Assembly (NCBI GenBank): GCA_002709705.1
Contig: PAQE01000037.1
Coordinates: 1-62,943, forward strand
Direction: 5' to 3'
DNA from: Methanobacteriota archaeon
GTDB lineage: Archaea > Thermoplasmatota > Poseidoniia > Poseidoniales > Poseidoniaceae
Length of the DNA stretch: 62,943 bases
The notes beneath the pieces were generated by a model. It worked only from the letters and a program-made list of their open reading frames with translations, did not search any database and was not told where the DNA came from. The translations under genes were made by a program, and so were the position numbers. This document shows positions 1 to 62,943 of the stretch, one piece after another (within the stretch, counting starts at the first letter, position 1; the number at the start of each line of letters is the position of its first letter).

Positions 1-345
1 AAAACTGGTTCAATTGAAACTGAGACTATATTTAAAAAAAATAAAATTAATTATATTGAATGTCCTGTAATGGGTGGTCCAGTACAAGCTGAAGAAGGAG
101 TTTTAGGTGGAATAGTTGGGGCATCAGATGAAAATTTTAAAAGTGCAGAAACTTATTTAAATTTTTTTTGCAAAGAATATTTTCATTTTGGCCCTGTTGG
201 AATGGGAGCAAAATCAAAACTCTTAAATAACTTTCTGTCACTTGGAAATGCAGCATTAGTTAATCATTTAGCTAAAAGTGCCAGATCAATGGGTTTAGAC
301 TTGAAAAAAGTATACGATGTTGCGAAACTTGGATCGGTCAATTCA
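1..345 (+). CDS. 3-hydroxyisobutyrate dehydrogenase-like fragment, both ends missing
   Basis: The frame is open from base 1 and reads KTGSIETET, then CPVMGGPVQAEEG, a glycine-rich GGIVGA segment and GMGAKSKLLNNF. This is the pattern of the beta-hydroxyacid dehydrogenase family (MmsB/GarR/GlxR), covering the end of the NADP-binding domain and the catalytic-lysine helix (the K of AKSKLLNN). The family resemblance holds to KLGSVNS at about 331-345 and then stops. The frame beyond is only the antisense of the Ala/Glu-rich coiled coil of the gene on the other strand. Base composition is much more AT-rich (about 31% G+C in the first 300 bases) than the rest, resembling SAR11-type bacteria. I regard it as foreign sequence joined to the contig rather than a gene of this archaeon. 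Start and end are both absent. Confidence 0.7.
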
Positions 346-1550
346 CCAGTGTCTGTATGGATTTCTTGGACGACTTCAGGTTCTGCCTCATTTGCGGCCT
401 CTTCTTCCAATCTAGCCGCTTCTAGTTCCGCTTGTACCTTTGCCTCTTCTTCAGCATGCCTTGCGGCTTCTTGCTCAGCAAGCAATTCTGCTTCCTGTTC
501 TGCAATTAATCGTTCTTCATCTGTTGCAATATCGTTTTCGACAGAATCAACTTCTTCCAAAACTGCATCGATTTCTTCGTCACTGAACTCGTTACTATCT
601 TCAGCTACAAAGCCCAGTTTTTCCCAGAGATGGTTTACTTCTTCATGATCTAATTTGCCATCATCATCTAGGTCGAAATCCTTCATTGCATCGCTTACAA
701 TGAAGACTGGAACTGCAAAGCCTGTTGCTGCAGTCATCGCACCTGTAATTTCGTTAGCATCTAATTTGCCATCCTTGTTAACGTCAGCAATTTGGAACAA
801 CATTTCTGGAGTTAAACCTCTTTGCTCGATTTGCTTTCGCAATTGGTCGAGGACTAAGTTATGTGCAACTTCAGTAGCTTCCTCGCCGCTTTCTGATGTT
901 GGCAATCTTGAATTGATACTGTACTTTCCAGCATCGATATTTTCCTGCAATTTTTCTCGTCCTTGTTCTCTAAGTTCCTCAGCGCGCTCAATAGCTCTCT
1001 CTCTACCGGACTTGATAATTCGAGAAGCACCAACGGCGCCGGCTCCGGCAGCAACCCCCAGCGCTCCAATTTTAAGGCCAGTTCTCGCTAACTCAGAATT
1101 GTGCAGTGCTTCGATTTTCTGTTGTTTGGAGCCACTGTCAATGCCGTATGTACTGGCAATAATTGATAACTCATTTTCGTCCAAGTCTTGTAAAGTTCTT
1201 CCTCCTCTAATCTCAGAGATTACTCTTGTCATAATCTGAGTATTTTGGTCATTGAAGTTAGCCGCAGTATCTGCTGTTACAGGAGCAGGAATCTCAGAAT
1301 TAGGCATCCATTTCCACTGTCCAGTTGAATCTTGCTTCAATACCATGGCGCCGTTAGAACTTACAGCAGCCCCTGCTGAAGAAACCATCATACCTGCTAC
1401 TACACCAAAAACACCGAAACAACAGCAGGCAGCACCTAATCCGGAATCAGATCCGATAATTCCCTCAAGAATAAAAACGAAGAAGCCTATTCCAATAGCC
1501 GCGGCTCCCGATCCGGATAACCAATTTTTCGCCTGTTCGACTTCGGCCAT
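264..1550 (-). CDS. Membrane protein with paired EF-hands and an Ala/Glu-rich coiled coil, C-terminus broken
   Basis: An N-terminal hydrophobic segment and a second Gly/Ala/Cys-rich one (about residues 15-60) suggest membrane anchoring. A third Gly/Ala-rich stretch lies near residue 165 and is followed by a charged helix. Two canonical EF-hand loops, DVNKDGKLDANE and DLDDDGKLDHEE, lie near residues 255-300 and should bind calcium. The rest is a long Ala/Glu heptad region. The frame can open at a TTG at 1571, but the ATG at 1550 starts a better protein (MAEVEQ). Past about base 345 the reading frame enters the foreign AT-rich segment, so the last 25 or so residues are probably not native and the true C-terminus is missing. 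Function is unknown. Confidence 0.7.
   Translation of the reverse strand: MAEVEQAKNWLSGSGAAAIGIGFFVFILEGIIGSDSGLGAACCCFGVFGVVAGMMVSSAGAAVSSNGAMVLKQDSTGQWKWMPNSEIPAPVTADTAANFNDQNTQIMTRVISEIRGGRTLQDLDENELSIIASTYGIDSGSKQQKIEALHNSELARTGLKIGALGVAAGAGAVGASRIIKSGRERAIERAEELREQGREKLQENIDAGKYSINSRLPTSESGEEATEVAHNLVLDQLRKQIEQRGLTPEMLFQIADVNKDGKLDANEITGAMTAATGFAVPVFIVSDAMKDFDLDDDGKLDHEEVNHLWEKLGFVAEDSNEFSDEEIDAVLEEVDSVENDIATDEERLIAEQEAELLAEQEAARHAEEEAKVQAELEAARLEEEAANEAEPEVVQEIHTDTGELTDPSFATSYTFFKSKPIDLALLAK
325..350. other. Probable chimeric contig junction
   Basis: Two unrelated genes lose their natural continuation within the same roughly 25 bases. Left of this point the plus strand encodes a dehydrogenase and the DNA is AT-rich. 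Right of it only the minus-strand EF-hand protein makes sense and composition matches the remaining 62 kb. No terminal repeat, integrase or tRNA that would indicate natural integration is visible here. Confidence 0.6.
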
Positions 1551-1589
1551 GGTATTTCCAAGTGTAATCAAGTCATGAACTTGATGCCG

Positions 1590-2843
1590 TCATGGCCATT
1601 TAGGCCGAGGCCAATCCTTTGGGTCACCATTTGCCCATGGTATTGTGCAGAGGGCAGTCTCCATTTGTGACAAATCGCTGTAACCCCTCTCGATTTGAAT
1701 TCGGAATAACCAATCTTTCAGCCGGCCCAGTTTTATCCCTGGTTTTAGACCGGTTCTTTCCATAATCCATCCACCATCTACCAAACATTCGATTCCAGTT
1801 GGATATTGTAGTGCTTTGTCGATTAAATCATTCTTTTTTCCAAGAGCCTCATTGAGAATGGAATGAGTGACAACTTCTATGCCGAGAGTGTTTCTATAGA
1901 GTCTCAATTCAGTCTGTTTTGGAGGATTGCCGATAAGAGAATGGAGAAATTTCACTCTAGAAAAAACCGCTTTTGGAACCTTCAACCTCTCTAGGATTAC
2001 AGTAACATCTTCGATGATTAGTCCTGAAAACAATAATGCCATTCTAGCTTCTAAATCGTCAGGTAGTTTTGCTAATTTAGGGAATATCTCTTTGGATAAG
2101 TGGTACCCGATTATTGCTGGAAGTACCCCATCGTCATTCATTCTTGAAAGAACTATGCTTGCATTCTCTCCATTGATGATTCTGACTAATTCATTCCATA
2201 CTCTTTCTATCGATACCATCGCTAGCATCGCACGATTATCTATCAATGCTGATGATAACTCACTATCAGGTAGCCAAATGCCTTTCTTCTGTCGATCCAT
2301 AAATCGATAAGCGCGCATAATCCGTAATCCATCTTCTGAAAGACGCTGACCAGAGTCTCCTACTGCCTTCAGAAAACCATTCTCTAGGTCCAATTTTCCT
2401 CCAAATGGGTCATGCAATAACCCTCTCGCATAGTCATAGGCCATGGCATTCATTGTAAAATCACGCCGAGATAGATCAACGCCTAAGCTAGATCCCCATT
2501 CTACCTCATCAGGTCTTCTTCCGTCTCCGTAGCCTGCTTCGGTTCGCAGTGTGGTTACCTCAAACATCGAATTTCCACTTTTCACAGTTACAGTACCGTA
2601 CTTTATGCCGGTGGGTATTGTATCCTCAAATGATTCAATTACTTGTTCAGGGGTTGCAGTCGTACATATGTCGTATTCTTTGGGCAATTCTCCCAGTATA
2701 CAATCTCTAACTGCTCCTCCAACGACCCACGCCCCATATCCAGTAGTGCATAGTACATTCAAAACATGTTCTAAATCCTCATTTTTAGGGATTAGAGAAG
2801 GGGAAATTACTCCAGGCACATCTGCAAGTAACCCTTCCTCCAT
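1590..2843 (-). CDS. cca: Class II CCA-adding tRNA nucleotidyltransferase / poly(A) polymerase family protein
   Basis: The class II nucleotidyltransferase head domain is complete: GGAVRD (flexible loop, near residue 42), KEYDICTTATPEQV for the metal-binding strand, a YGTVTV strand, RRDFTMNAMAYD (the RRD nucleotide motif) and EDGLRIMRAYRF. The first acidic residue of the usual DxD pair is Glu here (EYD), a conservative change. The remainder is helical neck and body. The expected role is repair or addition of the tRNA 3'-CCA. Archaea normally use a class I enzyme, which is unrelated outside the catalytic core, so this is a bacterial-type gene by family. Length 417 residues is typical. It starts at an ATG and is divergent from the ParB/SerK-like gene. 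Confidence 0.85.
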   Translation of the reverse strand: MEEGLLADVPGVISPSLIPKNEDLEHVLNVLCTTGYGAWVVGGAVRDCILGELPKEYDICTTATPEQVIESFEDTIPTGIKYGTVTVKSGNSMFEVTTLRTEAGYGDGRRPDEVEWGSSLGVDLSRRDFTMNAMAYDYARGLLHDPFGGKLDLENGFLKAVGDSGQRLSEDGLRIMRAYRFMDRQKKGIWLPDSELSSALIDNRAMLAMVSIERVWNELVRIINGENASIVLSRMNDDGVLPAIIGYHLSKEIFPKLAKLPDDLEARMALLFSGLIIEDVTVILERLKVPKAVFSRVKFLHSLIGNPPKQTELRLYRNTLGIEVVTHSILNEALGKKNDLIDKALQYPTGIECLVDGGWIMERTGLKPGIKLGRLKDWLFRIQIERGYSDLSQMETALCTIPWANGDPKDWPRPKWP

Positions 2844-2846
2844 GTG

Positions 2847-2865
2847 AGGGTGTCAGGCTCACCCT
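2847..2865. repeat. Inverted repeat AGGGTG/CACCCT between divergent genes
   Basis: A 6-base perfect inverted repeat with a 7-base spacer (2847-2852 and 2860-2865) lies just upstream of the cca start at 2843, so on the minus strand the first arm ends a few bases before the ATG. A competing pairing of TGAG with CTCA overlaps it. It may form a hairpin in the cca leader or be a protein site. Confidence 0.35.
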
Positions 2866-2904
2866 TTCCAAAGCATTATCCCATCAATCTGCTTGGAATG
2901 AGTT

Positions 2905-3324
2905 ATGTCGTGGGAGGCAGAAGATGTTTCACTAGTCGATTTGGACTGGCTGAAACCTCATGAAGAAATCAAAGTCAAAAACCGTGACAAGCTTCTCGAG
3001 ATGACCAAAAAGTGGGGCGGATTTACCAAACCATTGCTGGTAGATTCCCAAACAGGGTCCATTTTGGATGGACACCACCGCCATTCAGTGGCCGTGTGCT
3101 TGAATCTAAAACGAGTGCCTGTAATTCTAATTGATTACTTAGCCGATGACCAAATTACAGTTGATGTTTGGCCAGGGAGTGGGCTTGAAAGTATAACAAA
3201 AGAAGAGGTAATCGAAATGTGTCTTAGCGATGACTTGTATCCTCCAAAAACAAGTAAGCACACCATCTCTAATCACATGCCGCCAATACATGTATTACTA
3301 GAGGTACTAGCTAAATCAGAATGA
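2905..3324 (+). CDS. ParB-fold protein resembling archaeal free-serine kinase (SerK/SbnI family)
   Basis: A 139-residue single-domain ParB/sulfiredoxin-fold protein. It has LKPHEE (Glu20/Glu21, the position of the catalytic Glu in SerK-type proteins), ILDGHHR (residues 53-59, phosphate-binding loop), VPVILIDY, and YPPKTSKH (112-119), the conserved PPKT.(R/K)H element of this archaeal subgroup. SerK of Thermococcus kodakarensis phosphorylates free serine using ADP to make O-phosphoserine, and SbnI does so with ATP. The motif set makes this more likely than a DNA-partitioning ParB, since there is no HTH domain and no parA beside it. Substrate and nucleotide use are inferred. It is convergent with the M61 gene with no spacer (stop at 3324, next stop at 3325). 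Confidence 0.6.
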   Translation: MSWEAEDVSLVDLDWLKPHEEIKVKNRDKLLEMTKKWGGFTKPLLVDSQTGSILDGHHRHSVAVCLNLKRVPVILIDYLADDQITVDVWPGSGLESITKEEVIEMCLSDDLYPPKTSKHTISNHMPPIHVLLEVLAKSE

Positions 3325-5091
3325 TTAGCGCATAGTTGCTTTGATTGCATGCCAAAGTTTGTTGCCTTTGCCTTCTAAAATTGTCAAGTGTTTTGGATTT
3401 GCAATAGGCGTGATCTTAACTTCGTGTAATGCACCCTGTCTGGCGATTGTAAATGTGGTTTCAACACCCTCATTTCCATAAATCGTTGCATTAATGTCAC
3501 TTGCAGTTTTGACTCGCAATCCATCGATTGCAATAATTTCGTCACCAGTATGGATGGATTCTCTACAAGGAGAACCTGTAAGATGTGTTCTCACTTTAAC
3601 ACAGTTGGGATTATTTGCTAGATTTAATCCAATCCAAGCACCTTTTGCTTTCTTATCAGAGACCATCTCTAAACCAAGGGTTTCCATTGCTGAGTTTACA
3701 TCTGGGGCTTTTCTTTCACTAACTAGGGAGTCTAGCATTCCTCCAAGTCTTCTGCCTCCAGGGGTATTCACTAACGCTTTCTTGATATCTGAATGTGTGA
3801 TTCCAGGACTTTTGGAATCGAGTTTGTGATTGTGGTACAATGTAGCCATCACATCATCCATTCCGTGTTTGCCTTTCGAGCGCTTCCTCAATTCAGTATC
3901 TAGACAGAACACTGCCATCTCTCCTTCCAAATAATATGAAATTTGGACCTCTCTGCTGTATGAGTTCGGCCTGTAAAGATGAATCCATGCATCATGGCTG
4001 CTCTCTTGTAGCGATTCATGATTCATTCCATGTCTATCGGTGTGCCTTTTCATTTTGCGAGTCCAATCTTTGCGCCAATCTTCTTCGCTCCAAGCTCCAC
4101 TCCTCAAGCACAATATATCTCCTAGCCAGGAAGTTAGTCCCTCAAACCACCACAATAGTTCGGAGTGCTCCTCCCTCTGTAATTCGTATTCTAGGAAATT
4201 TTTAGGCCGCAATTGCTTGACATTCCACTGGTGCAAGAATTCGTGGCTAAACAGGGAAACAAGGTCTCTCCACTGTTCTTCATTGCCTTCTTGCAAGCAC
4301 TTTCTTGGCATCATTGAGGTCTGGCTACGCAGATGCTCTAGTCCTCCTCTTCCGGACTCAGTTAAGTGTAGAACCGTCCAATAGTCCTTCCATTCAGGAA
4401 CTCCAAATAGTGCAAAGTGTTCTTCGATTACAAGTCTCATGGCCTCAATGAAACGGTCTAGGCCTTTCTTTGGAATTGGCAGTCCACCTGAATCCCACAA
4501 TTTTAGATACTGAGTTGTCCCCATGACATCGAAAGAAATCATTGGATTAGCATTCGATTCCATAATTGCATCGAGGAATTCGTCCCTACCTTCTGCAAAC
4601 CATTCTCCTTCCTTACCAACCAGTTGTGTTGCAGTGTTCCACCCAGTAGGAGTTGCTAGAGTCACCTTGTGGGTTTGATTCATTCTAAATTTGTCTATGC
4701 CTCTGGTTGGCATCATCCAGGTATATGGGGGCATTATGTGAACATGAGTTTCGTCCAAATGATTTGCTCGACATGTCATTTCAGCAGCCAGTAATCTGTA
4801 AGTAATCACTATCTTACTAGCATTACCTATTCCTATTATTCTGGCTCCATCGACATCCACTCTTTTGATTTTAATTTCCTTTCCATCACAAGTTGCAGAA
4901 AGGTCAGACATGTGCTGAATCGGTTCTCGGATGAAGTATGAACCAGGAACCCATCTTGGAAATCGTAATTCCAGAATGTTTTCACTGAAAGGACCATCAA
5001 TCTCAATTTTTACGCCTAGTCTCCTACTTGAGCCGTTAGTAGCATCTACGTGATATGAAATCCCTGAATCCATCTCAACCCTCCAGTTCAT
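3325..5091 (-). CDS. M61-family metallopeptidase with C-terminal PDZ domain
   Basis: The sequence SHEFLHQWNVKQLRP (His283, Glu284, His287) followed by WWFEG (Glu317) is the gluzincin signature of M61, the glycyl-aminopeptidase-like family. The N-terminal part (about 1-180) fits the beta-rich M61 N-domain, and residues about 490-580 form a PDZ domain (GDEIIAIDGLRV and a final IARQG strand pair). No signal peptide is visible, so it is probably cytosolic. The role is peptide or protein turnover. The ATG at 5091 lies inside the end of the upstream HEAT-repeat gene (17-base overlap), indicating co-transcription and translational coupling. Confidence 0.85.
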   Translation of the reverse strand: MNWRVEMDSGISYHVDATNGSSRRLGVKIEIDGPFSENILELRFPRWVPGSYFIREPIQHMSDLSATCDGKEIKIKRVDVDGARIIGIGNASKIVITYRLLAAEMTCRANHLDETHVHIMPPYTWMMPTRGIDKFRMNQTHKVTLATPTGWNTATQLVGKEGEWFAEGRDEFLDAIMESNANPMISFDVMGTTQYLKLWDSGGLPIPKKGLDRFIEAMRLVIEEHFALFGVPEWKDYWTVLHLTESGRGGLEHLRSQTSMMPRKCLQEGNEEQWRDLVSLFSHEFLHQWNVKQLRPKNFLEYELQREEHSELLWWFEGLTSWLGDILCLRSGAWSEEDWRKDWTRKMKRHTDRHGMNHESLQESSHDAWIHLYRPNSYSREVQISYYLEGEMAVFCLDTELRKRSKGKHGMDDVMATLYHNHKLDSKSPGITHSDIKKALVNTPGGRRLGGMLDSLVSERKAPDVNSAMETLGLEMVSDKKAKGAWIGLNLANNPNCVKVRTHLTGSPCRESIHTGDEIIAIDGLRVKTASDINATIYGNEGVETTFTIARQGALHEVKITPIANPKHLTILEGKGNKLWHAIKATMR

Positions 5092-6025
5092 CTAACGATG
5101 CAGATAGATTGTCTGCAGCGACCTTAACGAGAATTGTATCATCCTCAGAGAGTATTGCTAGCCTTTGCCTGTCCACATCACTCCTACCATCCATCTGCTC
5201 AATTAACTTTGAGCGAATTCTCGAATTGAGGGATGTATTTTCTATCATGTTCCAGCGTAGTGCCGATGATTTAGGGTCATACCTCGAGCGTAACCATCGC
5301 AAAATAATCTCTGGATTAATACTGGCAATCAAATCTATCCTCTCATCTACTTCAGTTACCTCTAATCGTAAAGTTTCAGCAATAGATTTGCGAACTTTGG
5401 GGTTGATGTCTTTGCAAGCCCTCTCTAATACATCTCCCCCGGAAGTAACAGCCAGCGATGCGACCAATGAGCGTAAAGCTGGATCGCTGGATAAAAGTCC
5501 TTTTTCAAGCGTCTTGGGACTTAGTTTCAATTTATTCTTTGCAGCATTAGATATGGCCATTCTGCGAACCGATGAATGTTTATCCTCAATAAGAGATGAG
5601 ATCAAATCCTCATCCACTGAATTCTCAGCAGCAACAATCCTTACAGAATGGTGTTCATCTTCTGCAAACTTAGGATGTAAATTCTCATGTTTAGCCAAAC
5701 TTTGTGCTGCGAACCCTCTAGTTATGTAGTCGTCTTCTTCGAGTAAAGACATAGCGATTTCAGGGGCCTCTATTCGTTGCAATAACTCCGCAGCCAATCT
5801 TTTGTGATTGTCAAGTAATGGTAACAAGTCATCTGCTGAATCGGCCCACTTACGATGGGCATCCAGCGATTTATTGCGAAACCAAAAATCTGAATCTTCG
5901 AGCAATTTCACGAATCCAGAGAGTGCTCTAGGATTATTTTCTTCGAACAGTAATCTGACCGCTCTTCTTCGAATTTTCACATCTTTATTGTATAAACGAG
6001 AAATTTCACCATCAATGTTTGTCAA
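5075..6025 (-). CDS. HEAT-repeat protein
   Basis: The 316 residues are made almost entirely of short alpha-helical repeats of the HEAT/PBS-lyase type, for example VRIVAAENSVDEDLISSL and VRRMAISNAAKN, spaced about 30 residues apart. There are no catalytic motifs, signal peptide or membrane segments, so it is a soluble scaffold. It lies in a minus-strand run after the Pcm-like methyltransferase (9-base gap) and overlaps the M61 peptidase, so it may bridge those partners. That is inference from position only. Confidence 0.65.
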   Translation of the reverse strand: MTNIDGEISRLYNKDVKIRRRAVRLLFEENNPRALSGFVKLLEDSDFWFRNKSLDAHRKWADSADDLLPLLDNHKRLAAELLQRIEAPEIAMSLLEEDDYITRGFAAQSLAKHENLHPKFAEDEHHSVRIVAAENSVDEDLISSLIEDKHSSVRRMAISNAAKNKLKLSPKTLEKGLLSSDPALRSLVASLAVTSGGDVLERACKDINPKVRKSIAETLRLEVTEVDERIDLIASINPEIILRWLRSRYDPKSSALRWNMIENTSLNSRIRSKLIEQMDGRSDVDRQRLAILSEDDTILVKVAADNLSASLDELEG

Positions 6026-6034
6026 TTTCTCACC

Positions 6035-7006
6035 TCATGGAATGAAATCAGAGTGACTGCTTCCTTCTTCGAAGTCACTAGGAGAATCGTATGAAGCAAT
6101 TCTTGTTTGAACAATGGATTGTATTATTGGCCATAATCTAGTGAACCATTCACCCTTTTCGACCATCAATTTGAGCAATGGATGCTCCTCAGGGTTATCT
6201 ACCTCTTCAGGAGGTGGAAGGTCGTCGGGAAGTTGGCGCAATTCAGCTACCAAATCATACAATTTCGTCTTATCTTCTTCTTCGATAATTTGTGCCTCTT
6301 TCATCAACTCAATGACTTGCTCAATGAATTCTGCCATCTCGGATGGGGATGGCGTCTCAATTACAGAATCTGCAATATCCAATGGGCCGAAAACAACACT
6401 ACCAAGGTCGGTCTCAAACAAATCCTCGCCTTGTTTTTCAATTTTCAATAAACGTTGTGAATTCTTGTCACCAATAGGAGCAATCGTAAATCCTCCATCC
6501 TCCAAACCATCATTCAACCAGTCGGGTAATTTTTCAATTTGCCCAGTTACCAAAACTCGATTCAAATTTGGTAAAGACAATTTTTCTAAATCAGTAATTT
6601 TCTGACAGTTAACAGTAGGATAACCTCTCAAATTATTCGAGATATGCTCAATAACATCACCAGACGGATCTAGAACAGTCACCCTACCTTCTTCACCAAC
6701 GACATGCGCAATCAAGGCGCTAATGTAACCACCCTTTGCTCCGTAAATCACGATATGTTGGCCCTTTTCCAATTCTAGATTGTGGAGTAACGTAACAATC
6801 ATGTGAGGGGCAGATATTGTCTTAACTCCTCCTTCCGCTGTTTCTAAGAAAACAACTGGTCTGTCATGAAAAAAACCCGACGAATCATAATCAGTAAAAT
6901 CTTCGATGTCAACTTTGTACATTGCCTTTTCAACATCTGGTGGGACAATTATTCCCGAACCTTTGAGGTTGCTCAGCAGTTTTTCTAGGTTGCTCATATT
7001 GATCAC
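6035..7006 (-). CDS. Protein-L-isoaspartate O-methyltransferase-like protein with extra C-terminal region
   Basis: The PIMT order is recognisable: VDIEDFT near residue 30, KTISAPHMIVTLLHNLEL (the substrate loop TISxPxMxA), then IVIYGAKGGYISALIAHVVG as the SAM-binding strand and a VTVLDP acidic strand. The usual GTGSGY loop is GAKGGY here, so the second glycine is lost while the tyrosine and last glycine remain. SAM binding is probable but unproven. PIMTs repair isoaspartyl damage. Length is 323 residues against about 210-230 for the family, with an acidic and proline-containing C-terminal extension after about residue 215. It is second gene in the minus-strand run behind the Bat-type regulator. 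Confidence 0.7.
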   Translation of the reverse strand: MINMSNLEKLLSNLKGSGIIVPPDVEKAMYKVDIEDFTDYDSSGFFHDRPVVFLETAEGGVKTISAPHMIVTLLHNLELEKGQHIVIYGAKGGYISALIAHVVGEEGRVTVLDPSGDVIEHISNNLRGYPTVNCQKITDLEKLSLPNLNRVLVTGQIEKLPDWLNDGLEDGGFTIAPIGDKNSQRLLKIEKQGEDLFETDLGSVVFGPLDIADSVIETPSPSEMAEFIEQVIELMKEAQIIEEEDKTKLYDLVAELRQLPDDLPPPEEVDNPEEHPLLKLMVEKGEWFTRLWPIIQSIVQTRIASYDSPSDFEEGSSHSDFIP

Positions 7007-7035
7007 TAATTTCTCGACTCATGTAAAGTTAACAA

Positions 7036-7851
7036 TTATTCATTTTCGTAATCATCATCTTCAGGGACGCCTTCTGCTTCCATATTTTGGTGCATGTTTT
7101 GAAGTAATTTCTTGAATTGTTCATCATCACCAAATCCTAAATTTTTTGAATCTTCAACGGCCATATCTTTGAACAGTTCAAACTCATCCGCACTAATTCT
7201 GAAGTTTGTAAAAGAACCTAATAAGTCGTCCATGATTATACTTTCAATTCTGGATAAATGTTCAGCTAATGTTGCTCTAGCAATCTTTAGTTCTTCAGCC
7301 ATCTCTGAAATTCTAATTCTTTTGTTGATATCATACCATCCTTTGTCGTAAGCAAATTTTGCTAGTTTCAATTGTTTAGTGTTAAGTGGTCCGGTTTCAA
7401 GAGAAGATGACAGATTAAGGCTGCGGGCTGAGATACGGTCTGGCTTTGCGATTAAGCGAGCCATAGCCGCAACCAGCCTTAATCGCATGTTTCCTCCTTG
7501 GATAATATATGTCATTCCTTCACTATCTAATCTACACCCTGGAGCCGCAGTAGTTCCTCCAGTTCTAGCATTGAAATTTGATAGTGGGTGAGATAGTTTC
7601 AGATTGATGACATAACTTTCATCACTGCTCTCGGGAGTATGGTGGATATCCATTAGTTCGAGGAAATATAACGAATTCAGGTCTTCTGGTGTCTTACCCG
7701 CTTTGAAATTGATTTTTACTAAAATCCGAATATCTCTAGGTGTTCGTTTGATGTAAGCAAGGAATTCTATCGAACTAACGATATCCAAAAGGGGAGAAAT
7801 ATCTGTCTCTTCTAAGCGATTCCTCCTCCAAAACAGAGAGATTTCTCGCAT
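7036..7851 (-). CDS. Bat-type helix-turn-helix transcriptional regulator
   Basis: The C-terminal half carries the HTH_10 (bacterio-opsin activator) pattern: LNTKQLKLAKFAYDKGWYD, then KRIRISEMAEELKIARATLAEHLSRIE, near residues 155-205. The N-terminal 150 residues are the less conserved sensor-like domain of this family. An acidic tail follows (EGVPEDDDYENE). A TATA-like TTTTATATAAAA sits about 26 bases before the ATG, so the transcript is probably leaderless. It heads the run pcm-like, HEAT, M61 and may control it. The signal sensed is unknown. Confidence 0.75.
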   Translation of the reverse strand: MREISLFWRRNRLEETDISPLLDIVSSIEFLAYIKRTPRDIRILVKINFKAGKTPEDLNSLYFLELMDIHHTPESSDESYVINLKLSHPLSNFNARTGGTTAAPGCRLDSEGMTYIIQGGNMRLRLVAAMARLIAKPDRISARSLNLSSSLETGPLNTKQLKLAKFAYDKGWYDINKRIRISEMAEELKIARATLAEHLSRIESIIMDDLLGSFTNFRISADEFELFKDMAVEDSKNLGFGDDEQFKKLLQNMHQNMEAEGVPEDDDYENE

Positions 7852-7870
7852 GTCATAAACTAATGGCTGC

Positions 7871-7882
7871 TTTTATATAAAA
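7871..7882 (-). promoter_or_regulatory. TATA box for the Bat-type regulator
   Basis: The sequence TTTTATATAAAA is centred about 26 bases upstream of the ATG at 7851 on the minus strand. That is the spacing expected when the archaeal start site coincides with the initiation codon (leaderless mRNA). The motif is nearly palindromic, but no plus-strand gene starts nearby. Confidence 0.6.
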
Positions 7883-7906
7883 TTGATACGGGTAATCTCA
7901 AATCAA

Positions 7907-8596
7907 TTACCGGCCCTTGTTTGTGATGATCATCATTCCAAGAATTGCTCCGGCGAGGGCGCCAAGTATTGTTAGAAAAGGCTGGTCAGGAGATACCGAA
8001 TAGAATGCAATAGAACCTGCCACCATAAGTGGAGGACATAGCATCATCATTCGAGTAATTATGACTGACCGATCGATAATCACTTCTGGAACAACAGTCA
8101 ATGATTTTGTTCTTCTTTGGATTCGAGAGGCGCCCACCTTTTCTTCCAAAATGGGGAGTGTTCTATCCCGAAGAGATGGATCGTTCTTCGGAAATCTGAA
8201 AATCAATTTACAGTCTGCTGTTAATTGCAGTGCTTTTTCGATAATTGTGAGTGGATTTGAGGCGTGTGATAGTGAAACAGATGCTCCCATGCCCTCGCCT
8301 CTTACATGAGAGAGTGCTCTCCACCCGCCAATGCCTTCATTGAATTCGCTAAGACCTTCGCGCAGCATTTTCACAGTAGCATCGGTTTCAGGCAATCCTC
8401 TTTTCCTACCGAATGCCAAGATCGGGGTTAGAATTAATGCACATAGAACAATTGTTAGGCCCCACAGAAATGCTGCAGTCATTAAGCCATCATTGCCTAG
8501 AACCATGGCAATTGCAACTGCTAGCATGAAACCAGAATAAAGCCCAAGAACAATTGCGGCGGAGAGTCCCTTTCGGAAACCAACCTTCTCCTCCAT
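7907..8596 (-). CDS. Four-helix membrane protein, unknown function
   Basis: Two N-terminal hydrophobic helices (about residues 12-34 and 38-62) and two at the C-terminus (about 175-197 and 205-223) flank a soluble middle section of about 110 residues with no motif I recognise. The loop contains a basic RIQRRTK stretch. It begins at an ATG and is divergent from the DUF2085 gene. No family was assigned. Confidence 0.55.
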   Translation of the reverse strand: MEEKVGFRKGLSAAIVLGLYSGFMLAVAIAMVLGNDGLMTAAFLWGLTIVLCALILTPILAFGRKRGLPETDATVKMLREGLSEFNEGIGGWRALSHVRGEGMGASVSLSHASNPLTIIEKALQLTADCKLIFRFPKNDPSLRDRTLPILEEKVGASRIQRRTKSLTVVPEVIIDRSVIITRMMMLCPPLMVAGSIAFYSVSPDQPFLTILGALAGAILGMMIITNKGR

Positions 8597-8613
8597 GCCA
8601 TGGCCAGCACAAT

Positions 8614-8640
8614 TCAGGGGAAAACATATCCGTCCCCTGA
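8614..8640. repeat. Inverted repeat TCAGGGG/CCCCTGA in divergent intergenic region
   Basis: A perfect 7-base inverted repeat (8614-8620 and 8634-8640) is separated by 13 bases. It lies between the two divergent membrane-protein genes and 13 bases before the ATG at 8654. The arm and spacer lengths match the repeat upstream of gyrB (19064-19090), although the sequence differs. It could be an operator or a leader hairpin. Confidence 0.4.
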
Positions 8641-8653
8641 TGGTGGGTTAGTC

Positions 8654-9406
8654 ATGCAGAAGAATGGTCTCGAGAACCGTTCTCGAGAAAAGAAGGTAGG
8701 CTATTGGGTGGGTGGCGTATCTACCTTCTTTCTTGTATCCTTTTTCTTGGTTCCATTCTATTTGCCAGAGGGTACAGTTCCAGAATTATCAGGTCGAGCA
8801 AACGCATTTGATTATCAATCCGATTCGGCATGGGGTAACGTACAAACCGATTCTAGTGGACAAGTCGGTCATAATCAAAGTGAACATGGAATATTTGTGT
8901 GGAGTGATCTAGACCCATATGCTGCTTTCATCTATGCTTTCGGAGACTTAAATTGTCATACCAAAGCAGAAAGATCTTGGAAGATTAATGATAATCAAAT
9001 GCCAGTTTGTGTTAGGGATGTAGGGATATTCTTTGGTTTGGCCGTTGGAGGTTTCTTGTTTTCACGCAGAGGATATAATCGTTGGACAATCAAAGATACA
9101 TTCCTCTCTATGCTCCCTGACAACAAGCTTCTGTCAGTCTACAGAAACGACCGCAGGTTGCTAGCAATGCTTGCAATTGCAGCAATAGCGGCAGTTCCTA
9201 TGGCGATAGATGGTTTTACTCAGATGTTGACATCATACGAGTCAAATGCAATGATGAGATTGCTGACAGGTGCGCCTTTTGGTATTCTAATTGGAGCATT
9301 TTTATCGGCCTCATTTTGTGCTAGGCCAGCACATTTCGAACTTGACCCTACTAACGTAATTCTTCCATCTGGAAGTAGGTTTAGCATGAAAGTGGAAGAA
9401 GAGTAA
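8654..9406 (+). CDS. DUF2085-family membrane protein
   Basis: The DUF2085 pattern is visible: NCHTKAERSW, then NQMPVCVRDVGIFFGLAVGG, and near the end PMAIDGFTQMLTSYESNAMMRLLTG. Hydrophobic segments fall at about residues 18-38, 110-130, 165-185 and 205-230. The family is found in bacteria and archaea and has no known function. The Cys/His pair and the DG.TQ/S.N..R.LTG elements suggest a conserved membrane site. The frame is open back to an ATG at 8600, only 3 bases from the divergent gene's start. I prefer ATG 8654 because it leaves room for two promoters and keeps the 8614-8640 inverted repeat outside the gene. Confidence 0.7.
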   Translation: MQKNGLENRSREKKVGYWVGGVSTFFLVSFFLVPFYLPEGTVPELSGRANAFDYQSDSAWGNVQTDSSGQVGHNQSEHGIFVWSDLDPYAAFIYAFGDLNCHTKAERSWKINDNQMPVCVRDVGIFFGLAVGGFLFSRRGYNRWTIKDTFLSMLPDNKLLSVYRNDRRLLAMLAIAAIAAVPMAIDGFTQMLTSYESNAMMRLLTGAPFGILIGAFLSASFCARPAHFELDPTNVILPSGSRFSMKVEEE

Positions 9407-10759
9407 CTACTTTGGTGGCTCTGTAGACCACCAAACGATCAACTCTTCTCCGTTTTGAGGAACTGGACATTCAGCATGACCACTGGAGATTAAGTGCAGC
9501 CTTTGAATAACGTTTTGAACCGCTTTACGTACCTGTAGCGGGACTTTCTTCTCATCAGTATCAAGAATAATATCTCTTAGACAATTTTCCCATTCTTCGT
9601 CAGGATTTGCCCTTCTCCAACTCGATAAAGCAGCCCTTAACGGCCACATCGCTAAACACAGGCGCCCATACCCTAACCTGCTATTCCTCAACTTGAACAT
9701 CTGAGCCTCTGCAAAAGGAACATGGCTTTGTTGTCTATGAATCCATCTTTCTTGTTCCAACCACTTAACAAGTCGTTGAGTGTGCCTTTTTGTTACAGAT
9801 CTGACAGGTCCTAATTGTTTATGAAGCGTGGGGACATCTGTTGTATCAGTAAGCGACAATGTTCCTAGAATTGCCCATGAAGAGTGAGCGATTGGTCTAG
9901 CCGGAACATCTGATTCTTTAGCGCGCACTTCATCCCACTCTTGTTCCGCAATACGCATCCATTGCGATGGAGATTTCCCATCCAACCAGTCTTCTAGTAA
10001 CGAAAAATGTTGAACAGGAGCTCCTGGTAATCTTTGTTGGGTTTGTACTCCCGTCGTCAAGGTTTGGAGAAGGTGCCTATCGACTTCATCTCTGCTGACA
10101 TTAAGCGGGTCTGGTCTTCGATTGAAGAACGTGCTAAGTACCTGTGAAAGCTGTTTTTCTAAATCATCTAGGCCACCTTCATTCAATACAGGTCCCATGA
10201 TTAGACACTTGCTGAAAGGATGTGGCGTTTCTATTTCACCAGATAAAATTCCACTAAATCCAGCACGTATCTTGGTTTGAATTTCTGTAGTTTCAAAGTA
10301 TTCGTGTTTGTCTCCAGCCATTCTCAATGTACCTGAATTTATTCTTTTCATGGCCTTATTGGGGTCACAATCAATCCAGATTACTAAATCAGGTATCATC
10401 GCTGCAGCATTCATTTTTGCTACCTGTTCAAGCCCTAAATCTCCGACCACGCCCTGGTAAACAAGGCTTGAATGAATATTCCTATCTGAAATTACGAGGT
10501 CTCCCTTGAGTAAACGAGGGCGAATCCAGGTATGGGAATGGTCCACTCTATCTGCTGCGAAAAGCCCGGCTTCTTCTAAAGGAGTATGTTCTCCCTTACT
10601 AACTGCGTTAAGCGCTAGTTTGCCCAGTTCACTATGCCTTCTTGGTTCGTGAGTGACATGGACGTTTGGGAATGCCAATCTGTTTGCCAATGCTGCTAGA
10701 ATCCTTACGGCTTCACCTTTTCCAGAACCGTCGCCACCTTCGACGGTGATAAGGTACAT
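9407..10759 (-). CDS. tmk: Thymidylate kinase fused to a C-terminal domain of about 240 residues
   Basis: Residues 1 to about 210 are a thymidylate kinase: P-loop GGDGSGKG (8-15), THEPRR, FAADRVDHS, SDRNIHSSLVYQG (the DR(Y/F)xxSSxAYQ motif) and a DLVIWIDCDP strand. The enzyme makes dTDP from dTMP. Typical proteins end near residue 210, but this one continues to 450. The extra part has charged helices and a segment VTKRHTQRLVKWLEQERWIH that looks like a recognition helix of a winged-helix domain, which is inference. No stop or frame change separates the two parts. It starts one base after the stop of the upstream minus-strand membrane gene, so they are probably co-transcribed. Confidence 0.85.
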   Translation of the reverse strand: MYLITVEGGDGSGKGEAVRILAALANRLAFPNVHVTHEPRRHSELGKLALNAVSKGEHTPLEEAGLFAADRVDHSHTWIRPRLLKGDLVISDRNIHSSLVYQGVVGDLGLEQVAKMNAAAMIPDLVIWIDCDPNKAMKRINSGTLRMAGDKHEYFETTEIQTKIRAGFSGILSGEIETPHPFSKCLIMGPVLNEGGLDDLEKQLSQVLSTFFNRRPDPLNVSRDEVDRHLLQTLTTGVQTQQRLPGAPVQHFSLLEDWLDGKSPSQWMRIAEQEWDEVRAKESDVPARPIAHSSWAILGTLSLTDTTDVPTLHKQLGPVRSVTKRHTQRLVKWLEQERWIHRQQSHVPFAEAQMFKLRNSRLGYGRLCLAMWPLRAALSSWRRANPDEEWENCLRDIILDTDEKKVPLQVRKAVQNVIQRLHLISSGHAECPVPQNGEELIVWWSTEPPK

Positions 10760-10760
10760 T

Positions 10761-11588
10761 TCACAAACCCTCCATTACCTGCTGGTCGGCAAAGTCTTCT
10801 TTGTTCAGCATGATCAAAATCATGCCTGCCAAAATTAATGCTGGTCCAAAAATAATCATTCCTCTACTGAACAGACCAACCCAACATAGCGCTTGAGTTC
10901 TACGATATTTCTTCTTTCTCTTGATTTCAAATGATGCGTGAATTCCTACTAGTGCACAACCCAGTGTGAACAGTCCTTCGAAAGTAGCTAGCGCTACTGC
11001 ATTCTCCAATGACCAGCCTTGGGTCTTAGTGTAGTCATCTACGTATCTTTCTCCATCTCCTTCAACCATCGTTATGGGCGGTACCCCAATGGGTTCTGGG
11101 ACAAAAGACAAGATTACCGTTTCGTAGCCTTCTTTCATTAGATGCAGTTCGTATTCCTGGGCTAACACAGAGTTGATTACATAACGGCCATTTTCGTCTG
11201 AAATACTGCTATTTCTTACGGAACCGGAGTCCAAATTGACCAATTCGATTGAAACATTAGCTACTGGGTATCCTTCTTCGTCCAAAACAAAACCGTGAAT
11301 ATCAAGCGAATCGGTTGATTTGAAGATTGATGAATTTAGCAACCCTGATGGATTTCCTTGTAGTATAAGAGTCCCAGATAGAACACCCATCAAAGCTCCT
11401 ATCATAACTAATGCAGAAGCAAGCCTTCTGCGTTTTTCTCCTTCTGTTAATTCAAGTTCATTCAGTTCAAGGAATCCTACTTCCTTTATTGCGGGAGCTT
11501 GTACTACAATTTCTTGCTCAGCCTGTTTTTCTCTCTTGCGAGATGCAATTCTTGAGTCAATCAACTTAGAGCGAACCCTTTGGCGCAA
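10761..11588 (-). CDS. Membrane protein with carboxypeptidase-regulatory-like (CNA-B type) domain
   Basis: After a basic N-terminus there is a membrane helix (about residues 55-75), an external beta domain with SLDIHGFVLDEEGYPVANVS and DENGRYVINSVLAQEYELHL (the carboxypeptidase regulatory-like fold, about 90-160), and two further membrane helices (about 195-220 and 232-262). It probably displays the small beta domain on the outer face of the membrane. The start is uncertain: the first usable codon is a TTG at 11588, the frame is open further upstream, and a GGAGGTG lies at about 11630 with no standard start codon at correct spacing. Confidence 0.6.
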   Translation of the reverse strand: MRQRVRSKLIDSRIASRKREKQAEQEIVVQAPAIKEVGFLELNELELTEGEKRRRLASALVMIGALMGVLSGTLILQGNPSGLLNSSIFKSTDSLDIHGFVLDEEGYPVANVSIELVNLDSGSVRNSSISDENGRYVINSVLAQEYELHLMKEGYETVILSFVPEPIGVPPITMVEGDGERYVDDYTKTQGWSLENAVALATFEGLFTLGCALVGIHASFEIKRKKKYRRTQALCWVGLFSRGMIIFGPALILAGMILIMLNKEDFADQQVMEGL

Positions 11589-11663
11589 TGCTGCAAGCCG
11601 ATTTTGTTTATCGTCGCTGATATTAGCACCTCCGGATAAACAACCCGAGGCCGTGCGCGGATT

Positions 11664-12836
11664 TCACCCCTCCCCTCTATTATCCGCGAAACCTAGCCAT
11701 GCCAAGCTGGTCCAAACTACTATTATACACAGTGCTAATAATACTCCAACAGTCATTTCGTCTCCATCTTGAGAACTATCTACTTCATTTGAATCTAATT
11801 CACATTCAGTATTATCTTCATTTCCGCCTTCCAAGCATGGGTCTACAGAAATTTCTTCAGAATCAATTTCAGATACACGAACATCTAACCATGCCCCTGT
11901 TATCAGACCCAATTCAAGAATCAAACCTACTTTTTGTAGGGAGTCCGCACTGACTTTGTCAGCAGTATCATTGTGAGTATGCCAATGCCCACCTAAGAAG
12001 CTGGCATTTTCCCCATATCTTGTATCGATGATATCTATGGCAGGTATTCCCAACTCATGTGCAGGCACATGATCATCATATATCCCATCAAACCTTTCGA
12101 AATCAAAATATGATGAATCATTTAGTTCACATACATCATCAATGTATCTAATTATGTCTTCAGTTCGATTCCATAATTCCATATTGCCAGGCGTAGTTTT
12201 TCTTAATGTCAGATAGGAATCTCCTACCATGTCTACCAAAATGAATGATTCAATATCGTCTGCCTCGGATTGAGTCAAGTTGTCGGCCCAGGCTTTTGCT
12301 CCCAAGACATATGTCGAGTGATTGTCTCCTTGATCTTCACCATCTGTGAAGAATAGAGTGACTTCATGTGTCAGATTTAGAGTAGGGATAAGGCGAGCTA
12401 TTTCGAGTAAAACTGCGACGCCGCTAGCACCATCATTGGCGCCATCAATTGGCTCGTCTCTTCGACTTTCGTTCCAATCTTGGTCGCCCTTGTGGCGTGT
12501 ATCATAGTGTGCAGCGAGAATAACTTTCGAGCCTGCGCCTTTGTTCCAGGTAGCGAATAGATTTGTCAGATTCATACCGTGTGAATGGTGGGTAGTCTCA
12601 GTGATGTCCCATTCTGAAAGGTTGCTTTTAATTGAATCTCGAAGGGCAGAACTGGCCGCAGAACCAGGCGTTCTAGGTCCTAAATCAGTCTGGAATTGTA
12701 CAGATTGATTTGCTAGTTCTCCGTCGAAATTTAATAAGCAATTAGCAGGCGTGTTTTCAGTATCTAGCCCCACCACTGAAACGGTTGATTGCACAACAAA
12801 AAGAATCGTAAAAAGTGCAACAATCCCTTTGCGCAT
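11664..12836 (-). CDS. Exported, membrane-anchored M28-family metallopeptidase
   Basis: A signal peptide (MRKGIVALFTILFVVQSTVSVVG) precedes an M28 catalytic domain with the expected zinc ligands and acid/base in order: HYDTRH, DGANDGASG, TDGEDQGD, DMVGD and HTHNDTADK. This is an extracytoplasmic aminopeptidase-type protein of about 390 residues. An acidic linker follows, then a C-terminal membrane helix (VLLALCIIVVWTSLAWLGF), so the enzyme is tethered with its active site outside. A GTG 12 bases further upstream (12848) is in frame, but ATG 12836 lies 27 bases from the TATA centre at 12863 and begins the signal peptide cleanly. Confidence 0.85.
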   Translation of the reverse strand: MRKGIVALFTILFVVQSTVSVVGLDTENTPANCLLNFDGELANQSVQFQTDLGPRTPGSAASSALRDSIKSNLSEWDITETTHHSHGMNLTNLFATWNKGAGSKVILAAHYDTRHKGDQDWNESRRDEPIDGANDGASGVAVLLEIARLIPTLNLTHEVTLFFTDGEDQGDNHSTYVLGAKAWADNLTQSEADDIESFILVDMVGDSYLTLRKTTPGNMELWNRTEDIIRYIDDVCELNDSSYFDFERFDGIYDDHVPAHELGIPAIDIIDTRYGENASFLGGHWHTHNDTADKVSADSLQKVGLILELGLITGAWLDVRVSEIDSEEISVDPCLEGGNEDNTECELDSNEVDSSQDGDEMTVGVLLALCIIVVWTSLAWLGFADNRGEG

Positions 12837-12858
12837 TGATGATGCCACACTCGCTGAG

Positions 12859-12867
12859 TATTAAATA
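12859..12867. promoter_or_regulatory. Shared TATA element for divergent exported peptidases
   Basis: The sequence TATTAAATA, which reads TATTTAATA on the minus strand, is the only good TATA-like site in the 88-base gap. Its centre is 27 bases from the M28 ATG on the minus strand (leaderless). On the plus strand it would place the start site near 12889, just before the 12891-12908 palindrome. It may serve both directions. Confidence 0.5.
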
Positions 12868-12890
12868 CCTCATTTGAACTCGCTGTTTTG

Positions 12891-12908
12891 GAATGCAGTA
12901 CTGCATTC
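12891..12908. promoter_or_regulatory. Perfect 18-base palindrome GAATGCAGTACTGCATTC
   Basis: The two halves are exact reverse complements. It lies 16 bases before the ATG at 12925, at the predicted 5' end of the plus-strand mRNA. As RNA it forms a 7-base stem with a GUAC loop. As DNA it is a textbook dimeric operator. Which applies cannot be told from sequence. Confidence 0.6.
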
Positions 12909-12924
12909 TGTGGAGGCTACGCAA

Positions 12925-15900
12925 ATGTCTGAACGATGCACTACTCGCGCATGCGCTTTAATGCTAATTTTCTTAGTTTCAATAATGTCTCCTTTAGCCT
13001 CTGCAGGGTCCGTTGAAAGCGAGGAAAGCCAGACGTTTACATTCACGCCAGTTTTCGCAGATTTAGATGACTTTGTACCTTCAGATTCTCACCCTTATAT
13101 GCTGCCTGATAGCGATGAAGCGCTTTACAGTGCGACCCGCATGATGAAGAATACTTGGATTGACCATGGAATGCCGGGAGTCGATATTGCAACATCTCCA
13201 CAGTCAAAGACTAGCGGTCGTGCTTGTACTCCTTACAACGAAGGAGATACTGCAACTGTACCAACATCTGGTGGTTCAATTGATGTTACAGTCGAGAAAA
13301 CCACATCAACTGCAGCATTCATGGTTCAAAGCGGAAGAACTCTTTCTTCTACAGTTTTGAACAATTGGGCGAGTACTTGGGATAGTACTGTTTACCCTAC
13401 ATTGATGACATACTTTGGGAAAGATTACTTCGATGGCAGAGGAATTGCCGCTCCTGATGTCGATAATAACTGCCAGATTGAAGTAATCATCTATGCAATC
13501 GATGGCGCGTATAATATCGGGGGATACTTCTCTCCGGGAATGTCTGCTTCTCGTGAAGCTATATTCATCGATATAGATGACGCACCTCTCACATGGTCGA
13601 AGGTAATCTTGGCTCACGAACTACAACACTTAATGCACAATGCACTAGATCCATACGAGAATCTATGGATTGATGAAGGTGCAGCAGATATGGCAGCATT
13701 CCTCTGTTTCGGCGGTTCTTCCACATTGTACGGGCATGTTAACGCATGGACTACTGCTAGCCACTATTCTGTACGATGGTGGAATCAGAGGACAGCAGAT
13801 TATGGTGGTGGATTCATTTTCCTACTCTACTTAGCTGACCACTTAGGGGGAGGTCCTGCAATCCGTAAACTTGCTCAAGATTCATCAACAGGTGCAGCGG
13901 GAATTGAGGATTTAGCTAGAAATCCAATAGGGGCGACTCCAGGAGTTATTGGCAGGGATTTCATTGACATTTACACGAACTTCACAATTGCTGCAACATT
14001 GGACAGCGATCAAGGGATTTATGGTATGTCGAACCTATTCCTGACTCCAGCATGTGGTTCGAGTGAATTTTGTAGAATTCAGCCTGCTGATTCGAATAGT
14101 GATTGGTTGGGGCCCTGGTCATCTACCGGAAATTCTGTTGAAGGCTGGGGTGTTCAAGTATTCAAATTCACACCAGGGTCTGCAGCACCTGCACCACTTA
14201 CGATGCGGTTTACTGGAGATGTTCCTGGCATGGATGGCGTAATCATGAGTAGGGCTTCTGCCGATGGAATATACACGCGTTCAGACATTAACTTCAATGG
14301 AGCAGTTGGAACAGCATTAGTTCCTGGTTTCGGTAACATCACAGATGAAATTTGGGCAATAACTTGGTATGCTTCAAATCAAGGAGATTGCGATTACACA
14401 TCTTGTGGAAGTTCATATCCGGAAGCGATTATTGACGTCGAAGCTGCTAGAATCACTTCTCCGGCCACACTGAGTCTGAACTCTACAGTTCTCGCTGATA
14501 GAGATGGAGATTCTAAGGTAGATACAGCAGAAATTGAATTCAATGTTCTTTCTAACGCATTCTTCGAAGATTTGGATGTCTTAGTAGAAGTTAAGAACGC
14601 ATCAGGAGTTGTTTTGGACACCCTTGAAACCAGAGTCCAAGCCGGCGGAGGAGTAAATGTCCCCACCAAATTCTGGTACACTGCTAAAACCACTGAAGTG
14701 CATACTTTCCATCTCACAATGAAGGATATGTTGGGGGATATAATCGATACCACACAAACAGGAGCCCAGTTCCTTGACAACATGAAGCCTGTGGCAAATT
14801 CGAGCGTTGAACCTTCTGATGTTCAAACATGGGAGAATGTGTTGTTTGTAGGGGACGGGTTTGATGCTTGGGGCCTCTCATTGGAGAACAATACATTGCC
14901 TTATCTCGACGACCCAGTTGCTTATGCTTGGACTTTCGGAGATGGAAATACATCTTCTCTAAAGAGCCCAGTTAGACCATATCTTGATGTTGGCCAATAC
15001 AATGTTTCTCTGAAAATTTTAGATCAGGGAGGAACTTGGTCAGATTCAGATATAACTTCCATAAACGTAACCGATGATTCTCAACCTAATCCAATAATTT
15101 CTGTTAATGGGCAGGTTCTCACGAATAACCTCTCAATACTTACCGGACAAATTATCCAATTTAGCGCTGAAAGAACTACAGATAACGTACCAATTAGCCA
15201 TCTCGAATTTACATGGGACTGGGGTGACGGCGATATAGAATCAGGCAAAGGCGTCTCTAGAGCTTATCACTTGTGGGAAGATGGGTTGACAGCAGTTACT
15301 GTCTACAATCTAACTCTAACTGTTAGCGATGGGGTAAATGTGGCATCTACAGTAATCGAGATTATTGTGAATAACAGGGCTCCTGGCCAGATATTCTCGG
15401 ATACGATAATGACCGAAACATTCACTGCTACAATGTTACCAAATGTTTTCGATGACGTTGATGGAGAACTGGTAGGTTGGAACTGGGATTTCACCGAAGG
15501 CGTCAATCTTGATGGCGGAGTGGTCGATAGGACAAACTTGTTTGTGGATTTCCTTTCTACCGAACAAAATCCAATGGTTGCTTGGTCTACACCTGGTGTA
15601 AAGTATGTCAATCTGACTGTAACTGACAACGATGGTGCTCAATCAACTGCTCAAATAATGGTTCAAGTTCTGAATCAATTGCCAGTGGCGCAATTTGAGG
15701 TTAGAGATTCTGGTTCTGCAGGTAGTCCAGTTATAGATTTCAGAATCCAAGACGGGCAAGTAGATGTTCCATATACTTTCAATGGCAGAACTAGCTACGA
15801 TCCAGATGGCCAAGTAGGAGATTCTAGCGATTTAGAATTCCTTTGGACTTTCTCAGATGGAACAATTTCTAATGATTCCCTCGTTATTCACAACTTCTCA

Positions 15901-17103
15901 ACACCTGGTGAACACTCAGTTACGCTTGTTGTAATCGACGAGAACGGTATGCAGAGTGAGGAAAGAACACTTTCGATAAGGATACAAAATCCGAAGCCGA
16001 TTATTTCTGTGAAGATTTTTGATGTCTGGTATAATGGTGATTTGGTTACTACCTCCACTCCTATCGCCGAGGGAGCATCCTTCGATTATTCACACACTTT
16101 CGATGATGACGGAAATGTGGTTACAACCCCTGGCCAAATACTCTATTTCGATTCATTGGGTACAAGAGATGGCGATAGGACTTACGAAGGAAGGTTTGTT
16201 CCGTTGGAATCAAATCATTCTGATTGGAATGGTATTGTAGAATACTCATGGGATTTTGGAGATGCAACCCCGATTTCGCACGAGCCAATGCCTTGGCACT
16301 CCTTTGAGCGACCTGGGACATACAAAGTATCACTAACAGTTAGGGATTCTTACCTAACTGGAGATGTGACCAGGGCCACATTCAATATCGTTGTAAATGA
16401 GCCACCTACTATTGGTGAGTTTGATATTCCTGAAACAATTTATGTCGGAGAATCTGTAGTTTTAGACGCCAATGTCTCTGATTCTGAAGATCAATCAGAG
16501 TATGTTGTTTGGCGAGATTTAGATGTAAATGATGGGTTGCATACTGACAGGGATGAGAGAATCTCTTCAAACATAGTTGTGCTATGGGAAAGTGACCTAG
16601 AATTCGATTCAGATGGAAACGGTGATGCCCTAGATGATTGGATTACACCTTCAGGTGCCGATCGAATCAGAGTAGCCGCAAGCTGGGAAGATGTCGGAAT
16701 CAAGACGGTTAGAATTTCAGTTTGCGATGGAATGGGAGTATGTACTTACAAAGACACCGAAGTCACTGTTTTAGCCGAAAAGGTAGCAGATCCAAGTTTG
16801 TCGGATTTCTCGCTTCAAGATTGGCAAGAATGGTTAGTTGACGCTAGTGGTGAATCCTTCTTGGTTCTCGCTCTTATCGTTGCTGTGCTAATTCTTGGCT
16901 GGGCCGTAATGCGAAGTCCCACGGAAATCGAAGAAGAAGCAGAACAAGCCGCAGCGACCTACGATGTCGATGAAGTACAGTCTTATGGCGGAGTTCTGGG
17001 CATGGACCAACACACTCCTCCTCCTGCCCCTGGTATTCTTTCAAAAGACGAACGCAGAAGCGGTTCTTCCGGTTATGTAAGGCCTCTTCGAAGAAGACGC
17101 TGA
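12925..17103 (+). CDS. Giant exported metalloprotease-like protein with PKD domains and C-terminal membrane anchor
   Basis: A 1,392-residue surface protein. A signal peptide runs from MSERCTTRACALMLIF to PLASAG. The zinc-protease motif AHELQHLMH (His231, Glu232, His235) is followed by LWIDEGAADMA with a candidate third ligand Glu251. From about residue 620 onward there are five clear PKD-type beta domains (AWTFGDGN, WDWGDGD, WDFTEG, WTFSDGT, WDFGDAT, each followed by a ..VSLTV-like strand) and a sixth degenerate one. A final helix (about 1,310-1,330, LVLALIVAVLILGWAVM) and a basic tail anchor it. It probably degrades particulate protein outside the cell. ATG 12925 follows GGAGG at good spacing. 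An upstream TTG in frame is less likely. Confidence 0.8.
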   Translation: MSERCTTRACALMLIFLVSIMSPLASAGSVESEESQTFTFTPVFADLDDFVPSDSHPYMLPDSDEALYSATRMMKNTWIDHGMPGVDIATSPQSKTSGRACTPYNEGDTATVPTSGGSIDVTVEKTTSTAAFMVQSGRTLSSTVLNNWASTWDSTVYPTLMTYFGKDYFDGRGIAAPDVDNNCQIEVIIYAIDGAYNIGGYFSPGMSASREAIFIDIDDAPLTWSKVILAHELQHLMHNALDPYENLWIDEGAADMAAFLCFGGSSTLYGHVNAWTTASHYSVRWWNQRTADYGGGFIFLLYLADHLGGGPAIRKLAQDSSTGAAGIEDLARNPIGATPGVIGRDFIDIYTNFTIAATLDSDQGIYGMSNLFLTPACGSSEFCRIQPADSNSDWLGPWSSTGNSVEGWGVQVFKFTPGSAAPAPLTMRFTGDVPGMDGVIMSRASADGIYTRSDINFNGAVGTALVPGFGNITDEIWAITWYASNQGDCDYTSCGSSYPEAIIDVEAARITSPATLSLNSTVLADRDGDSKVDTAEIEFNVLSNAFFEDLDVLVEVKNASGVVLDTLETRVQAGGGVNVPTKFWYTAKTTEVHTFHLTMKDMLGDIIDTTQTGAQFLDNMKPVANSSVEPSDVQTWENVLFVGDGFDAWGLSLENNTLPYLDDPVAYAWTFGDGNTSSLKSPVRPYLDVGQYNVSLKILDQGGTWSDSDITSINVTDDSQPNPIISVNGQVLTNNLSILTGQIIQFSAERTTDNVPISHLEFTWDWGDGDIESGKGVSRAYHLWEDGLTAVTVYNLTLTVSDGVNVASTVIEIIVNNRAPGQIFSDTIMTETFTATMLPNVFDDVDGELVGWNWDFTEGVNLDGGVVDRTNLFVDFLSTEQNPMVAWSTPGVKYVNLTVTDNDGAQSTAQIMVQVLNQLPVAQFEVRDSGSAGSPVIDFRIQDGQVDVPYTFNGRTSYDPDGQVGDSSDLEFLWTFSDGTISNDSLVIHNFSTPGEHSVTLVVIDENGMQSEERTLSIRIQNPKPIISVKIFDVWYNGDLVTTSTPIAEGASFDYSHTFDDDGNVVTTPGQILYFDSLGTRDGDRTYEGRFVPLESNHSDWNGIVEYSWDFGDATPISHEPMPWHSFERPGTYKVSLTVRDSYLTGDVTRATFNIVVNEPPTIGEFDIPETIYVGESVVLDANVSDSEDQSEYVVWRDLDVNDGLHTDRDERISSNIVVLWESDLEFDSDGNGDALDDWITPSGADRIRVAASWEDVGIKTVRISVCDGMGVCTYKDTEVTVLAEKVADPSLSDFSLQDWQEWLVDASGESFLVLALIVAVLILGWAVMRSPTEIEEEAEQAAATYDVDEVQSYGGVLGMDQHTPPPAPGILSKDERRSGSSGYVRPLRRRR

Positions 17104-17119
17104 AGGGAAAACCGATTAA

Positions 17120-17154
17120 CCCCCTAGATACGTACCACCCCCCATAGGGGGGTG
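17120..17154 (+). promoter_or_regulatory. Two competing hairpins over a ribosome-binding site
   Basis: CACCCCCC (17136-17143) and GGGGGGTG (17147-17154) form a perfect 8-base stem with an ATA loop. An alternative 7-base stem pairs CCCCCTA (17120-17126) with TAGGGGG (17145-17151). Both use the G-run that would serve as ribosome-binding site for the ATG at 17159. It may instead end transcription of the upstream gene, although no T-run follows. Confidence 0.5.
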
Positions 17155-17158
17155 TCAA

Positions 17159-18145
17159 ATGGGTCTTAGGCTGAATCTCTTGGTTCTTACAGTGTTCTTT
17201 CTCCCTTTGGTAACACCTTCGATGACAACATCGATTGAAACTGTATCTGCAGATTCGAGTTGCGACAATGGTGACTTTGTTACTCCTAGTTGGAACAAAA
17301 CCGTAGAGCGCTTAGCTAAAGTTCCTAATGTTTACAATTATGATTTCATCTTTGAAGAGGAGGGAGATCGCCGTGATCAAGGTCAAACAGAAATCGCTGA
17401 AGAATACGACGGGCCCGAAGAAAATTGGATGACTTGGGAGCCAAATAATGATTTGAGACTGCTGAGAGAAGATTTCCAAACAACGATGCTAATTGGTAAT
17501 GATGCGGTTGGTACCCTGCGAGTCAATCTCGATCACGAAAGGCGCACTACCATTTGTGTAACAATTGAAACAACAAACAATTCTTACGATCCTTCTGCTG
17601 ATGTCTATTTGATGACCACTTCTCAATATGATAGATATACTCAATCTTATGATATTGCTCATGGCGCTTGGGGATTAAAAGAAAATCGAGACGATGATGA
17701 CCCAACTAGTGACGTGCCTCCTGAATGGCGAAGTTTTACAGTTGTAGGCTGGCATTCCTTCAGAGATTCTCATCAATATGAAGATGTTAAGCAGGTTTCG
17801 TTTTCAGTATCATTGGATGGTCCGGAAGTCAGCAGTGGACTGTTCGGCGAGGAATCAAAGCAATATTTCAACATCGTAATCGACAATACAAACAATTCAC
17901 ATCGCTATGATGCACAACCTGAAACAACAATAGCAGCATACGTCTCTGTTGTTTCCGAGCCAAGGTCGACTATACTTCCTAATTGGACCGTATCATTAGT
18001 TTGTTGTGGAATGATGATGGGTGTTTTGGTAGTTCCATTAATCATGAACAAACGTTACATGAATTCTGGACTAAGTTTGACATCTGAGGGTCAGCAGTTG
18101 CAAGAAGGAATGGTGCCTTCTCTTGAGCAAGAAAAATCAGGTTAG
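17159..18145 (+). CDS. Exported, membrane-anchored protein of unknown function
   Basis: A signal peptide (MGLRLNLLVLTVFFLPLVTPSM) is followed by an acidic external domain of about 250 residues with several N-glycosylation-type NNS/NNT sites. A C-terminal membrane helix lies near residues 276-296 (TVSLVCCGMMMGVLVVPLIM), then a short cytoplasmic tail. I recognise no domain. It follows the giant PKD protease on the same strand after a 55-base gap containing paired hairpins, so the two may be co-transcribed. Its end overlaps the convergent dehydroquinase gene by 4 bases. Confidence 0.6.
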   Translation: MGLRLNLLVLTVFFLPLVTPSMTTSIETVSADSSCDNGDFVTPSWNKTVERLAKVPNVYNYDFIFEEEGDRRDQGQTEIAEEYDGPEENWMTWEPNNDLRLLREDFQTTMLIGNDAVGTLRVNLDHERRTTICVTIETTNNSYDPSADVYLMTTSQYDRYTQSYDIAHGAWGLKENRDDDDPTSDVPPEWRSFTVVGWHSFRDSHQYEDVKQVSFSVSLDGPEVSSGLFGEESKQYFNIVIDNTNNSHRYDAQPETTIAAYVSVVSEPRSTILPNWTVSLVCCGMMMGVLVVPLIMNKRYMNSGLSLTSEGQQLQEGMVPSLEQEKSG

Positions 18146-18936
18146 TATTCCAAAAGCGACCACGCGTCCCTTAGGTCGCGAACATTGACTAATCCTTTGT
18201 CTGATATTTTGAATTCATTTTTCATAGTTGCATAAACTAAACTTTGGTCTAATATGGGTGCGTGTAGTCTAGCCCAGTCGCCACCACTGTTTACTGCCAT
18301 TAAGCTGTGATTCAATCCTTCTCCTGTTAATTCAGTAGCAGCTTCAACGATTTGTAGCGCGTCATCATGGTTGTTCGCAGTACCACAGAATTTTACAATA
18401 TCTCCAGCGTCTTGGTTTTCTCTAACTAATGCTACGATTGATTCTGCATCTGGAGTGCCGTTGATGTCGTGAGATGATGCGACAATTTGGCATCCGTTAG
18501 CGATTGCTGCATCTTTGAGGGATTTCCTTACGGAATCCTCAATGGACAACTCAAGGTCAATCCAAGATACTTTCGAGTCTATCGCTTTCTGTAAGATCTC
18601 AATTCTTTCGGACTCTACTCCCGGAAAGAAGCCTCCTTCAGATACAGGTCTTACGGTGAAAACAACAGGTAGGGGCAGGCCTTCTTTTAGTGCGGCAATC
18701 GATGTATCAACATCAACATCTTCCATATTCATAGTATCCCAGTCATTTTCTGGTGGCAATTCGGGTTTCTCACCTTCTTCTTCATCTGAAATGGTAGGGT
18801 CAGGCTTGACTAGGTATAGTCGGTCGAATCTGACTTCAACCATATCAGCGCCTGCTAAATTCGCCCTCGCTGCTTCGTCAGTCATTTCTTCGACAGTTGT
18901 ACCATCCAGAGCAACACACACTTTCGGGTCAGCCAT
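18142..18936 (-). CDS. aroD: Type I 3-dehydroquinate dehydratase
   Basis: The enzyme converts 3-dehydroquinate to 3-dehydroshikimate in aromatic amino acid synthesis. The type I signature is complete: EVRFD (Glu34), IDLEL (Glu129), SSHD (His156) and VKFCG (Lys182, Schiff-base lysine). Between the EVRFD strand and the next helix there is an insertion at about residues 41-78, rich in Asp, Glu and Pro, not usual in this TIM-barrel family. The family is found in many archaea. Another shikimate gene, aroA, lies 31 kb away. It starts at an ATG and is divergent from gyrB across a 331-base gap. Confidence 0.9.
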   Translation of the reverse strand: MADPKVCVALDGTTVEEMTDEAARANLAGADMVEVRFDRLYLVKPDPTISDEEEGEKPELPPENDWDTMNMEDVDVDTSIAALKEGLPLPVVFTVRPVSEGGFFPGVESERIEILQKAIDSKVSWIDLELSIEDSVRKSLKDAAIANGCQIVASSHDINGTPDAESIVALVRENQDAGDIVKFCGTANNHDDALQIVEAATELTGEGLNHSLMAVNSGGDWARLHAPILDQSLVYATMKNEFKISDKGLVNVRDLRDAWSLLEY

Positions 18937-23936
<5,000 letters not shown>

Positions 23937-24009
23937 CTCTTCTTTCCGACGCATTCAAACAGTGATAGCCCATCTCAAAAACAGGGCCGAGTGTCAAATT
24001 GGTGATTCC

Positions 24010-25263
24010 ATGGATGAGCAGAATCTGATTTACGACTGGAATGTAGTCGACTATGAATATTCCAGAGATTCTGCAAATCATCCTCACGGTGTTTGGTTTG
24101 ATGACGAAACATTACGTGATGGGCTGCAGAGTCCGAGTGCGTTAAATCCTTCAATTGACCAGAAAATTGAGTTGCTCACATATATGGAAAAACTGGGTAT
24201 TCAAAAGGTGGATTTAGGACTTCCCGGAGCAGGGCCATTCCATCTCGAACATATCGACGCTATGCTTTCTCATATCAAGGAAAATGATTTCCAAATCCGC
24301 CCAGGTGCAGCGGTTAGGACTCTTATGCATGACATCGAGCCTTTGGTTGATTTACAATCCAAACATGAAATGCAAATTCAGGCTAGTGCTTTCTTAGGTA
24401 CAAGCCCTATTCGTCAATTTACAGAGGGCTGGACAATGGATAAACTGGTTTCCACCATGGAAAAAGCAGTCTCCTATGCTGTTGATAACGACATACCAGT
24501 AATGTTCGTGACAGAAGATACCACTCGTTCAAAGCCCGAGGACGTGAAATTGATCTACCAGCGGGCCATGGAAATCGGCGTAAGAAGACTTTGCGTTTGC
24601 GATACCTGTGGGCACGTCACTCCAAACGGCGTCAAACAGTTACTTTCGTTTATTGATGAAGAAGTCATCAAGGATGCTGGTTACAAACGTAGTGAAATCG
24701 AAGTTAATTGGCACGGGCATCAGGACCGAGGCTTGGGGGTTGCAAACAATCTAGCAGCAGTTGAAGCAGGAGCAGATGTGATTCACGGTACCGCACTTGG
24801 AGTAGGAGAGCGAGCGGGTAACGCTCCTTTGGACCAGACTCTGGTAAATCTCTCCCTAATGGGTGTAATAAACAACGATTTGTCTCTGCTAAGCGAGTAT
24901 GTACAGAAAGCAAACGAATACATCAAGGTGCCACTTCCAAGAAATTATCCGGTATTTGGACAGGATGCTTTTGAAACCGGAACAGGTGTTCATGCTAGTG
25001 CAGTCATCAAGGCGATTCGAAAAGGCGACATGTGGTTAGCAGATAGAGTATACAGTGGCGTGCCTGCAGGCGATTTCGGTCTTGAACAAGTAATTCGAAT
25101 CGGACACATGTCCGGACGCTCAAACATCATTCATTGGTTAGAGAGTAATGGTATGGAAGCCACTGATGAATTAGTAGCTCACCTATTCGAGGTTGCAAAG
25201 AGTCAACCCAGAAATATGGAAGACCATGAAGTTAGAACTGCGATTGCAGACTTCCAATCATGA
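24010..25263 (+). CDS. LeuA-like (isopropylmalate/homocitrate synthase family) DRE-TIM enzyme
   Basis: The family signature is clear: DDETLRDGLQSPS near residue 32, WHGHQDRGLGVANNLAAVEAG (metal-binding HxH near the barrel end) and GERAGNAPLD. These enzymes condense acetyl-CoA with a 2-oxoacid. The protein has 417 residues and lacks the C-terminal LeuA regulatory domain, so it may be a homocitrate, citramalate or other synthase. LRDGLQ in place of LRDGEQ is also seen in lyase-like relatives, so the substrate is open. The frame runs back into gyrA, but ATG 24010 with upstream GGTGAT is the natural start. It ends against the convergent deacylase gene without a spacer. Confidence 0.7.
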   Translation: MDEQNLIYDWNVVDYEYSRDSANHPHGVWFDDETLRDGLQSPSALNPSIDQKIELLTYMEKLGIQKVDLGLPGAGPFHLEHIDAMLSHIKENDFQIRPGAAVRTLMHDIEPLVDLQSKHEMQIQASAFLGTSPIRQFTEGWTMDKLVSTMEKAVSYAVDNDIPVMFVTEDTTRSKPEDVKLIYQRAMEIGVRRLCVCDTCGHVTPNGVKQLLSFIDEEVIKDAGYKRSEIEVNWHGHQDRGLGVANNLAAVEAGADVIHGTALGVGERAGNAPLDQTLVNLSLMGVINNDLSLLSEYVQKANEYIKVPLPRNYPVFGQDAFETGTGVHASAVIKAIRKGDMWLADRVYSGVPAGDFGLEQVIRIGHMSGRSNIIHWLESNGMEATDELVAHLFEVAKSQPRNMEDHEVRTAIADFQS

Positions 25264-26556
25264 TTAGGACTCAGCTTCTTGTTCGGTATCTTCCGCATTG
25301 ATCTGGTTCCACTCTGCGTCTACGGAACCTCCTGACCATTCCCCTTGAACTTCGATCTCGACCATTTCTTCTTCATCTCGCCATATCGCTTCACCTTGGC
25401 TGCCATTGACAATTAAAACGCCCCTGTCATCCATCTGAGTTTTTAGTAGTTCAATGTGTTTAGTCACTGGAAGGAAATGGCCTACTGGTGTACCCGCAGT
25501 AACGAATGGATTTGTGGCGGTACAGATCATCAAACCGTCTTCAGGTGCTACGATATCCACAGATAAACCAGGTGCTCCGGGATCTGAGATTGTAGCAATA
25601 ACATCTCCCTTGGTAACGATGCTACCTGGGCCAACGAACATATCCAGAAGTCCACCTTCTCCAGCTCTAAGCCATGTTGATCCACCGGCATTCAGTCTGA
25701 ATCTAGCACGACTAGGATTTTTTGGGATAACCTTCAGCGCCTTGAGAACATTGAGGCAACCATGTACTGCAACTTTAACAGCCGTCTGATCTAGTCGATT
25801 TGCTCCTCCTCCTTCATAGGTTACAGCAGCAATATCCATTTTATTTGCAACACGGCGTAAACTTCCTTTAGGGGGCTTGCTATCAAGTACAACTTCAATC
25901 CCAAATGCTTTAGCGATTAAATAAGATTCAGGGTGTGATAAATCACCTCGTATCTGAGGCATATTTGACCTTCCTGCAGCAGCGCTGTGTAAATCGATAA
26001 TCACATCAGAATCATTGATGAGATTTTTCTTCACTCTACTAGCAACTCTCGAAGTTGTACTCCCTTTAGACAACCCCGGAAATGCTCGATTCAAGTCTCT
26101 GCCATCGGGGAAGTATCTGGTTTTTGACCGATAACCGGGTAAATTTAGTACTGGAACTATTCTTACTGTACCTGCCATTGATTGTGGATCCAGTTCACCT
26201 CCTGGTTCAGTGAATTTTGCTGACAAAAGGTTAGTGCAAGCACTAGGTCCAGTCAATTCATCCCCGTGAGATGCTCCGATTATAGTTACAACGGGCCCGG
26301 GTCTTACTCCGTGGAATACAATAATTGGAATTGGCCATGGATCTCCCATGTCTACATCTAATAGTGGCATATGAACGGTCCGCATTTCTCCAGTTTTGAT
26401 TCGTTTTCTCAAGAATCGAATATCTTTCCAATCCGATAATCGGTCCCAATCTGGGCGCCCTTCAGATTCATGTTCGTCTAGCGCTTTTTTGATTGCCATA
26501 CGTCTTGTTTTGGGAAGTTCGTTAGCGACACGAACCCGTCGCTTCTTCCCGGCCAT
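25264..26556 (-). CDS. AstE/aspartoacylase-type zinc deacylase
   Basis: The succinylglutamate desuccinylase/aspartoacylase family (M14-like fold) is indicated by GASHGDELTGPS (HxxE zinc ligands near residue 97), NLPGYRSKTRYFPDGRDLNRAFPG (substrate arginines), IDLHSAAAGR (third ligand) and a YEGGG strand carrying the probable catalytic Glu. A C-terminal beta domain (about 300-410) follows, typical of archaeal members. It probably hydrolyses an N-acyl amino acid or related amide. The natural substrate cannot be told. The N-terminal 50 residues are strongly basic. Length is 430 residues. Confidence 0.75.
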   Translation of the reverse strand: MAGKKRRVRVANELPKTRRMAIKKALDEHESEGRPDWDRLSDWKDIRFLRKRIKTGEMRTVHMPLLDVDMGDPWPIPIIVFHGVRPGPVVTIIGASHGDELTGPSACTNLLSAKFTEPGGELDPQSMAGTVRIVPVLNLPGYRSKTRYFPDGRDLNRAFPGLSKGSTTSRVASRVKKNLINDSDVIIDLHSAAAGRSNMPQIRGDLSHPESYLIAKAFGIEVVLDSKPPKGSLRRVANKMDIAAVTYEGGGANRLDQTAVKVAVHGCLNVLKALKVIPKNPSRARFRLNAGGSTWLRAGEGGLLDMFVGPGSIVTKGDVIATISDPGAPGLSVDIVAPEDGLMICTATNPFVTAGTPVGHFLPVTKHIELLKTQMDDRGVLIVNGSQGEAIWRDEEEMVEIEVQGEWSGGSVDAEWNQINAEDTEQEAES

Positions 26557-26630
26557 GTTTGCCCATAATCAAACAGGAAATAAGTTGATGGATGCGAATA
26601 CAAATCAACCCCCTCGATTAGTGTAGTATC

Positions 26631-27095
26631 ATGGGACACGGAGTTCAGAGACAATATGCCCCTACTTCGATTTGCTTCGGCTGTGGTCCGGCAAACGAAA
26701 AGGGCCTGCAAATCGACTCATACAGATGTAAAGAGGGCCTAGAAATGAGATTCACTCCTTCTGAAGAGCATCAGGCATTTCCTGGGATGATCAATGGAGG
26801 AATAATAGGAAGTTTGCTCGATTGTCATGGAAATTGGGCAGCCGCAATAGCTTTGATGGATGCCGCAGGACTAGATGAACCACCTTGTACTGTTACTGCA
26901 ACATATTCGATATCTTTGAGAAGGCCCACTCCTGCTGGAGTTGAGTTGCATGTGCTTGCTGAAGTTGAAGATTTACAAGACGATAGGGCTAGCATCAAAA
27001 TGACTCTGACTGCGGAAGGGAAAGTCTGTGCTACTGGAAAGGGGTTGTTTGTAGCCGTAAAAGAGGGTCATCCTGCGTATCACCGGTGGTCGTAA
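26631..27095 (+). CDS. Hotdog-fold thioesterase (PaaI/DUF4442-like)
   Basis: A 154-residue hotdog protein with an N-terminal CFGCGPANEKGLQI segment, common in one thioesterase subgroup, and the catalytic-helix motif GMINGGIIGSLLDCHGNWAA. The central sheet strands (TVTATYSISLRRPTP and ELHVLAEVE) match acyl-CoA thioesterases. The substrate is unknown. Its stop codon is directly followed by the ATG of the SprT-like gene, so they are co-translated. Confidence 0.75.
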   Translation: MGHGVQRQYAPTSICFGCGPANEKGLQIDSYRCKEGLEMRFTPSEEHQAFPGMINGGIIGSLLDCHGNWAAAIALMDAAGLDEPPCTVTATYSISLRRPTPAGVELHVLAEVEDLQDDRASIKMTLTAEGKVCATGKGLFVAVKEGHPAYHRWS

Positions 27096-27635
27096 ATGGT
27101 AAAGCCGTCAAAGGTTCAATCAGAAGAATTAGCGAGATTGCGAGATTTTGTGATTGAGGTAATGATGGCCATGGAAGTCTGGAGTGAGCAACAACTTACT
27201 AAACTAACAGAAATTGATTTAGGAGTTTTGAGAAAGAATGCCACTCAAAGGCATGGAGTTACTAGGTGGAGAAGAGGAATTCGTAAACCTACGAATCCAG
27301 AACAGGTAGATGTCATCGATATACATCCTCGTTTACTATCTACAGAATGGATGCCCTATGCTGCTTGGGTCCTCCATCATGAGTTCGTACATGCTCTAGG
27401 GTATACTGCACACGATTCAACATTCCGTTCATTGGAGGCTCTGTGGCCTAGTCAGGAATCGTCAATGATGGGTTCAAATTTTACAGAAATGTTACGTAAA
27501 GAAAGGGCAACTTGGCTATGGTTTTGTACGACTTGCAAAAAGGAGTATCCACGACAAAAACCTGGCAAAGGACGTTATCTCTGCCGTATCTGTAGGACCG
27601 TATTGAAAGATGTACCCAATAATCCGTCACAGTGA
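27096..27635 (+). CDS. SprT-like zinc metalloprotease with C-terminal zinc ribbon
   Basis: HHEFVHALGYTAHDSTF gives HExxH (His95, Glu96, His99) and a third ligand, probably His106. Cys144-x2-Cys147 and Cys163-x2-Cys166 form a zinc ribbon, the usual SprT/Spartan arrangement. Spartan proteases cut DNA-protein crosslinks, and SprT in archaea is uncharacterised. Length is 179 residues. No DNA-binding extension is visible. It starts immediately at the stop of the thioesterase gene. Confidence 0.8.
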   Translation: MVKPSKVQSEELARLRDFVIEVMMAMEVWSEQQLTKLTEIDLGVLRKNATQRHGVTRWRRGIRKPTNPEQVDVIDIHPRLLSTEWMPYAAWVLHHEFVHALGYTAHDSTFRSLEALWPSQESSMMGSNFTEMLRKERATWLWFCTTCKKEYPRQKPGKGRYLCRICRTVLKDVPNNPSQ

Positions 27636-27660
27636 TTAGTGCATCATACTACAGCAAGTT

Positions 27661-29679
27661 ATGCGCAGAGTGATTGCAGTATTGCTACTCTGCATCTTTT
27701 TTTCACCTCTTGCTAAAGCAGCAATAGATTCAGATGAAGGCGGTGGGGAACTGTGGTTTTCTTGCAATGAGATTGATGATTGTTCATTGACCGAGTTTCA
27801 CACCGGAGAAGCAAGTGTAGGAGGTACAGTAAATTCTGCGTCGCCATTTTCTCCTGAAACTATTTTCATAGAATTACCAATGACTCCTCAGCAAAGTGAA
27901 ATAGCTCTTATTCCAGATGAAATTGAGGAATTAAAAGTTGATTTGAGGTACCAAGATGACATTATTGGATTGTCGAGACCGGATCTGGAGGTCACGATTA
28001 TTATAGCCCAATCTACTACAGTTTTCGAATTTGAAGGTGATTCAAACCCTGCTGATGGAATTCAAGGACCCTATACATTGGAGAATGAACCCTTAAACCA
28101 CGGTGGAGACAGATTACTGTGGCCTGAAGAAGAGGTTAGAATTTTGCTACAATTTGAGGTAGAGAGACCTGGAAATTGGCAGCTTAATCTAAGAGGTTCA
28201 TCTTACATGATGTTGGACATAATATGGTCGGAAGATGTAGACTCAAGAGATGTCGATGAGCCATCATCCTATTCTTCCCCAAGAATGACTGATTTGGAGA
28301 CTATACATTATGGTGCCTTAGTCGAAGATGATTGGGATTGTTGGACTTTTGATGTTGATAGTCACGAAATACTGCGAATAACTGTTGAGTGGGAAGAAGT
28401 TCCATCCGAAATTGAACAAACACATGGTAGGCCAGATTTGATAATGCCGGATAACAAAATGGCTCCGATTCCAGATTTAGAAACGCAAGTTACCAATGGC
28501 GCTACAAAAATGACATGGCAGTGGCGAGCATTACCTGTTGGGGAGTACGACTTCTGTATCGGAGGGCGTCTAAACGCCTTCCAACCCTATCAGTGGGCAG
28601 GACTGATTGCATTCGAGGGAATTGGCCCGACATCACCTGAAGAGTTTGACTATTCTGCCTGGCAGTGGCAAGGTTATGGAATGAAAGCGGAAAGTTATGG
28701 ATCACAAGAACTGAGTGCAACCTCTGATTTGATGGCTCTAATCCTTTCATTAGCGATTTTGGTAGGATTAATAATTGAATTTAGAAATGATACCACCTCT
28801 AAATCGGTTAGGTATGGCATTTTTGTCCCGGGCGTATTAGTGCTCATATTGGGAGGAGTAGTCTCTCCTCTTTGGGCAATAAGTGGAGAGATGCAATCTA
28901 GTGATGAAGATAGTCTGGAAGAATTAATCGATTCAAGATTAGATCAACTGTGGCACGCATCCCATCCAAACACTCCTGCCTCATCTCGTGCATTGCATGT
29001 TGGTGCAACTTTTGGAATGTTAGAAGGAGAGACTCTGTCAGTTAGGCTAGTTGCAGACTCTGCTTGGCCTCTTGATGATGGCAGATGGCAATTACATATT
29101 CCCGAATTTTACGAACTTGATTTTGAAGCACTAATTTTCAATAAAGTCGCTGAGAAATCAGCAGTAAATCCAGTAGATGATTTACTTGATTCACATTCAA
29201 GATCATTCATTTTATTGGCAGCAAGAACCCTAATGCTCGATTTACTGATGCTTGAGGCCTTACTAGTAGTAGATGAGATCCCGAATTCAAATGTTATACA
29301 CTTCGAAACAGAAATGGTTAGCTCTGGTAGTCTAGGTTTGGTTCAAGACCCAACATGGGGAACTAGGCCAATCGATGTGCCAGAAGGAAGATGGAGGCTT
29401 ATGCAAGAAAATCTGTATCCAAATCTAATTTCAATTACAATGTTGGATGGAGTTAAGGATGACTTGGAGTTTAGAGTTCAAATCGACACCGAAATGGATC
29501 ACAACCTGATGTACTCTACTGAATCAGTACAGCCAGCATCGCCATTATTTGAATCTCAATACCTTTGGGTTATAGCCGGAATCATCCTTGTGGTCTTAGG
29601 ATTTACAATTGAAAACAGAAGACGTGGCAAAGCAAAGCAAATTTTACAGCAGTTTACTGCTGACAACATCTGGAATTAA
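27661..29679 (+). CDS. Large exported membrane protein of unknown function
   Basis: A signal peptide (MRRVIAVLLLCIFFSPLAKA) precedes an external acidic beta-rich region of about 330 residues with cysteines near residues 38 and 45 (SCNEIDDC). Two membrane helices follow at about residues 358-375 and 385-407, then a second external region of about 230 residues and a final helix at about 636-654. No domain was recognised. The layout with two external modules suggests a surface sensor or scaffold. It follows the SprT-like gene by 25 bases and ends within the convergent TerB-like gene (4-base overlap). Confidence 0.6.
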   Translation: MRRVIAVLLLCIFFSPLAKAAIDSDEGGGELWFSCNEIDDCSLTEFHTGEASVGGTVNSASPFSPETIFIELPMTPQQSEIALIPDEIEELKVDLRYQDDIIGLSRPDLEVTIIIAQSTTVFEFEGDSNPADGIQGPYTLENEPLNHGGDRLLWPEEEVRILLQFEVERPGNWQLNLRGSSYMMLDIIWSEDVDSRDVDEPSSYSSPRMTDLETIHYGALVEDDWDCWTFDVDSHEILRITVEWEEVPSEIEQTHGRPDLIMPDNKMAPIPDLETQVTNGATKMTWQWRALPVGEYDFCIGGRLNAFQPYQWAGLIAFEGIGPTSPEEFDYSAWQWQGYGMKAESYGSQELSATSDLMALILSLAILVGLIIEFRNDTTSKSVRYGIFVPGVLVLILGGVVSPLWAISGEMQSSDEDSLEELIDSRLDQLWHASHPNTPASSRALHVGATFGMLEGETLSVRLVADSAWPLDDGRWQLHIPEFYELDFEALIFNKVAEKSAVNPVDDLLDSHSRSFILLAARTLMLDLLMLEALLVVDEIPNSNVIHFETEMVSSGSLGLVQDPTWGTRPIDVPEGRWRLMQENLYPNLISITMLDGVKDDLEFRVQIDTEMDHNLMYSTESVQPASPLFESQYLWVIAGIILVVLGFTIENRRRGKAKQILQQFTADNIWN

Positions 29680-30317
29680 TCTTCAAGTGATTGCAGAATT
29701 TTTTCCACTTCTTCACTGATTTCTCCACTGTCTAATGCTTCTGAGAGTTTGGTTTTCTTCGCCTTTGAGAGACCCTTGGCAGCGCTTTCAATCATCTCTC
29801 TCTCTTCTTCGCTGACCTTCCCATCTGCTAATGCGGACTTGATTGCACTTTTCACCGCCATCTTTGCAGCATCTTCGTCGCTGATTCCTAATGCGGATTG
29901 AATCGCCTTTAATTCCTCAAGTTCTTTATCGGTGATTACGCCATCTGCATATGCGTTCTCGTACTCCTTGACCAAGAAGTCAGTGTATGCATTTGGATTT
30001 AGAATTACATCACGAATTAATCCATAATCTACGCTTCCTTGTTTGGAACCCATCTCCAAGATTACAATTGATTTTCTGACTTCTTTGATGGCCATATCTT
30101 TGAGTCCATGAGCAGCCCAAACTAGGCCTGAAACGCTGACAGCGGCAGCAAACCAGCGCATTACATCTGGGTCAACTAGATTGCCTGGGGAAATCAATTG
30201 AAAAATACCGATAACTGCCATCAATGAACCACAAATGACTTCGAACCAATCGTTCAAATCAGGCTCATCATCAAACACAGAAAGTCGCTCATCGACCATT
30301 GCATCGTCGCTGCTCAT
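29676..30317 (-). CDS. TerB-like membrane protein
   Basis: The C-terminal 110 residues contain two helical repeats, NAYADGVITDKELEELKAI and SALADGKVSEEEREMIES. This is the TerB (tellurite-resistance protein B-like) pattern of an acidic Asp-Gly loop followed by a helix, which can bind metal in related proteins. Two membrane helices lie at about residues 28-45 and 53-72. The domain would face the cytoplasm. It is divergent from hel308. The role is unknown, and there are no ter-operon genes nearby. Confidence 0.6.
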   Translation of the reverse strand: MSSDDAMVDERLSVFDDEPDLNDWFEVICGSLMAVIGIFQLISPGNLVDPDVMRWFAAAVSVSGLVWAAHGLKDMAIKEVRKSIVILEMGSKQGSVDYGLIRDVILNPNAYTDFLVKEYENAYADGVITDKELEELKAIQSALGISDEDAAKMAVKSAIKSALADGKVSEEEREMIESAAKGLSKAKKTKLSEALDSGEISEEVEKILQSLED

Positions 30318-30401
30318 GTTGACCCCACAACCAAGATAGGACTTGAGGATGTCGGCTATTCAAGCGGTTACCTTTTGGACTATTGACCACTAAAATAATT
30401 C

Positions 30402-32912
30402 ATGGGTGAGCCGGAGAGCGCAGTCTCAAGACTCGGTTTACCTGACGATTTTGTCCATTTTGTAGAGAATGATTGGGGGATAAAGACTCTTCATCCCCCA
30501 CAGGCAGAGGCTATGCCGTCAATTTTGGCAGGCCGGAACACTATGATTTGCATCCCTACCGCAAGCGGTAAGAGTTTGGTCGCCTTCATGGGTTTAGTTA
30601 ACCAAATTATGACAAGAAATGTCGGTTCACGAGGCATTTACATTGTTCCTTTGAAAGCCTTAGCGTCTGAGAAGCTTGAGGAACTAAAACAGTTAGGTGA
30701 AAGTTTAGGATTAAAGATTGGTCTTGGAATCGGCGATGCTCCGAATGAAGCCAAACAAATCGATGATTGTGACATTTTAGTTTGCACTAGTGAAAAATTA
30801 GATTCTCTTTTGAGGTCAAAATCAGAGGTTCTCAGAAGAGTTTCAGTGGTTGTTGCTGACGAATTCCATCTGGTAAATGACAGCCATAGGGGCCCTACTA
30901 TGGAGATTAACCTCGCTAGAATTAGGCACCTCTTGCCAGATGCCCAAATTATCACATTATCTGCGACAGTTGGCAATTCACAAGATTTGGCAGATTGGCT
31001 AGACAGTGACCTAATTGTATCTCAATGGAGGCCAGTTAGTTTGGAATATGCCACTCTTGCAGAATTAGATTTAGAGCCAAGGGCTATACAAAAGAGCGAA
31101 TTGAGTACAGAAAGCAATTTGGGGCCCCCTAGAACTTTAGAAGGACCGAAAAGTCACGTTGCTTGGGCAGCTCTAAGCGATGTGTATGAGCAAAAAGGTC
31201 AGTTGTTAGTTTTTGTAGCAGCGCGTCGCTCAGCACAATCTGAAGCCAAGAAGCTGGGTCAAAGGATGCAAAAGTACCTGTCAAAACACAATCCAGATGT
31301 TTTACCGGCGCTCAAAGAGTTATCTGAGAGACTTTCTAGAAGTTCAAATTCTGCTATGGGAGATACACTCGCAGAATGCGTTAAGGGCGGAGTAGCATTC
31401 CATCACGCAGGTTTGAGGCATACTCAAAGAAGTGAGATTGAAAACGCTTTCAAAAATAGAATACTGTATTGTTTATGTGCCACTCCTACTCTTGCTGCGG
31501 GAGTTAATTTACCTGCTAGGAGAGTTTTGATACGCGATTTGAAGCGTTTCGAAGATGGTATGAGCAGACTTCTTCCTGTAATGGAGGTTAGACAGATGTT
31601 AGGCAGAGCAGGTAGGCCAAGATACGACCCTGTTGGTGAAGCGTGGCTTGCTTGTAAAGGAGGAGACCCAAGGCAAGTTGCAGATGATATCGCTGATCGA
31701 TATATTCACGGGCCAGTAGAGGATATTACGTCTAAATTGGCCGCAGAGCCCGCGATGAGGTTTCATTTGCTTTCGTCCATAGCAACAGGAGGTTTGAACA
31801 CACGAAAGAAAATCGGTGATTTCTTCTCAGGGACTTATCTTGGACACTCACAAACCAACTCATATCTTCAAGAAAACATAGATTCGATGCTCAAATGGTT
31901 AGTAGAGAAGCGATTTATTCGAAGAACAAATATTGGCAGTATCGAAGAGAATTGGGATGACGAGACTCCATCCTGGGTGGATGCAGCTCAGTCCGCATCC
32001 GGGGTGGTTTTGTCCAAATCCAAATCAAATGAACCTACTGAAGCAACCTTTGGATTCCAAAAGGCGTCAAGTATAAGCGTTGGAAATCAACTTTCCTTCG
32101 ACACCGAGGCTTTGGACAATGAGTATGAAGCGACTCCAATGGGTGAAAGAGTCGCACAGTTGTACATAGATCCCCTTTCTGCAGATATTCTTCTAGATGG
32201 TTTACGAAGAGCAGTGAGGAGAATTGTTAGAAAGAGCCTACCTGTCACGAGTTTCAGTCTTTGTCACCTAGTTGCTGCAACACCAGATTTTATCTCTTTG
32301 TGGCCTAAATCGAGTGAATTAGATTTTGGAAGTAAATTAAGGCAAAAAGCAGCACTAGTTGAAGATCAACTGCTAATCGATAGCCCGATTGATGAGAGGG
32401 CAATGGGATTGGTGAAAAGTGCTTGGTGTACTGAATTTTGGTATGAAGAGAGAGAACTCAGGGATATCGAAAAAGAATTGGGTGTTACTCCTGGTGATGT
32501 CTATTCTCGAACCGATTTGATGGCGTGGTTATTGCTGGCTGCAAGGGAGGTTTTACTTCGCGATGATGTATTTGCGGAAGAACACCTTGGATATGTAGCA
32601 GAATTAGCGGGAATGCTGGAACTAACACGTGCGAGAGTTCGAGCTGGATGCAAGGAAGATTTGCTACAATTAGTACAAGTCAGGAATGTTGGGCGTAATC
32701 GGGCTAGGACTCTGTCTGAGATGGGAATTAGGACTCCTGCGGACTTGTTGGCCATGAGTAATTCTGAACTTGACAAATTAAAATCAAGACGCGGATGGGG
32801 TCCAATATTAGTTGAAAGGATATTAGAATCGGTAAGGATGATATCTACTAATGATGTGAAAAAGCAGCCTAGAAGTGATGATGAACCACTTCCTGGCGAG
32901 CGTCAGGATTGA
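30402..32912 (+). CDS. hel308: Hel308-type superfamily 2 DNA helicase
   Basis: A Ski2/Hel308 helicase of 836 residues with IPTASGKS (Lys57), DEFH (153-156), LSATVGN and QMLGRAGRPRYD (motif VI), then a winged helix, the ratchet domain and a C-terminal helix-hairpin-helix (VRNVGRNRARTLSEMG). Hel308 unwinds the lagging strand at stalled forks. An insertion of about 60 residues (around 530-590) is rich in Ser and charged residues. The start ATG is close to a possible TATA-like AAAATAAT. It is the first gene of a long plus-strand run. Confidence 0.9.
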   Translation: MGEPESAVSRLGLPDDFVHFVENDWGIKTLHPPQAEAMPSILAGRNTMICIPTASGKSLVAFMGLVNQIMTRNVGSRGIYIVPLKALASEKLEELKQLGESLGLKIGLGIGDAPNEAKQIDDCDILVCTSEKLDSLLRSKSEVLRRVSVVVADEFHLVNDSHRGPTMEINLARIRHLLPDAQIITLSATVGNSQDLADWLDSDLIVSQWRPVSLEYATLAELDLEPRAIQKSELSTESNLGPPRTLEGPKSHVAWAALSDVYEQKGQLLVFVAARRSAQSEAKKLGQRMQKYLSKHNPDVLPALKELSERLSRSSNSAMGDTLAECVKGGVAFHHAGLRHTQRSEIENAFKNRILYCLCATPTLAAGVNLPARRVLIRDLKRFEDGMSRLLPVMEVRQMLGRAGRPRYDPVGEAWLACKGGDPRQVADDIADRYIHGPVEDITSKLAAEPAMRFHLLSSIATGGLNTRKKIGDFFSGTYLGHSQTNSYLQENIDSMLKWLVEKRFIRRTNIGSIEENWDDETPSWVDAAQSASGVVLSKSKSNEPTEATFGFQKASSISVGNQLSFDTEALDNEYEATPMGERVAQLYIDPLSADILLDGLRRAVRRIVRKSLPVTSFSLCHLVAATPDFISLWPKSSELDFGSKLRQKAALVEDQLLIDSPIDERAMGLVKSAWCTEFWYEERELRDIEKELGVTPGDVYSRTDLMAWLLLAAREVLLRDDVFAEEHLGYVAELAGMLELTRARVRAGCKEDLLQLVQVRNVGRNRARTLSEMGIRTPADLLAMSNSELDKLKSRRGWGPILVERILESVRMISTNDVKKQPRSDDEPLPGERQD

Positions 32913-32936
32913 AATCTTGGATGCTATGCGATAGTT

Positions 32937-33425
32937 GTGACCGCCCCTGTTTTCCCGTGTAGAAGAGTATCTTTGGGTACTCCGTGTGATGACCCTAGGT
33001 CTCTGGTCATGACTTGGATAGAGAGAAGGGATTCAGAAAACTGGGCTTTGATTAGCGGATATAGTCTTGCGAGCGAAATTCATGGTTGGGTTGCACATGA
33101 AGTTTTGATGCGGAATCAGAGTAGGAATTCGATGAAATCAAACTCGCTCGACGGTGAATTTATGAGATTACTTTCGGGAACTCATCACATCTCTACTAGT
33201 TTCAAACGAGCAGGTCTCTCACAAGGAGACAAGGAAGCTTGGATTGTAGACCTTTCCGGTGAGGCTGATAATGAATCATATCATGAACATGCTCAAAGAA
33301 TGGGCTTTGAAATATTAGATGATAGACCTAATCTAGATATTTTTGATTCAGAAAGATTGGGTATTGAAGGCGAAAAATCTGAGAATGGTGCAATAGGCCA
33401 TATTCATCTTGCTGACTTACGCTAG
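32937..33425 (+). CDS. cgi121: KEOPS subunit Cgi121
   Basis: A 162-residue protein. The segment FMRLLSGTHHISTSFKRAGLS matches the conserved LSGTRQI..A....G region of Cgi121/TPRKB, which binds tRNA 3' ends and activates the Kae1/Bud32 pair for t6A synthesis. The match is limited to this central region plus spacing, so the call is moderate. Its position directly after hel308 is a neighbourhood seen in many archaea. The start is GTG at 32937. No ATG is available in frame upstream of the conserved part. Confidence 0.65.
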   Translation: MTAPVFPCRRVSLGTPCDDPRSLVMTWIERRDSENWALISGYSLASEIHGWVAHEVLMRNQSRNSMKSNSLDGEFMRLLSGTHHISTSFKRAGLSQGDKEAWIVDLSGEADNESYHEHAQRMGFEILDDRPNLDIFDSERLGIEGEKSENGAIGHIHLADLR

Positions 33426-33466
33426 AGTTCGTAAATGTGAAAGAGCACCTACTACACCGAGTGTTC

Positions 33467-34906
33467 ATGGTGGTTACTACTAGACAATCAGATTCGTTGT
33501 TTTCAAGAGGTCGAATACTCGATGAAGACAAAATTTCAAAGGCACTAGATCACGCTACTGATTTAGGTGCAGAGTATGCTGAAATCAGGTTGGTAAGTGA
33601 AACAACCAATACTGCATCTCTGAAAGATGGAAAGTTAGAGAGGGCAATTCCTGGTCAAGAAGTTGGAGTGACAATGCGCATTCTTGCCGATGGTGCATGG
33701 GGAGTGCATTCAACTAGCGACATAGCCTCAATTGTAGATCAGGTTGCTCCAACCCTTCGATTGGCAAAAGCGGTTGCATCGCGTCGCTCTCCCGCTCAAG
33801 TAGCTGTTGGGCTAGCAGAAGTTCCTATTATTGAAGATGAAATCCACTGGAAAAGTACCAAAGACGTAAGAGATACTGATTTGGATACTAGAATCGAAAT
33901 GATGTTAGCAATAGATAATGAAGCAAAAGACCACGAAAAGATTGTTTCAACAAGTACTGGTTGGTCTGATGAACACATCCACACTGAATTGATGACAAGC
34001 GAAGGAATGAATCGAATTTGGTCTTTCCAAAGGAGTCTAATCAACGGTATGGTTACTGCTAGGGATGGGTCTGATGTTGTGTCCTATAGAATGAGGCATG
34101 GAGGTGAAGGTGGCCTAGAAGTAATCGAGTCTTGTGACCTAGGTGAAATGGGCCGAAATGCCAGAATTTCAGCATTAAGGTTGTTAGGTGCCGAGCGAGC
34201 ACCTTCTGGTAAAATGCCACTCGTAGCTGATAGGGATTTGACGGGAGTTTACATTCACGAAGCATTGGGGCATCCTTGTGAAGCAGATTTAGTGGCTGCA
34301 GGAGATTCTTGCTTGGAGGGGCGACTAGGGCAATCGATAGGCTCCGATATATGCACAGTAGTCGATGACCCCACAATGCGCGGTGGCTATGGCTGCTATC
34401 CAATCGATGATGAGGGCGTAGATACTCGTCCAAAGAATTTGATTGTAAATGGCGTACTTACTGAATACCTAAATCATAGAGAGACTGCTCACAGATATGA
34501 TTTGGATCCTAATGGTGGTGCAAGAGCACAAGACGGATTGCATCATCCACTTGTGAGAATGTCGAATACAGTTATCCAAGGAGGTACTCATCAAGATCTT
34601 GATGAATTGATTGAAGATATTGAATTCGGAGTATATGCTTGTGGAAGCAGAGGTGGGCAAGTTGATACTGGAAGAGGCTCATTCCAATTCGCAGCACAGG
34701 AAGCATGGATTATTGAAAATGGCTCACTTTCTCGCCCAGTTCGAGATGTCAGCGTTTCTGGAATGACTCTTGAGATTTTGAAGAACGTAGACGGATTAAC
34801 CCGTGATGCACACCTTGGGGCCCCTGGATTCTGCGGCAAAGGCCAAACCGTGCCTGTTGGAGACGGTGGACCGTTAATGAGAATCAGAGAAGCACTGGTG
34901 GGATGA
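33467..34906 (+). CDS. tldD: TldD-family metalloprotease
   Basis: HEALGHPCEADL (His264, His268, HExxxH type) and a later GSRGGQVDTGRGSF region are the TldD signature. TldD and TldE form a heterodimeric protease that cleaves unfolded peptides and, in bacteria, matures some modified peptides. Only TldD carries the metal site. Length is about 479 residues. A GTG 30 bases upstream is in frame, but the ATG at 33467 fits better. The stop is one base before the ATG of tldE, so the pair is coupled. Confidence 0.85.
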   Translation: MVVTTRQSDSLFSRGRILDEDKISKALDHATDLGAEYAEIRLVSETTNTASLKDGKLERAIPGQEVGVTMRILADGAWGVHSTSDIASIVDQVAPTLRLAKAVASRRSPAQVAVGLAEVPIIEDEIHWKSTKDVRDTDLDTRIEMMLAIDNEAKDHEKIVSTSTGWSDEHIHTELMTSEGMNRIWSFQRSLINGMVTARDGSDVVSYRMRHGGEGGLEVIESCDLGEMGRNARISALRLLGAERAPSGKMPLVADRDLTGVYIHEALGHPCEADLVAAGDSCLEGRLGQSIGSDICTVVDDPTMRGGYGCYPIDDEGVDTRPKNLIVNGVLTEYLNHRETAHRYDLDPNGGARAQDGLHHPLVRMSNTVIQGGTHQDLDELIEDIEFGVYACGSRGGQVDTGRGSFQFAAQEAWIIENGSLSRPVRDVSVSGMTLEILKNVDGLTRDAHLGAPGFCGKGQTVPVGDGGPLMRIREALVG

Positions 34907-34907
34907 T

Positions 34908-36308
34908 ATGATTCCTGATGATGCAGCTGAGCGTTTGATGGATTCAGCGCAAAAGATCGGTAGTGCCTGTGAAAGCGCTGGGGTCAGCGAATGGGAAATT
35001 TTCGCTTCACAAGGATACGGCCATTCGCTTGATATTGAAGCGGGTAAGATATCGATGGCGTCTGGTGGAGGTGAAGGCGGCTTTGGAATCAGAATAGTAG
35101 AAGATGGCAGATATGGTTTTGCCCATCTTGTGGACCCTTCATCAGCAGAAAGGGCGATTCAACAAGCGCTTTCTATTGCAAGAAAATCTCCTTCCATAGG
35201 TGGTTTTGAATTGCCAGGGAACCAATCTGCATCAAGCGTTTCAGGAATGAAAGATAAAGCCATTTTAGACATGGGTCCAGAGGATTTACTTGAACAAGGT
35301 GACCAAGTACTTACTAGAGTTGCTGAATTGGATTCAAGGGCTGTTGCAGTAGGGGGTGGTATCGGCGTTGGAGCAGGTGCAGGTGCAATTGTGACAAGCT
35401 CAGGAATTGAGGATGGCGGAGTATATACCTCACATGGGATTGGAATTCATGTATCAATTGATGAGGATGAGCATCTGACCTCCTCATACGAAGGAGAATC
35501 TTCTCGAGGCTTGCTAAAAGATTTGACAGCCTGTGTTGACAAAGCGGTTCACTGGTCTCAAATTACTAGGCAAAAGATAGATGGTGGAGAAACAGAGGAT
35601 TGTCCAGTTTTGATGACTTCTGGCGGTTTTTCGCCTCTGTTCTCTGTTGTTGTCCCTTCTGCAATTAAAGGAGAAAGATTGGCACGTGGTGAGTCTTTCT
35701 GGTCTGGAAAGATGAATGAGGTTGTAATGGCAGAACACCTGTCTTTAGTTGACGATGGATTGTTGGAAGGTGGAATGTCTTCTGGCTCTCGTGATGATGA
35801 AGGTGTTCCAAGTCGTACTCAGCGAATAGTTGACTCTGGAAGATTGACAGGAGAGTTGTGGTCGACTAGAGATGCAGCAAAGTTAGTGTCAGAAGGCAAG
35901 GTTTCCGAGGCGCAAACGACTGGTTCCGCATCAAGAGGTGGGCATACAGCGCCACCAATTTGTGGTTGCAGTGATCTGATTTTGTCATCATCCTCCAAGA
36001 CTTATTCTAGAGATAGGTTAGTTGAAGAAATGGAAGAAGGTTACATTGTGCACAGCGTCATGGGAGCGCATACAGCTAATCCAACTAGTGGTGATTTTTC
36101 TGTAACCACTTCAACGATATTGAGAGTTGAAGGAGGAGAGATAATCGGTGCTCTTTCACAAGCAGGATTTTCAGGAAATATGGCTAAGGCGCTTTCCGGA
36201 AGAGTAGTTCTCGGGGACTCCTCAAAACGCAAGGGTTCATACAGTACCGGCTCAATGCATGTCCCAGATGTTCTGATGTTGGACGGTTTGAGGATTAATC
36301 CTGCTTAA
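34908..36308 (+). CDS. tldE: TldE/PmbA-family partner of TldD
   Basis: This protein is homologous to the gene before it but lacks the HExxxH metal motif, as expected for the non-catalytic TldE/PmbA half. ASGGGEGGFGIRIVEDGRYG and the C-terminal NPTSGDFSV and GSMHVPDVL elements are family-typical. Length is 466 residues. With TldD it should form one cytosolic protease barrel. The start is ATG 34908. No precursor peptide gene typical of RiPP systems is visible next to the pair. Confidence 0.85.
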   Translation: MIPDDAAERLMDSAQKIGSACESAGVSEWEIFASQGYGHSLDIEAGKISMASGGGEGGFGIRIVEDGRYGFAHLVDPSSAERAIQQALSIARKSPSIGGFELPGNQSASSVSGMKDKAILDMGPEDLLEQGDQVLTRVAELDSRAVAVGGGIGVGAGAGAIVTSSGIEDGGVYTSHGIGIHVSIDEDEHLTSSYEGESSRGLLKDLTACVDKAVHWSQITRQKIDGGETEDCPVLMTSGGFSPLFSVVVPSAIKGERLARGESFWSGKMNEVVMAEHLSLVDDGLLEGGMSSGSRDDEGVPSRTQRIVDSGRLTGELWSTRDAAKLVSEGKVSEAQTTGSASRGGHTAPPICGCSDLILSSSSKTYSRDRLVEEMEEGYIVHSVMGAHTANPTSGDFSVTTSTILRVEGGEIIGALSQAGFSGNMAKALSGRVVLGDSSKRKGSYSTGSMHVPDVLMLDGLRINPA

Positions 36309-36437
36309 TCGCTTTACTTTCATTAGTTTGCGAATCTGGCAGACATCTTCAAGAACCGTCTCCAATGAACAATCAACTCCACGGAGGTGAAAGGGAGTGT
36401 CAACAAAACTCAACCAACCAGCACGAAAGCCCGAACA

Positions 36438-36453
36438 CCCGTCCTACGACGGG
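36438..36453 (+). promoter_or_regulatory. Hairpin in the RPA leader
   Basis: CCCGTC (36438-36443) and GACGGG (36448-36453) form a 6-base perfect stem with a CTAC loop, 35 bases before the RPA start at 36488. The 36309-36487 gap is otherwise without gene content. It could damp translation or end transcription from tldE. No T-run follows. Confidence 0.4.
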
Positions 36454-36487
36454 CCAGAAATTGAATTGGACCGTCGAGGTGTTTCTA

Positions 36488-38191
36488 ATGACTGACTATG
36501 AAGCACACGTTTCGGAAGTTATCAAGCAAGTGCCTGAAGCAGACCCAGAAAAGGTTGCGGAAGCCTTTGCAAGATATGAGAAGGATTTCCTTATTCCACC
36601 TGAAGACGCTATGCGCTCAGTACTACGCCGTTTCCAATCAGATACTGGTACGCCAGTACAATCCAATCAACAATCATCGGGTTCTCAGAGACAATCCTTA
36701 CCCATAAAGAAGGTGGAGAAGTTATCTGAATTGTCTGCAGACGATCGTAATGTCGAAATCGAAGTAGAGATTGTTACTCACAATCCTAGAACCACGATGG
36801 TGCGAGGTGAAGAAAAAATCGTCCCCTATGGTCTAATTGAAGACCAACCCTGGTCCGAAGGCGGAAATCGCACTAGATGGGAATACAAGGATTGGGGAAA
36901 CAATCCAAATATAGCCCCAGGCGCAGTTGTGCGCCTTGAAGGAGTTTCGGTTAACGAGTACCAAGGTAGAATGAGCATCAACGTAAACCAAGCTAGCAGA
37001 GTCGTGGTCCTTAGAGAAGGAGTCCGAACTGTTTCGACACCGGGCGAACCGGTTGATATTAATTCAATAAAATCCGAAGGTTCTGTTACTGTTGTAGGTA
37101 GGTTACTTGCTTCGCGTAAAGATGTAATCCATCGCAAAGATGGTTCAGGTTCAATCGATGTGGTCAGAGGCAGGATTGCAGATGATAGCGGTGCGATAGG
37201 TTTCCTGTCGTGGGAATCATTTGATCACGAAATAGGATCACTATTGAAAATCGAAAATGCTCAAATTAGAGTTTTCAGAGATACTCCTGAAATCAATATT
37301 GGTGGCTCTTCTAAAATCGAAATATTCCATGACTCAAATTTCGCCTCTGCCGAAGATTTGGTTGCCCGCTCAGTTAGTCGAATAGAAGACCTCAGAGACG
37401 GCTCAAGAGATGTAGAAATCGTATTGGAAATTCAGAAGATGATTAAGAGGGATTTCCAAGGTAGAGATGGCGAAGCAAAGAGTGTTTGGTCTGGAGATGT
37501 TGCAGACCCTACGGGTAAATGCCGTTGTTCAATATGGTCTGAACCGCCTTTCGATTTTGAATCAACTCCTGTGGTTGTAAGACTCAAGGGAGTTAGGGTA
37601 AGAGCCTGGCAAGGAATTCCTGATATCACAGTCGACAATGAATCACAGATAGAAGTCTTAGCAGCAGCACCTTGGGGTGACGATATCGACCTAGCAAACA
37701 ATGTAGTGGAAGTCGCTATCAAGGATTTATCATCAGGAGCTAGCAGAGTAGGGATCTCTACCACTGGAAATGTAATTTCGATTAGAGAAGATTCCGGGAT
37801 AATCAGTAGATGTAGCGAATGTCGTAGAGTTCTAAGGGATGGGCAATGTTCACTACCTTCATGCTCATCTTATGAGGGAGTTGATGACGTAAGACTACGA
37901 ATGGTTCTGGATGATGGTCATTCAACTATTTCGCTTATTGTGAACAAAATCGCAACCGAATCTTTGATTGGGATGAAGCAAGAACAAATTTCATCTAATA
38001 TTGTCGAAAATGGAAGCATGGCCTTTGTTCAAGAACTTCGAGAACGTTTACTTGGTAGGAAATTGAAAGCTAGCGGGAGAACTATTGTCGACGAACAAGG
38101 AGCAATGCTGCTATCTGATGATGTAGAATTGATTGAGGTGGACTCTGTTCTAGCCGCTGCAGAATTAAGAGCAAAGTGGGGGGTGGTTTGA
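36488..38191 (+). CDS. rpa: RPA large subunit-type single-stranded DNA-binding protein
   Basis: A 567-residue archaeal replication protein A. A short N-terminal helical segment (about 1-50, DPEKVAEAFARYEKDFLIP) precedes at least three OB folds (for example VEIEVEIVTHNPRT, SVTVVGRLLASRKD and DVEIVLEIQKMIKRD) and a zinc finger CSECRRVLRDGQCSLPSC (Cys442, 445, 454, 459) within the last OB. It coats single-stranded DNA in replication and repair. The frame is open back to 36365, but that part is low-complexity, and GAGGTG precedes ATG 36488. It overlaps the next gene by one base (TGATG). Confidence 0.9.
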   Translation: MTDYEAHVSEVIKQVPEADPEKVAEAFARYEKDFLIPPEDAMRSVLRRFQSDTGTPVQSNQQSSGSQRQSLPIKKVEKLSELSADDRNVEIEVEIVTHNPRTTMVRGEEKIVPYGLIEDQPWSEGGNRTRWEYKDWGNNPNIAPGAVVRLEGVSVNEYQGRMSINVNQASRVVVLREGVRTVSTPGEPVDINSIKSEGSVTVVGRLLASRKDVIHRKDGSGSIDVVRGRIADDSGAIGFLSWESFDHEIGSLLKIENAQIRVFRDTPEINIGGSSKIEIFHDSNFASAEDLVARSVSRIEDLRDGSRDVEIVLEIQKMIKRDFQGRDGEAKSVWSGDVADPTGKCRCSIWSEPPFDFESTPVVVRLKGVRVRAWQGIPDITVDNESQIEVLAAAPWGDDIDLANNVVEVAIKDLSSGASRVGISTTGNVISIREDSGIISRCSECRRVLRDGQCSLPSCSSYEGVDDVRLRMVLDDGHSTISLIVNKIATESLIGMKQEQISSNIVENGSMAFVQELRERLLGRKLKASGRTIVDEQGAMLLSDDVELIEVDSVLAAAELRAKWGVV

Positions 38192-39141
38192 TGCAACCAG
38201 CAAGAAGAGCAAGAAGACAGCCTGCTTGGCACATGCTTGCATCAGAATTTAGCGACTCTACCTTGAGCCAACAAGGATCGGGTGAATTCGACCCGCTATT
38301 TGTGATAACTAAACTTGGAGCAAAAGTGAACCGTGTTGTGGTTGCTGGAATGCTTGAGAGGCTGGATCCTAGGGAGACGTCCAATGGTTCTACTCTTTGG
38401 CAGGGTCAATTGAGAGACCCTTCAGGTTTGCATTTCTTTTCAGTAGGAGATTATGCGCCTGAGTCTATGAGAGAATTAACCATTCAATTATCTTCGAGAA
38501 TAGAAGACGGAGAGACAATAATGCTCTTGATGATAGCCAAAGCACGCTATTTCCAGAATGACGAAGGTGCTGTATACACAAGTCTCAGACCTGAGGAAGC
38601 AGCAGTAATTTCTCGTGAAAGTTATCGTAATTGGTTAGTTGAAGCATTGAATGGCATGCTAGAAAGAATCGATTTACATGAGAAAGCAACATCTCTAGAG
38701 AAAAATACTGAAGCATTGGCAGCTGGAGGAATCCCAGAAGAAATGCGTGAAGGCATTCTTCTTGCAAACGAACATTACGGAGAAATAGATTTGGAGACTT
38801 ACCGTCTCAATATAATGAATTCATTGGACATTGCTGAAGATAAGATTCCGACAATGTCGAAGCCAATGGTCCCTGAATCTCAGACGAGTTTAGATGTCAA
38901 CGAGACAGAAACCTCTACCAATGAAGAGGATAATGGGAACGATGAAGTCGATTTGAAGCAAGTTTTACTCGACCTAATTTCCAGATTGGATCAAGGTGAA
39001 GGTGTTGATTTCGACACACTACTATCCAATGCTGCTGCTCGAGGCCATGACAGGGATGCTTCGGAATCTTCTCTGGATGAACTAACCGAGGAAGGTACGG
39101 TTCACGAACCAAGGTTTGGATGGTTCAAAATTACTAATTGA
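38191..39141 (+). CDS. RPA-associated protein (COG3390 type)
   Basis: The N-terminal 150 residues form an OB-like domain (RVVVAGMLERLDP, WQGQLRDPSGLHFFSVGDY, ETIMLLMIAKARYF) of the archaeal RPA-associated family, followed by SYRNWLVEALNGMLERIDL. An acidic linker (about 225-260) leads to a short C-terminal winged-helix-like segment. The gene is directly behind RPA, sharing the A of TGA/ATG, as is standard for this pair in euryarchaea. It should act with RPA on single-stranded DNA. Confidence 0.8.
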   Translation: MQPARRARRQPAWHMLASEFSDSTLSQQGSGEFDPLFVITKLGAKVNRVVVAGMLERLDPRETSNGSTLWQGQLRDPSGLHFFSVGDYAPESMRELTIQLSSRIEDGETIMLLMIAKARYFQNDEGAVYTSLRPEEAAVISRESYRNWLVEALNGMLERIDLHEKATSLEKNTEALAAGGIPEEMREGILLANEHYGEIDLETYRLNIMNSLDIAEDKIPTMSKPMVPESQTSLDVNETETSTNEEDNGNDEVDLKQVLLDLISRLDQGEGVDFDTLLSNAAARGHDRDASESSLDELTEEGTVHEPRFGWFKITN

Positions 39142-39201
39142 GTTGAATACTCCAACAGGTTCAAGTCCCATTCGCGTTCTCACTGGTTCACAGGTGAGCC
39201 T

Positions 39202-39555
39202 ATGGCAGGAACAGATTTCTTTATTCGCCCGGCAAGTGGTACTTCAAGTTCGGACTGGTTAAGATTGCCTAATGCAGACATTAGCGTATCGATTACTCGC
39301 AGAATGACCCGAACTGTATTGCACGGTGGAGAAGGCGACGATTTAGTTGACGAGGGTGCAGAATCTGCTGTTTACATTGTACGTGGAGAAATGGATTTTG
39401 AAGAGTACAAAAAAATCCTGAAAATGTTCCGTTCTGGCCAACCTTACATCCATGACCCATTCGAAGAGAGGGATGTAAAATGCGTGTTTGGTAAAATCGA
39501 ATACGACGGTTCAGAGAAAATATACATGTTCGAATTAATTGAAGATATCCGCTAG
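39202..39555 (+). CDS. Small conserved-looking protein of unknown function before the pilus module
   Basis: A 117-residue soluble protein, beta-rich, with one mid-protein helix (YIVRGEMDFEEYKKILKMFRSG) followed by PYIHDPFEERDVKCVFGKIEY. The order strand-helix-GxP-strand recalls small phage-tail or baseplate adaptor proteins, but this is only a resemblance. There is no membrane segment. The ATG follows CAGGTGAG. It ends 8 bases before the first T2SSF gene and is probably co-transcribed with it. Confidence 0.5.
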   Translation: MAGTDFFIRPASGTSSSDWLRLPNADISVSITRRMTRTVLHGGEGDDLVDEGAESAVYIVRGEMDFEEYKKILKMFRSGQPYIHDPFEERDVKCVFGKIEYDGSEKIYMFELIEDIR

Positions 39556-39563
39556 GTGATTGA

Positions 39564-40136
39564 ATGCGTTCATTAGATGAGTCTAGAGAAGTTCTGTATG
39601 TTATCAGGACTTTAGATGTACTAATGGGCTCCGGCGTTGGATTAGAAGCAGCGATTCATTCAATTTCCCAAGGAGGATATGGTATTATCTCAAAGGATTT
39701 TTCTGGCTTAATGGATAATATCAACAAGGGACGCCCTCTAGAAAAAGAGCTTAGAGCGCTACTCAAAAAGGCAGAGACTGATGGCTACAAGAGAGTAATC
39801 AATACCATGCTCAATAACGTAACTCAGAATACAGACATAATCGAGACCTTGAGGAAACAAGGAGAAAGGATGGAAGAAAGCCGGACTGAAAAAGTCAAGG
39901 AGTATATCGAAGAATTGGGAGGTGTTCCAGAAACCCTGTTATCGATTGGGATGATTGGGCCAATCATTCTTTCAATACTTGGAATTGCACCTCAGTTGAT
40001 GGAAGATGCTGAGGAATTATTTGGTCCAATGGACCAAGGAATGATCATGAGTATTGTCAACGTAGGGCTATTCTTGACTTTGCTAGGTATGGCAATGATT
40101 GGGCTAAAGGCTCACACAAAAGACCCGGGGTTGTGA
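39564..40136 (+). CDS. TadC/FlaJ-like membrane protein, single T2SSF domain (first half)
   Basis: A 190-residue T2SSF domain protein. Soluble helices with the SGVGLEAAIHSIS element are followed by two membrane helices near residues 125-150 and 160-180. Archaeal FlaJ/ArlJ and PilC-type proteins usually hold two such domains in one chain of about 500 residues. Here the second copy is the next gene, as in bacterial TadB/TadC. It is a platform for the pilus ATPase encoded two genes later. The start ATG follows AGGTGA. Confidence 0.7.
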   Translation: MRSLDESREVLYVIRTLDVLMGSGVGLEAAIHSISQGGYGIISKDFSGLMDNINKGRPLEKELRALLKKAETDGYKRVINTMLNNVTQNTDIIETLRKQGERMEESRTEKVKEYIEELGGVPETLLSIGMIGPIILSILGIAPQLMEDAEELFGPMDQGMIMSIVNVGLFLTLLGMAMIGLKAHTKDPGL

Positions 40137-40139
40137 ATT

Positions 40140-40871
40140 ATGTTATTTGGAATCCTGGAGATGTTCAGAAATGATCCATTGTTACTTTTCATCATTACAT
40201 TGGGTGTGGCGTGTGCTATTGGAGGTATTCCTCCAATCCTCGAAAGAGCCAGAAGAAGGAGTATTGAGAACGATTTACCTGCAATGCTTGAGGCTTTGTC
40301 AGATTCATTAGGTGCTGGACTTGGTTTGCAACAAGCAATGATGGCAGAGGCCGATAGAAACACCGGTACCCTTGGCAAGTTACTCAAAGAGACTCTTTCT
40401 GAAAGCCACGCATCATCATTTGATTCAGCGCTTGCCAACTTCGCTACGAAATCTCGCTCATCACAGGTTCAAAGGGTAATGCACTTGATGTCAACCGCTA
40501 TAGAACAGGACGCTCCTTTGCAAAACATTCTTGCAGATATGTCTAGAGATTATGAAAGATTGAATGATTTGATGAACCGCCGAGAATCAGATTTGATGGG
40601 TAGATCGATTCTCATAATTATGTTCGTATCTGTTGGATTACCGTTTTTGATTGCATTTATCGTTGGTCTATTCGCACCTAGAACTCAGGGTTTCCAACTA
40701 GATTCGTTCAATTCTTCATTCACAATGTTCTTCGGAGCTGCATCGTTTGTAGCGATTGCAGTCAGTGGAAGAATGCTAGGAAGGATGCGCTCAGCATTGT
40801 GGTGGGCTCCACTCTGGATGGCAGTTTCTATGTCAATTTATCATGTAGGAGTCTTAGTAATTGGAGGTTAG
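40140..40871 (+). CDS. TadB/TadC-like membrane protein, single T2SSF domain (second half)
   Basis: A 243-residue protein with an N-terminal membrane helix, the T2SSF soluble core (DLPAMLEALSDSLGAGLGLQQAM, then NFATKSRSSQVQRVMHLMSTAI) and two or three C-terminal helices (about 155-180, 195-215, 220-240). It begins three bases after the stop of the partner gene. Together the two polypeptides make the membrane platform of a type IV-pilus or Tad-like machine. Confidence 0.75.
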   Translation: MLFGILEMFRNDPLLLFIITLGVACAIGGIPPILERARRRSIENDLPAMLEALSDSLGAGLGLQQAMMAEADRNTGTLGKLLKETLSESHASSFDSALANFATKSRSSQVQRVMHLMSTAIEQDAPLQNILADMSRDYERLNDLMNRRESDLMGRSILIIMFVSVGLPFLIAFIVGLFAPRTQGFQLDSFNSSFTMFFGAASFVAIAVSGRMLGRMRSALWWAPLWMAVSMSIYHVGVLVIGG

Positions 40872-40874
40872 AAT

Positions 40875-42110
40875 ATGGAAAAAATTCTCGAGCAATATGG
40901 AAGAGTAACAGTTTACATGGAGTCAAACCACCCTTCTCCAATGTATCACGTAGACGGTGGAGTAGAACCCAACCCTTACGGCAATCTAGCTGTACTTCTA
41001 GAAGATGATAATCTGGAAGAAGTGATGTATAACGGAGGCGCACAATGCGTAAAAGTCGCCCACAGGGATCATGGAATGTGTAGAACAAATGTTTGGGTAG
41101 ATGACCAACAAGGAATTGAAATTGCGAAAAATATTGCAGCATTTACTTCAGTTCCACTCGGAGATGGCCCAGGAATGGTTCCGATTTTCGATGGTAGATT
41201 ACCTGATGGAAGCCGTGTAAATGGTACGATACCCCCTGTTTCTCCAGACGGACCTACTTTGACCATTCGTAAATTCCGTGAAGACCCTCTAACAATGATT
41301 GATTTAATCAAATTCGGTACAGTGAATGTACGCTTGGCTGCAATGATGTGGGTTTGGATTGAAGGGTTGGATAGCAGGCCTGCAAACTTTGTTATTGCAG
41401 GAGGTACAGGTTCTGGTAAAACCACGACATTGAACTGTTTAGGAATGTATATTCCATGGCATAAGCGCTTGTTGACGGTAGAAGATACTGCTGAATTGCA
41501 AGTTTACCATGACCATTGGCTAAGAATGGAAACACGCCGAGAAAGGCCTGATGGAACTCCAGAAGTTGACATGAACGATTGTCTGAAGTCAAGTCTGAGA
41601 ATGCGTCCTGACAGAATTATTGTGGGTGAAGTTCGTTCCAGTGAGGCAGCTACTTTGCTAACAGCCATGAATACCGGTCACGATGGGTCTTTCGGTTCAT
41701 TGCACGCAAATACTGCTATGGAGACAATTACTAGGATGATTAATCCTCCAATGAATGTCCCTCCAATTATGCTTACTGGACTTGATTTGATTATTATTCA
41801 AGCAAGATTGTATGTAAATGGTAAAACCGCAAGGAAGATCACAGAGGTTGCTGAAGTTGCAGGAATGGAAGGTGATAAACCTCGTCTAAACGCCATATGG
41901 AAATACAATGCCGCAACCGATCAAATTGAAGAAACAGGTATTCCTTCGAAGATGAGAGAGACTATTTGTACAGCTGCAGGAATTACTCCTGCGCAGTTTG
42001 AACAGCATGTTAAGCAGAGAGAACAAATTCTTGCCGACTTGTTGAATAGAGATATTCGTGATATTGAAACAGTAACCAAGGTTATCCAAGGCTTCTACGC
42101 TTCACGTTAA
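40875..42110 (+). CDS. TadA/FlaI-type secretion ATPase
   Basis: A type II/IV secretion ATPase of 411 residues with the Walker A motif GGTGSGKT (Lys182), Asp box EDTAEL, Walker B-like DRIIVGEVRSSEA (Glu252) and His box GSLHANT (His277). It powers assembly of pilus subunits through the two T2SSF proteins before it. Length and the compact N-domain fit TadA/CpaF-like better than the longer FlaI. A DUF1628-type pilin is encoded 6 kb downstream. The neighbours lack archaellum genes arlC-H. Confidence 0.85.
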   Translation: MEKILEQYGRVTVYMESNHPSPMYHVDGGVEPNPYGNLAVLLEDDNLEEVMYNGGAQCVKVAHRDHGMCRTNVWVDDQQGIEIAKNIAAFTSVPLGDGPGMVPIFDGRLPDGSRVNGTIPPVSPDGPTLTIRKFREDPLTMIDLIKFGTVNVRLAAMMWVWIEGLDSRPANFVIAGGTGSGKTTTLNCLGMYIPWHKRLLTVEDTAELQVYHDHWLRMETRRERPDGTPEVDMNDCLKSSLRMRPDRIIVGEVRSSEAATLLTAMNTGHDGSFGSLHANTAMETITRMINPPMNVPPIMLTGLDLIIIQARLYVNGKTARKITEVAEVAGMEGDKPRLNAIWKYNAATDQIEETGIPSKMRETICTAAGITPAQFEQHVKQREQILADLLNRDIRDIETVTKVIQGFYASR

Positions 42111-43834
42111 TCGTGAGAAAGTTTCAATCTGGCAAGTAAATCGTCGACTCCGTCTATTCTCTGTCGCATAGTTGAGACTCTTTGTGCAGCATCTGCAACA
42201 GATTCGGCTAATTCCATTTCTTCATCAGCATCTTCTTCCTTATCGCTAGTTTTGAATTGTTGAGCCAATCTTTTCAAGTCGGTAATAATTGAATCAACTT
42301 CGGTATCGCTTACTTTGATTCCAGGGGCTAATCTAGGGATATCGCTAGGGGCAATGTACCCTAATTCAGCACCCACGACTCCTGCTGCTGCCACTATTCT
42401 TGGGCGAAGGTCTGCATTGTTGACATCGTATCCTTTCTTCTCCAAGAATCTGATTACAAGTGTTTGCTGTGCATCTCCATACGCGCCTTCGGATTTCTCG
42501 AGTATTGCCTCAACTAGTTGCTCAAAGCCATCGATATTCCTCTCCAATCTGTCAAGGGTTCGCCTTTCATTCGATCCCAAATGGATTGCACCGTGTTGTA
42601 GTAGGCGAATAACTCTAGTTCTACGAGCAGTCCGAGGGTCTGTTGCAGCGATTTCTTCATCTAGAGAAATTTGCAAGTCAAACAGAGCATGTAATCTTCC
42701 AGAAACCGAAGGCAATCGCAAATCGAGATACATATTTCGTGCTTTGTCCTCAAAAGCCATTCTAGCTTTTACCATCTCGCCGTTGTGCTCTGCGATAATC
42801 TCTGGTAAAGATTCCCTGAGGATATTTCTAGCCTCTTCGAATTTACGCAAAGCCTCTCTTTCCCTCCATGAATTCGGCATTGAATGCATTGCATCTTTTT
42901 CAGCTTTAGCCATCTCATTTAATGTAAATAGCCTAGATTTGACAAAATCAATTGCGTTTGAATCACTTAGCGTGAATCCATGATCAGATAAACTAGAAAT
43001 GAAAGCGTTAACATCCTCGGTGTCATTTACAGAGCCAACCAATAGGAAGTCTCTGCACAAAGCATCAATTTCAGCACTACGTCCTTCGATTTCAATTACG
43101 GCAGTTGTCAGTTCAACAACTGGGGGTACAGGAGTAGGCTCATCTATCGCTTGAGGTACAATATCAATAATTTCTACCTCTCCCTCATCATTTACTTCAG
43201 AGATTTCTGGAAGCGGAATTTGCACAACAGGAATTGGAGTCAGAACTTCTGGAATTGGAACTTGTTTAACAGGAATTGGAATTTGTTCCACAGGGATTGG
43301 TTTCAAAATAGGTTTCTGAGGAGAATCTTCATCCCCTGGAGAGGGAATAGGTATCACCTTAGGAGCGCCGCGGGGCCTTCTGAGACTCTTTTTGATTACT
43401 CCCCATGAACCTGATTGCGAGGTTAGTACACCAGCTACTCGCATCAAGAGTGCTTGCTTGGCACCTGATCTGGGGAGGTCAAGTTTTGAGCATAATTCAT
43501 GCAACTGATCACGCGATAGTGAATCTAATTTTTCCGGAGTTAACTGTTTTGCATCATGATTCAGGTGCAGGAAAAGGCGTTGCCTCCTCTCTCTTATTGA
43601 ACCGGATTTTTTAACCCCAAATACGGATAGAACTTTTCCCAGGTCATTATTCAAAATGGAACCGATGTTTTCTGGTGAGAAATCCCACTCATCCAAAACT
43701 AGTTGTGCGATTAGTTTTGCACGCAGGACTTCTACTGAACCATTTTTAGAAATTCCATGCTGAGCACAAATCTCTTTCAGGCGGTCAAGTCTTGCCTGAT
43801 GAAGTTCAGAAAGTAGGGTTTGCTTCTCATCCAT
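42107..43834 (-). CDS. SAP-repeat protein with Pro-rich linker and coiled coil
   Basis: The N-terminus has three SAP-type helix-turn-helix motifs (about residues 5-35, 45-80 and 95-125, for example LKEICAQHGISKNGSVEVL and LHELCSKLDLPRSGAKQALL), usual in DNA- or RNA-binding proteins. A linker of PIPxxQ repeats (about 160-210) follows, then an Ala/Glu-rich helical body. I see no catalytic motif. A longer start at 43870 is possible, but ATG 43834 has AGAGGT in front. It is convergent with the pilus ATPase gene (4-base overlap) and divergent from the coiled-coil gene across a hairpin-rich gap. Confidence 0.6.
   Translation of the reverse strand: MDEKQTLLSELHQARLDRLKEICAQHGISKNGSVEVLRAKLIAQLVLDEWDFSPENIGSILNNDLGKVLSVFGVKKSGSIRERRQRLFLHLNHDAKQLTPEKLDSLSRDQLHELCSKLDLPRSGAKQALLMRVAGVLTSQSGSWGVIKKSLRRPRGAPKVIPIPSPGDEDSPQKPILKPIPVEQIPIPVKQVPIPEVLTPIPVVQIPLPEISEVNDEGEVEIIDIVPQAIDEPTPVPPVVELTTAVIEIEGRSAEIDALCRDFLLVGSVNDTEDVNAFISSLSDHGFTLSDSNAIDFVKSRLFTLNEMAKAEKDAMHSMPNSWREREALRKFEEARNILRESLPEIIAEHNGEMVKARMAFEDKARNMYLDLRLPSVSGRLHALFDLQISLDEEIAATDPRTARRTRVIRLLQHGAIHLGSNERRTLDRLERNIDGFEQLVEAILEKSEGAYGDAQQTLVIRFLEKKGYDVNNADLRPRIVAAAGVVGAELGYIAPSDIPRLAPGIKVSDTEVDSIITDLKRLAQQFKTSDKEEDADEEMELAESVADAAQRVSTMRQRIDGVDDLLARLKLSHD
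43205..43305 (-). repeat. Degenerate Pro-Ile-Pro coding repeat
   Basis: Within the SAP protein, about five copies of a PIPVxQ/PIPE unit occur in a row (PIPVEQ, PIPVKQ, PIPEVL, PIPVVQ, PLPE). At DNA level the copies share GGAATTGGAA-like segments but differ in third positions, so the repeat is old and kept for its protein property, a stiff extended linker. Confidence 0.5.
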
Positions 43835-43881
43835 TCGCATACCTCTAATCGTCCCTCCACTCCTCTCCATATTTGAGGTTA

Positions 43882-43991
43882 CACCTCATTGAGGTGCTCA
43901 AAAGGCACATTCTGAGGGGTATTTCCAAACTCTAGGCCCCTACGGGGCCACAATTTCACTAGTTCCGAAAAACAACACCTTCAAACGGTGT
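43882..43991. repeat. Three short perfect hairpins in a divergent intergenic region
   Basis: The palindromes are CACCTC-ATT-GAGGTG (43882-43896), GGCCCC-TAC-GGGGCC (43935-43949) and ACACC-TTCAAAC-GGTGT (43975-43991). They fill the gap between the SAP gene (minus) and the coiled-coil gene (plus). Such density suggests regulation of one or both genes. The first is the only one near the SAP start. Confidence 0.5.
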
Positions 43992-44020
43992 CGAGGCTAA
44001 CATAAACTCGAGGGCGAGCA

Positions 44021-44650
44021 ATGGGGCGCTATGAGAGAGCTGCCAAAACCTCTCTAAAGGAGGCCACTGCATTAGCATCCGGCATAATCACAACCGTTAG
44101 GCACGATCTTCGCAGAGAAGAAGTGCGATTGGAAGAAGAAATGCGTGAAAGAGTTGAATCTATTCAGTCTATTTTGAATGAGGTTGCAAGTATTCAAGAC
44201 GCAATCATTGCCGGCTCTTCTGAGGTTAAGAGAGAATTGGAGAAAGCCAAGAAAAAACTTGTCAAATACGGCGATAGAGAACTTATGGTTACTCAAATTA
44301 TTGGCGCAGCAAATAGGCTGGGAGAATTACGTACTCTACACCTTGACGCAGTACTTCGAATCCAAGGTGCTTTAGCCCGCCCTCCTTCTGCAGTAGACAT
44401 TATCGAGAGGATGACCAAGGATTTGCTGAAACTTTCTGGTTCATGGGAGGCATCTGCTCGTGAAATTGATGAATCAATTGCAGATGTAGTCGATGCAAAC
44501 GCTCCAATCGAAATGATCGAACTTCAAAGAGAATTGACAAATAATGGATATGATTTGATTCTCGCTGGTGATGACAGAGATCCGGAGAATATCGAAAAGT
44601 GTCGAGCCAAAATCAGAGAATTGTCTGGAGAAGAAATCTCGGAAGATTAG
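44021..44650 (+). CDS. Coiled-coil protein of unknown function
   Basis: The 209 residues are almost all helical. The first 90 are strongly charged (RREEVRLEEEMRERVESIQS, then KRELEKAKKKLVKYGDREL), fitting a long coiled coil. There is no signal peptide, membrane segment or motif. Its end overlaps the HemC-like gene by 4 bases on the other strand. The start is ATG 44021. Confidence 0.5.
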   Translation: MGRYERAAKTSLKEATALASGIITTVRHDLRREEVRLEEEMRERVESIQSILNEVASIQDAIIAGSSEVKRELEKAKKKLVKYGDRELMVTQIIGAANRLGELRTLHLDAVLRIQGALARPPSAVDIIERMTKDLLKLSGSWEASAREIDESIADVVDANAPIEMIELQRELTNNGYDLILAGDDRDPENIEKCRAKIRELSGEEISED

Positions 44651-45786
44651 ACATGGTCTTCTTCCTTGAACAGAGGAGCATAAATTCGGTCCTCAGATAA
44701 TCTCCCTTCATTCACAAGTTCCTCGATGTAATCGTCCATTAGCTGTTTCATTCTTCCTCTTTTCTCCTCTTCAGGAGTTTCCTTTGCGATTTTCAAGAGT
44801 TGCTGCCAATTGAAGACCAAATTTTGAGCTCCAGAATGGCTTTCATCGATCGGGAAAATTCTTTCCACACTTGTTGTAACGCTCCCGTCTTTACTAACAG
44901 TTTCTAGGATAATGTCTATCCTTGATTCAGAATCTTTCGGGCCTTGATGTTCATCGCCTCCTGAGAATGTCTTCCATTCTTTCAGAGGATTTTCTGAGCC
45001 AAGCGATTTGCCTCTATTTCCAACATCTTGTAAAATCGATCGGACTTTTCTTTGCTCAATAATTAAGCCTATTTTGTCTCTTAGATTTTCTTCAATACTA
45101 TCTAGGACCGTTAATTCAAGCCTAAAGGAAAGAGCAGCACCAGCATCTATTACCTTCGAGAATCTAGATGCAGGAAAGTCCTTTCTAGTCAGTAAAATAG
45201 TGTATCCTTCTAGTGGAATAGGAATGAATCTTGATCTTGCATCATCTTGTCTTTGCATTCCCAAAGTATGCCTTCTAGGTTTCGAGGAAAGTGATGAATG
45301 AAGTGTTCTAGTAGTGATGAATCCATCGATTTCTCTTTTTGTTCTCAAGTTTTCTAACCATTCAACTCTTTCAAAAGCATCATCAGGTATACCTTCTATG
45401 TCATCAGCTAACCGTACCTTTAGGTCTCTTCTTGAACGGATCATCTGCCTTTTCAAAATTTCACAATCAGCAATAATAACTCCATTTTTGGGAATGTACT
45501 CTGGTTTATCTTCGCCAACTAGAACACGTGTTGGCTCTCTTCTTGGTAGAACTAAAACTGATGATAGTTCTTTGATACGATTATTAAACCACCAATCTCC
45601 CGAAACCGGAACAATATCTCCATGCCCGTCTAGTAACAAATCTATGGCAGTCTCGAGATGCGGGACGTGCTTAGCGACTAAATCTAATCCATCCGGTGAA
45701 CTATTGATGAATTTCTGAGCGTGAGTGCTAACTCCGTCACCGGTTTCGGGACAAATTAGTATCTCAAAGCGGTCTTCTCCACTCAT
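44647..45786 (-). CDS. Degenerate HemC (hydroxymethylbilane synthase) paralogue without catalytic residues
   Basis: The sequence follows HemC through all three domains: [24 protein letters not shown] matches [36 protein letters not shown] matches [31 protein letters not shown] matches [37 protein letters not shown] matches SLPAVGQGAVGIECR; and [13 protein letters not shown] matches the C-terminal domain. Asp64 is at the position of the catalytic Asp, but the neighbouring Lys is Gly, most substrate arginines are lost, and the only cysteines are 12 and 108, so the cofactor-attaching cysteine is missing. It cannot be a normal porphobilinogen deaminase. The ATG at 45786 follows GAGGTG. A GTG at 45834 is less likely. 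Confidence 0.5.
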   Translation of the reverse strand: [379 protein letters not shown]

Positions 45787-45866
45787 CCATTCACCTCGGC
45801 CAGCAGGTGCCGGCAACTGTGGGGCGTCCGCCACTCGTTAAGAAGGCGACCCTTGTGGGGGGTTCC

Positions 45867-46841
45867 ATGGAGGACAATGAGGCACTCGATAGGATTGACG
45901 AGATGAGGGATTTGGTTAATGCTAATCTCGAATCAATTATTGGCGAGCAATCTGCTGTTTTTGGTGAAGTTGCTGAAGTATCAGGCCAAGTAGTCCTAGC
46001 TGGTGGAAAGAGGGTTAGGCCGATTATGGTAATGCTGGCGTATGATTTAGCTGGTGGTCAAGACATAGACGAAATTATTCCATTTGCAATGTCCAACGAA
46101 TTTATCCACACTGCTAGTTTAGTTCATGACGACATTAATGATGAATCTTTAATCCGTAGGGGACAGGATACAATTCATGCCAAATATGGACAGGCAAAAG
46201 CCATTATTGCTGGAGATTGGTTATTTTCACAGGGTTTCGGACTTGGAGGGCAGTACGACAAATCTGTAGTCGATGTAATGGCGCATTATTGTTCAAAACT
46301 TGCTAGTTCTGAATTTACACAAATTGATCACATTCTCGATCTATCAACTAGCCCTGAAGACTATCTTGAAATCGTCAAAGGAAAAACTGCGGGCCCGTTT
46401 GCAGCAGGTTGCAAAGGGGCGGGATTAATAGCAAAATCTAGCGAAGAAGCATGTGAGAAATTATTTGATTTTGGCATGGAGATTGGAATCGCATTCCAAT
46501 TGGTAGATGATTTGTTGGACATTCGAGGTGATGAGCGAATGGGCAAACCTAGAGGCTCAGACATATACGAAGGGAAAATGACGCTGCCAATAATTCATGC
46601 TCTAACTATTCTTCATGGAGACCAAAGGGTACGTCTTGCAGAAATTATTCACAATTTTGAAGATTCATTATTTGATGAATTAATCAGTTTACTGAATTTC
46701 GGAGACAGTCTTAGCTATACAGAGATATTGATTCAGAACCATCTGGAAAGAGCAATGCTGAATCTAGATTATTTCCCGGATTGCGATGCAAAGCAATTGC
46801 TTAAACATCTAGTTGAATTAATCAAGAATAGACACAAGTGA
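45867..46841 (+). CDS. idsA: Geranylgeranyl diphosphate synthase
   Basis: A trans-isoprenyl diphosphate synthase of 324 residues. The first aspartate-rich motif is in LVHDDINDES followed by RRG, and the second is in QLVDDLLDIRGDERMGKPRGSD. GGKRVRP at the N-terminal part binds diphosphate. It makes the C20 chains of archaeal ether lipids. The next gene, a geranylgeranyl reductase, uses its product after head-group assembly. ATG 45867 is preceded by a GGGGGG stretch. An upstream in-frame start at 45807 would overlap the divergent promoter region. Confidence 0.9.
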   Translation: MEDNEALDRIDEMRDLVNANLESIIGEQSAVFGEVAEVSGQVVLAGGKRVRPIMVMLAYDLAGGQDIDEIIPFAMSNEFIHTASLVHDDINDESLIRRGQDTIHAKYGQAKAIIAGDWLFSQGFGLGGQYDKSVVDVMAHYCSKLASSEFTQIDHILDLSTSPEDYLEIVKGKTAGPFAAGCKGAGLIAKSSEEACEKLFDFGMEIGIAFQLVDDLLDIRGDERMGKPRGSDIYEGKMTLPIIHALTILHGDQRVRLAEIIHNFEDSLFDELISLLNFGDSLSYTEILIQNHLERAMLNLDYFPDCDAKQLLKHLVELIKNRHK

Positions 46842-46850
46842 GGTTTTGGT

Positions 46851-47951
46851 TTGTCCGAAGAGTTTGATCACGATGTTATCGTAATTGGCGGCGGCCCCGC
46901 AGGTAGCACTGTTGCAAGATATGCAGCATTAGGTGGGGCGAATGTTTTGGTCGTCGATGGGAGAGACCCGATAGGTACACCACTACAATGTGGGGAATTG
47001 GTCCCATCAAACGAGGAAATGCGCAGATTATGTCCTGATGTTCCTGAGATGGATGATTTATTTAGAACTCCAAAACAGGCAATATCTCGAAATTCAACTA
47101 AAATGCATTTAGTTCCACCATCCGGTAAACCATTGAAATTTGATTTCGATGGCTATGTGCTAAATCGAGTAGTTCATGACGAATTTTTGGTTGATTTGGC
47201 AAAAGAATCTGGAGCGGAGTTTTTGGTCGGCACAAGAGTTTCTAGAGTTGAAGATAATTCGGTAATCTTGCGAGACGGAAGAACAATTTCAGCCAAGATA
47301 ATAGTAGATGCAGGTGGACACAACGGGCCAATAAGGAGAGATTATTGGACTGAAAAGTCAACCAAGATACCCGTGAAATTCGTTTTGATGGACGGTGATT
47401 TCGGCGATGCAGTAGAACTTCATTTTGGTTCTATGGCTCCAGGAGGTTATGCTTGGATGTTCCCTAAATCAAGTGGGGCTAATATCGGGTTGGGAATTCA
47501 GAGAAGTTTTTCTAAAGGTCGTACTTTGAATCAATATACAGATGATTTCGTCTCAAAATACGATGGAGAGATAACATTCAACGGGGCAGGTTCGCTTCCA
47601 ATGTCTGGAACAATTAAGAAATTCGTAAAAGGCAACTATGTTCTTGTGGGTGATTCTGCAGGAATGGTGCTGCCATCTAATGGAGCAGGAATTACGATTG
47701 CAATGATCGGCGGAAGAATTGCTGGACAAGTTGTTGCAGAGCATCTCAAATCTGGATTGCCTCTAGAAGAATATGAGAAGATTTGGAAGAAGCAAATGGG
47801 CAAAGTGATGCGCAATTCCAAGCGTTCGTTCAAAATTGGAAGTATGATATTCAGGTTGCCTGATTGGATTTTGAACATGATGTTTAATCGATTAACTAAG
47901 GGGATAATTTGGAGAGCAGTGACTTGTCGGCGGATGTTTTGGTTAATCTGA
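46851..47951 (+). CDS. Geranylgeranyl reductase-family flavoprotein
   Basis: An FAD-binding GxGxxG motif, VIVIGGGPAGSTVARYAA, opens the protein. CGELVP carries the active-site Cys region. NRVVHDEFLVDLAKESGAEF and VLVGDSAGMVLPSNGAGI (second FAD motif) complete the family pattern. It saturates the geranylgeranyl chains of archaeal membrane lipids. Length is 366 residues, slightly short at the C-terminus. It starts at TTG 46851 with GAGGT upstream, 9 bases after the GGPP synthase stop, so both form a lipid operon. Confidence 0.85.
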   Translation: MSEEFDHDVIVIGGGPAGSTVARYAALGGANVLVVDGRDPIGTPLQCGELVPSNEEMRRLCPDVPEMDDLFRTPKQAISRNSTKMHLVPPSGKPLKFDFDGYVLNRVVHDEFLVDLAKESGAEFLVGTRVSRVEDNSVILRDGRTISAKIIVDAGGHNGPIRRDYWTEKSTKIPVKFVLMDGDFGDAVELHFGSMAPGGYAWMFPKSSGANIGLGIQRSFSKGRTLNQYTDDFVSKYDGEITFNGAGSLPMSGTIKKFVKGNYVLVGDSAGMVLPSNGAGITIAMIGGRIAGQVVAEHLKSGLPLEEYEKIWKKQMGKVMRNSKRSFKIGSMIFRLPDWILNMMFNRLTKGIIWRAVTCRRMFWLI

Positions 47952-47975
47952 AACGCATCGAAACCAAGCAAATTA

Positions 47976-47985
47976 GGATTAATCC
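47976..47985. promoter_or_regulatory. Palindrome GGATTAATCC upstream of the pilin gene
   Basis: A perfect 10-base palindrome 49 bases before the pilin ATG at 48034. It is short enough to be chance, but its position fits a regulator site. Confidence 0.25.
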
Positions 47986-48033
47986 CTCCAATCTAAGCGG
48001 TTGATTCAAGTGATTTGTATGCGAGGGGTAGTC

Positions 48034-48513
48034 ATGCACCGAGATGACAATGCGGTAAGCCCAGTCATCGCTACTGTGCTTTTACTCGCAATCACCGTTC
48101 TACTCTCAAGTATGGTTTTCGTAATGATGTCAACTACACTTGATACTGTAGAAAAGGCCGACCCGAAAGCATCTGTTTCTGTTCGGGCACTGTCAAATGG
48201 CTATCATGTTGTTTCGATTACAAGCATAGATCAATCTCTAGATCCATCTAAAGTCGAATGGGCAATTGTCAATCAGACTGGCCAGAGCATCAAAGAATAC
48301 TATGGATTTGTAGATGATCCAGATGTTTATGGCACAGTGGGTACAAATGTTTCATTCCATGACCGTGATGCAGGATGGTCAATCACTAAAGGAGATTATT
48401 TCGTAATTAATTGTGAAGAAATTGAATGTGATTCAGGGAACCATATTTTCCAATTAGTGGACAAAGGAAGCAATACTGTGCTAGCTAAGATAAAGTTACC
48501 AACTTCTGATTAA
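48034..48513 (+). CDS. DUF1628-type archaeal pilin
   Basis: The class III signal peptide motif HRDDNAVSPVIATVLLLAITVLL is unmistakable: a short charged leader, a processing site before VSPVIA, and the hydrophobic assembly helix, as in haloarchaeal PilA-type pilins. The mature domain is about 130 residues, beta-rich, with two cysteines close together near the C-terminus (NCEEIECD). It is the best candidate substrate of the pilus ATPase at 40875-42110. An upstream start (48001) is in frame but would bury the motif, while ATG 48034 has GAGGGG in front. It ends with a 4-base overlap with moaA. Confidence 0.85.
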   Translation: MHRDDNAVSPVIATVLLLAITVLLSSMVFVMMSTTLDTVEKADPKASVSVRALSNGYHVVSITSIDQSLDPSKVEWAIVNQTGQSIKEYYGFVDDPDVYGTVGTNVSFHDRDAGWSITKGDYFVINCEEIECDSGNHIFQLVDKGSNTVLAKIKLPTSD

Positions 48514-49478
48514 CCGCCAATAAATGACATCTCTATCTTTTCTTGTACCTTTTTACCACGGTTTTGGGAATATGCGTCGTCTCTTTGCGACCATATGCTT
48601 CGCACTGCATTTGCAATTTGTTCCTTTGTTGCATTCATCCTAAGTAAGGATTTCAAGTCGTTACCTTTGGAAGCGAATAAGCAGGTGTATAGGGATCCAT
48701 CCGCACTGATTCTAGCACGATTACAATCTCCACAGAATGGTTTAGAAACACTTTCTATGAAACCAATCTCCTGGCTTCCCCTAATGTATCTATTCGCAAC
48801 TTCTCCAACATGATTTGGCTTTACTGGCTGTAGATTGTCTAGCATCTTTCTCATCATTTGTCCAGTGATTACTTCATCGTTATTCCAAGAATTAGTTTCA
48901 CCAACGTCCATGAATTCAATATATCGAACTACAACTTCTGTACCTACGAACCTTTCAGCCACTTTTTCGACCGAATGTTCGTTATATCCTGCTCTAATTA
49001 CAGTGTTTACTTTTACCGAAAGCCCCGCCATCCTTGCGGCTTCAATACCTCTTAGTACAGTTTCTGGAGTTTCATTTGTGTCACCCATGGCTTGGAATGT
49101 TTCGACATCCAGCGCATCCAGTGAGACTGTGACTCTATTCAATCCAGCAGCGGCTAAATCTACTGCAAACCTTTCAAGAAGAATCCCATTAGTTGTCATT
49201 GCTAAATCTAGCTCCTTAGGTAACATCTCAATGAAGGAACAAACATCTCGTCTCAGCAAGGGTTCTCCACCAGTTAATCTTACCTTGGTCAGCCCTAATG
49301 GAATGAGAGCCTCTACTACTGTTGTTAATTCTTCATAGGAGAGTATTTCTCCCTTTGCAAGGAACTCGTGCGAATCAAAATGTTCCCTAGGCATGCAGTA
49401 TCTGCATCGCATATTACAACGATCAGTCAGTGAAATTCTTAGGTCACGTAAAGGCCGATTGAGCAAATCTGTGACCAT
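48510..49478 (-). CDS. moaA: GTP 3',8-cyclase MoaA
   Basis: A radical SAM enzyme for the first step of molybdopterin synthesis. Cys21-x3-Cys25-x2-Cys28 (TDRCNMRCRYCMP) binds the SAM cluster. KVRLTGGEPLLRRD is the SAM motif. CGDCNRARISADGSLYTC (Cys-x2-Cys-x13-Cys) binds the second cluster. The protein ends in GG, as in active enzymes. A longer start at ATG 49517 would overlap the divergent aroA leader. ATG 49478 (MVTDLLNRPL) fits the family length of about 320. Confidence 0.93.
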   Translation of the reverse strand: MVTDLLNRPLRDLRISLTDRCNMRCRYCMPREHFDSHEFLAKGEILSYEELTTVVEALIPLGLTKVRLTGGEPLLRRDVCSFIEMLPKELDLAMTTNGILLERFAVDLAAAGLNRVTVSLDALDVETFQAMGDTNETPETVLRGIEAARMAGLSVKVNTVIRAGYNEHSVEKVAERFVGTEVVVRYIEFMDVGETNSWNNDEVITGQMMRKMLDNLQPVKPNHVGEVANRYIRGSQEIGFIESVSKPFCGDCNRARISADGSLYTCLFASKGNDLKSLLRMNATKEQIANAVRSIWSQRDDAYSQNRGKKVQEKIEMSFIGG

Positions 49479-49562
49479 ATTTAGTGCTACATCAAAGACG
49501 CACTTCAATATGTGCATTGGATGACTTCATCTCCTAATGCCTCTTGGCTCGATTCACGGGGG

Positions 49563-50723
49563 ATGGCAATGTCTGATTCTAACGCTAGTCATGGAGTGAG
49601 AAATTTCCTTGAAATAGAGCCCAGTGTCCTCTCTGGTACACTGAAATTACCTCCTTCAAAAAGTCATTCCATGCGCTGGTTAACGCTAGCTAGTATGGAC
49701 CAATCTCCTACAAAAATTGAGATGTGGGAGATTGGAGAAGATGTGCAAGCTATGATCAATTGTTTGATTGGTTTGGGTATAGATTGGGATGGTCTGATTA
49801 TGACTGGAGGTAATCTAAACTCTCCGAATGCTGTCCTAGATTGTAAAAACAGTGGTACAGCACTACGATTCTTGATTGCACAGGCGGCTACATGCGACTT
49901 TACAATTATACTTGATGGCGATGCAAGCCTTCGAGCAAGGAGTTCCTTACATTTGGTTGAGTCGTTGGGAGTCAGTGCCAAATCTCTTTCAGAAAATTCT
50001 GAATATCCTTTACAGATTGATGGTCCATTCTCTTCAAAATCAGTTGAAATTGATGTTTCAAAAACCTCACAATTTCACTCAGCGTTGATGCTTATGACTC
50101 CACGTACAAATGGCTTCAGAATCGAAACAAGTGGAGATGCTGTATCCAGAAAACATTCCGACTTAACTTGGGATTTGTGTAAAAAAACTGGTGCAGTAAA
50201 TCCAGGAACTCCTTGGTTGGTAAAATGTCCCGACGTTGTTATTCCCTCTGATGCTTCGATGATGGCATTTGCAAAATTAGCTGGATTGGGAGTTGAGAAT
50301 CCTCCTGATTCATCAGATGCAATTGGGCATGACCTAGAGAACCAATTTCTGCGTGATTCAAACGATTTGATCACTCCTATGGCAGCATGGCTTGCACTGG
50401 GTAAAGGAGGTACAATTAGCGGAGCAAAACATGCAGCTTTTAAGGAGTCAAACAGGATTACGAAAACTGCAGAATTACTTTCTAAGTTTGGTATAAAATC
50501 GAAAATAAATGAAGACGGTATTGCATTACCTGGTGGACAGCAACCGATTAAGCCACAAGGAATCGTTGAAACATATGGTGACCATAGAATACAGATGACT
50601 GCAATAATTTTGGCCTCAAAATGTGGTGCGACTATTGAGGGTGCTAATTTACATAAAGTTGCTTGGCCAACTTTTTTGGAACAATTAACTAGTCTTGGAT
50701 TAAAACTCAAATTTCATCCATGA
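49563..50723 (+). CDS. aroA: EPSP synthase (3-phosphoshikimate 1-carboxyvinyltransferase)
   Basis: The archaeal-type EPSP synthase motifs are present: LPPSKSHSMRW (phosphoenolpyruvate-binding), DCKNSGTALRFLIA, DGDASLRARSS, KESNRITKTAEL and YGDHRIQM. It transfers the enolpyruvyl group to shikimate 3-phosphate. Length is 386 residues, or two fewer from ATG 49569. The start is inferred because an upstream frame from 49512 overlaps moaA. The end overlaps mutL by 10 bases. Confidence 0.93.
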   Translation: MAMSDSNASHGVRNFLEIEPSVLSGTLKLPPSKSHSMRWLTLASMDQSPTKIEMWEIGEDVQAMINCLIGLGIDWDGLIMTGGNLNSPNAVLDCKNSGTALRFLIAQAATCDFTIILDGDASLRARSSLHLVESLGVSAKSLSENSEYPLQIDGPFSSKSVEIDVSKTSQFHSALMLMTPRTNGFRIETSGDAVSRKHSDLTWDLCKKTGAVNPGTPWLVKCPDVVIPSDASMMAFAKLAGLGVENPPDSSDAIGHDLENQFLRDSNDLITPMAAWLALGKGGTISGAKHAAFKESNRITKTAELLSKFGIKSKINEDGIALPGGQQPIKPQGIVETYGDHRIQMTAIILASKCGATIEGANLHKVAWPTFLEQLTSLGLKLKFHP

Positions 50724-52615
50724 CGTCCGAAATGATGGTCCAGAGCATTCAATGGAATTCTCATTGCGGTTGGCCTACCATGAACACATGCCCATGGGTT
50801 AGGGATTCTGCGCATATCATCAAGCAATCTTCTCATTTGCGACAAGTTTAGTTTTTCATTTGCCTTAACAGCGCCTCTACAAGCATTTAGGAATGCCAGA
50901 TGGTCCTTACGCTGTTCAATGGTTTCCATAGGTGCGCCATCTTCACTCATATCTAGCAAAATATCATGCATAAATGGTTCCAGTTCACTTGCAGATAGTA
51001 GAGCAGGAGCACTAGTTATAGAAAATCCAGCGGCATTCTTTTCAATAACAAAACCCATGTTTTTCAGGTCATCAAATCTTGCCTCTAATCTTGCAACTTG
51101 CCTAGCATCAAGGTCAAGTGGTACAGGAGAAATCCTCTCTTGGGCTTGCCACAGGCTTTCATCATGCCGCAATCTTTCATATCGGACTCTTTCGTGCAAA
51201 GCGTGCTGGTCTATTAGCAATAATTCCTCATCGGCTTGAACTAAGATATACGAATCTGCAAATTGCGCAAGAGGTTCCATCACAGGCAAGTCATTGATTA
51301 CGGGTCCTAGTGGTTCAGTATTGTCAATATCTTCTGTTTCTCCGCATCCAGCATGTCTGTGTAATTCTCTTTCTCCAATAGATAATGCGGGAGCAATTGC
51401 TTCAATTCCTGTGATAGTGGTTTGAGAAGATTCAGACTGTGATATTGGTCTAGGCTTTTCCTTCTTGATTTCAATCGGCTTTTCTCCGGTGAGTGAAATT
51501 TGTGCCGTTTGTGCCCATGCAGGCTTTTCGACAACTCTCCTCTCTTCAGTTTGGGGAGCTAATGATGTAATTCCAGTTATTCCTCCACTTGATTCAGGCT
51601 CTGTTGGAGTAGATTCTAGCGTGTATGCAATACTGCGTTCAAGTCTCTCCAGTACGCGCCAAGAATGCTTCAATCTAACTTCCCTCTTGGTAGGATGAAC
51701 GTTTACATCGACTTCATCGTGTGGTAAATCAAGAAGCAAGACTGCAACTGGGTGCCTGCCTTGCATCAATCGAGTTTTGTATCCCCTTCTAATCGATTGT
51801 AAAAATGGCTGAGCGGCAACAGGTCTTCCATTAATCAAAACATGAATCTCATCACCTTTCCCTCGAGTAATATCTGGGGTCGAAATCCATCCTGACCATC
51901 TCTCATCTCCCGGAGCATCAGCATCGCTTTGTGGGGCCGAAATAGAGATCATCTTACCAGCTTGTCTTCCAAGTACATCGTACAATCTATCTTCCATTTC
52001 TTCTACTGCTGGTACTTCCAAAATCGTTTTTTCATCGCTAACTAGTCTAAACCCAACATCTGGATGACTAATTGCATGTGATACTACAACATCGACAATT
52101 TTGCTTGTTTCAGTGGCTGGCCTGCGTTGGAATGCCAACCTTGCAGGTTGGTTAGCAAAGATTTGGGAAACTTCGATCGAAGTTCCTTCTGCAATTCCCG
52201 CAGGCTCGATTTTACCTTTGTTTCCGTTATCCATCACGATTCTTCGTCCTTCAGTACTTCGAGGCCTACTGGAAATTGAGAGTTTACTGACCATACCAAT
52301 GCTAGCCAATGCTTCTCCTCTGAATCCTAATGTTCCTATAGCGGATAAATCATCTTCACTGGATAGTTTGCTAGTAGCATGTCTATCAAGAGAAAGGGAC
52401 AAATCATGTTCGTGAATTCCAGATCCATCATCTGTAATCCTGATTAAATCAAACCCTCCCCGATCAATTTCAATGGTAATTCTAGATGATCCAGCATCGA
52501 TTGAGTTTTCGATTAATTCTTTGACGACCTGGGCCGGCCTTTCTACAACTTCTCCTGCCGCTATATGACCGATTGTCCTATCATCTAGTTGCTTTATTCT
52601 AGAAGGTTGACTCAT
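50714..52615 (-). CDS. mutL: DNA mismatch repair protein MutL
   Basis: The GHKL ATPase motifs are intact: ELIENSIDAG, DDGSGI, and TSKLSSEDDL with GFRGEALASI. The C-terminal domain has the endonuclease motif DQHALHERVRYE (Asp469 to Glu480, the DQHA(x)2E(x)4E form) and ACVHGRPT. MutL proteins with this motif nick DNA, unlike that of E. coli. The linker (about 340-420) is Pro/Glu-rich. Its ATG overlaps the mutS stop (4 bases), an operon. MutS/MutL are absent from most archaea and in this group are of bacterial type. Confidence 0.95.
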   Translation of the reverse strand: MSQPSRIKQLDDRTIGHIAAGEVVERPAQVVKELIENSIDAGSSRITIEIDRGGFDLIRITDDGSGIHEHDLSLSLDRHATSKLSSEDDLSAIGTLGFRGEALASIGMVSKLSISSRPRSTEGRRIVMDNGNKGKIEPAGIAEGTSIEVSQIFANQPARLAFQRRPATETSKIVDVVVSHAISHPDVGFRLVSDEKTILEVPAVEEMEDRLYDVLGRQAGKMISISAPQSDADAPGDERWSGWISTPDITRGKGDEIHVLINGRPVAAQPFLQSIRRGYKTRLMQGRHPVAVLLLDLPHDEVDVNVHPTKREVRLKHSWRVLERLERSIAYTLESTPTEPESSGGITGITSLAPQTEERRVVEKPAWAQTAQISLTGEKPIEIKKEKPRPISQSESSQTTITGIEAIAPALSIGERELHRHAGCGETEDIDNTEPLGPVINDLPVMEPLAQFADSYILVQADEELLLIDQHALHERVRYERLRHDESLWQAQERISPVPLDLDARQVARLEARFDDLKNMGFVIEKNAAGFSITSAPALLSASELEPFMHDILLDMSEDGAPMETIEQRKDHLAFLNACRGAVKANEKLNLSQMRRLLDDMRRIPNPWACVHGRPTAMRIPLNALDHHFGRHG

Positions 52616-55233
52616 TTTTCATCCTCCATTATTTTCAGTAGTTCATAAAGAGCATCGTGAGCTTGTCTTGGGCTCATTGTATCAGGGTCAATTCTCGATA
52701 TTGCTTGCTTCAACGCTTCTCCCATTGCGTCTTTCTCAATCTTAACTTGCGGTTGTCCGACAAAGCCTAGCAGTGATGATTGACCTGCATTCCGGGCTGT
52801 TGGAGCCCCTTTTTCTCCAGCCTTAGCACCTTGCGCTTGCCTCTCTAAGAACCCCAGAAGGTCACTAGAACGTTCAACAACATGTCTCGGCAGGCCTGCT
52901 AAAGCAGCAACTTGAACTCCGTAAGAATCATCACAGGGGCCATCAGAAACAGTATGTAGGAATTTCAATTCTCCATCAGATTCTGCAACTTGAACATGCA
53001 CATTAACCAGACCCTCTGCACCTCCTTCCAACCCGATTAGTTGATGATAATGAGTTGCGAAAAGTGTTCTAGAGCCAATTCTCTTACAGATGTCTTCGGT
53101 CACCGACCAAGCAATAGACAATCCATCGAAAGTTGAGGTTCCTCTACCAATTTCATCCAATAGGATTAGCGATTTATTTGTCGCTCTTTTCAAAATATGA
53201 GCGACTTCCATCATTTCCATCATGAATGTAGAGCGCCCTCTTCGAATGTCATCAGAAGCGCCAACTCTAGTGAATATTCGATCAACTAAACCTACTTGCG
53301 CGCTGCTTGCCGGAACGAAGGAACCGGTTTGTGCCAAAACAGAGAGTAGAGCAGCACATCGCAGATGGGTGGATTTCCCTCCCATGTTCGGTCCAGTAAT
53401 CAATAGGAAGCGTCGCTTTTTGTCAAGTTTTAGATCATTGGGTACGAATCCACTTTGAGCCTCTAAAACGGGATGCCTTAGTCCCTTGGCAACCAATCTT
53501 TCGTCTTCAAAAATTGTGGGTCTTGTCCAAGAACGATTTCTTGCGATTTCAGCAAAGCACTGCAGAACATCGATTTGTGCGACACTCGAACTAATCATCC
53601 CCAGAGTTCTAGATTTTTCTCTACACCTATCCCTTAGGTCTCTAAACATATCATATTCAATGGCATTAGCTTTGGTATCTGCGGTAACAAGTTTGTCTTG
53701 CCATTCAACCAATTCTTCAGTGACATAACGATTACCATTAGTCATTTGTTGCCTTCTATTCCAGTCTTCTGGGACTTTAGATAAGTGCGTCTTTGTGACT
53801 TCAATATACCATCCAATCTGCCGATTATGTCTTACCTTTAGCGAAGGGATATCTAATCTGGCCCTTTCTTTAACTTCGAGATCCTTGAACCACTTGTGTC
53901 CTACAGCAGCCGCCTTTCGTAATTCGTCTAATTTTGCATCGATACCTTCTCTAATAATTCCGCCATCACGTAATGAGAGGGGCTGTACATCATTGAGATT
54001 AGCCTGAATATCGATTCTCATCATCTCTAGGACATCTAAGTCTGAAGATAATTTGGTAAGTAAAGAGTCATCGACTTCCATGCAGAGTGCCTTTAATCGC
54101 GGCATTCTTTCCAGCGCTAAGCCGATTGCTACTAAGTCACGACCTCCTGAACGGTTGTAGGAAAGTTGAGTGGCCAATCTCTCCATATCTCTCAATCCTT
54201 TGAGGCTATTACGCAATTCATCCAAACGCCGAGAAGATCTTGCTAAAGAGGCTACAGCGTCCTGTCTTCGCTCAATTTTCTCTTTGTTTGCCAGTGGCCT
54301 TAGTATCCACTGCTTGAGTGTTCTTCTACCCATAGAGGTTCGACATTTGTCAATCGCACCGAGTAAGGAACCTTCTTTTTCACCAGCCAATGTCTGAGTC
54401 AACTCCAAGTTTCGGAGTGTGGTTTGGTCTAGTATCATATTTCCTTCAGGACGCATAATTTCGATTTCTCTAAAATCGATTGAATCAACTATATGCATTG
54501 CTGCTAGGTAATCCGCAGCCAATCCAGCAGCATCCATGGCCAATGGGGAGTCTCCTAGGTCTATGTGTCCTAAATCTGCCACTTCAAGGATGTTTTTGAG
54601 AGCATCTTGTCCTTTTTTGCGTGAAGAAGTGTGTTGCGAAAGTGTAACTCCGTCTATTTGTGAAATAATACTCCTAACTTCTTCTCTGTCAGCATCCCTC
54701 GGTGAGAAAATCAGTTCCTTCGGGTTGCTTCTAAGTAAGTCATCGAGTAATCTAGACCACCTTTCATCTCCATGATGCTCCACAGTCCAGACATATCCGG
54801 TTGAGGCATCAAGAATTGCAAGGCCAACTCCATCACCTTTGAGAGATATTGCTGCTAGGCCAGCAACTTCATCGGTTCCAATCAGACTTTCTTCGTATAG
54901 GGAACCTGGCGTGTATATCCTTGTAACTACTCTTTCAAGCAATTTGGCTCCTTCTCTGAGTTCATCTTCCTGCTCGGCCACGCATACTTTGTATCCTGCT
55001 TGCAACATCTGCCGCAGATTATCTTCTAGAGCATGCCATGGGAAACCTGCCATTGGAATTGGTTCAGATGCTTTCTTGTCTCTACTGGTTAGAGCTAGCC
55101 CTAATACTTCAGAAGCAACAACTGCGTCATCATGGAACTGTTCGTAAAAATCTCCCATGCGGAAAAATAGTACAGAATCTGGATGTTCTGCTTTGATGTC
55201 CATGTATTGGTCCATCATACCTCTTTTCGCCAT
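52612..55233 (-). CDS. mutS: DNA mismatch repair protein MutS
   Basis: An 873-residue MutS1 with all domains. The mismatch-reading FxE is in MGDFYEQF (Phe29, Glu31), the Walker A motif is GPNMGGKSTHLR (Lys620), followed by RVGASDDIRRGRSTFMMEM, DEIGRGTSTFDG and ATHYHQL. It recognises base mismatches and recruits the MutL behind it. The C-terminal tail keeps a helix pair for dimer or tetramer contacts. It begins at an ATG and precedes mutL with ATGA overlap on the minus strand. Confidence 0.96.
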   Translation of the reverse strand: MAKRGMMDQYMDIKAEHPDSVLFFRMGDFYEQFHDDAVVASEVLGLALTSRDKKASEPIPMAGFPWHALEDNLRQMLQAGYKVCVAEQEDELREGAKLLERVVTRIYTPGSLYEESLIGTDEVAGLAAISLKGDGVGLAILDASTGYVWTVEHHGDERWSRLLDDLLRSNPKELIFSPRDADREEVRSIISQIDGVTLSQHTSSRKKGQDALKNILEVADLGHIDLGDSPLAMDAAGLAADYLAAMHIVDSIDFREIEIMRPEGNMILDQTTLRNLELTQTLAGEKEGSLLGAIDKCRTSMGRRTLKQWILRPLANKEKIERRQDAVASLARSSRRLDELRNSLKGLRDMERLATQLSYNRSGGRDLVAIGLALERMPRLKALCMEVDDSLLTKLSSDLDVLEMMRIDIQANLNDVQPLSLRDGGIIREGIDAKLDELRKAAAVGHKWFKDLEVKERARLDIPSLKVRHNRQIGWYIEVTKTHLSKVPEDWNRRQQMTNGNRYVTEELVEWQDKLVTADTKANAIEYDMFRDLRDRCREKSRTLGMISSSVAQIDVLQCFAEIARNRSWTRPTIFEDERLVAKGLRHPVLEAQSGFVPNDLKLDKKRRFLLITGPNMGGKSTHLRCAALLSVLAQTGSFVPASSAQVGLVDRIFTRVGASDDIRRGRSTFMMEMMEVAHILKRATNKSLILLDEIGRGTSTFDGLSIAWSVTEDICKRIGSRTLFATHYHQLIGLEGGAEGLVNVHVQVAESDGELKFLHTVSDGPCDDSYGVQVAALAGLPRHVVERSSDLLGFLERQAQGAKAGEKGAPTARNAGQSSLLGFVGQPQVKIEKDAMGEALKQAISRIDPDTMSPRQAHDALYELLKIMEDEK

Positions 55234-55337
55234 CGGGACACATCCATTGCTTGCGCTAGGGTGGTCACACTTTGAAGGGGGTTCGTAAATGATGCCCTTA
55301 GGATTGCTTCATTACTGCCGAATGAATGGTAATATAA

Positions 55338-56510
55338 TCAGAAAACTTCTCCCTTGCGGATAGCCTCAAAAATATTCCATCCCATTATTGAAAATATCAT
55401 TATTGAAACTAGCATGAAACCAAGATCAAGGATGCCTCTTAAGCTTGTAAATGATTTCCTAGCATTACTGTCTATAGACATTGCAGAAGGGTTATCGGTA
55501 TTGTCAGTTCCATGAATCGAAATCATGCCATCTTCATCACATGTCACGTACGATGGTAAAATCTCTAGAGGTTCAGGTAATCTCTCAACACTTATTTCTG
55601 AATCAGAAATAATTGCTACTGTTTGAGAACCAAGACCTCCAAACAGCCAAACATCTCCATTTTTGTCGCCTACGGCTGCATAACTAGACATTCCCAGTGA
55701 TGATATTTCACCGTTGATTATTGAGATCGCATCTGAGGTGCCGGTTGCAATGTATCCATTATCAGTAGCGAATATTCCATGAATTGAACCCTCGTTGCCC
55801 ATGTGTAAAATTTCAATCGCTGGGGCGTTGACTCCATCCCAAGTTACATGTAAGACCAGTTCGTACATCGGTGGCGAAGTAGGATTTGAGCCAAGCCAAT
55901 TAGCTGGCGCTTGCCAGGAACCCCCAACTAGCCACCCGTCTTCTGTTGGCAGCATGACATCAAGGTGCATATTCCCTTCATGGTTTGATATTACAGGTTC
56001 AGGGTTTGTTTCTCCAAACCATATTGCTGCTAAAGCATCACTGGTTCCATCTTGAACTACCATAAGAATGGCCAGGTTTTTGCCGGATACTTGAGTTGCA
56101 GTAATGTTTTCACCGATATTAAATTGGCACCATGTGTCGTCACAATCATCACTACCGTCGCCAATGAACCCCAACATCCCTTCAGTACCTAAACAAGCAA
56201 GTGTCATGCCACGATATTCTTCAAGGCAAGTGGCATACTGAGCGTTATTTTCTATTTCTTTGTGGGTAATTCTGATTCCGTCATCTGCCTGGTAAAGGAT
56301 CGAATGGCCCGCAGAATCCATAACAATGCCTTCTACATCAAGGCTACTGCCATCATGTACTCCTGACAAGTCACTGGACCAATCGATTAACACAGCGCCA
56401 ATGATTACAATTATGCTGAAGGCAGCAAACGATAGCCACTGGTGTTCAGATTCCTCTTCAAGGAGCCTTCTCCAGCCTGACATCGACTCCCCTAAGAGTT
56501 CTCCATCCAT
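55338..56510 (-). CDS. Membrane-anchored beta-rich (propeller-like) protein, unknown function
   Basis: A 390-residue protein with an N-terminal helix (about residues 30-50, FAAFSIIVIIGAVLIDW), a large acidic external region of repeated beta strands with Gly-Trp or Gly-Ser turns (GWLVGGSWQAP, GYIATGTSDAISI, DVWLFGGLG), typical of beta-propeller blades, and a C-terminal helix (MLVSIMIFSIMGWNIF). The external part contains six cysteines. The ATG at 56510 follows AAAGGTC. An upstream frame to 56693 would run antisense into L10e, so it is rejected. Confidence 0.6.
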   Translation of the reverse strand: MDGELLGESMSGWRRLLEEESEHQWLSFAAFSIIVIIGAVLIDWSSDLSGVHDGSSLDVEGIVMDSAGHSILYQADDGIRITHKEIENNAQYATCLEEYRGMTLACLGTEGMLGFIGDGSDDCDDTWCQFNIGENITATQVSGKNLAILMVVQDGTSDALAAIWFGETNPEPVISNHEGNMHLDVMLPTEDGWLVGGSWQAPANWLGSNPTSPPMYELVLHVTWDGVNAPAIEILHMGNEGSIHGIFATDNGYIATGTSDAISIINGEISSLGMSSYAAVGDKNGDVWLFGGLGSQTVAIISDSEISVERLPEPLEILPSYVTCDEDGMISIHGTDNTDNPSAMSIDSNARKSFTSLRGILDLGFMLVSIMIFSIMGWNIFEAIRKGEVF

Positions 56511-56516
56511 GACCTT

Positions 56517-56529
56517 TCCCCTTCGGGGA
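56517..56529. repeat. Hairpin TCCCC-TTC-GGGGA between divergent genes
   Basis: A 5-base stem with a three-base loop lies about 7 bases upstream of the minus-strand membrane gene start (56510), so it would be in that gene's leader if transcribed. It is GC-rich in an otherwise mixed region. Confidence 0.35.
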
Positions 56530-56553
56530 CTTGCTTGAATTACATCGGCATGG

Positions 56554-56560
56554 TCATATA
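56554..56560 (+). promoter_or_regulatory. TATA-like element for rpl10e
   Basis: TCATATA lies 39-45 bases before the L10e ATG at 56599, giving a start site about 15 bases before it. A ribosome site GGAGGT (56586-56591) fits within that leader. This is a weak consensus, so moderate at best. Confidence 0.35.
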
Positions 56561-56598
56561 GGGACGGTGGGTCGCAAACTCGCCCGGAGGTATCAAGC

Positions 56599-57138
56599 AT
56601 GGCACGTAAGCCCGCAAAGATGTACCGCAGACTCAAAGGTCCTGCATATACCCGACGCAAGTATATCGGCGGTGTTCCGAACAACAGAATCATGCAATTC
56701 CATGTTGGAAACCGTCGTGCTGCGGAGACAGGAGAGTTCCTTATGGAACTGAACCTTGTCGCAGATGAATCTTGTCAAATCAGACACACTGCACTAGAAG
56801 CAGCTCGTGTTATTTCTAACTCCACAATTAGAAAGGTCGCAGGTGCTCAAAACTACGCATTGAGAATTCATACATACCCTCACCATGTCCTACGTGAGAA
56901 CAAACAGGCTACTGGTGCGGGTGCAGACCGTGTATCTCAAGGAATGCGTTGTGCATTCGGAAAGAATGTCGGAACCGCAGCAAGAGTAAAGCGTGGTCAG
57001 AGGATTATTTCCTTGCAGTTCACTCCAGAACACTACCTAGTCGCTAAAGATGCTCTACGCAAGGCTAGCATGAAGTTCCCTACCCCATGCACAACCAAGT
57101 TGATTCGTGGACACGAACACGTCAAGGGACTTGTTTGA
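56599..57138 (+). CDS. rpl10e: Large-subunit ribosomal protein L10e (uL16)
   Basis: The sequence MARKPAKMYRRLKGPAYTRRKYIGGVP and the later LRIHTYPHHVLRENKQATGAGADRVSQGMRCAFGK region are highly conserved in the archaeal and eukaryotic L10e/L16p family, which sits near the peptidyl-transferase centre. Length is 179 residues. GGAGGT precedes the ATG. Two hairpins follow the gene. It is a strong marker for an archaeal chromosome. Confidence 0.96.
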   Translation: MARKPAKMYRRLKGPAYTRRKYIGGVPNNRIMQFHVGNRRAAETGEFLMELNLVADESCQIRHTALEAARVISNSTIRKVAGAQNYALRIHTYPHHVLRENKQATGAGADRVSQGMRCAFGKNVGTAARVKRGQRIISLQFTPEHYLVAKDALRKASMKFPTPCTTKLIRGHEHVKGLV

Positions 57139-57143
57139 GACTT

Positions 57144-57194
57144 CTTGCCATTGGCAAGATAGATGTTCATTGCTAAATGGCACTATTTTGCCAT
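57144..57194 (+). terminator. Two hairpins after rpl10e
   Basis: CTTGCCA-T-TGGCAAG (57144-57158) is a near-perfect 15-base palindrome six bases past the L10e stop. ATGGCA-CTATTT-TGCCAT (57177-57194) is a second. They share the TGGCA/TGCCA core, so they could also pair with each other. They may end rpl10e transcription or protect its 3' end. The next gene (ABCE1) begins at 57250. Confidence 0.45.
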
Positions 57195-57249
57195 AACTAC
57201 CGGCTGATTGATGAATTATTGGGTTTGACGGCTGCACGGAGGGAATGAT

Positions 57250-59019
57250 ATGCGTATTGCAGTTCTTATCGAAGAAAAATGCAAGCCAAAAAGCGAGGCA
57301 TATGATTACCTGAAGAAGTGGTCAGGTTCATGTGGTGCTGAGTGCATCCAGATGAATGGTGATAAATTCAAAATTTTGGAGACTGCCTGCCCCCCTTGTT
57401 TTATCAGAGCTAAACACTGTCCCGGCGGCGCTGTAGTGGTGGTGAATTTACCTGCAGAATTGGAAACTGACTTGATTCATAGATATTCATTGAACGGATT
57501 CAGATTATTCAGGCTACCAACTCCATCAAGAGAATCAGTGGTTGGAATCTTAGGCCCGAATGGAATGGGTAAATCAACAGCATTCAATATTCTGAATGGT
57601 TCGATAATTCCAAATCTCGGAGATTTTGAAGCTGATGAATTATGGTGGGAAGATGTTATCGAGAGTTTACCTCGTGGAGAGTTGAGAGATTTCCTGGTAG
57701 ATGTTAGCGAATCAGAAGTAACTGTGGCTCTGAAACCACAGTATGTCGATCATATTCCAAAAGCGGTAAAGGGCCGGGTTGGAGAACTACTTTCCTCTGT
57801 TGATGAAAGAGGAGTCTACCAAGAGATGATTACAAAACTTGGAATCGGACATTTACTTGAAAGAAACCTTGACCAATTATCCGGGGGCGAACTTCAACGT
57901 GTTGCGATTTGTGCAACACTACTGAAGGATGCAGATGTGTATTTCTTCGATGAGCCATCCTCATATCTTGATATTCATGAACGCATGCGAATTGTGAAAA
58001 TCATTCAAGAATTATCTGAACATTCTAGGGTTATTGTTATCGAACACGATTTGGCAGTACTCGATGTTCTTGCCGATTTGGTACATATTGTATATGGAAA
58101 GAAAGGAGCATTCGGAATTTTTACTCCTGCACGTTCTACAAGGCAAGCAATTAATGCATATCTTGATGGATTCTTAGTCGAACAAAATGTCAGGATTCGT
58201 GATAAACCTATCAAATTTAAAACTCATACTGATCGCTCTAATGAACTTGGTAATCCTGTAGTAACCTGGGGTGACCTAGAGAAAAAATTAGGGGATTTCA
58301 ATCTGAAAACAGGCGATGGAAAAGTCCACCAATCCGAGGTTGTAGGAGTCGTTGGTCCAAATGGAACTGGTAAATCAACCATGATCAAAATATTAGCCGG
58401 TGAGCACGAATACGATGCAGGATGGGTGACTGATGATGCATCTATTTCTTACAAGCCTCAGCATATAGATACCGAGATGGATTGTGATGTCCAGACTTGG
58501 CTTGATTCCGAAGTAGGAACCAAGTGGAGAAGTGGAGAATATAGTGTGAATGTGATTAGAGCCTTGGGCGTTGATGAATTATTGACAAAAGAAGTATGCA
58601 ACCTTTCTGGTGGTGAAGCTCAGGCTGTTGCTATTGCAATTTGTTTAGGAAGAGAGGCAGACCTCTATCTCCTAGATGAGCCAAGCGCACATTTGGATGC
58701 GAATGCGAGAATGCAGGCTGCTAAAGCGATTAGAAAAACGATGGAGTCTAATGAAAAAGCAGCGTTTGTGATTGACCATGATGTTTATTTCATAGATATC
58801 GTTTCAGATTCTCTACTGGTTTTTGAAGGTGAAGGTGGTAAAAATGGAATGGCAGAAGGTCCTTTCAAGTTACGAGCAGGAATGAATCGTTTCCTTCAAG
58901 GAGTCGATGTTACATTCCGAAGAGACCATGATTCAAAACGTCCTAGAATAAACAAGAATTCGAGTCGCAAAGACAGAGAACAACGTGGGAAAGGCGACTA
59001 TTACTCATTTGATTCATGA
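57250..59019 (+). CDS. ABCE1/Rli1 ribosome-recycling ATPase with altered iron-sulfur domain
   Basis: A 589-residue ABC protein with two nucleotide-binding domains: GPNGMGKST and LSGGELQRVAI, then GPNGTGKST and LSGGEAQAVAI. The first Walker B runs into DEPSSYLD and the second into DEPSAHLD. The hinge region fits ABCE1. This factor splits ribosomes after termination. The N-terminal domain normally binds two 4Fe-4S clusters with eight cysteines. Here only six are seen (Cys11, 28, 32, 47, 50, 57): the second of the first set (position 16 is Glu) and the third of the second set (position 53 is Arg) are missing. ATG 57250 follows GGAGGG. Confidence 0.85.
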   Translation: MRIAVLIEEKCKPKSEAYDYLKKWSGSCGAECIQMNGDKFKILETACPPCFIRAKHCPGGAVVVVNLPAELETDLIHRYSLNGFRLFRLPTPSRESVVGILGPNGMGKSTAFNILNGSIIPNLGDFEADELWWEDVIESLPRGELRDFLVDVSESEVTVALKPQYVDHIPKAVKGRVGELLSSVDERGVYQEMITKLGIGHLLERNLDQLSGGELQRVAICATLLKDADVYFFDEPSSYLDIHERMRIVKIIQELSEHSRVIVIEHDLAVLDVLADLVHIVYGKKGAFGIFTPARSTRQAINAYLDGFLVEQNVRIRDKPIKFKTHTDRSNELGNPVVTWGDLEKKLGDFNLKTGDGKVHQSEVVGVVGPNGTGKSTMIKILAGEHEYDAGWVTDDASISYKPQHIDTEMDCDVQTWLDSEVGTKWRSGEYSVNVIRALGVDELLTKEVCNLSGGEAQAVAIAICLGREADLYLLDEPSAHLDANARMQAAKAIRKTMESNEKAAFVIDHDVYFIDIVSDSLLVFEGEGGKNGMAEGPFKLRAGMNRFLQGVDVTFRRDHDSKRPRINKNSSRKDREQRGKGDYYSFDS

Positions 59020-59028
59020 GGTGTGATA

Positions 59029-60633
59029 ATGCCGGCACAAATACCTCCAGAGGCCCAATCGATAGGCAGGGCTCGAGGAAGATTATCTGCTTCATCATTA
59101 ACCACATTCAGACGTTGTGAAAAGCAGTGGTTTTTGAATTACAGAATTGGCTTGCGAGGTCCTCTGTCTCCACATCAAGTGATGGGTATCGAAGTAGAGG
59201 ATGCGTTTTGTTCAATCTTGATGCATAGAGCACCGCAAGTAAATTCAATCGAAGATTTGGAAGAATGGGCTCACAGTCTTGTTGAAGAGCACGCAAGTAA
59301 AGCGCTGCAGCAGGGAAAGTCCACATTTGAAGATGCGATGTGGAATAACGGGGAGTTCGATGAGCATTTTAGTACAGAAAAAGTATCTCAAATGTTGAAG
59401 AATGGTTTGAGATTGCAATTCGAGGAAGTAAAAGCATGCTTTGAATCCGGAGGGGGCCAATACGAATTTGAAATTCCTGCACCATGTTGGGACTCTCCAC
59501 CCCACTTTACTCAACCTGAAAAGGCGAATAGCATGGTTTCTTGGAAAGACGAGCCTCATCATTTTGGCGAAGAAATCACTTGGCAGGATGCATGGGAAAT
59601 CGCTCGTCCGTGGGTAAAAGATCCAAGAAATCCAGAGCCTCAGAGGATGTACCACAATGACAAATGGGCGGCTGGAGAATGCGATCTAGTTCACCGTTGG
59701 GATGGTAGAGTACGCATTATAGATATCAAAATGGGAGATGGGGAAGGTAAGTTCGCATCTTCTCTTCCCGACCAGTTAAATTTCTATGCATGGTTATGGA
59801 ATGAAACCCATGACTCAAAATGTGATGGACTTGAAGGATGGTATCTTACAAATGGGCTTCGTAAAATAGTCGAAGTAAATCCTCTTACGTCTAATGAATA
59901 CAGGGAAATACATGACAAAATGAAGAATTGGAGTAATGACAATTCCTTTCCTCTAAAATCACCATGCGATGGTGTTGCAGGAGGGTGCCATTGGTGTTCT
60001 GTTAGTGAATTAGATTTCGATCCGCCAGAAATTTCCATGCCATGTGAGCCATTATCTGCAATACCTTCCAGAGTTAATGTGAAGGGCAGGCTGCAAGGCG
60101 CATGGGGTCCTTTGCCCAATCACTATGGAGAGATGGTTCTAGGAGCAATGATACAAGCTGGGGACAAGATGGTTACACTCGAAGAAAGCCAGCCAGGATC
60201 ATATCCTGCAATGCATGATTCACCTCAAGATGACGTTGTTATCACGGGGGCCCTTCCCGGAGTCTGGAGGGGCCAGCCTCGATTGTATCTGGATGATTTT
60301 TCCTCTATAGAAGCAAAGTCTGAAGAAGAATTGACTCGAATGGGTATGCTGCGAACAAAAGCCAATGTAATGGGAGTGGTACTCTCATGTTCTAAGCGAG
60401 ATGGTCAAAGATCTGACGGCCGTCCATGGTCAATGCTATCATTCCATCTTTGGGATGGCGGAAGAGTTGCCGAAGTGGTAGCATTTGGTTCTGCTATCAA
60501 TGGAACAATGTTATCAATCACACCGGGAACAATTGTCAAACTAACTTCAGCAGAATTGGGTTGGAGAGAAGGTTTGGTGCAATTGCGTATAGATTCTAGA
60601 ACAACCAGAATCGAAATCAAATCGAAGCCTTGA
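59029..60633 (+). CDS. PD-(D/E)XK nuclease with partial Cys cluster and OB-fold domain (copy 1)
   Basis: A RecB/Cas4/AddB-like nuclease of 534 residues. LSASSLTTFRRCEKQWFLNY has Cys30 in the position of the first Fe-S ligand of AddB/Cas4-type enzymes. The active site is GECDLV (Asp219), IIDIKMGD (Asp232, Lys234) and DQLNFYAWL (Gln249). Cys313, Cys320 and Cys323 follow, but the last ligand of the C-x2-C-x5-C pattern is Asp329. Cys339 may replace it. From about residue 430 an OB-like beta domain follows (MGVVLSCSKRDGQRSDG, LSFHLWDGGRVAEVVAFG, TIVKLTSAELGWREG). A paralogue is directly next. It follows ABCE1 after 9 bases, with GAGGTG as its ribosome site. Confidence 0.75.
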   Translation: MPAQIPPEAQSIGRARGRLSASSLTTFRRCEKQWFLNYRIGLRGPLSPHQVMGIEVEDAFCSILMHRAPQVNSIEDLEEWAHSLVEEHASKALQQGKSTFEDAMWNNGEFDEHFSTEKVSQMLKNGLRLQFEEVKACFESGGGQYEFEIPAPCWDSPPHFTQPEKANSMVSWKDEPHHFGEEITWQDAWEIARPWVKDPRNPEPQRMYHNDKWAAGECDLVHRWDGRVRIIDIKMGDGEGKFASSLPDQLNFYAWLWNETHDSKCDGLEGWYLTNGLRKIVEVNPLTSNEYREIHDKMKNWSNDNSFPLKSPCDGVAGGCHWCSVSELDFDPPEISMPCEPLSAIPSRVNVKGRLQGAWGPLPNHYGEMVLGAMIQAGDKMVTLEESQPGSYPAMHDSPQDDVVITGALPGVWRGQPRLYLDDFSSIEAKSEEELTRMGMLRTKANVMGVVLSCSKRDGQRSDGRPWSMLSFHLWDGGRVAEVVAFGSAINGTMLSITPGTIVKLTSAELGWREGLVQLRIDSRTTRIEIKSKP

Positions 60634-60661
60634 ATAGGCACCAACTTGGGCTTATCGAGTC

Positions 60662-62428
60662 ATGCCAGTGCGAAGTGCTGACCCTGTGACCGATGATATC
60701 GGTCGTTTTAACAGGCTTTCAGCTTCACAAGCGAACACTTGGGACGATTGTCCTAGGCTATGGTATTATCAAAACAAGATGAGGCTGAAGTTTCCGCAGA
60801 CTCCTCCCCTATTTCTGGGCAGGGCTGTTGAAGAATGTGTATGCAGAGTCTTGATGGAATCACCAGGTTTAGTATTCCCTTCAGCGCCATTAGATGTAAT
60901 GGCAAATGGTGCGGATAACTTACTTCCACTATTCGATGATGAGTTGCCAGAAGATTTCATGCACTGGTGTGAATCAAGAATAGATATTCATTGGCCAAAA
61001 ATTCGTGATGAGATGCATGAAGAATGGTCTAATAATGCACGTAAGGCTGGTAATTGGCATGATTATTCTATGGATGTTTATCGAGATATGTGTGTAACTG
61101 CATTACGAATGCACATGGATGAAGTCAAACAATGTAGAGATACGATTACTGAAATTGAGTTATCTGATTGGCGCAAAGGAGCCAGGAATGAAATTCCAGC
61201 ACCAGATGGCCGGAAAAAGTCAGGGCCACACCCGTTGGCTAGAACTGGACAATGTACCTTAGTTGAAGCATGGGAAATAGCTAGGCCTTGGTTTGTTGAC
61301 CCGGATGAGCCGCCATTTTCACTTAATGTGGTTCACCCAGAACACTGGTTCCAAGGGGAATACGACCTAGTGTATCGTCATGGTGGTAAAATCAGAATCA
61401 TGGATTTGAAAGCCAGTAGGGGAGGGGGCGATAGAAGTGGCAATTATGTCGAGCAGTTGCGCATATACGCAATGCTTTGGTCGATTACACACGAAGGTAA
61501 AATCCCAGATAATCTCGAAGTCTGGTACCTTGGAGTGGGCATCAGAAAGAGTGTAGAAGTACCTTCAGCACAAGAGATTACAGAATTAGAAAGAAAGTTA
61601 CATGATTTGTGGCAAGAAATCAAAGGCACTGATGTTACCCTAGATGATTGTCCACCGATTCCTCGACCTTTGCGCGGCTATGGTGAAGGCGGTATCAAGC
61701 AGCAAGACCCAACAGAGTCCAGGTGCGTTACTTGTGATTGGGAGGGATTGTGCCCTAATGGAACAGGAGATGATGATTTACCAAGCGGAGGTGTTCACCA
61801 CCCTCCTGGAGATCTGAAGGAATACGATTTGACTCCATTCAATGAATTGGTACCTAGAGTAAACATATTCTGTGAAGCATTTAGTGTTACTAATGTTCCA
61901 GATAAGCCCCCAAATATAACCATACAGCAGGATGGTGGATTTGCTTTCGTTCGCATAATTGCAGAAGAAAGTGAAGGAGTGCTTACTTATGATGAAAATA
62001 TACAGAAAGGAGACACACTGCGTCTTGTCGGAGTGATTCCCTCAACTAATTGGAAAGGTGAATTGCAACTGAAAGTTGATCCATACGCAAGGGTCGAGAA
62101 AGCGAATGAAAGCCAAGAAGGAGACATCGGTTTGTTCGATTTCAGAGCGAGATGGAATGTTGTTGGCAGAGTCGCTTATACAACATTCAAGTCAGGTATT
62201 GGTAAGACTGGGAAACCATGGGCACGCAAAGGTTTGGTCATCTTGGATGAAACAAGCAGAATCACAGTCGAAGGCTGGGATAATGCGTGGCCTAGTATCT
62301 ACAATACTCTCAAGCAAGGAGATGAGGTTGCAATTCTCAATGTTTCACTAGATGCTTGGGCTGTCGATGTTAAAGCTAACCTAGAGAAAGGCAGCACAAT
62401 CCACGTAATCTCCAGGGCAGACGATTGA
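60662..62428 (+). CDS. PD-(D/E)XK nuclease with complete Cys cluster and OB-fold domain (copy 2)
   Basis: A 588-residue paralogue of the preceding gene. LSASQANTWDDCPRLWYY gives Cys30, and RCVTCDWEGLC gives Cys355-x2-Cys358-x5-Cys364, exactly the Fe-S staple of AddB/Cas4-type nucleases. The catalytic residues are Asp235 (GEYDLV), Asp248 and Lys250 (MDLKAS) and Gln265 (EQLRIYAML). The C-terminal part has an OB-like domain (VGRVAYTTFKSGIGKTGKPWARKGLVI, in pieces GLVILDETSRITVEGW) and, before it, a further beta region. Both copies share a WEIARPW..DP element before the active site. The role is probably DNA end processing, with the OB domain binding single-stranded DNA. Confidence 0.8.
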   Translation: MPVRSADPVTDDIGRFNRLSASQANTWDDCPRLWYYQNKMRLKFPQTPPLFLGRAVEECVCRVLMESPGLVFPSAPLDVMANGADNLLPLFDDELPEDFMHWCESRIDIHWPKIRDEMHEEWSNNARKAGNWHDYSMDVYRDMCVTALRMHMDEVKQCRDTITEIELSDWRKGARNEIPAPDGRKKSGPHPLARTGQCTLVEAWEIARPWFVDPDEPPFSLNVVHPEHWFQGEYDLVYRHGGKIRIMDLKASRGGGDRSGNYVEQLRIYAMLWSITHEGKIPDNLEVWYLGVGIRKSVEVPSAQEITELERKLHDLWQEIKGTDVTLDDCPPIPRPLRGYGEGGIKQQDPTESRCVTCDWEGLCPNGTGDDDLPSGGVHHPPGDLKEYDLTPFNELVPRVNIFCEAFSVTNVPDKPPNITIQQDGGFAFVRIIAEESEGVLTYDENIQKGDTLRLVGVIPSTNWKGELQLKVDPYARVEKANESQEGDIGLFDFRARWNVVGRVAYTTFKSGIGKTGKPWARKGLVILDETSRITVEGWDNAWPSIYNTLKQGDEVAILNVSLDAWAVDVKANLEKGSTIHVISRADD

Positions 62429-62434
62429 TTTCCG

Positions 62435-62440
62435 TTTTAT
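62435..62440 (+). promoter_or_regulatory. TATA-like element for the zinc-ribbon gene
   Basis: TTTTAT lies about 31 bases before the ATG at 62469, close to leaderless spacing. It is short and the consensus is weak. Confidence 0.3.
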
Positions 62441-62468
62441 TCATAGTATCCAGCGGCTTAGAGCAGGT

Positions 62469-62804
62469 ATGGCCGAAGATGCAGGCAAGAAATGCCCTGT
62501 CTGTGATAAATTGGCCAAAGCGCATCAAATGAAATGTTCAGATTGTGGTTCTGCACTTGACCCCAAGAGGCGCAAAAAATCAGTGAACCAGCGTTCAAAG
62601 CAATCTAAAGGCAAACAAAAATACAAGCGGAGGGTAATGAAATGCAGTGGACACAAGGCAAAATTCGCAACCAAAATGGCGGCTAAAATAGCCGCCAAAA
62701 AACAGCAACGTGAACATGGAAGGGATTTGCGCGTTTACAAATGCAAGGACTGCAATGCTTACCATCTGACCAAAGAGCAAACCTGGTTCAAGGGATTCAG
62801 ATGA
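62469..62804 (+). CDS. Small basic zinc-ribbon protein
   Basis: A 111-residue, lysine-rich protein. CPVC and CSDC about 13 residues apart form one zinc ribbon (near residues 9-30). A basic stretch (PKRRKKSVNQRSKQSKGKQK) follows, then KCKDCNAYH near the end as part of a second metal site, together with the Cys/His of KCSGHKAK. The charge and small size suggest nucleic-acid binding, perhaps ribosome or tRNA. No specific family was recognised. It ends just before tRNA-Ser. Confidence 0.6.
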   Translation: MAEDAGKKCPVCDKLAKAHQMKCSDCGSALDPKRRKKSVNQRSKQSKGKQKYKRRVMKCSGHKAKFATKMAAKIAAKKQQREHGRDLRVYKCKDCNAYHLTKEQTWFKGFR

Positions 62805-62810
62805 CATGTT

Positions 62811-62896
62811 TGGCGCCGAGAGGGAGATTTGAACTCCCGTGTCCAAGGGACAGTGGATTTCGAATCCACCGCAATACCGGGCTATGCGATCTCGGC
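62811..62896 (-). tRNA. tRNA-Ser, anticodon CGA, CCA encoded
   Basis: On the minus strand, GCCGAGA and TCTCGGC form the acceptor stem, with discriminator G and an encoded CCA (plus-strand TGG at 62811-62813). The D arm is GCA...TGC with GG in its loop. The anticodon stem GTGGA/TCCAC carries the loop TTCGAAA, so the anticodon is CGA (reads UCG). A long variable arm (TGTCC-CTT-GGACA) marks it as a class II tRNA, consistent with serine. The T arm is GGGAG TTCAAAT CTCCC. No intron. Confidence 0.95.
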
Positions 62897-62943
62897 TGAC
62901 AAGCCGCCCACCTGCACGACCATCATAAGAGTGATGTCACTCG

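Follow-up and report, generated by a model that had tools for sequence, protein, structure and literature searches.

Organization of the locus

The window, that is, the whole 62,943-nucleotide stretch of DNA analysed, comes from a genome of the archaeal order Poseidoniales and carries two genes arranged in tandem on the forward strand. The upstream gene, named here P1 (59029–60633, + strand; alternative GTG start at 59023), encodes 534 amino acids, and the downstream gene, P2 (60662–62428, + strand), follows after a gap of 28 bases and encodes 588 amino acids. Open reading frames, Pfam searches and AlphaFold2 models assigned to both an Fe-S-type PD-(D/E)XK nuclease followed by tandem OB folds. 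The two proteins are paralogs over their full length (25% identity, E = 2 × 10−38), as the preliminary description of this DNA had proposed. The dN/dS values of about 0.02–0.06, rough values from unsaturated pairs because synonymous sites saturate fast, point to strong purifying selection on P1 and P2 alike.

Directly upstream of P1 is a gene for a twin-ABC ATPase (57250–59019, + strand; ABC_tran), which we take to be ABCE1/RLI-like from its domain layout and general knowledge. Its stop lies 3–10 bases from the P1 start, and the two genes are likely co-transcribed. Wherever a genus has the pair, P1 and P2 lie next to each other and are probably transcribed together. The ABCE1-P1-P2 order was found in Poseidoniaceae (f1) where assembled and in genera g15, g17 and g19 of the second family (f2), and it looks ancestral. 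In the six f2 genera with P2 only, P2 lies downstream of two genes presumed, from sequence and general knowledge, to be radical-SAM-like and pdxT-like. Conservation of position, which had been raised as a check, extends to f1 where assembled and to three f2 genera and not to the P2-only genera. The locus showed no helicase partner and no repair operon, and its constant ancestral neighbor is the ABCE1-like ATPase, a protein linked to translation. A DnaQ-like exonuclease encoded downstream of P1 in assembly G030 was ruled out as part of the system because it has no close relative near other pairs.

Nuclease domains and catalytic residues

The Pfam family PDDEXK_1 (PF12705) matched P1 with 47.7 bits (E = 2.4 × 10−12) and P2 with 50.3 bits (E = 3.9 × 10−13), both above the gathering cut-off of 22, and matched 23/23 family members scanned as nuclease-only sequences (E ≤ 0.01). 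In P1, the domain covers approximately residues 16–330 (59074–60018, + strand; AlphaFold2 pLDDT 88). Together with the Fe-S-type cysteine pattern, these matches bear out the initial assignment to the RecB/AddB/Cas4-type nucleases. NCBIfam matches to Cas4 were below threshold (P1, 13.3 bits; P2, 16.8 bits; curated cut-off, 65), and phage exonuclease profiles matched weakly. The Exo5 Pfam family gave no match to P1 or P2 at E ≤ 1 in a search whose HMMER filters drop weak ones, and no helicase domain was found in either protein by Pfam or in the AlphaFold2 models.

Conservation was analysed in two sequence sets, one of 20 P1 and 35 P2 proteins from two families and one of 58 P1 and 61 P2 proteins from a GTDB scan. 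The D...(D/E)-x-K core and the downstream Q-x3-Y were unchanged in both paralogs. Residues E217, D219, D232, K234, Q249 and Y253 of P1 (core E217/D219 ... D232-x-K234, 59677–59730, + strand; 58/58) and E233, D235, D248, K250, Q265 and Y269 of P2 (core E233/D235 ... D248-x-K250, 61358–61411, + strand; 61/61) were invariant in both sets. There is therefore no sign of the suspected split into one structural and one cleaving subunit, and by the look of their conserved residues neither P1 nor P2 is catalytically dead.

The motif order reported at first sight, namely Cys30, WEIARPW..DP, GE(C/Y)DLV, (I/M)D(I/L)K and a Q-containing helix, was present and nearly invariant. The conserved WEIARPW family signature covers residues 189–195 of P1 (59593–59613, + strand) and 204–210 of P2 (61271–61291, + strand), and WEIARPW..DP was seen in none of the other nucleases compared from Poseidoniales genomes. 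The position of the RecB motif-I His is occupied by Glu57 in P1 (59197–59199, + strand) and in P2 (60830–60832, + strand), as judged from alignment and conservation. Motif I reads G-x3-E in 119/119 P1 and P2 proteins instead of the RecB-type G-x3-H, and hhalign placed Glu57 opposite the motif-I His of a third Poseidoniales nuclease. This His is kept in the AddA-like, AddB-like and third RecB nucleases of Poseidoniales. The G-x3-H motif is typical of, and not required by, the PD-(D/E)XK superfamily; the G-x3-E of P1 and P2 is a variant inside that superfamily, and the Glu might bring altered or reduced activity.

Cysteine clusters and the putative metal site

The N-terminal candidate Fe-S ligand is Cys30 in P1 (59116–59118, + strand; 58/58, with Gly in G030) and Cys30 in P2 (60749–60751, + strand; 61/61). 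The perfect C...C-x2-C-x5-C staple noted earlier for P2 proved general: its late part, C355-x2-C358-x5-C364 (61724–61753, + strand), was found in 61/61 proteins and in 35/35 of the wider set. The iron-staple pattern of an N-terminal Cys plus a late C-x2-C-x5-C was complete in all P2 proteins and in the P1 of four genera (g7, g15, g17 and g19), so the loss of the late Cys in other P1 proteins is lineage-specific. In the branch of the window, the last staple Cys of P1 is absent and position 329 is Asp; this position is not conserved, and Asp329 was ruled out as a ligand. The late cluster of P1 is here C313-x6-C320-x2-C323 (59965–59997, + strand), a putative relocated staple, with x4 or x5 in place of x6 in some genera and a C-x-C-x2-C variant in two other genera. 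Cys313, seven residues upstream of the next Cys, is invariant (58/58), so P1 still has four candidate ligands. It is one of the two substitutes suggested when the Asp329 replacement was recognised; the other, Cys339, occurs in 20/58 P1 only and was ruled out as a replacement ligand. The change in P1 thus appears to be a relocated ligand and not a lost cluster.

Two exceptional P1 sequences were found. In L166, C320 is replaced and four Cys are still present because an extra Cys adjoins C323. In G030, Cys30 and the whole late cluster are gone and the catalytic residues are intact. Every member examined has four candidate ligand Cys except G030 P1, which is without all four; that the Cys are kept jointly and lost jointly is consistent with four ligands of a single metal site. 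An additional near-invariant Cys, C137 in P1 and C158 in P2, is probably not a ligand since the P1 of G030 keeps it as well. Judged from these patterns, P1 and P2 probably bear an Fe-S cluster. The set could bind zinc instead, as such a Cys set does in DUF3799 (PMC3466216).

Tandem OB folds

The AlphaFold2 models of P2 (61 homologs; pLDDT 90.2, pTM 0.87) and P1 (58 homologs; pLDDT 88.4, pTM 0.86) both showed a helical N-terminal part, the PD-(D/E)XK core and then two beta-barrels in series, so modelling of each chain, an early suggestion, returned the expected nuclease core and OB barrels. The tail had been described as one OB-like domain; its OB type was upheld, and each protein has two such folds, predicted to be of RPA/SSB type. 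In P1, OB fold 1 (residues 349–428; 60073–60312, + strand) was delimited by AlphaFold2 secondary structure and a profile match to Ta0387 (2k75), and OB fold 2, of the RPA/SSB type (residues 444–531; 60358–60621, + strand), by profile, AlphaFold2 and Foldseek. In P2, OB fold 1 (residues 400–480; 61859–62101, + strand) was identified by profile and AlphaFold2, and OB fold 2 (residues 498–584; 62153–62413, + strand) by these and Foldseek. A family profile searched against PDB sequences matched OB fold 2 to Pyrococcus abyssi RPA (2 × 10−8) and archaeal SSBs (about 1 × 10−3), and OB fold 1 weakly to the Thermoplasma protein Ta0387 (0.005). Foldseek matches of P1 and P2, which are local with low global TM-scores and high rmsd, placed the tandem OB arrays of RPA70, Teb1, POT1 and HIN among the best PDB matches of the tails, joined P1 with mouse Dna2 (5ean) over 515 columns with a TMq of only 0.33, and joined the P2 nuclease with phage RecB-family exonucleases of the viral library over ~360 columns with a TMt of up to 0.62.

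Distribution and evolutionary history

The nuclease family was detected in 62/64 Poseidoniales genomes of a phylum sample and in 0/5 genomes of the sampled sister family of the class; elsewhere in the Thermoplasmatota sample, three marginal partial matches were found. The nuclease-OB-OB order was searched within Thermoplasmatota and GTDB genomes were searched by a short motif. The GTDB scan confirmed 287 stretches, and the 80 of 287 listed all came from Poseidoniales or marine Euryarchaeota MAGs. Outside Poseidoniales, among the matches listed, the strongest whole-protein profile matches were in the OB part of proteins of ~250–490 aa, which are probably RPA. No relative of P1 or P2 was found in viral contigs and phage records, and a viral origin was ruled out on this ground despite the weak phage exonuclease profile matches. 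Near-universal presence in the order with absence from the sister sample and the viral collections is a housekeeping pattern.

The phylogenetic tree contained a single P1 clade and a single P2 clade (support 100/100 each), so the duplication took place before the two families diverged. The six f2 genera with P2 and without P1 form one clade (100/99), which indicates that P1 was lost once there. Assembly G030 (85% complete) has P1 at the locus and P2 is not in the assembly. The pair is thus conserved among other Poseidoniales, a further check proposed at the start, as an ancestral pair that lost P1 in one six-genus clade.

Other candidate end-processing nucleases in Poseidoniales genomes

NurA was undetectable in 61/61 genomes, and no Rad50 zinc hook scored above the cut-off among the 61. 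Most of them encode a UvrD helicase-nuclease of ~1600 aa, which, where read, adjoins a ~1220-aa nuclease with an AddB-type staple; by sequence, the two constitute an AddA-like/AddB-like pair. The remark that no RecB/AddA helicase is near P1 and P2 is correct for the neighborhood, and the AddA-like/AddB-like pair of the window's genome lies on another contig. Added to these in the same genomes is a third RecB nuclease of the Fe-S type (G000:C7, ~400 aa), which lies beside an exonuclease gene that we presume to be DnaQ-like from its resemblance to a scanned DnaQ-like exonuclease. With the AddAB-like pair and the third nuclease present, P1 and P2 are not the sole candidates for end processing, and for resection coupled to a helicase the AddAB-like pair is the likelier agent. 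DUF87 (HerA-like ATPase) was rejected as a correlate of P1; its distribution, taken over HerA and other DUF87 ATPases together, does not track P1.

Among the nucleases compared, the third one is closest to P1 and P2, above the AddA-like and AddB-like domains. Its nuclease domain is clearly homologous (hhalign, 97.5%) and its staple is C-x2/3-C-x5-C, but unlike P1 and P2 it keeps the motif-I His and has neither the WEIARPW element nor the double OB. An origin of the pair from the AddB-like nuclease domain of the same genome was discarded given a weak match only (hhalign, 80.5%), and one from the AddA-like domain given no match.

Comparison with known nucleases

The conserved patterns place P1 and P2 among the iron-staple RecB-family nucleases (AddB/Cas4/Dna2/Exo5). 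AddB of AddAB/AdnAB shares the RecB-type nuclease core, the N-terminal Cys and the late three-Cys staple, and the family gave a weak profile match to the Poseidoniales AddB-like nuclease domain. Unlike AddB, P1 and P2 lack the helicase-like N-terminal region, have an OB tail and carry Glu for the motif-I His; the separate AddB-like protein of the same genome is paired with an AddA-like helicase gene, and they are not. Exo5 (Exonuclease V), which PMC3466216 mentions, is a free-standing Fe-S RecB-type ssDNA exonuclease and, compared here by description, is probably the nearest functional analogue; we know of no OB array in Exo5. Cas4 and solo-Cas4 share the PD-(D/E)XK domain and four-Cys staple and are likewise helicase-free, but P1 and P2 are much larger, score below the curated cut-off and have a tandem OB tail. 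A 5′-3′ ssDNA exonuclease activity is known for Cas4, whose staple is the same (PMC3466216). In Dna2, an Fe-S nuclease is packed with an OB fold, as is predicted for P1 and P2, but its one OB precedes the nuclease in the chain (PMC4716839), whereas P1 and P2 have two OBs after it and no SF1 helicase, which Dna2 has C-terminal to its nuclease. In Dna2, ssDNA threads through a nuclease tunnel (PMC4716839), and the activities of human DNA2 need its Fe-S cluster (PMC7311471). The view that this fusion and pairing match no described system stands, as the open-access papers and sequence collections searched yielded no nuclease-OB-OB family already described.

Discussion

The explanation that we consider probable, though well short of certain, is that each of the two proteins is a catalytically competent iron-staple ssDNA nuclease that has no helicase and bears its own OB tail, and that the two arose by duplication in the Poseidoniales ancestor and serve DNA maintenance. 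The four-Cys cluster would probably pin the nuclease fold closed, and the tandem RPA-type OB array at the C terminus would hold ssDNA and pass an end of it to the nuclease, standing in for the separate RPA that helps Dna2 or Exo5. The enzymes may process ssDNA tails, flaps or gap strands in chromosomal DNA maintenance, beside the separate AddAB-like complex. Iron, ssDNA specificity, polarity, exonuclease mode and a repair or replication role are proposed by analogy with Cas4, Dna2 and Exo5, and the best reading is a pair that would be Exo5/Dna2-like in action and specific to Poseidoniales.

A more far-reaching version, which we hold to be doubtful, is that a two-enzyme ssDNA module, with nuclease and RPA-like array in one chain, took on resection or flap processing where NurA, and apparently Rad50 hooks, are absent; P1 and P2 would split polarities or substrates, and P1 would have repeatedly rewired its Fe-S ligands.

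It is unlikely that P1, and P2 as well, degrades the nicked strand for MutS/MutL as a mismatch-repair excision exonuclease. In several P1-bearing Poseidoniaceae genera, mutS, and in longer contigs mutL, lies ~4–8 kb upstream on the opposite strand, but this neighborhood is not conserved in f2. MutL is missing in four f2 genera (g12, g14, g16 and g18), all in the P1-less clade (Fisher P = 0.014 by genus, a value that ignores shared ancestry); because P1 was lost only once, this association amounts to one or two events, and MutL is kept in two P1-less genera and absent from one P1-bearing MAG.

A nuclease linked to RNA or the ribosome and working with the ABCE1-like ATPase would fit the direct succession of ABCE1, P1 and P2 in f1 and in g15, g17 and g19, and OB folds can bind RNA. 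We judge it quite improbable, as P2 is retained outside this neighborhood in six genera, RPA/SSB proteins are the nearest matches of the OB tails, and RecB-family nucleases are DNA enzymes.

The AddAB-like obligate heterodimer of the preliminary description, with P1 structural and P2 cleaving, is very unlikely: six genera have P2 only and assembly G030 has P1 only, the catalytic residues of P1 are 100% conserved, and a separate AddAB-like pair is in the genome, although the two genes are neighbors and probably share a transcript in every genus with the pair, and the Cys staple evolves more freely in P1 than in P2. An anti-phage defence nuclease, to which weak DruK and Cas4 hits in PADLOC and the occurrence of Cas4-like nucleases in defence contexts (PMC5704561) might point, is hardly credible given the order-wide vertical distribution, the strong purifying selection and the housekeeping neighbors.

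As DNA-maintenance nucleases with their own OB tails, P1 and P2 would supply a compact natural fusion of a nuclease and an ssDNA-binding module. P1, set against the unchanged P2, would be a clean natural experiment in the relocation and loss of Fe-S ligands within one nuclease family. The pair are also candidate enzymes for how these archaea cope without NurA.

Residue 57 and the staple cysteines of the paired nucleases

Glutamate (Glu57) replaces the motif-I histidine across the whole P1/P2 nuclease family, encoded at 59197-59199 (P1) and 60830-60832 (P2) of the window, and this substitution possibly reflects a changed metal preference. P1 of the relative G030 (L068:5778-8455) lacks all four staple cysteines; P2 is absent, and a DnaQ-like exonuclease gene occupies its place. 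For the locus at window 50714-55233 and in relatives, MutL was not detected in four genera (g12, g14, g16 and g18), and P1 was likewise missing from them.

Other nucleases and the gyrase genes of the genome

A third RecB nuclease of the Fe-S type, conserved and about 400 aa long (L232:1230-2459, contig C7; orthologs in L234, L235 and L236), adjoins a DnaQ-like exonuclease ending in a GKHKG/GRHKG motif. A fourth PDDEXK protein (L233:1248-2477, contig C1) carries a C-x2-C-x5-C staple and apparent membrane helices. The window of this archaeal genome also contains a gyrB-gyrA pair (19268-23936).

Adjacent AddB-like and AddA-like genes were found on contig C32 (L108:1024-9491) and in relatives within Poseidoniales. 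In the genomes with this pair, NurA was undetectable and no Rad50 hook scored above the cut-off. The pair is resection machinery of bacterial style in an archaeal order.
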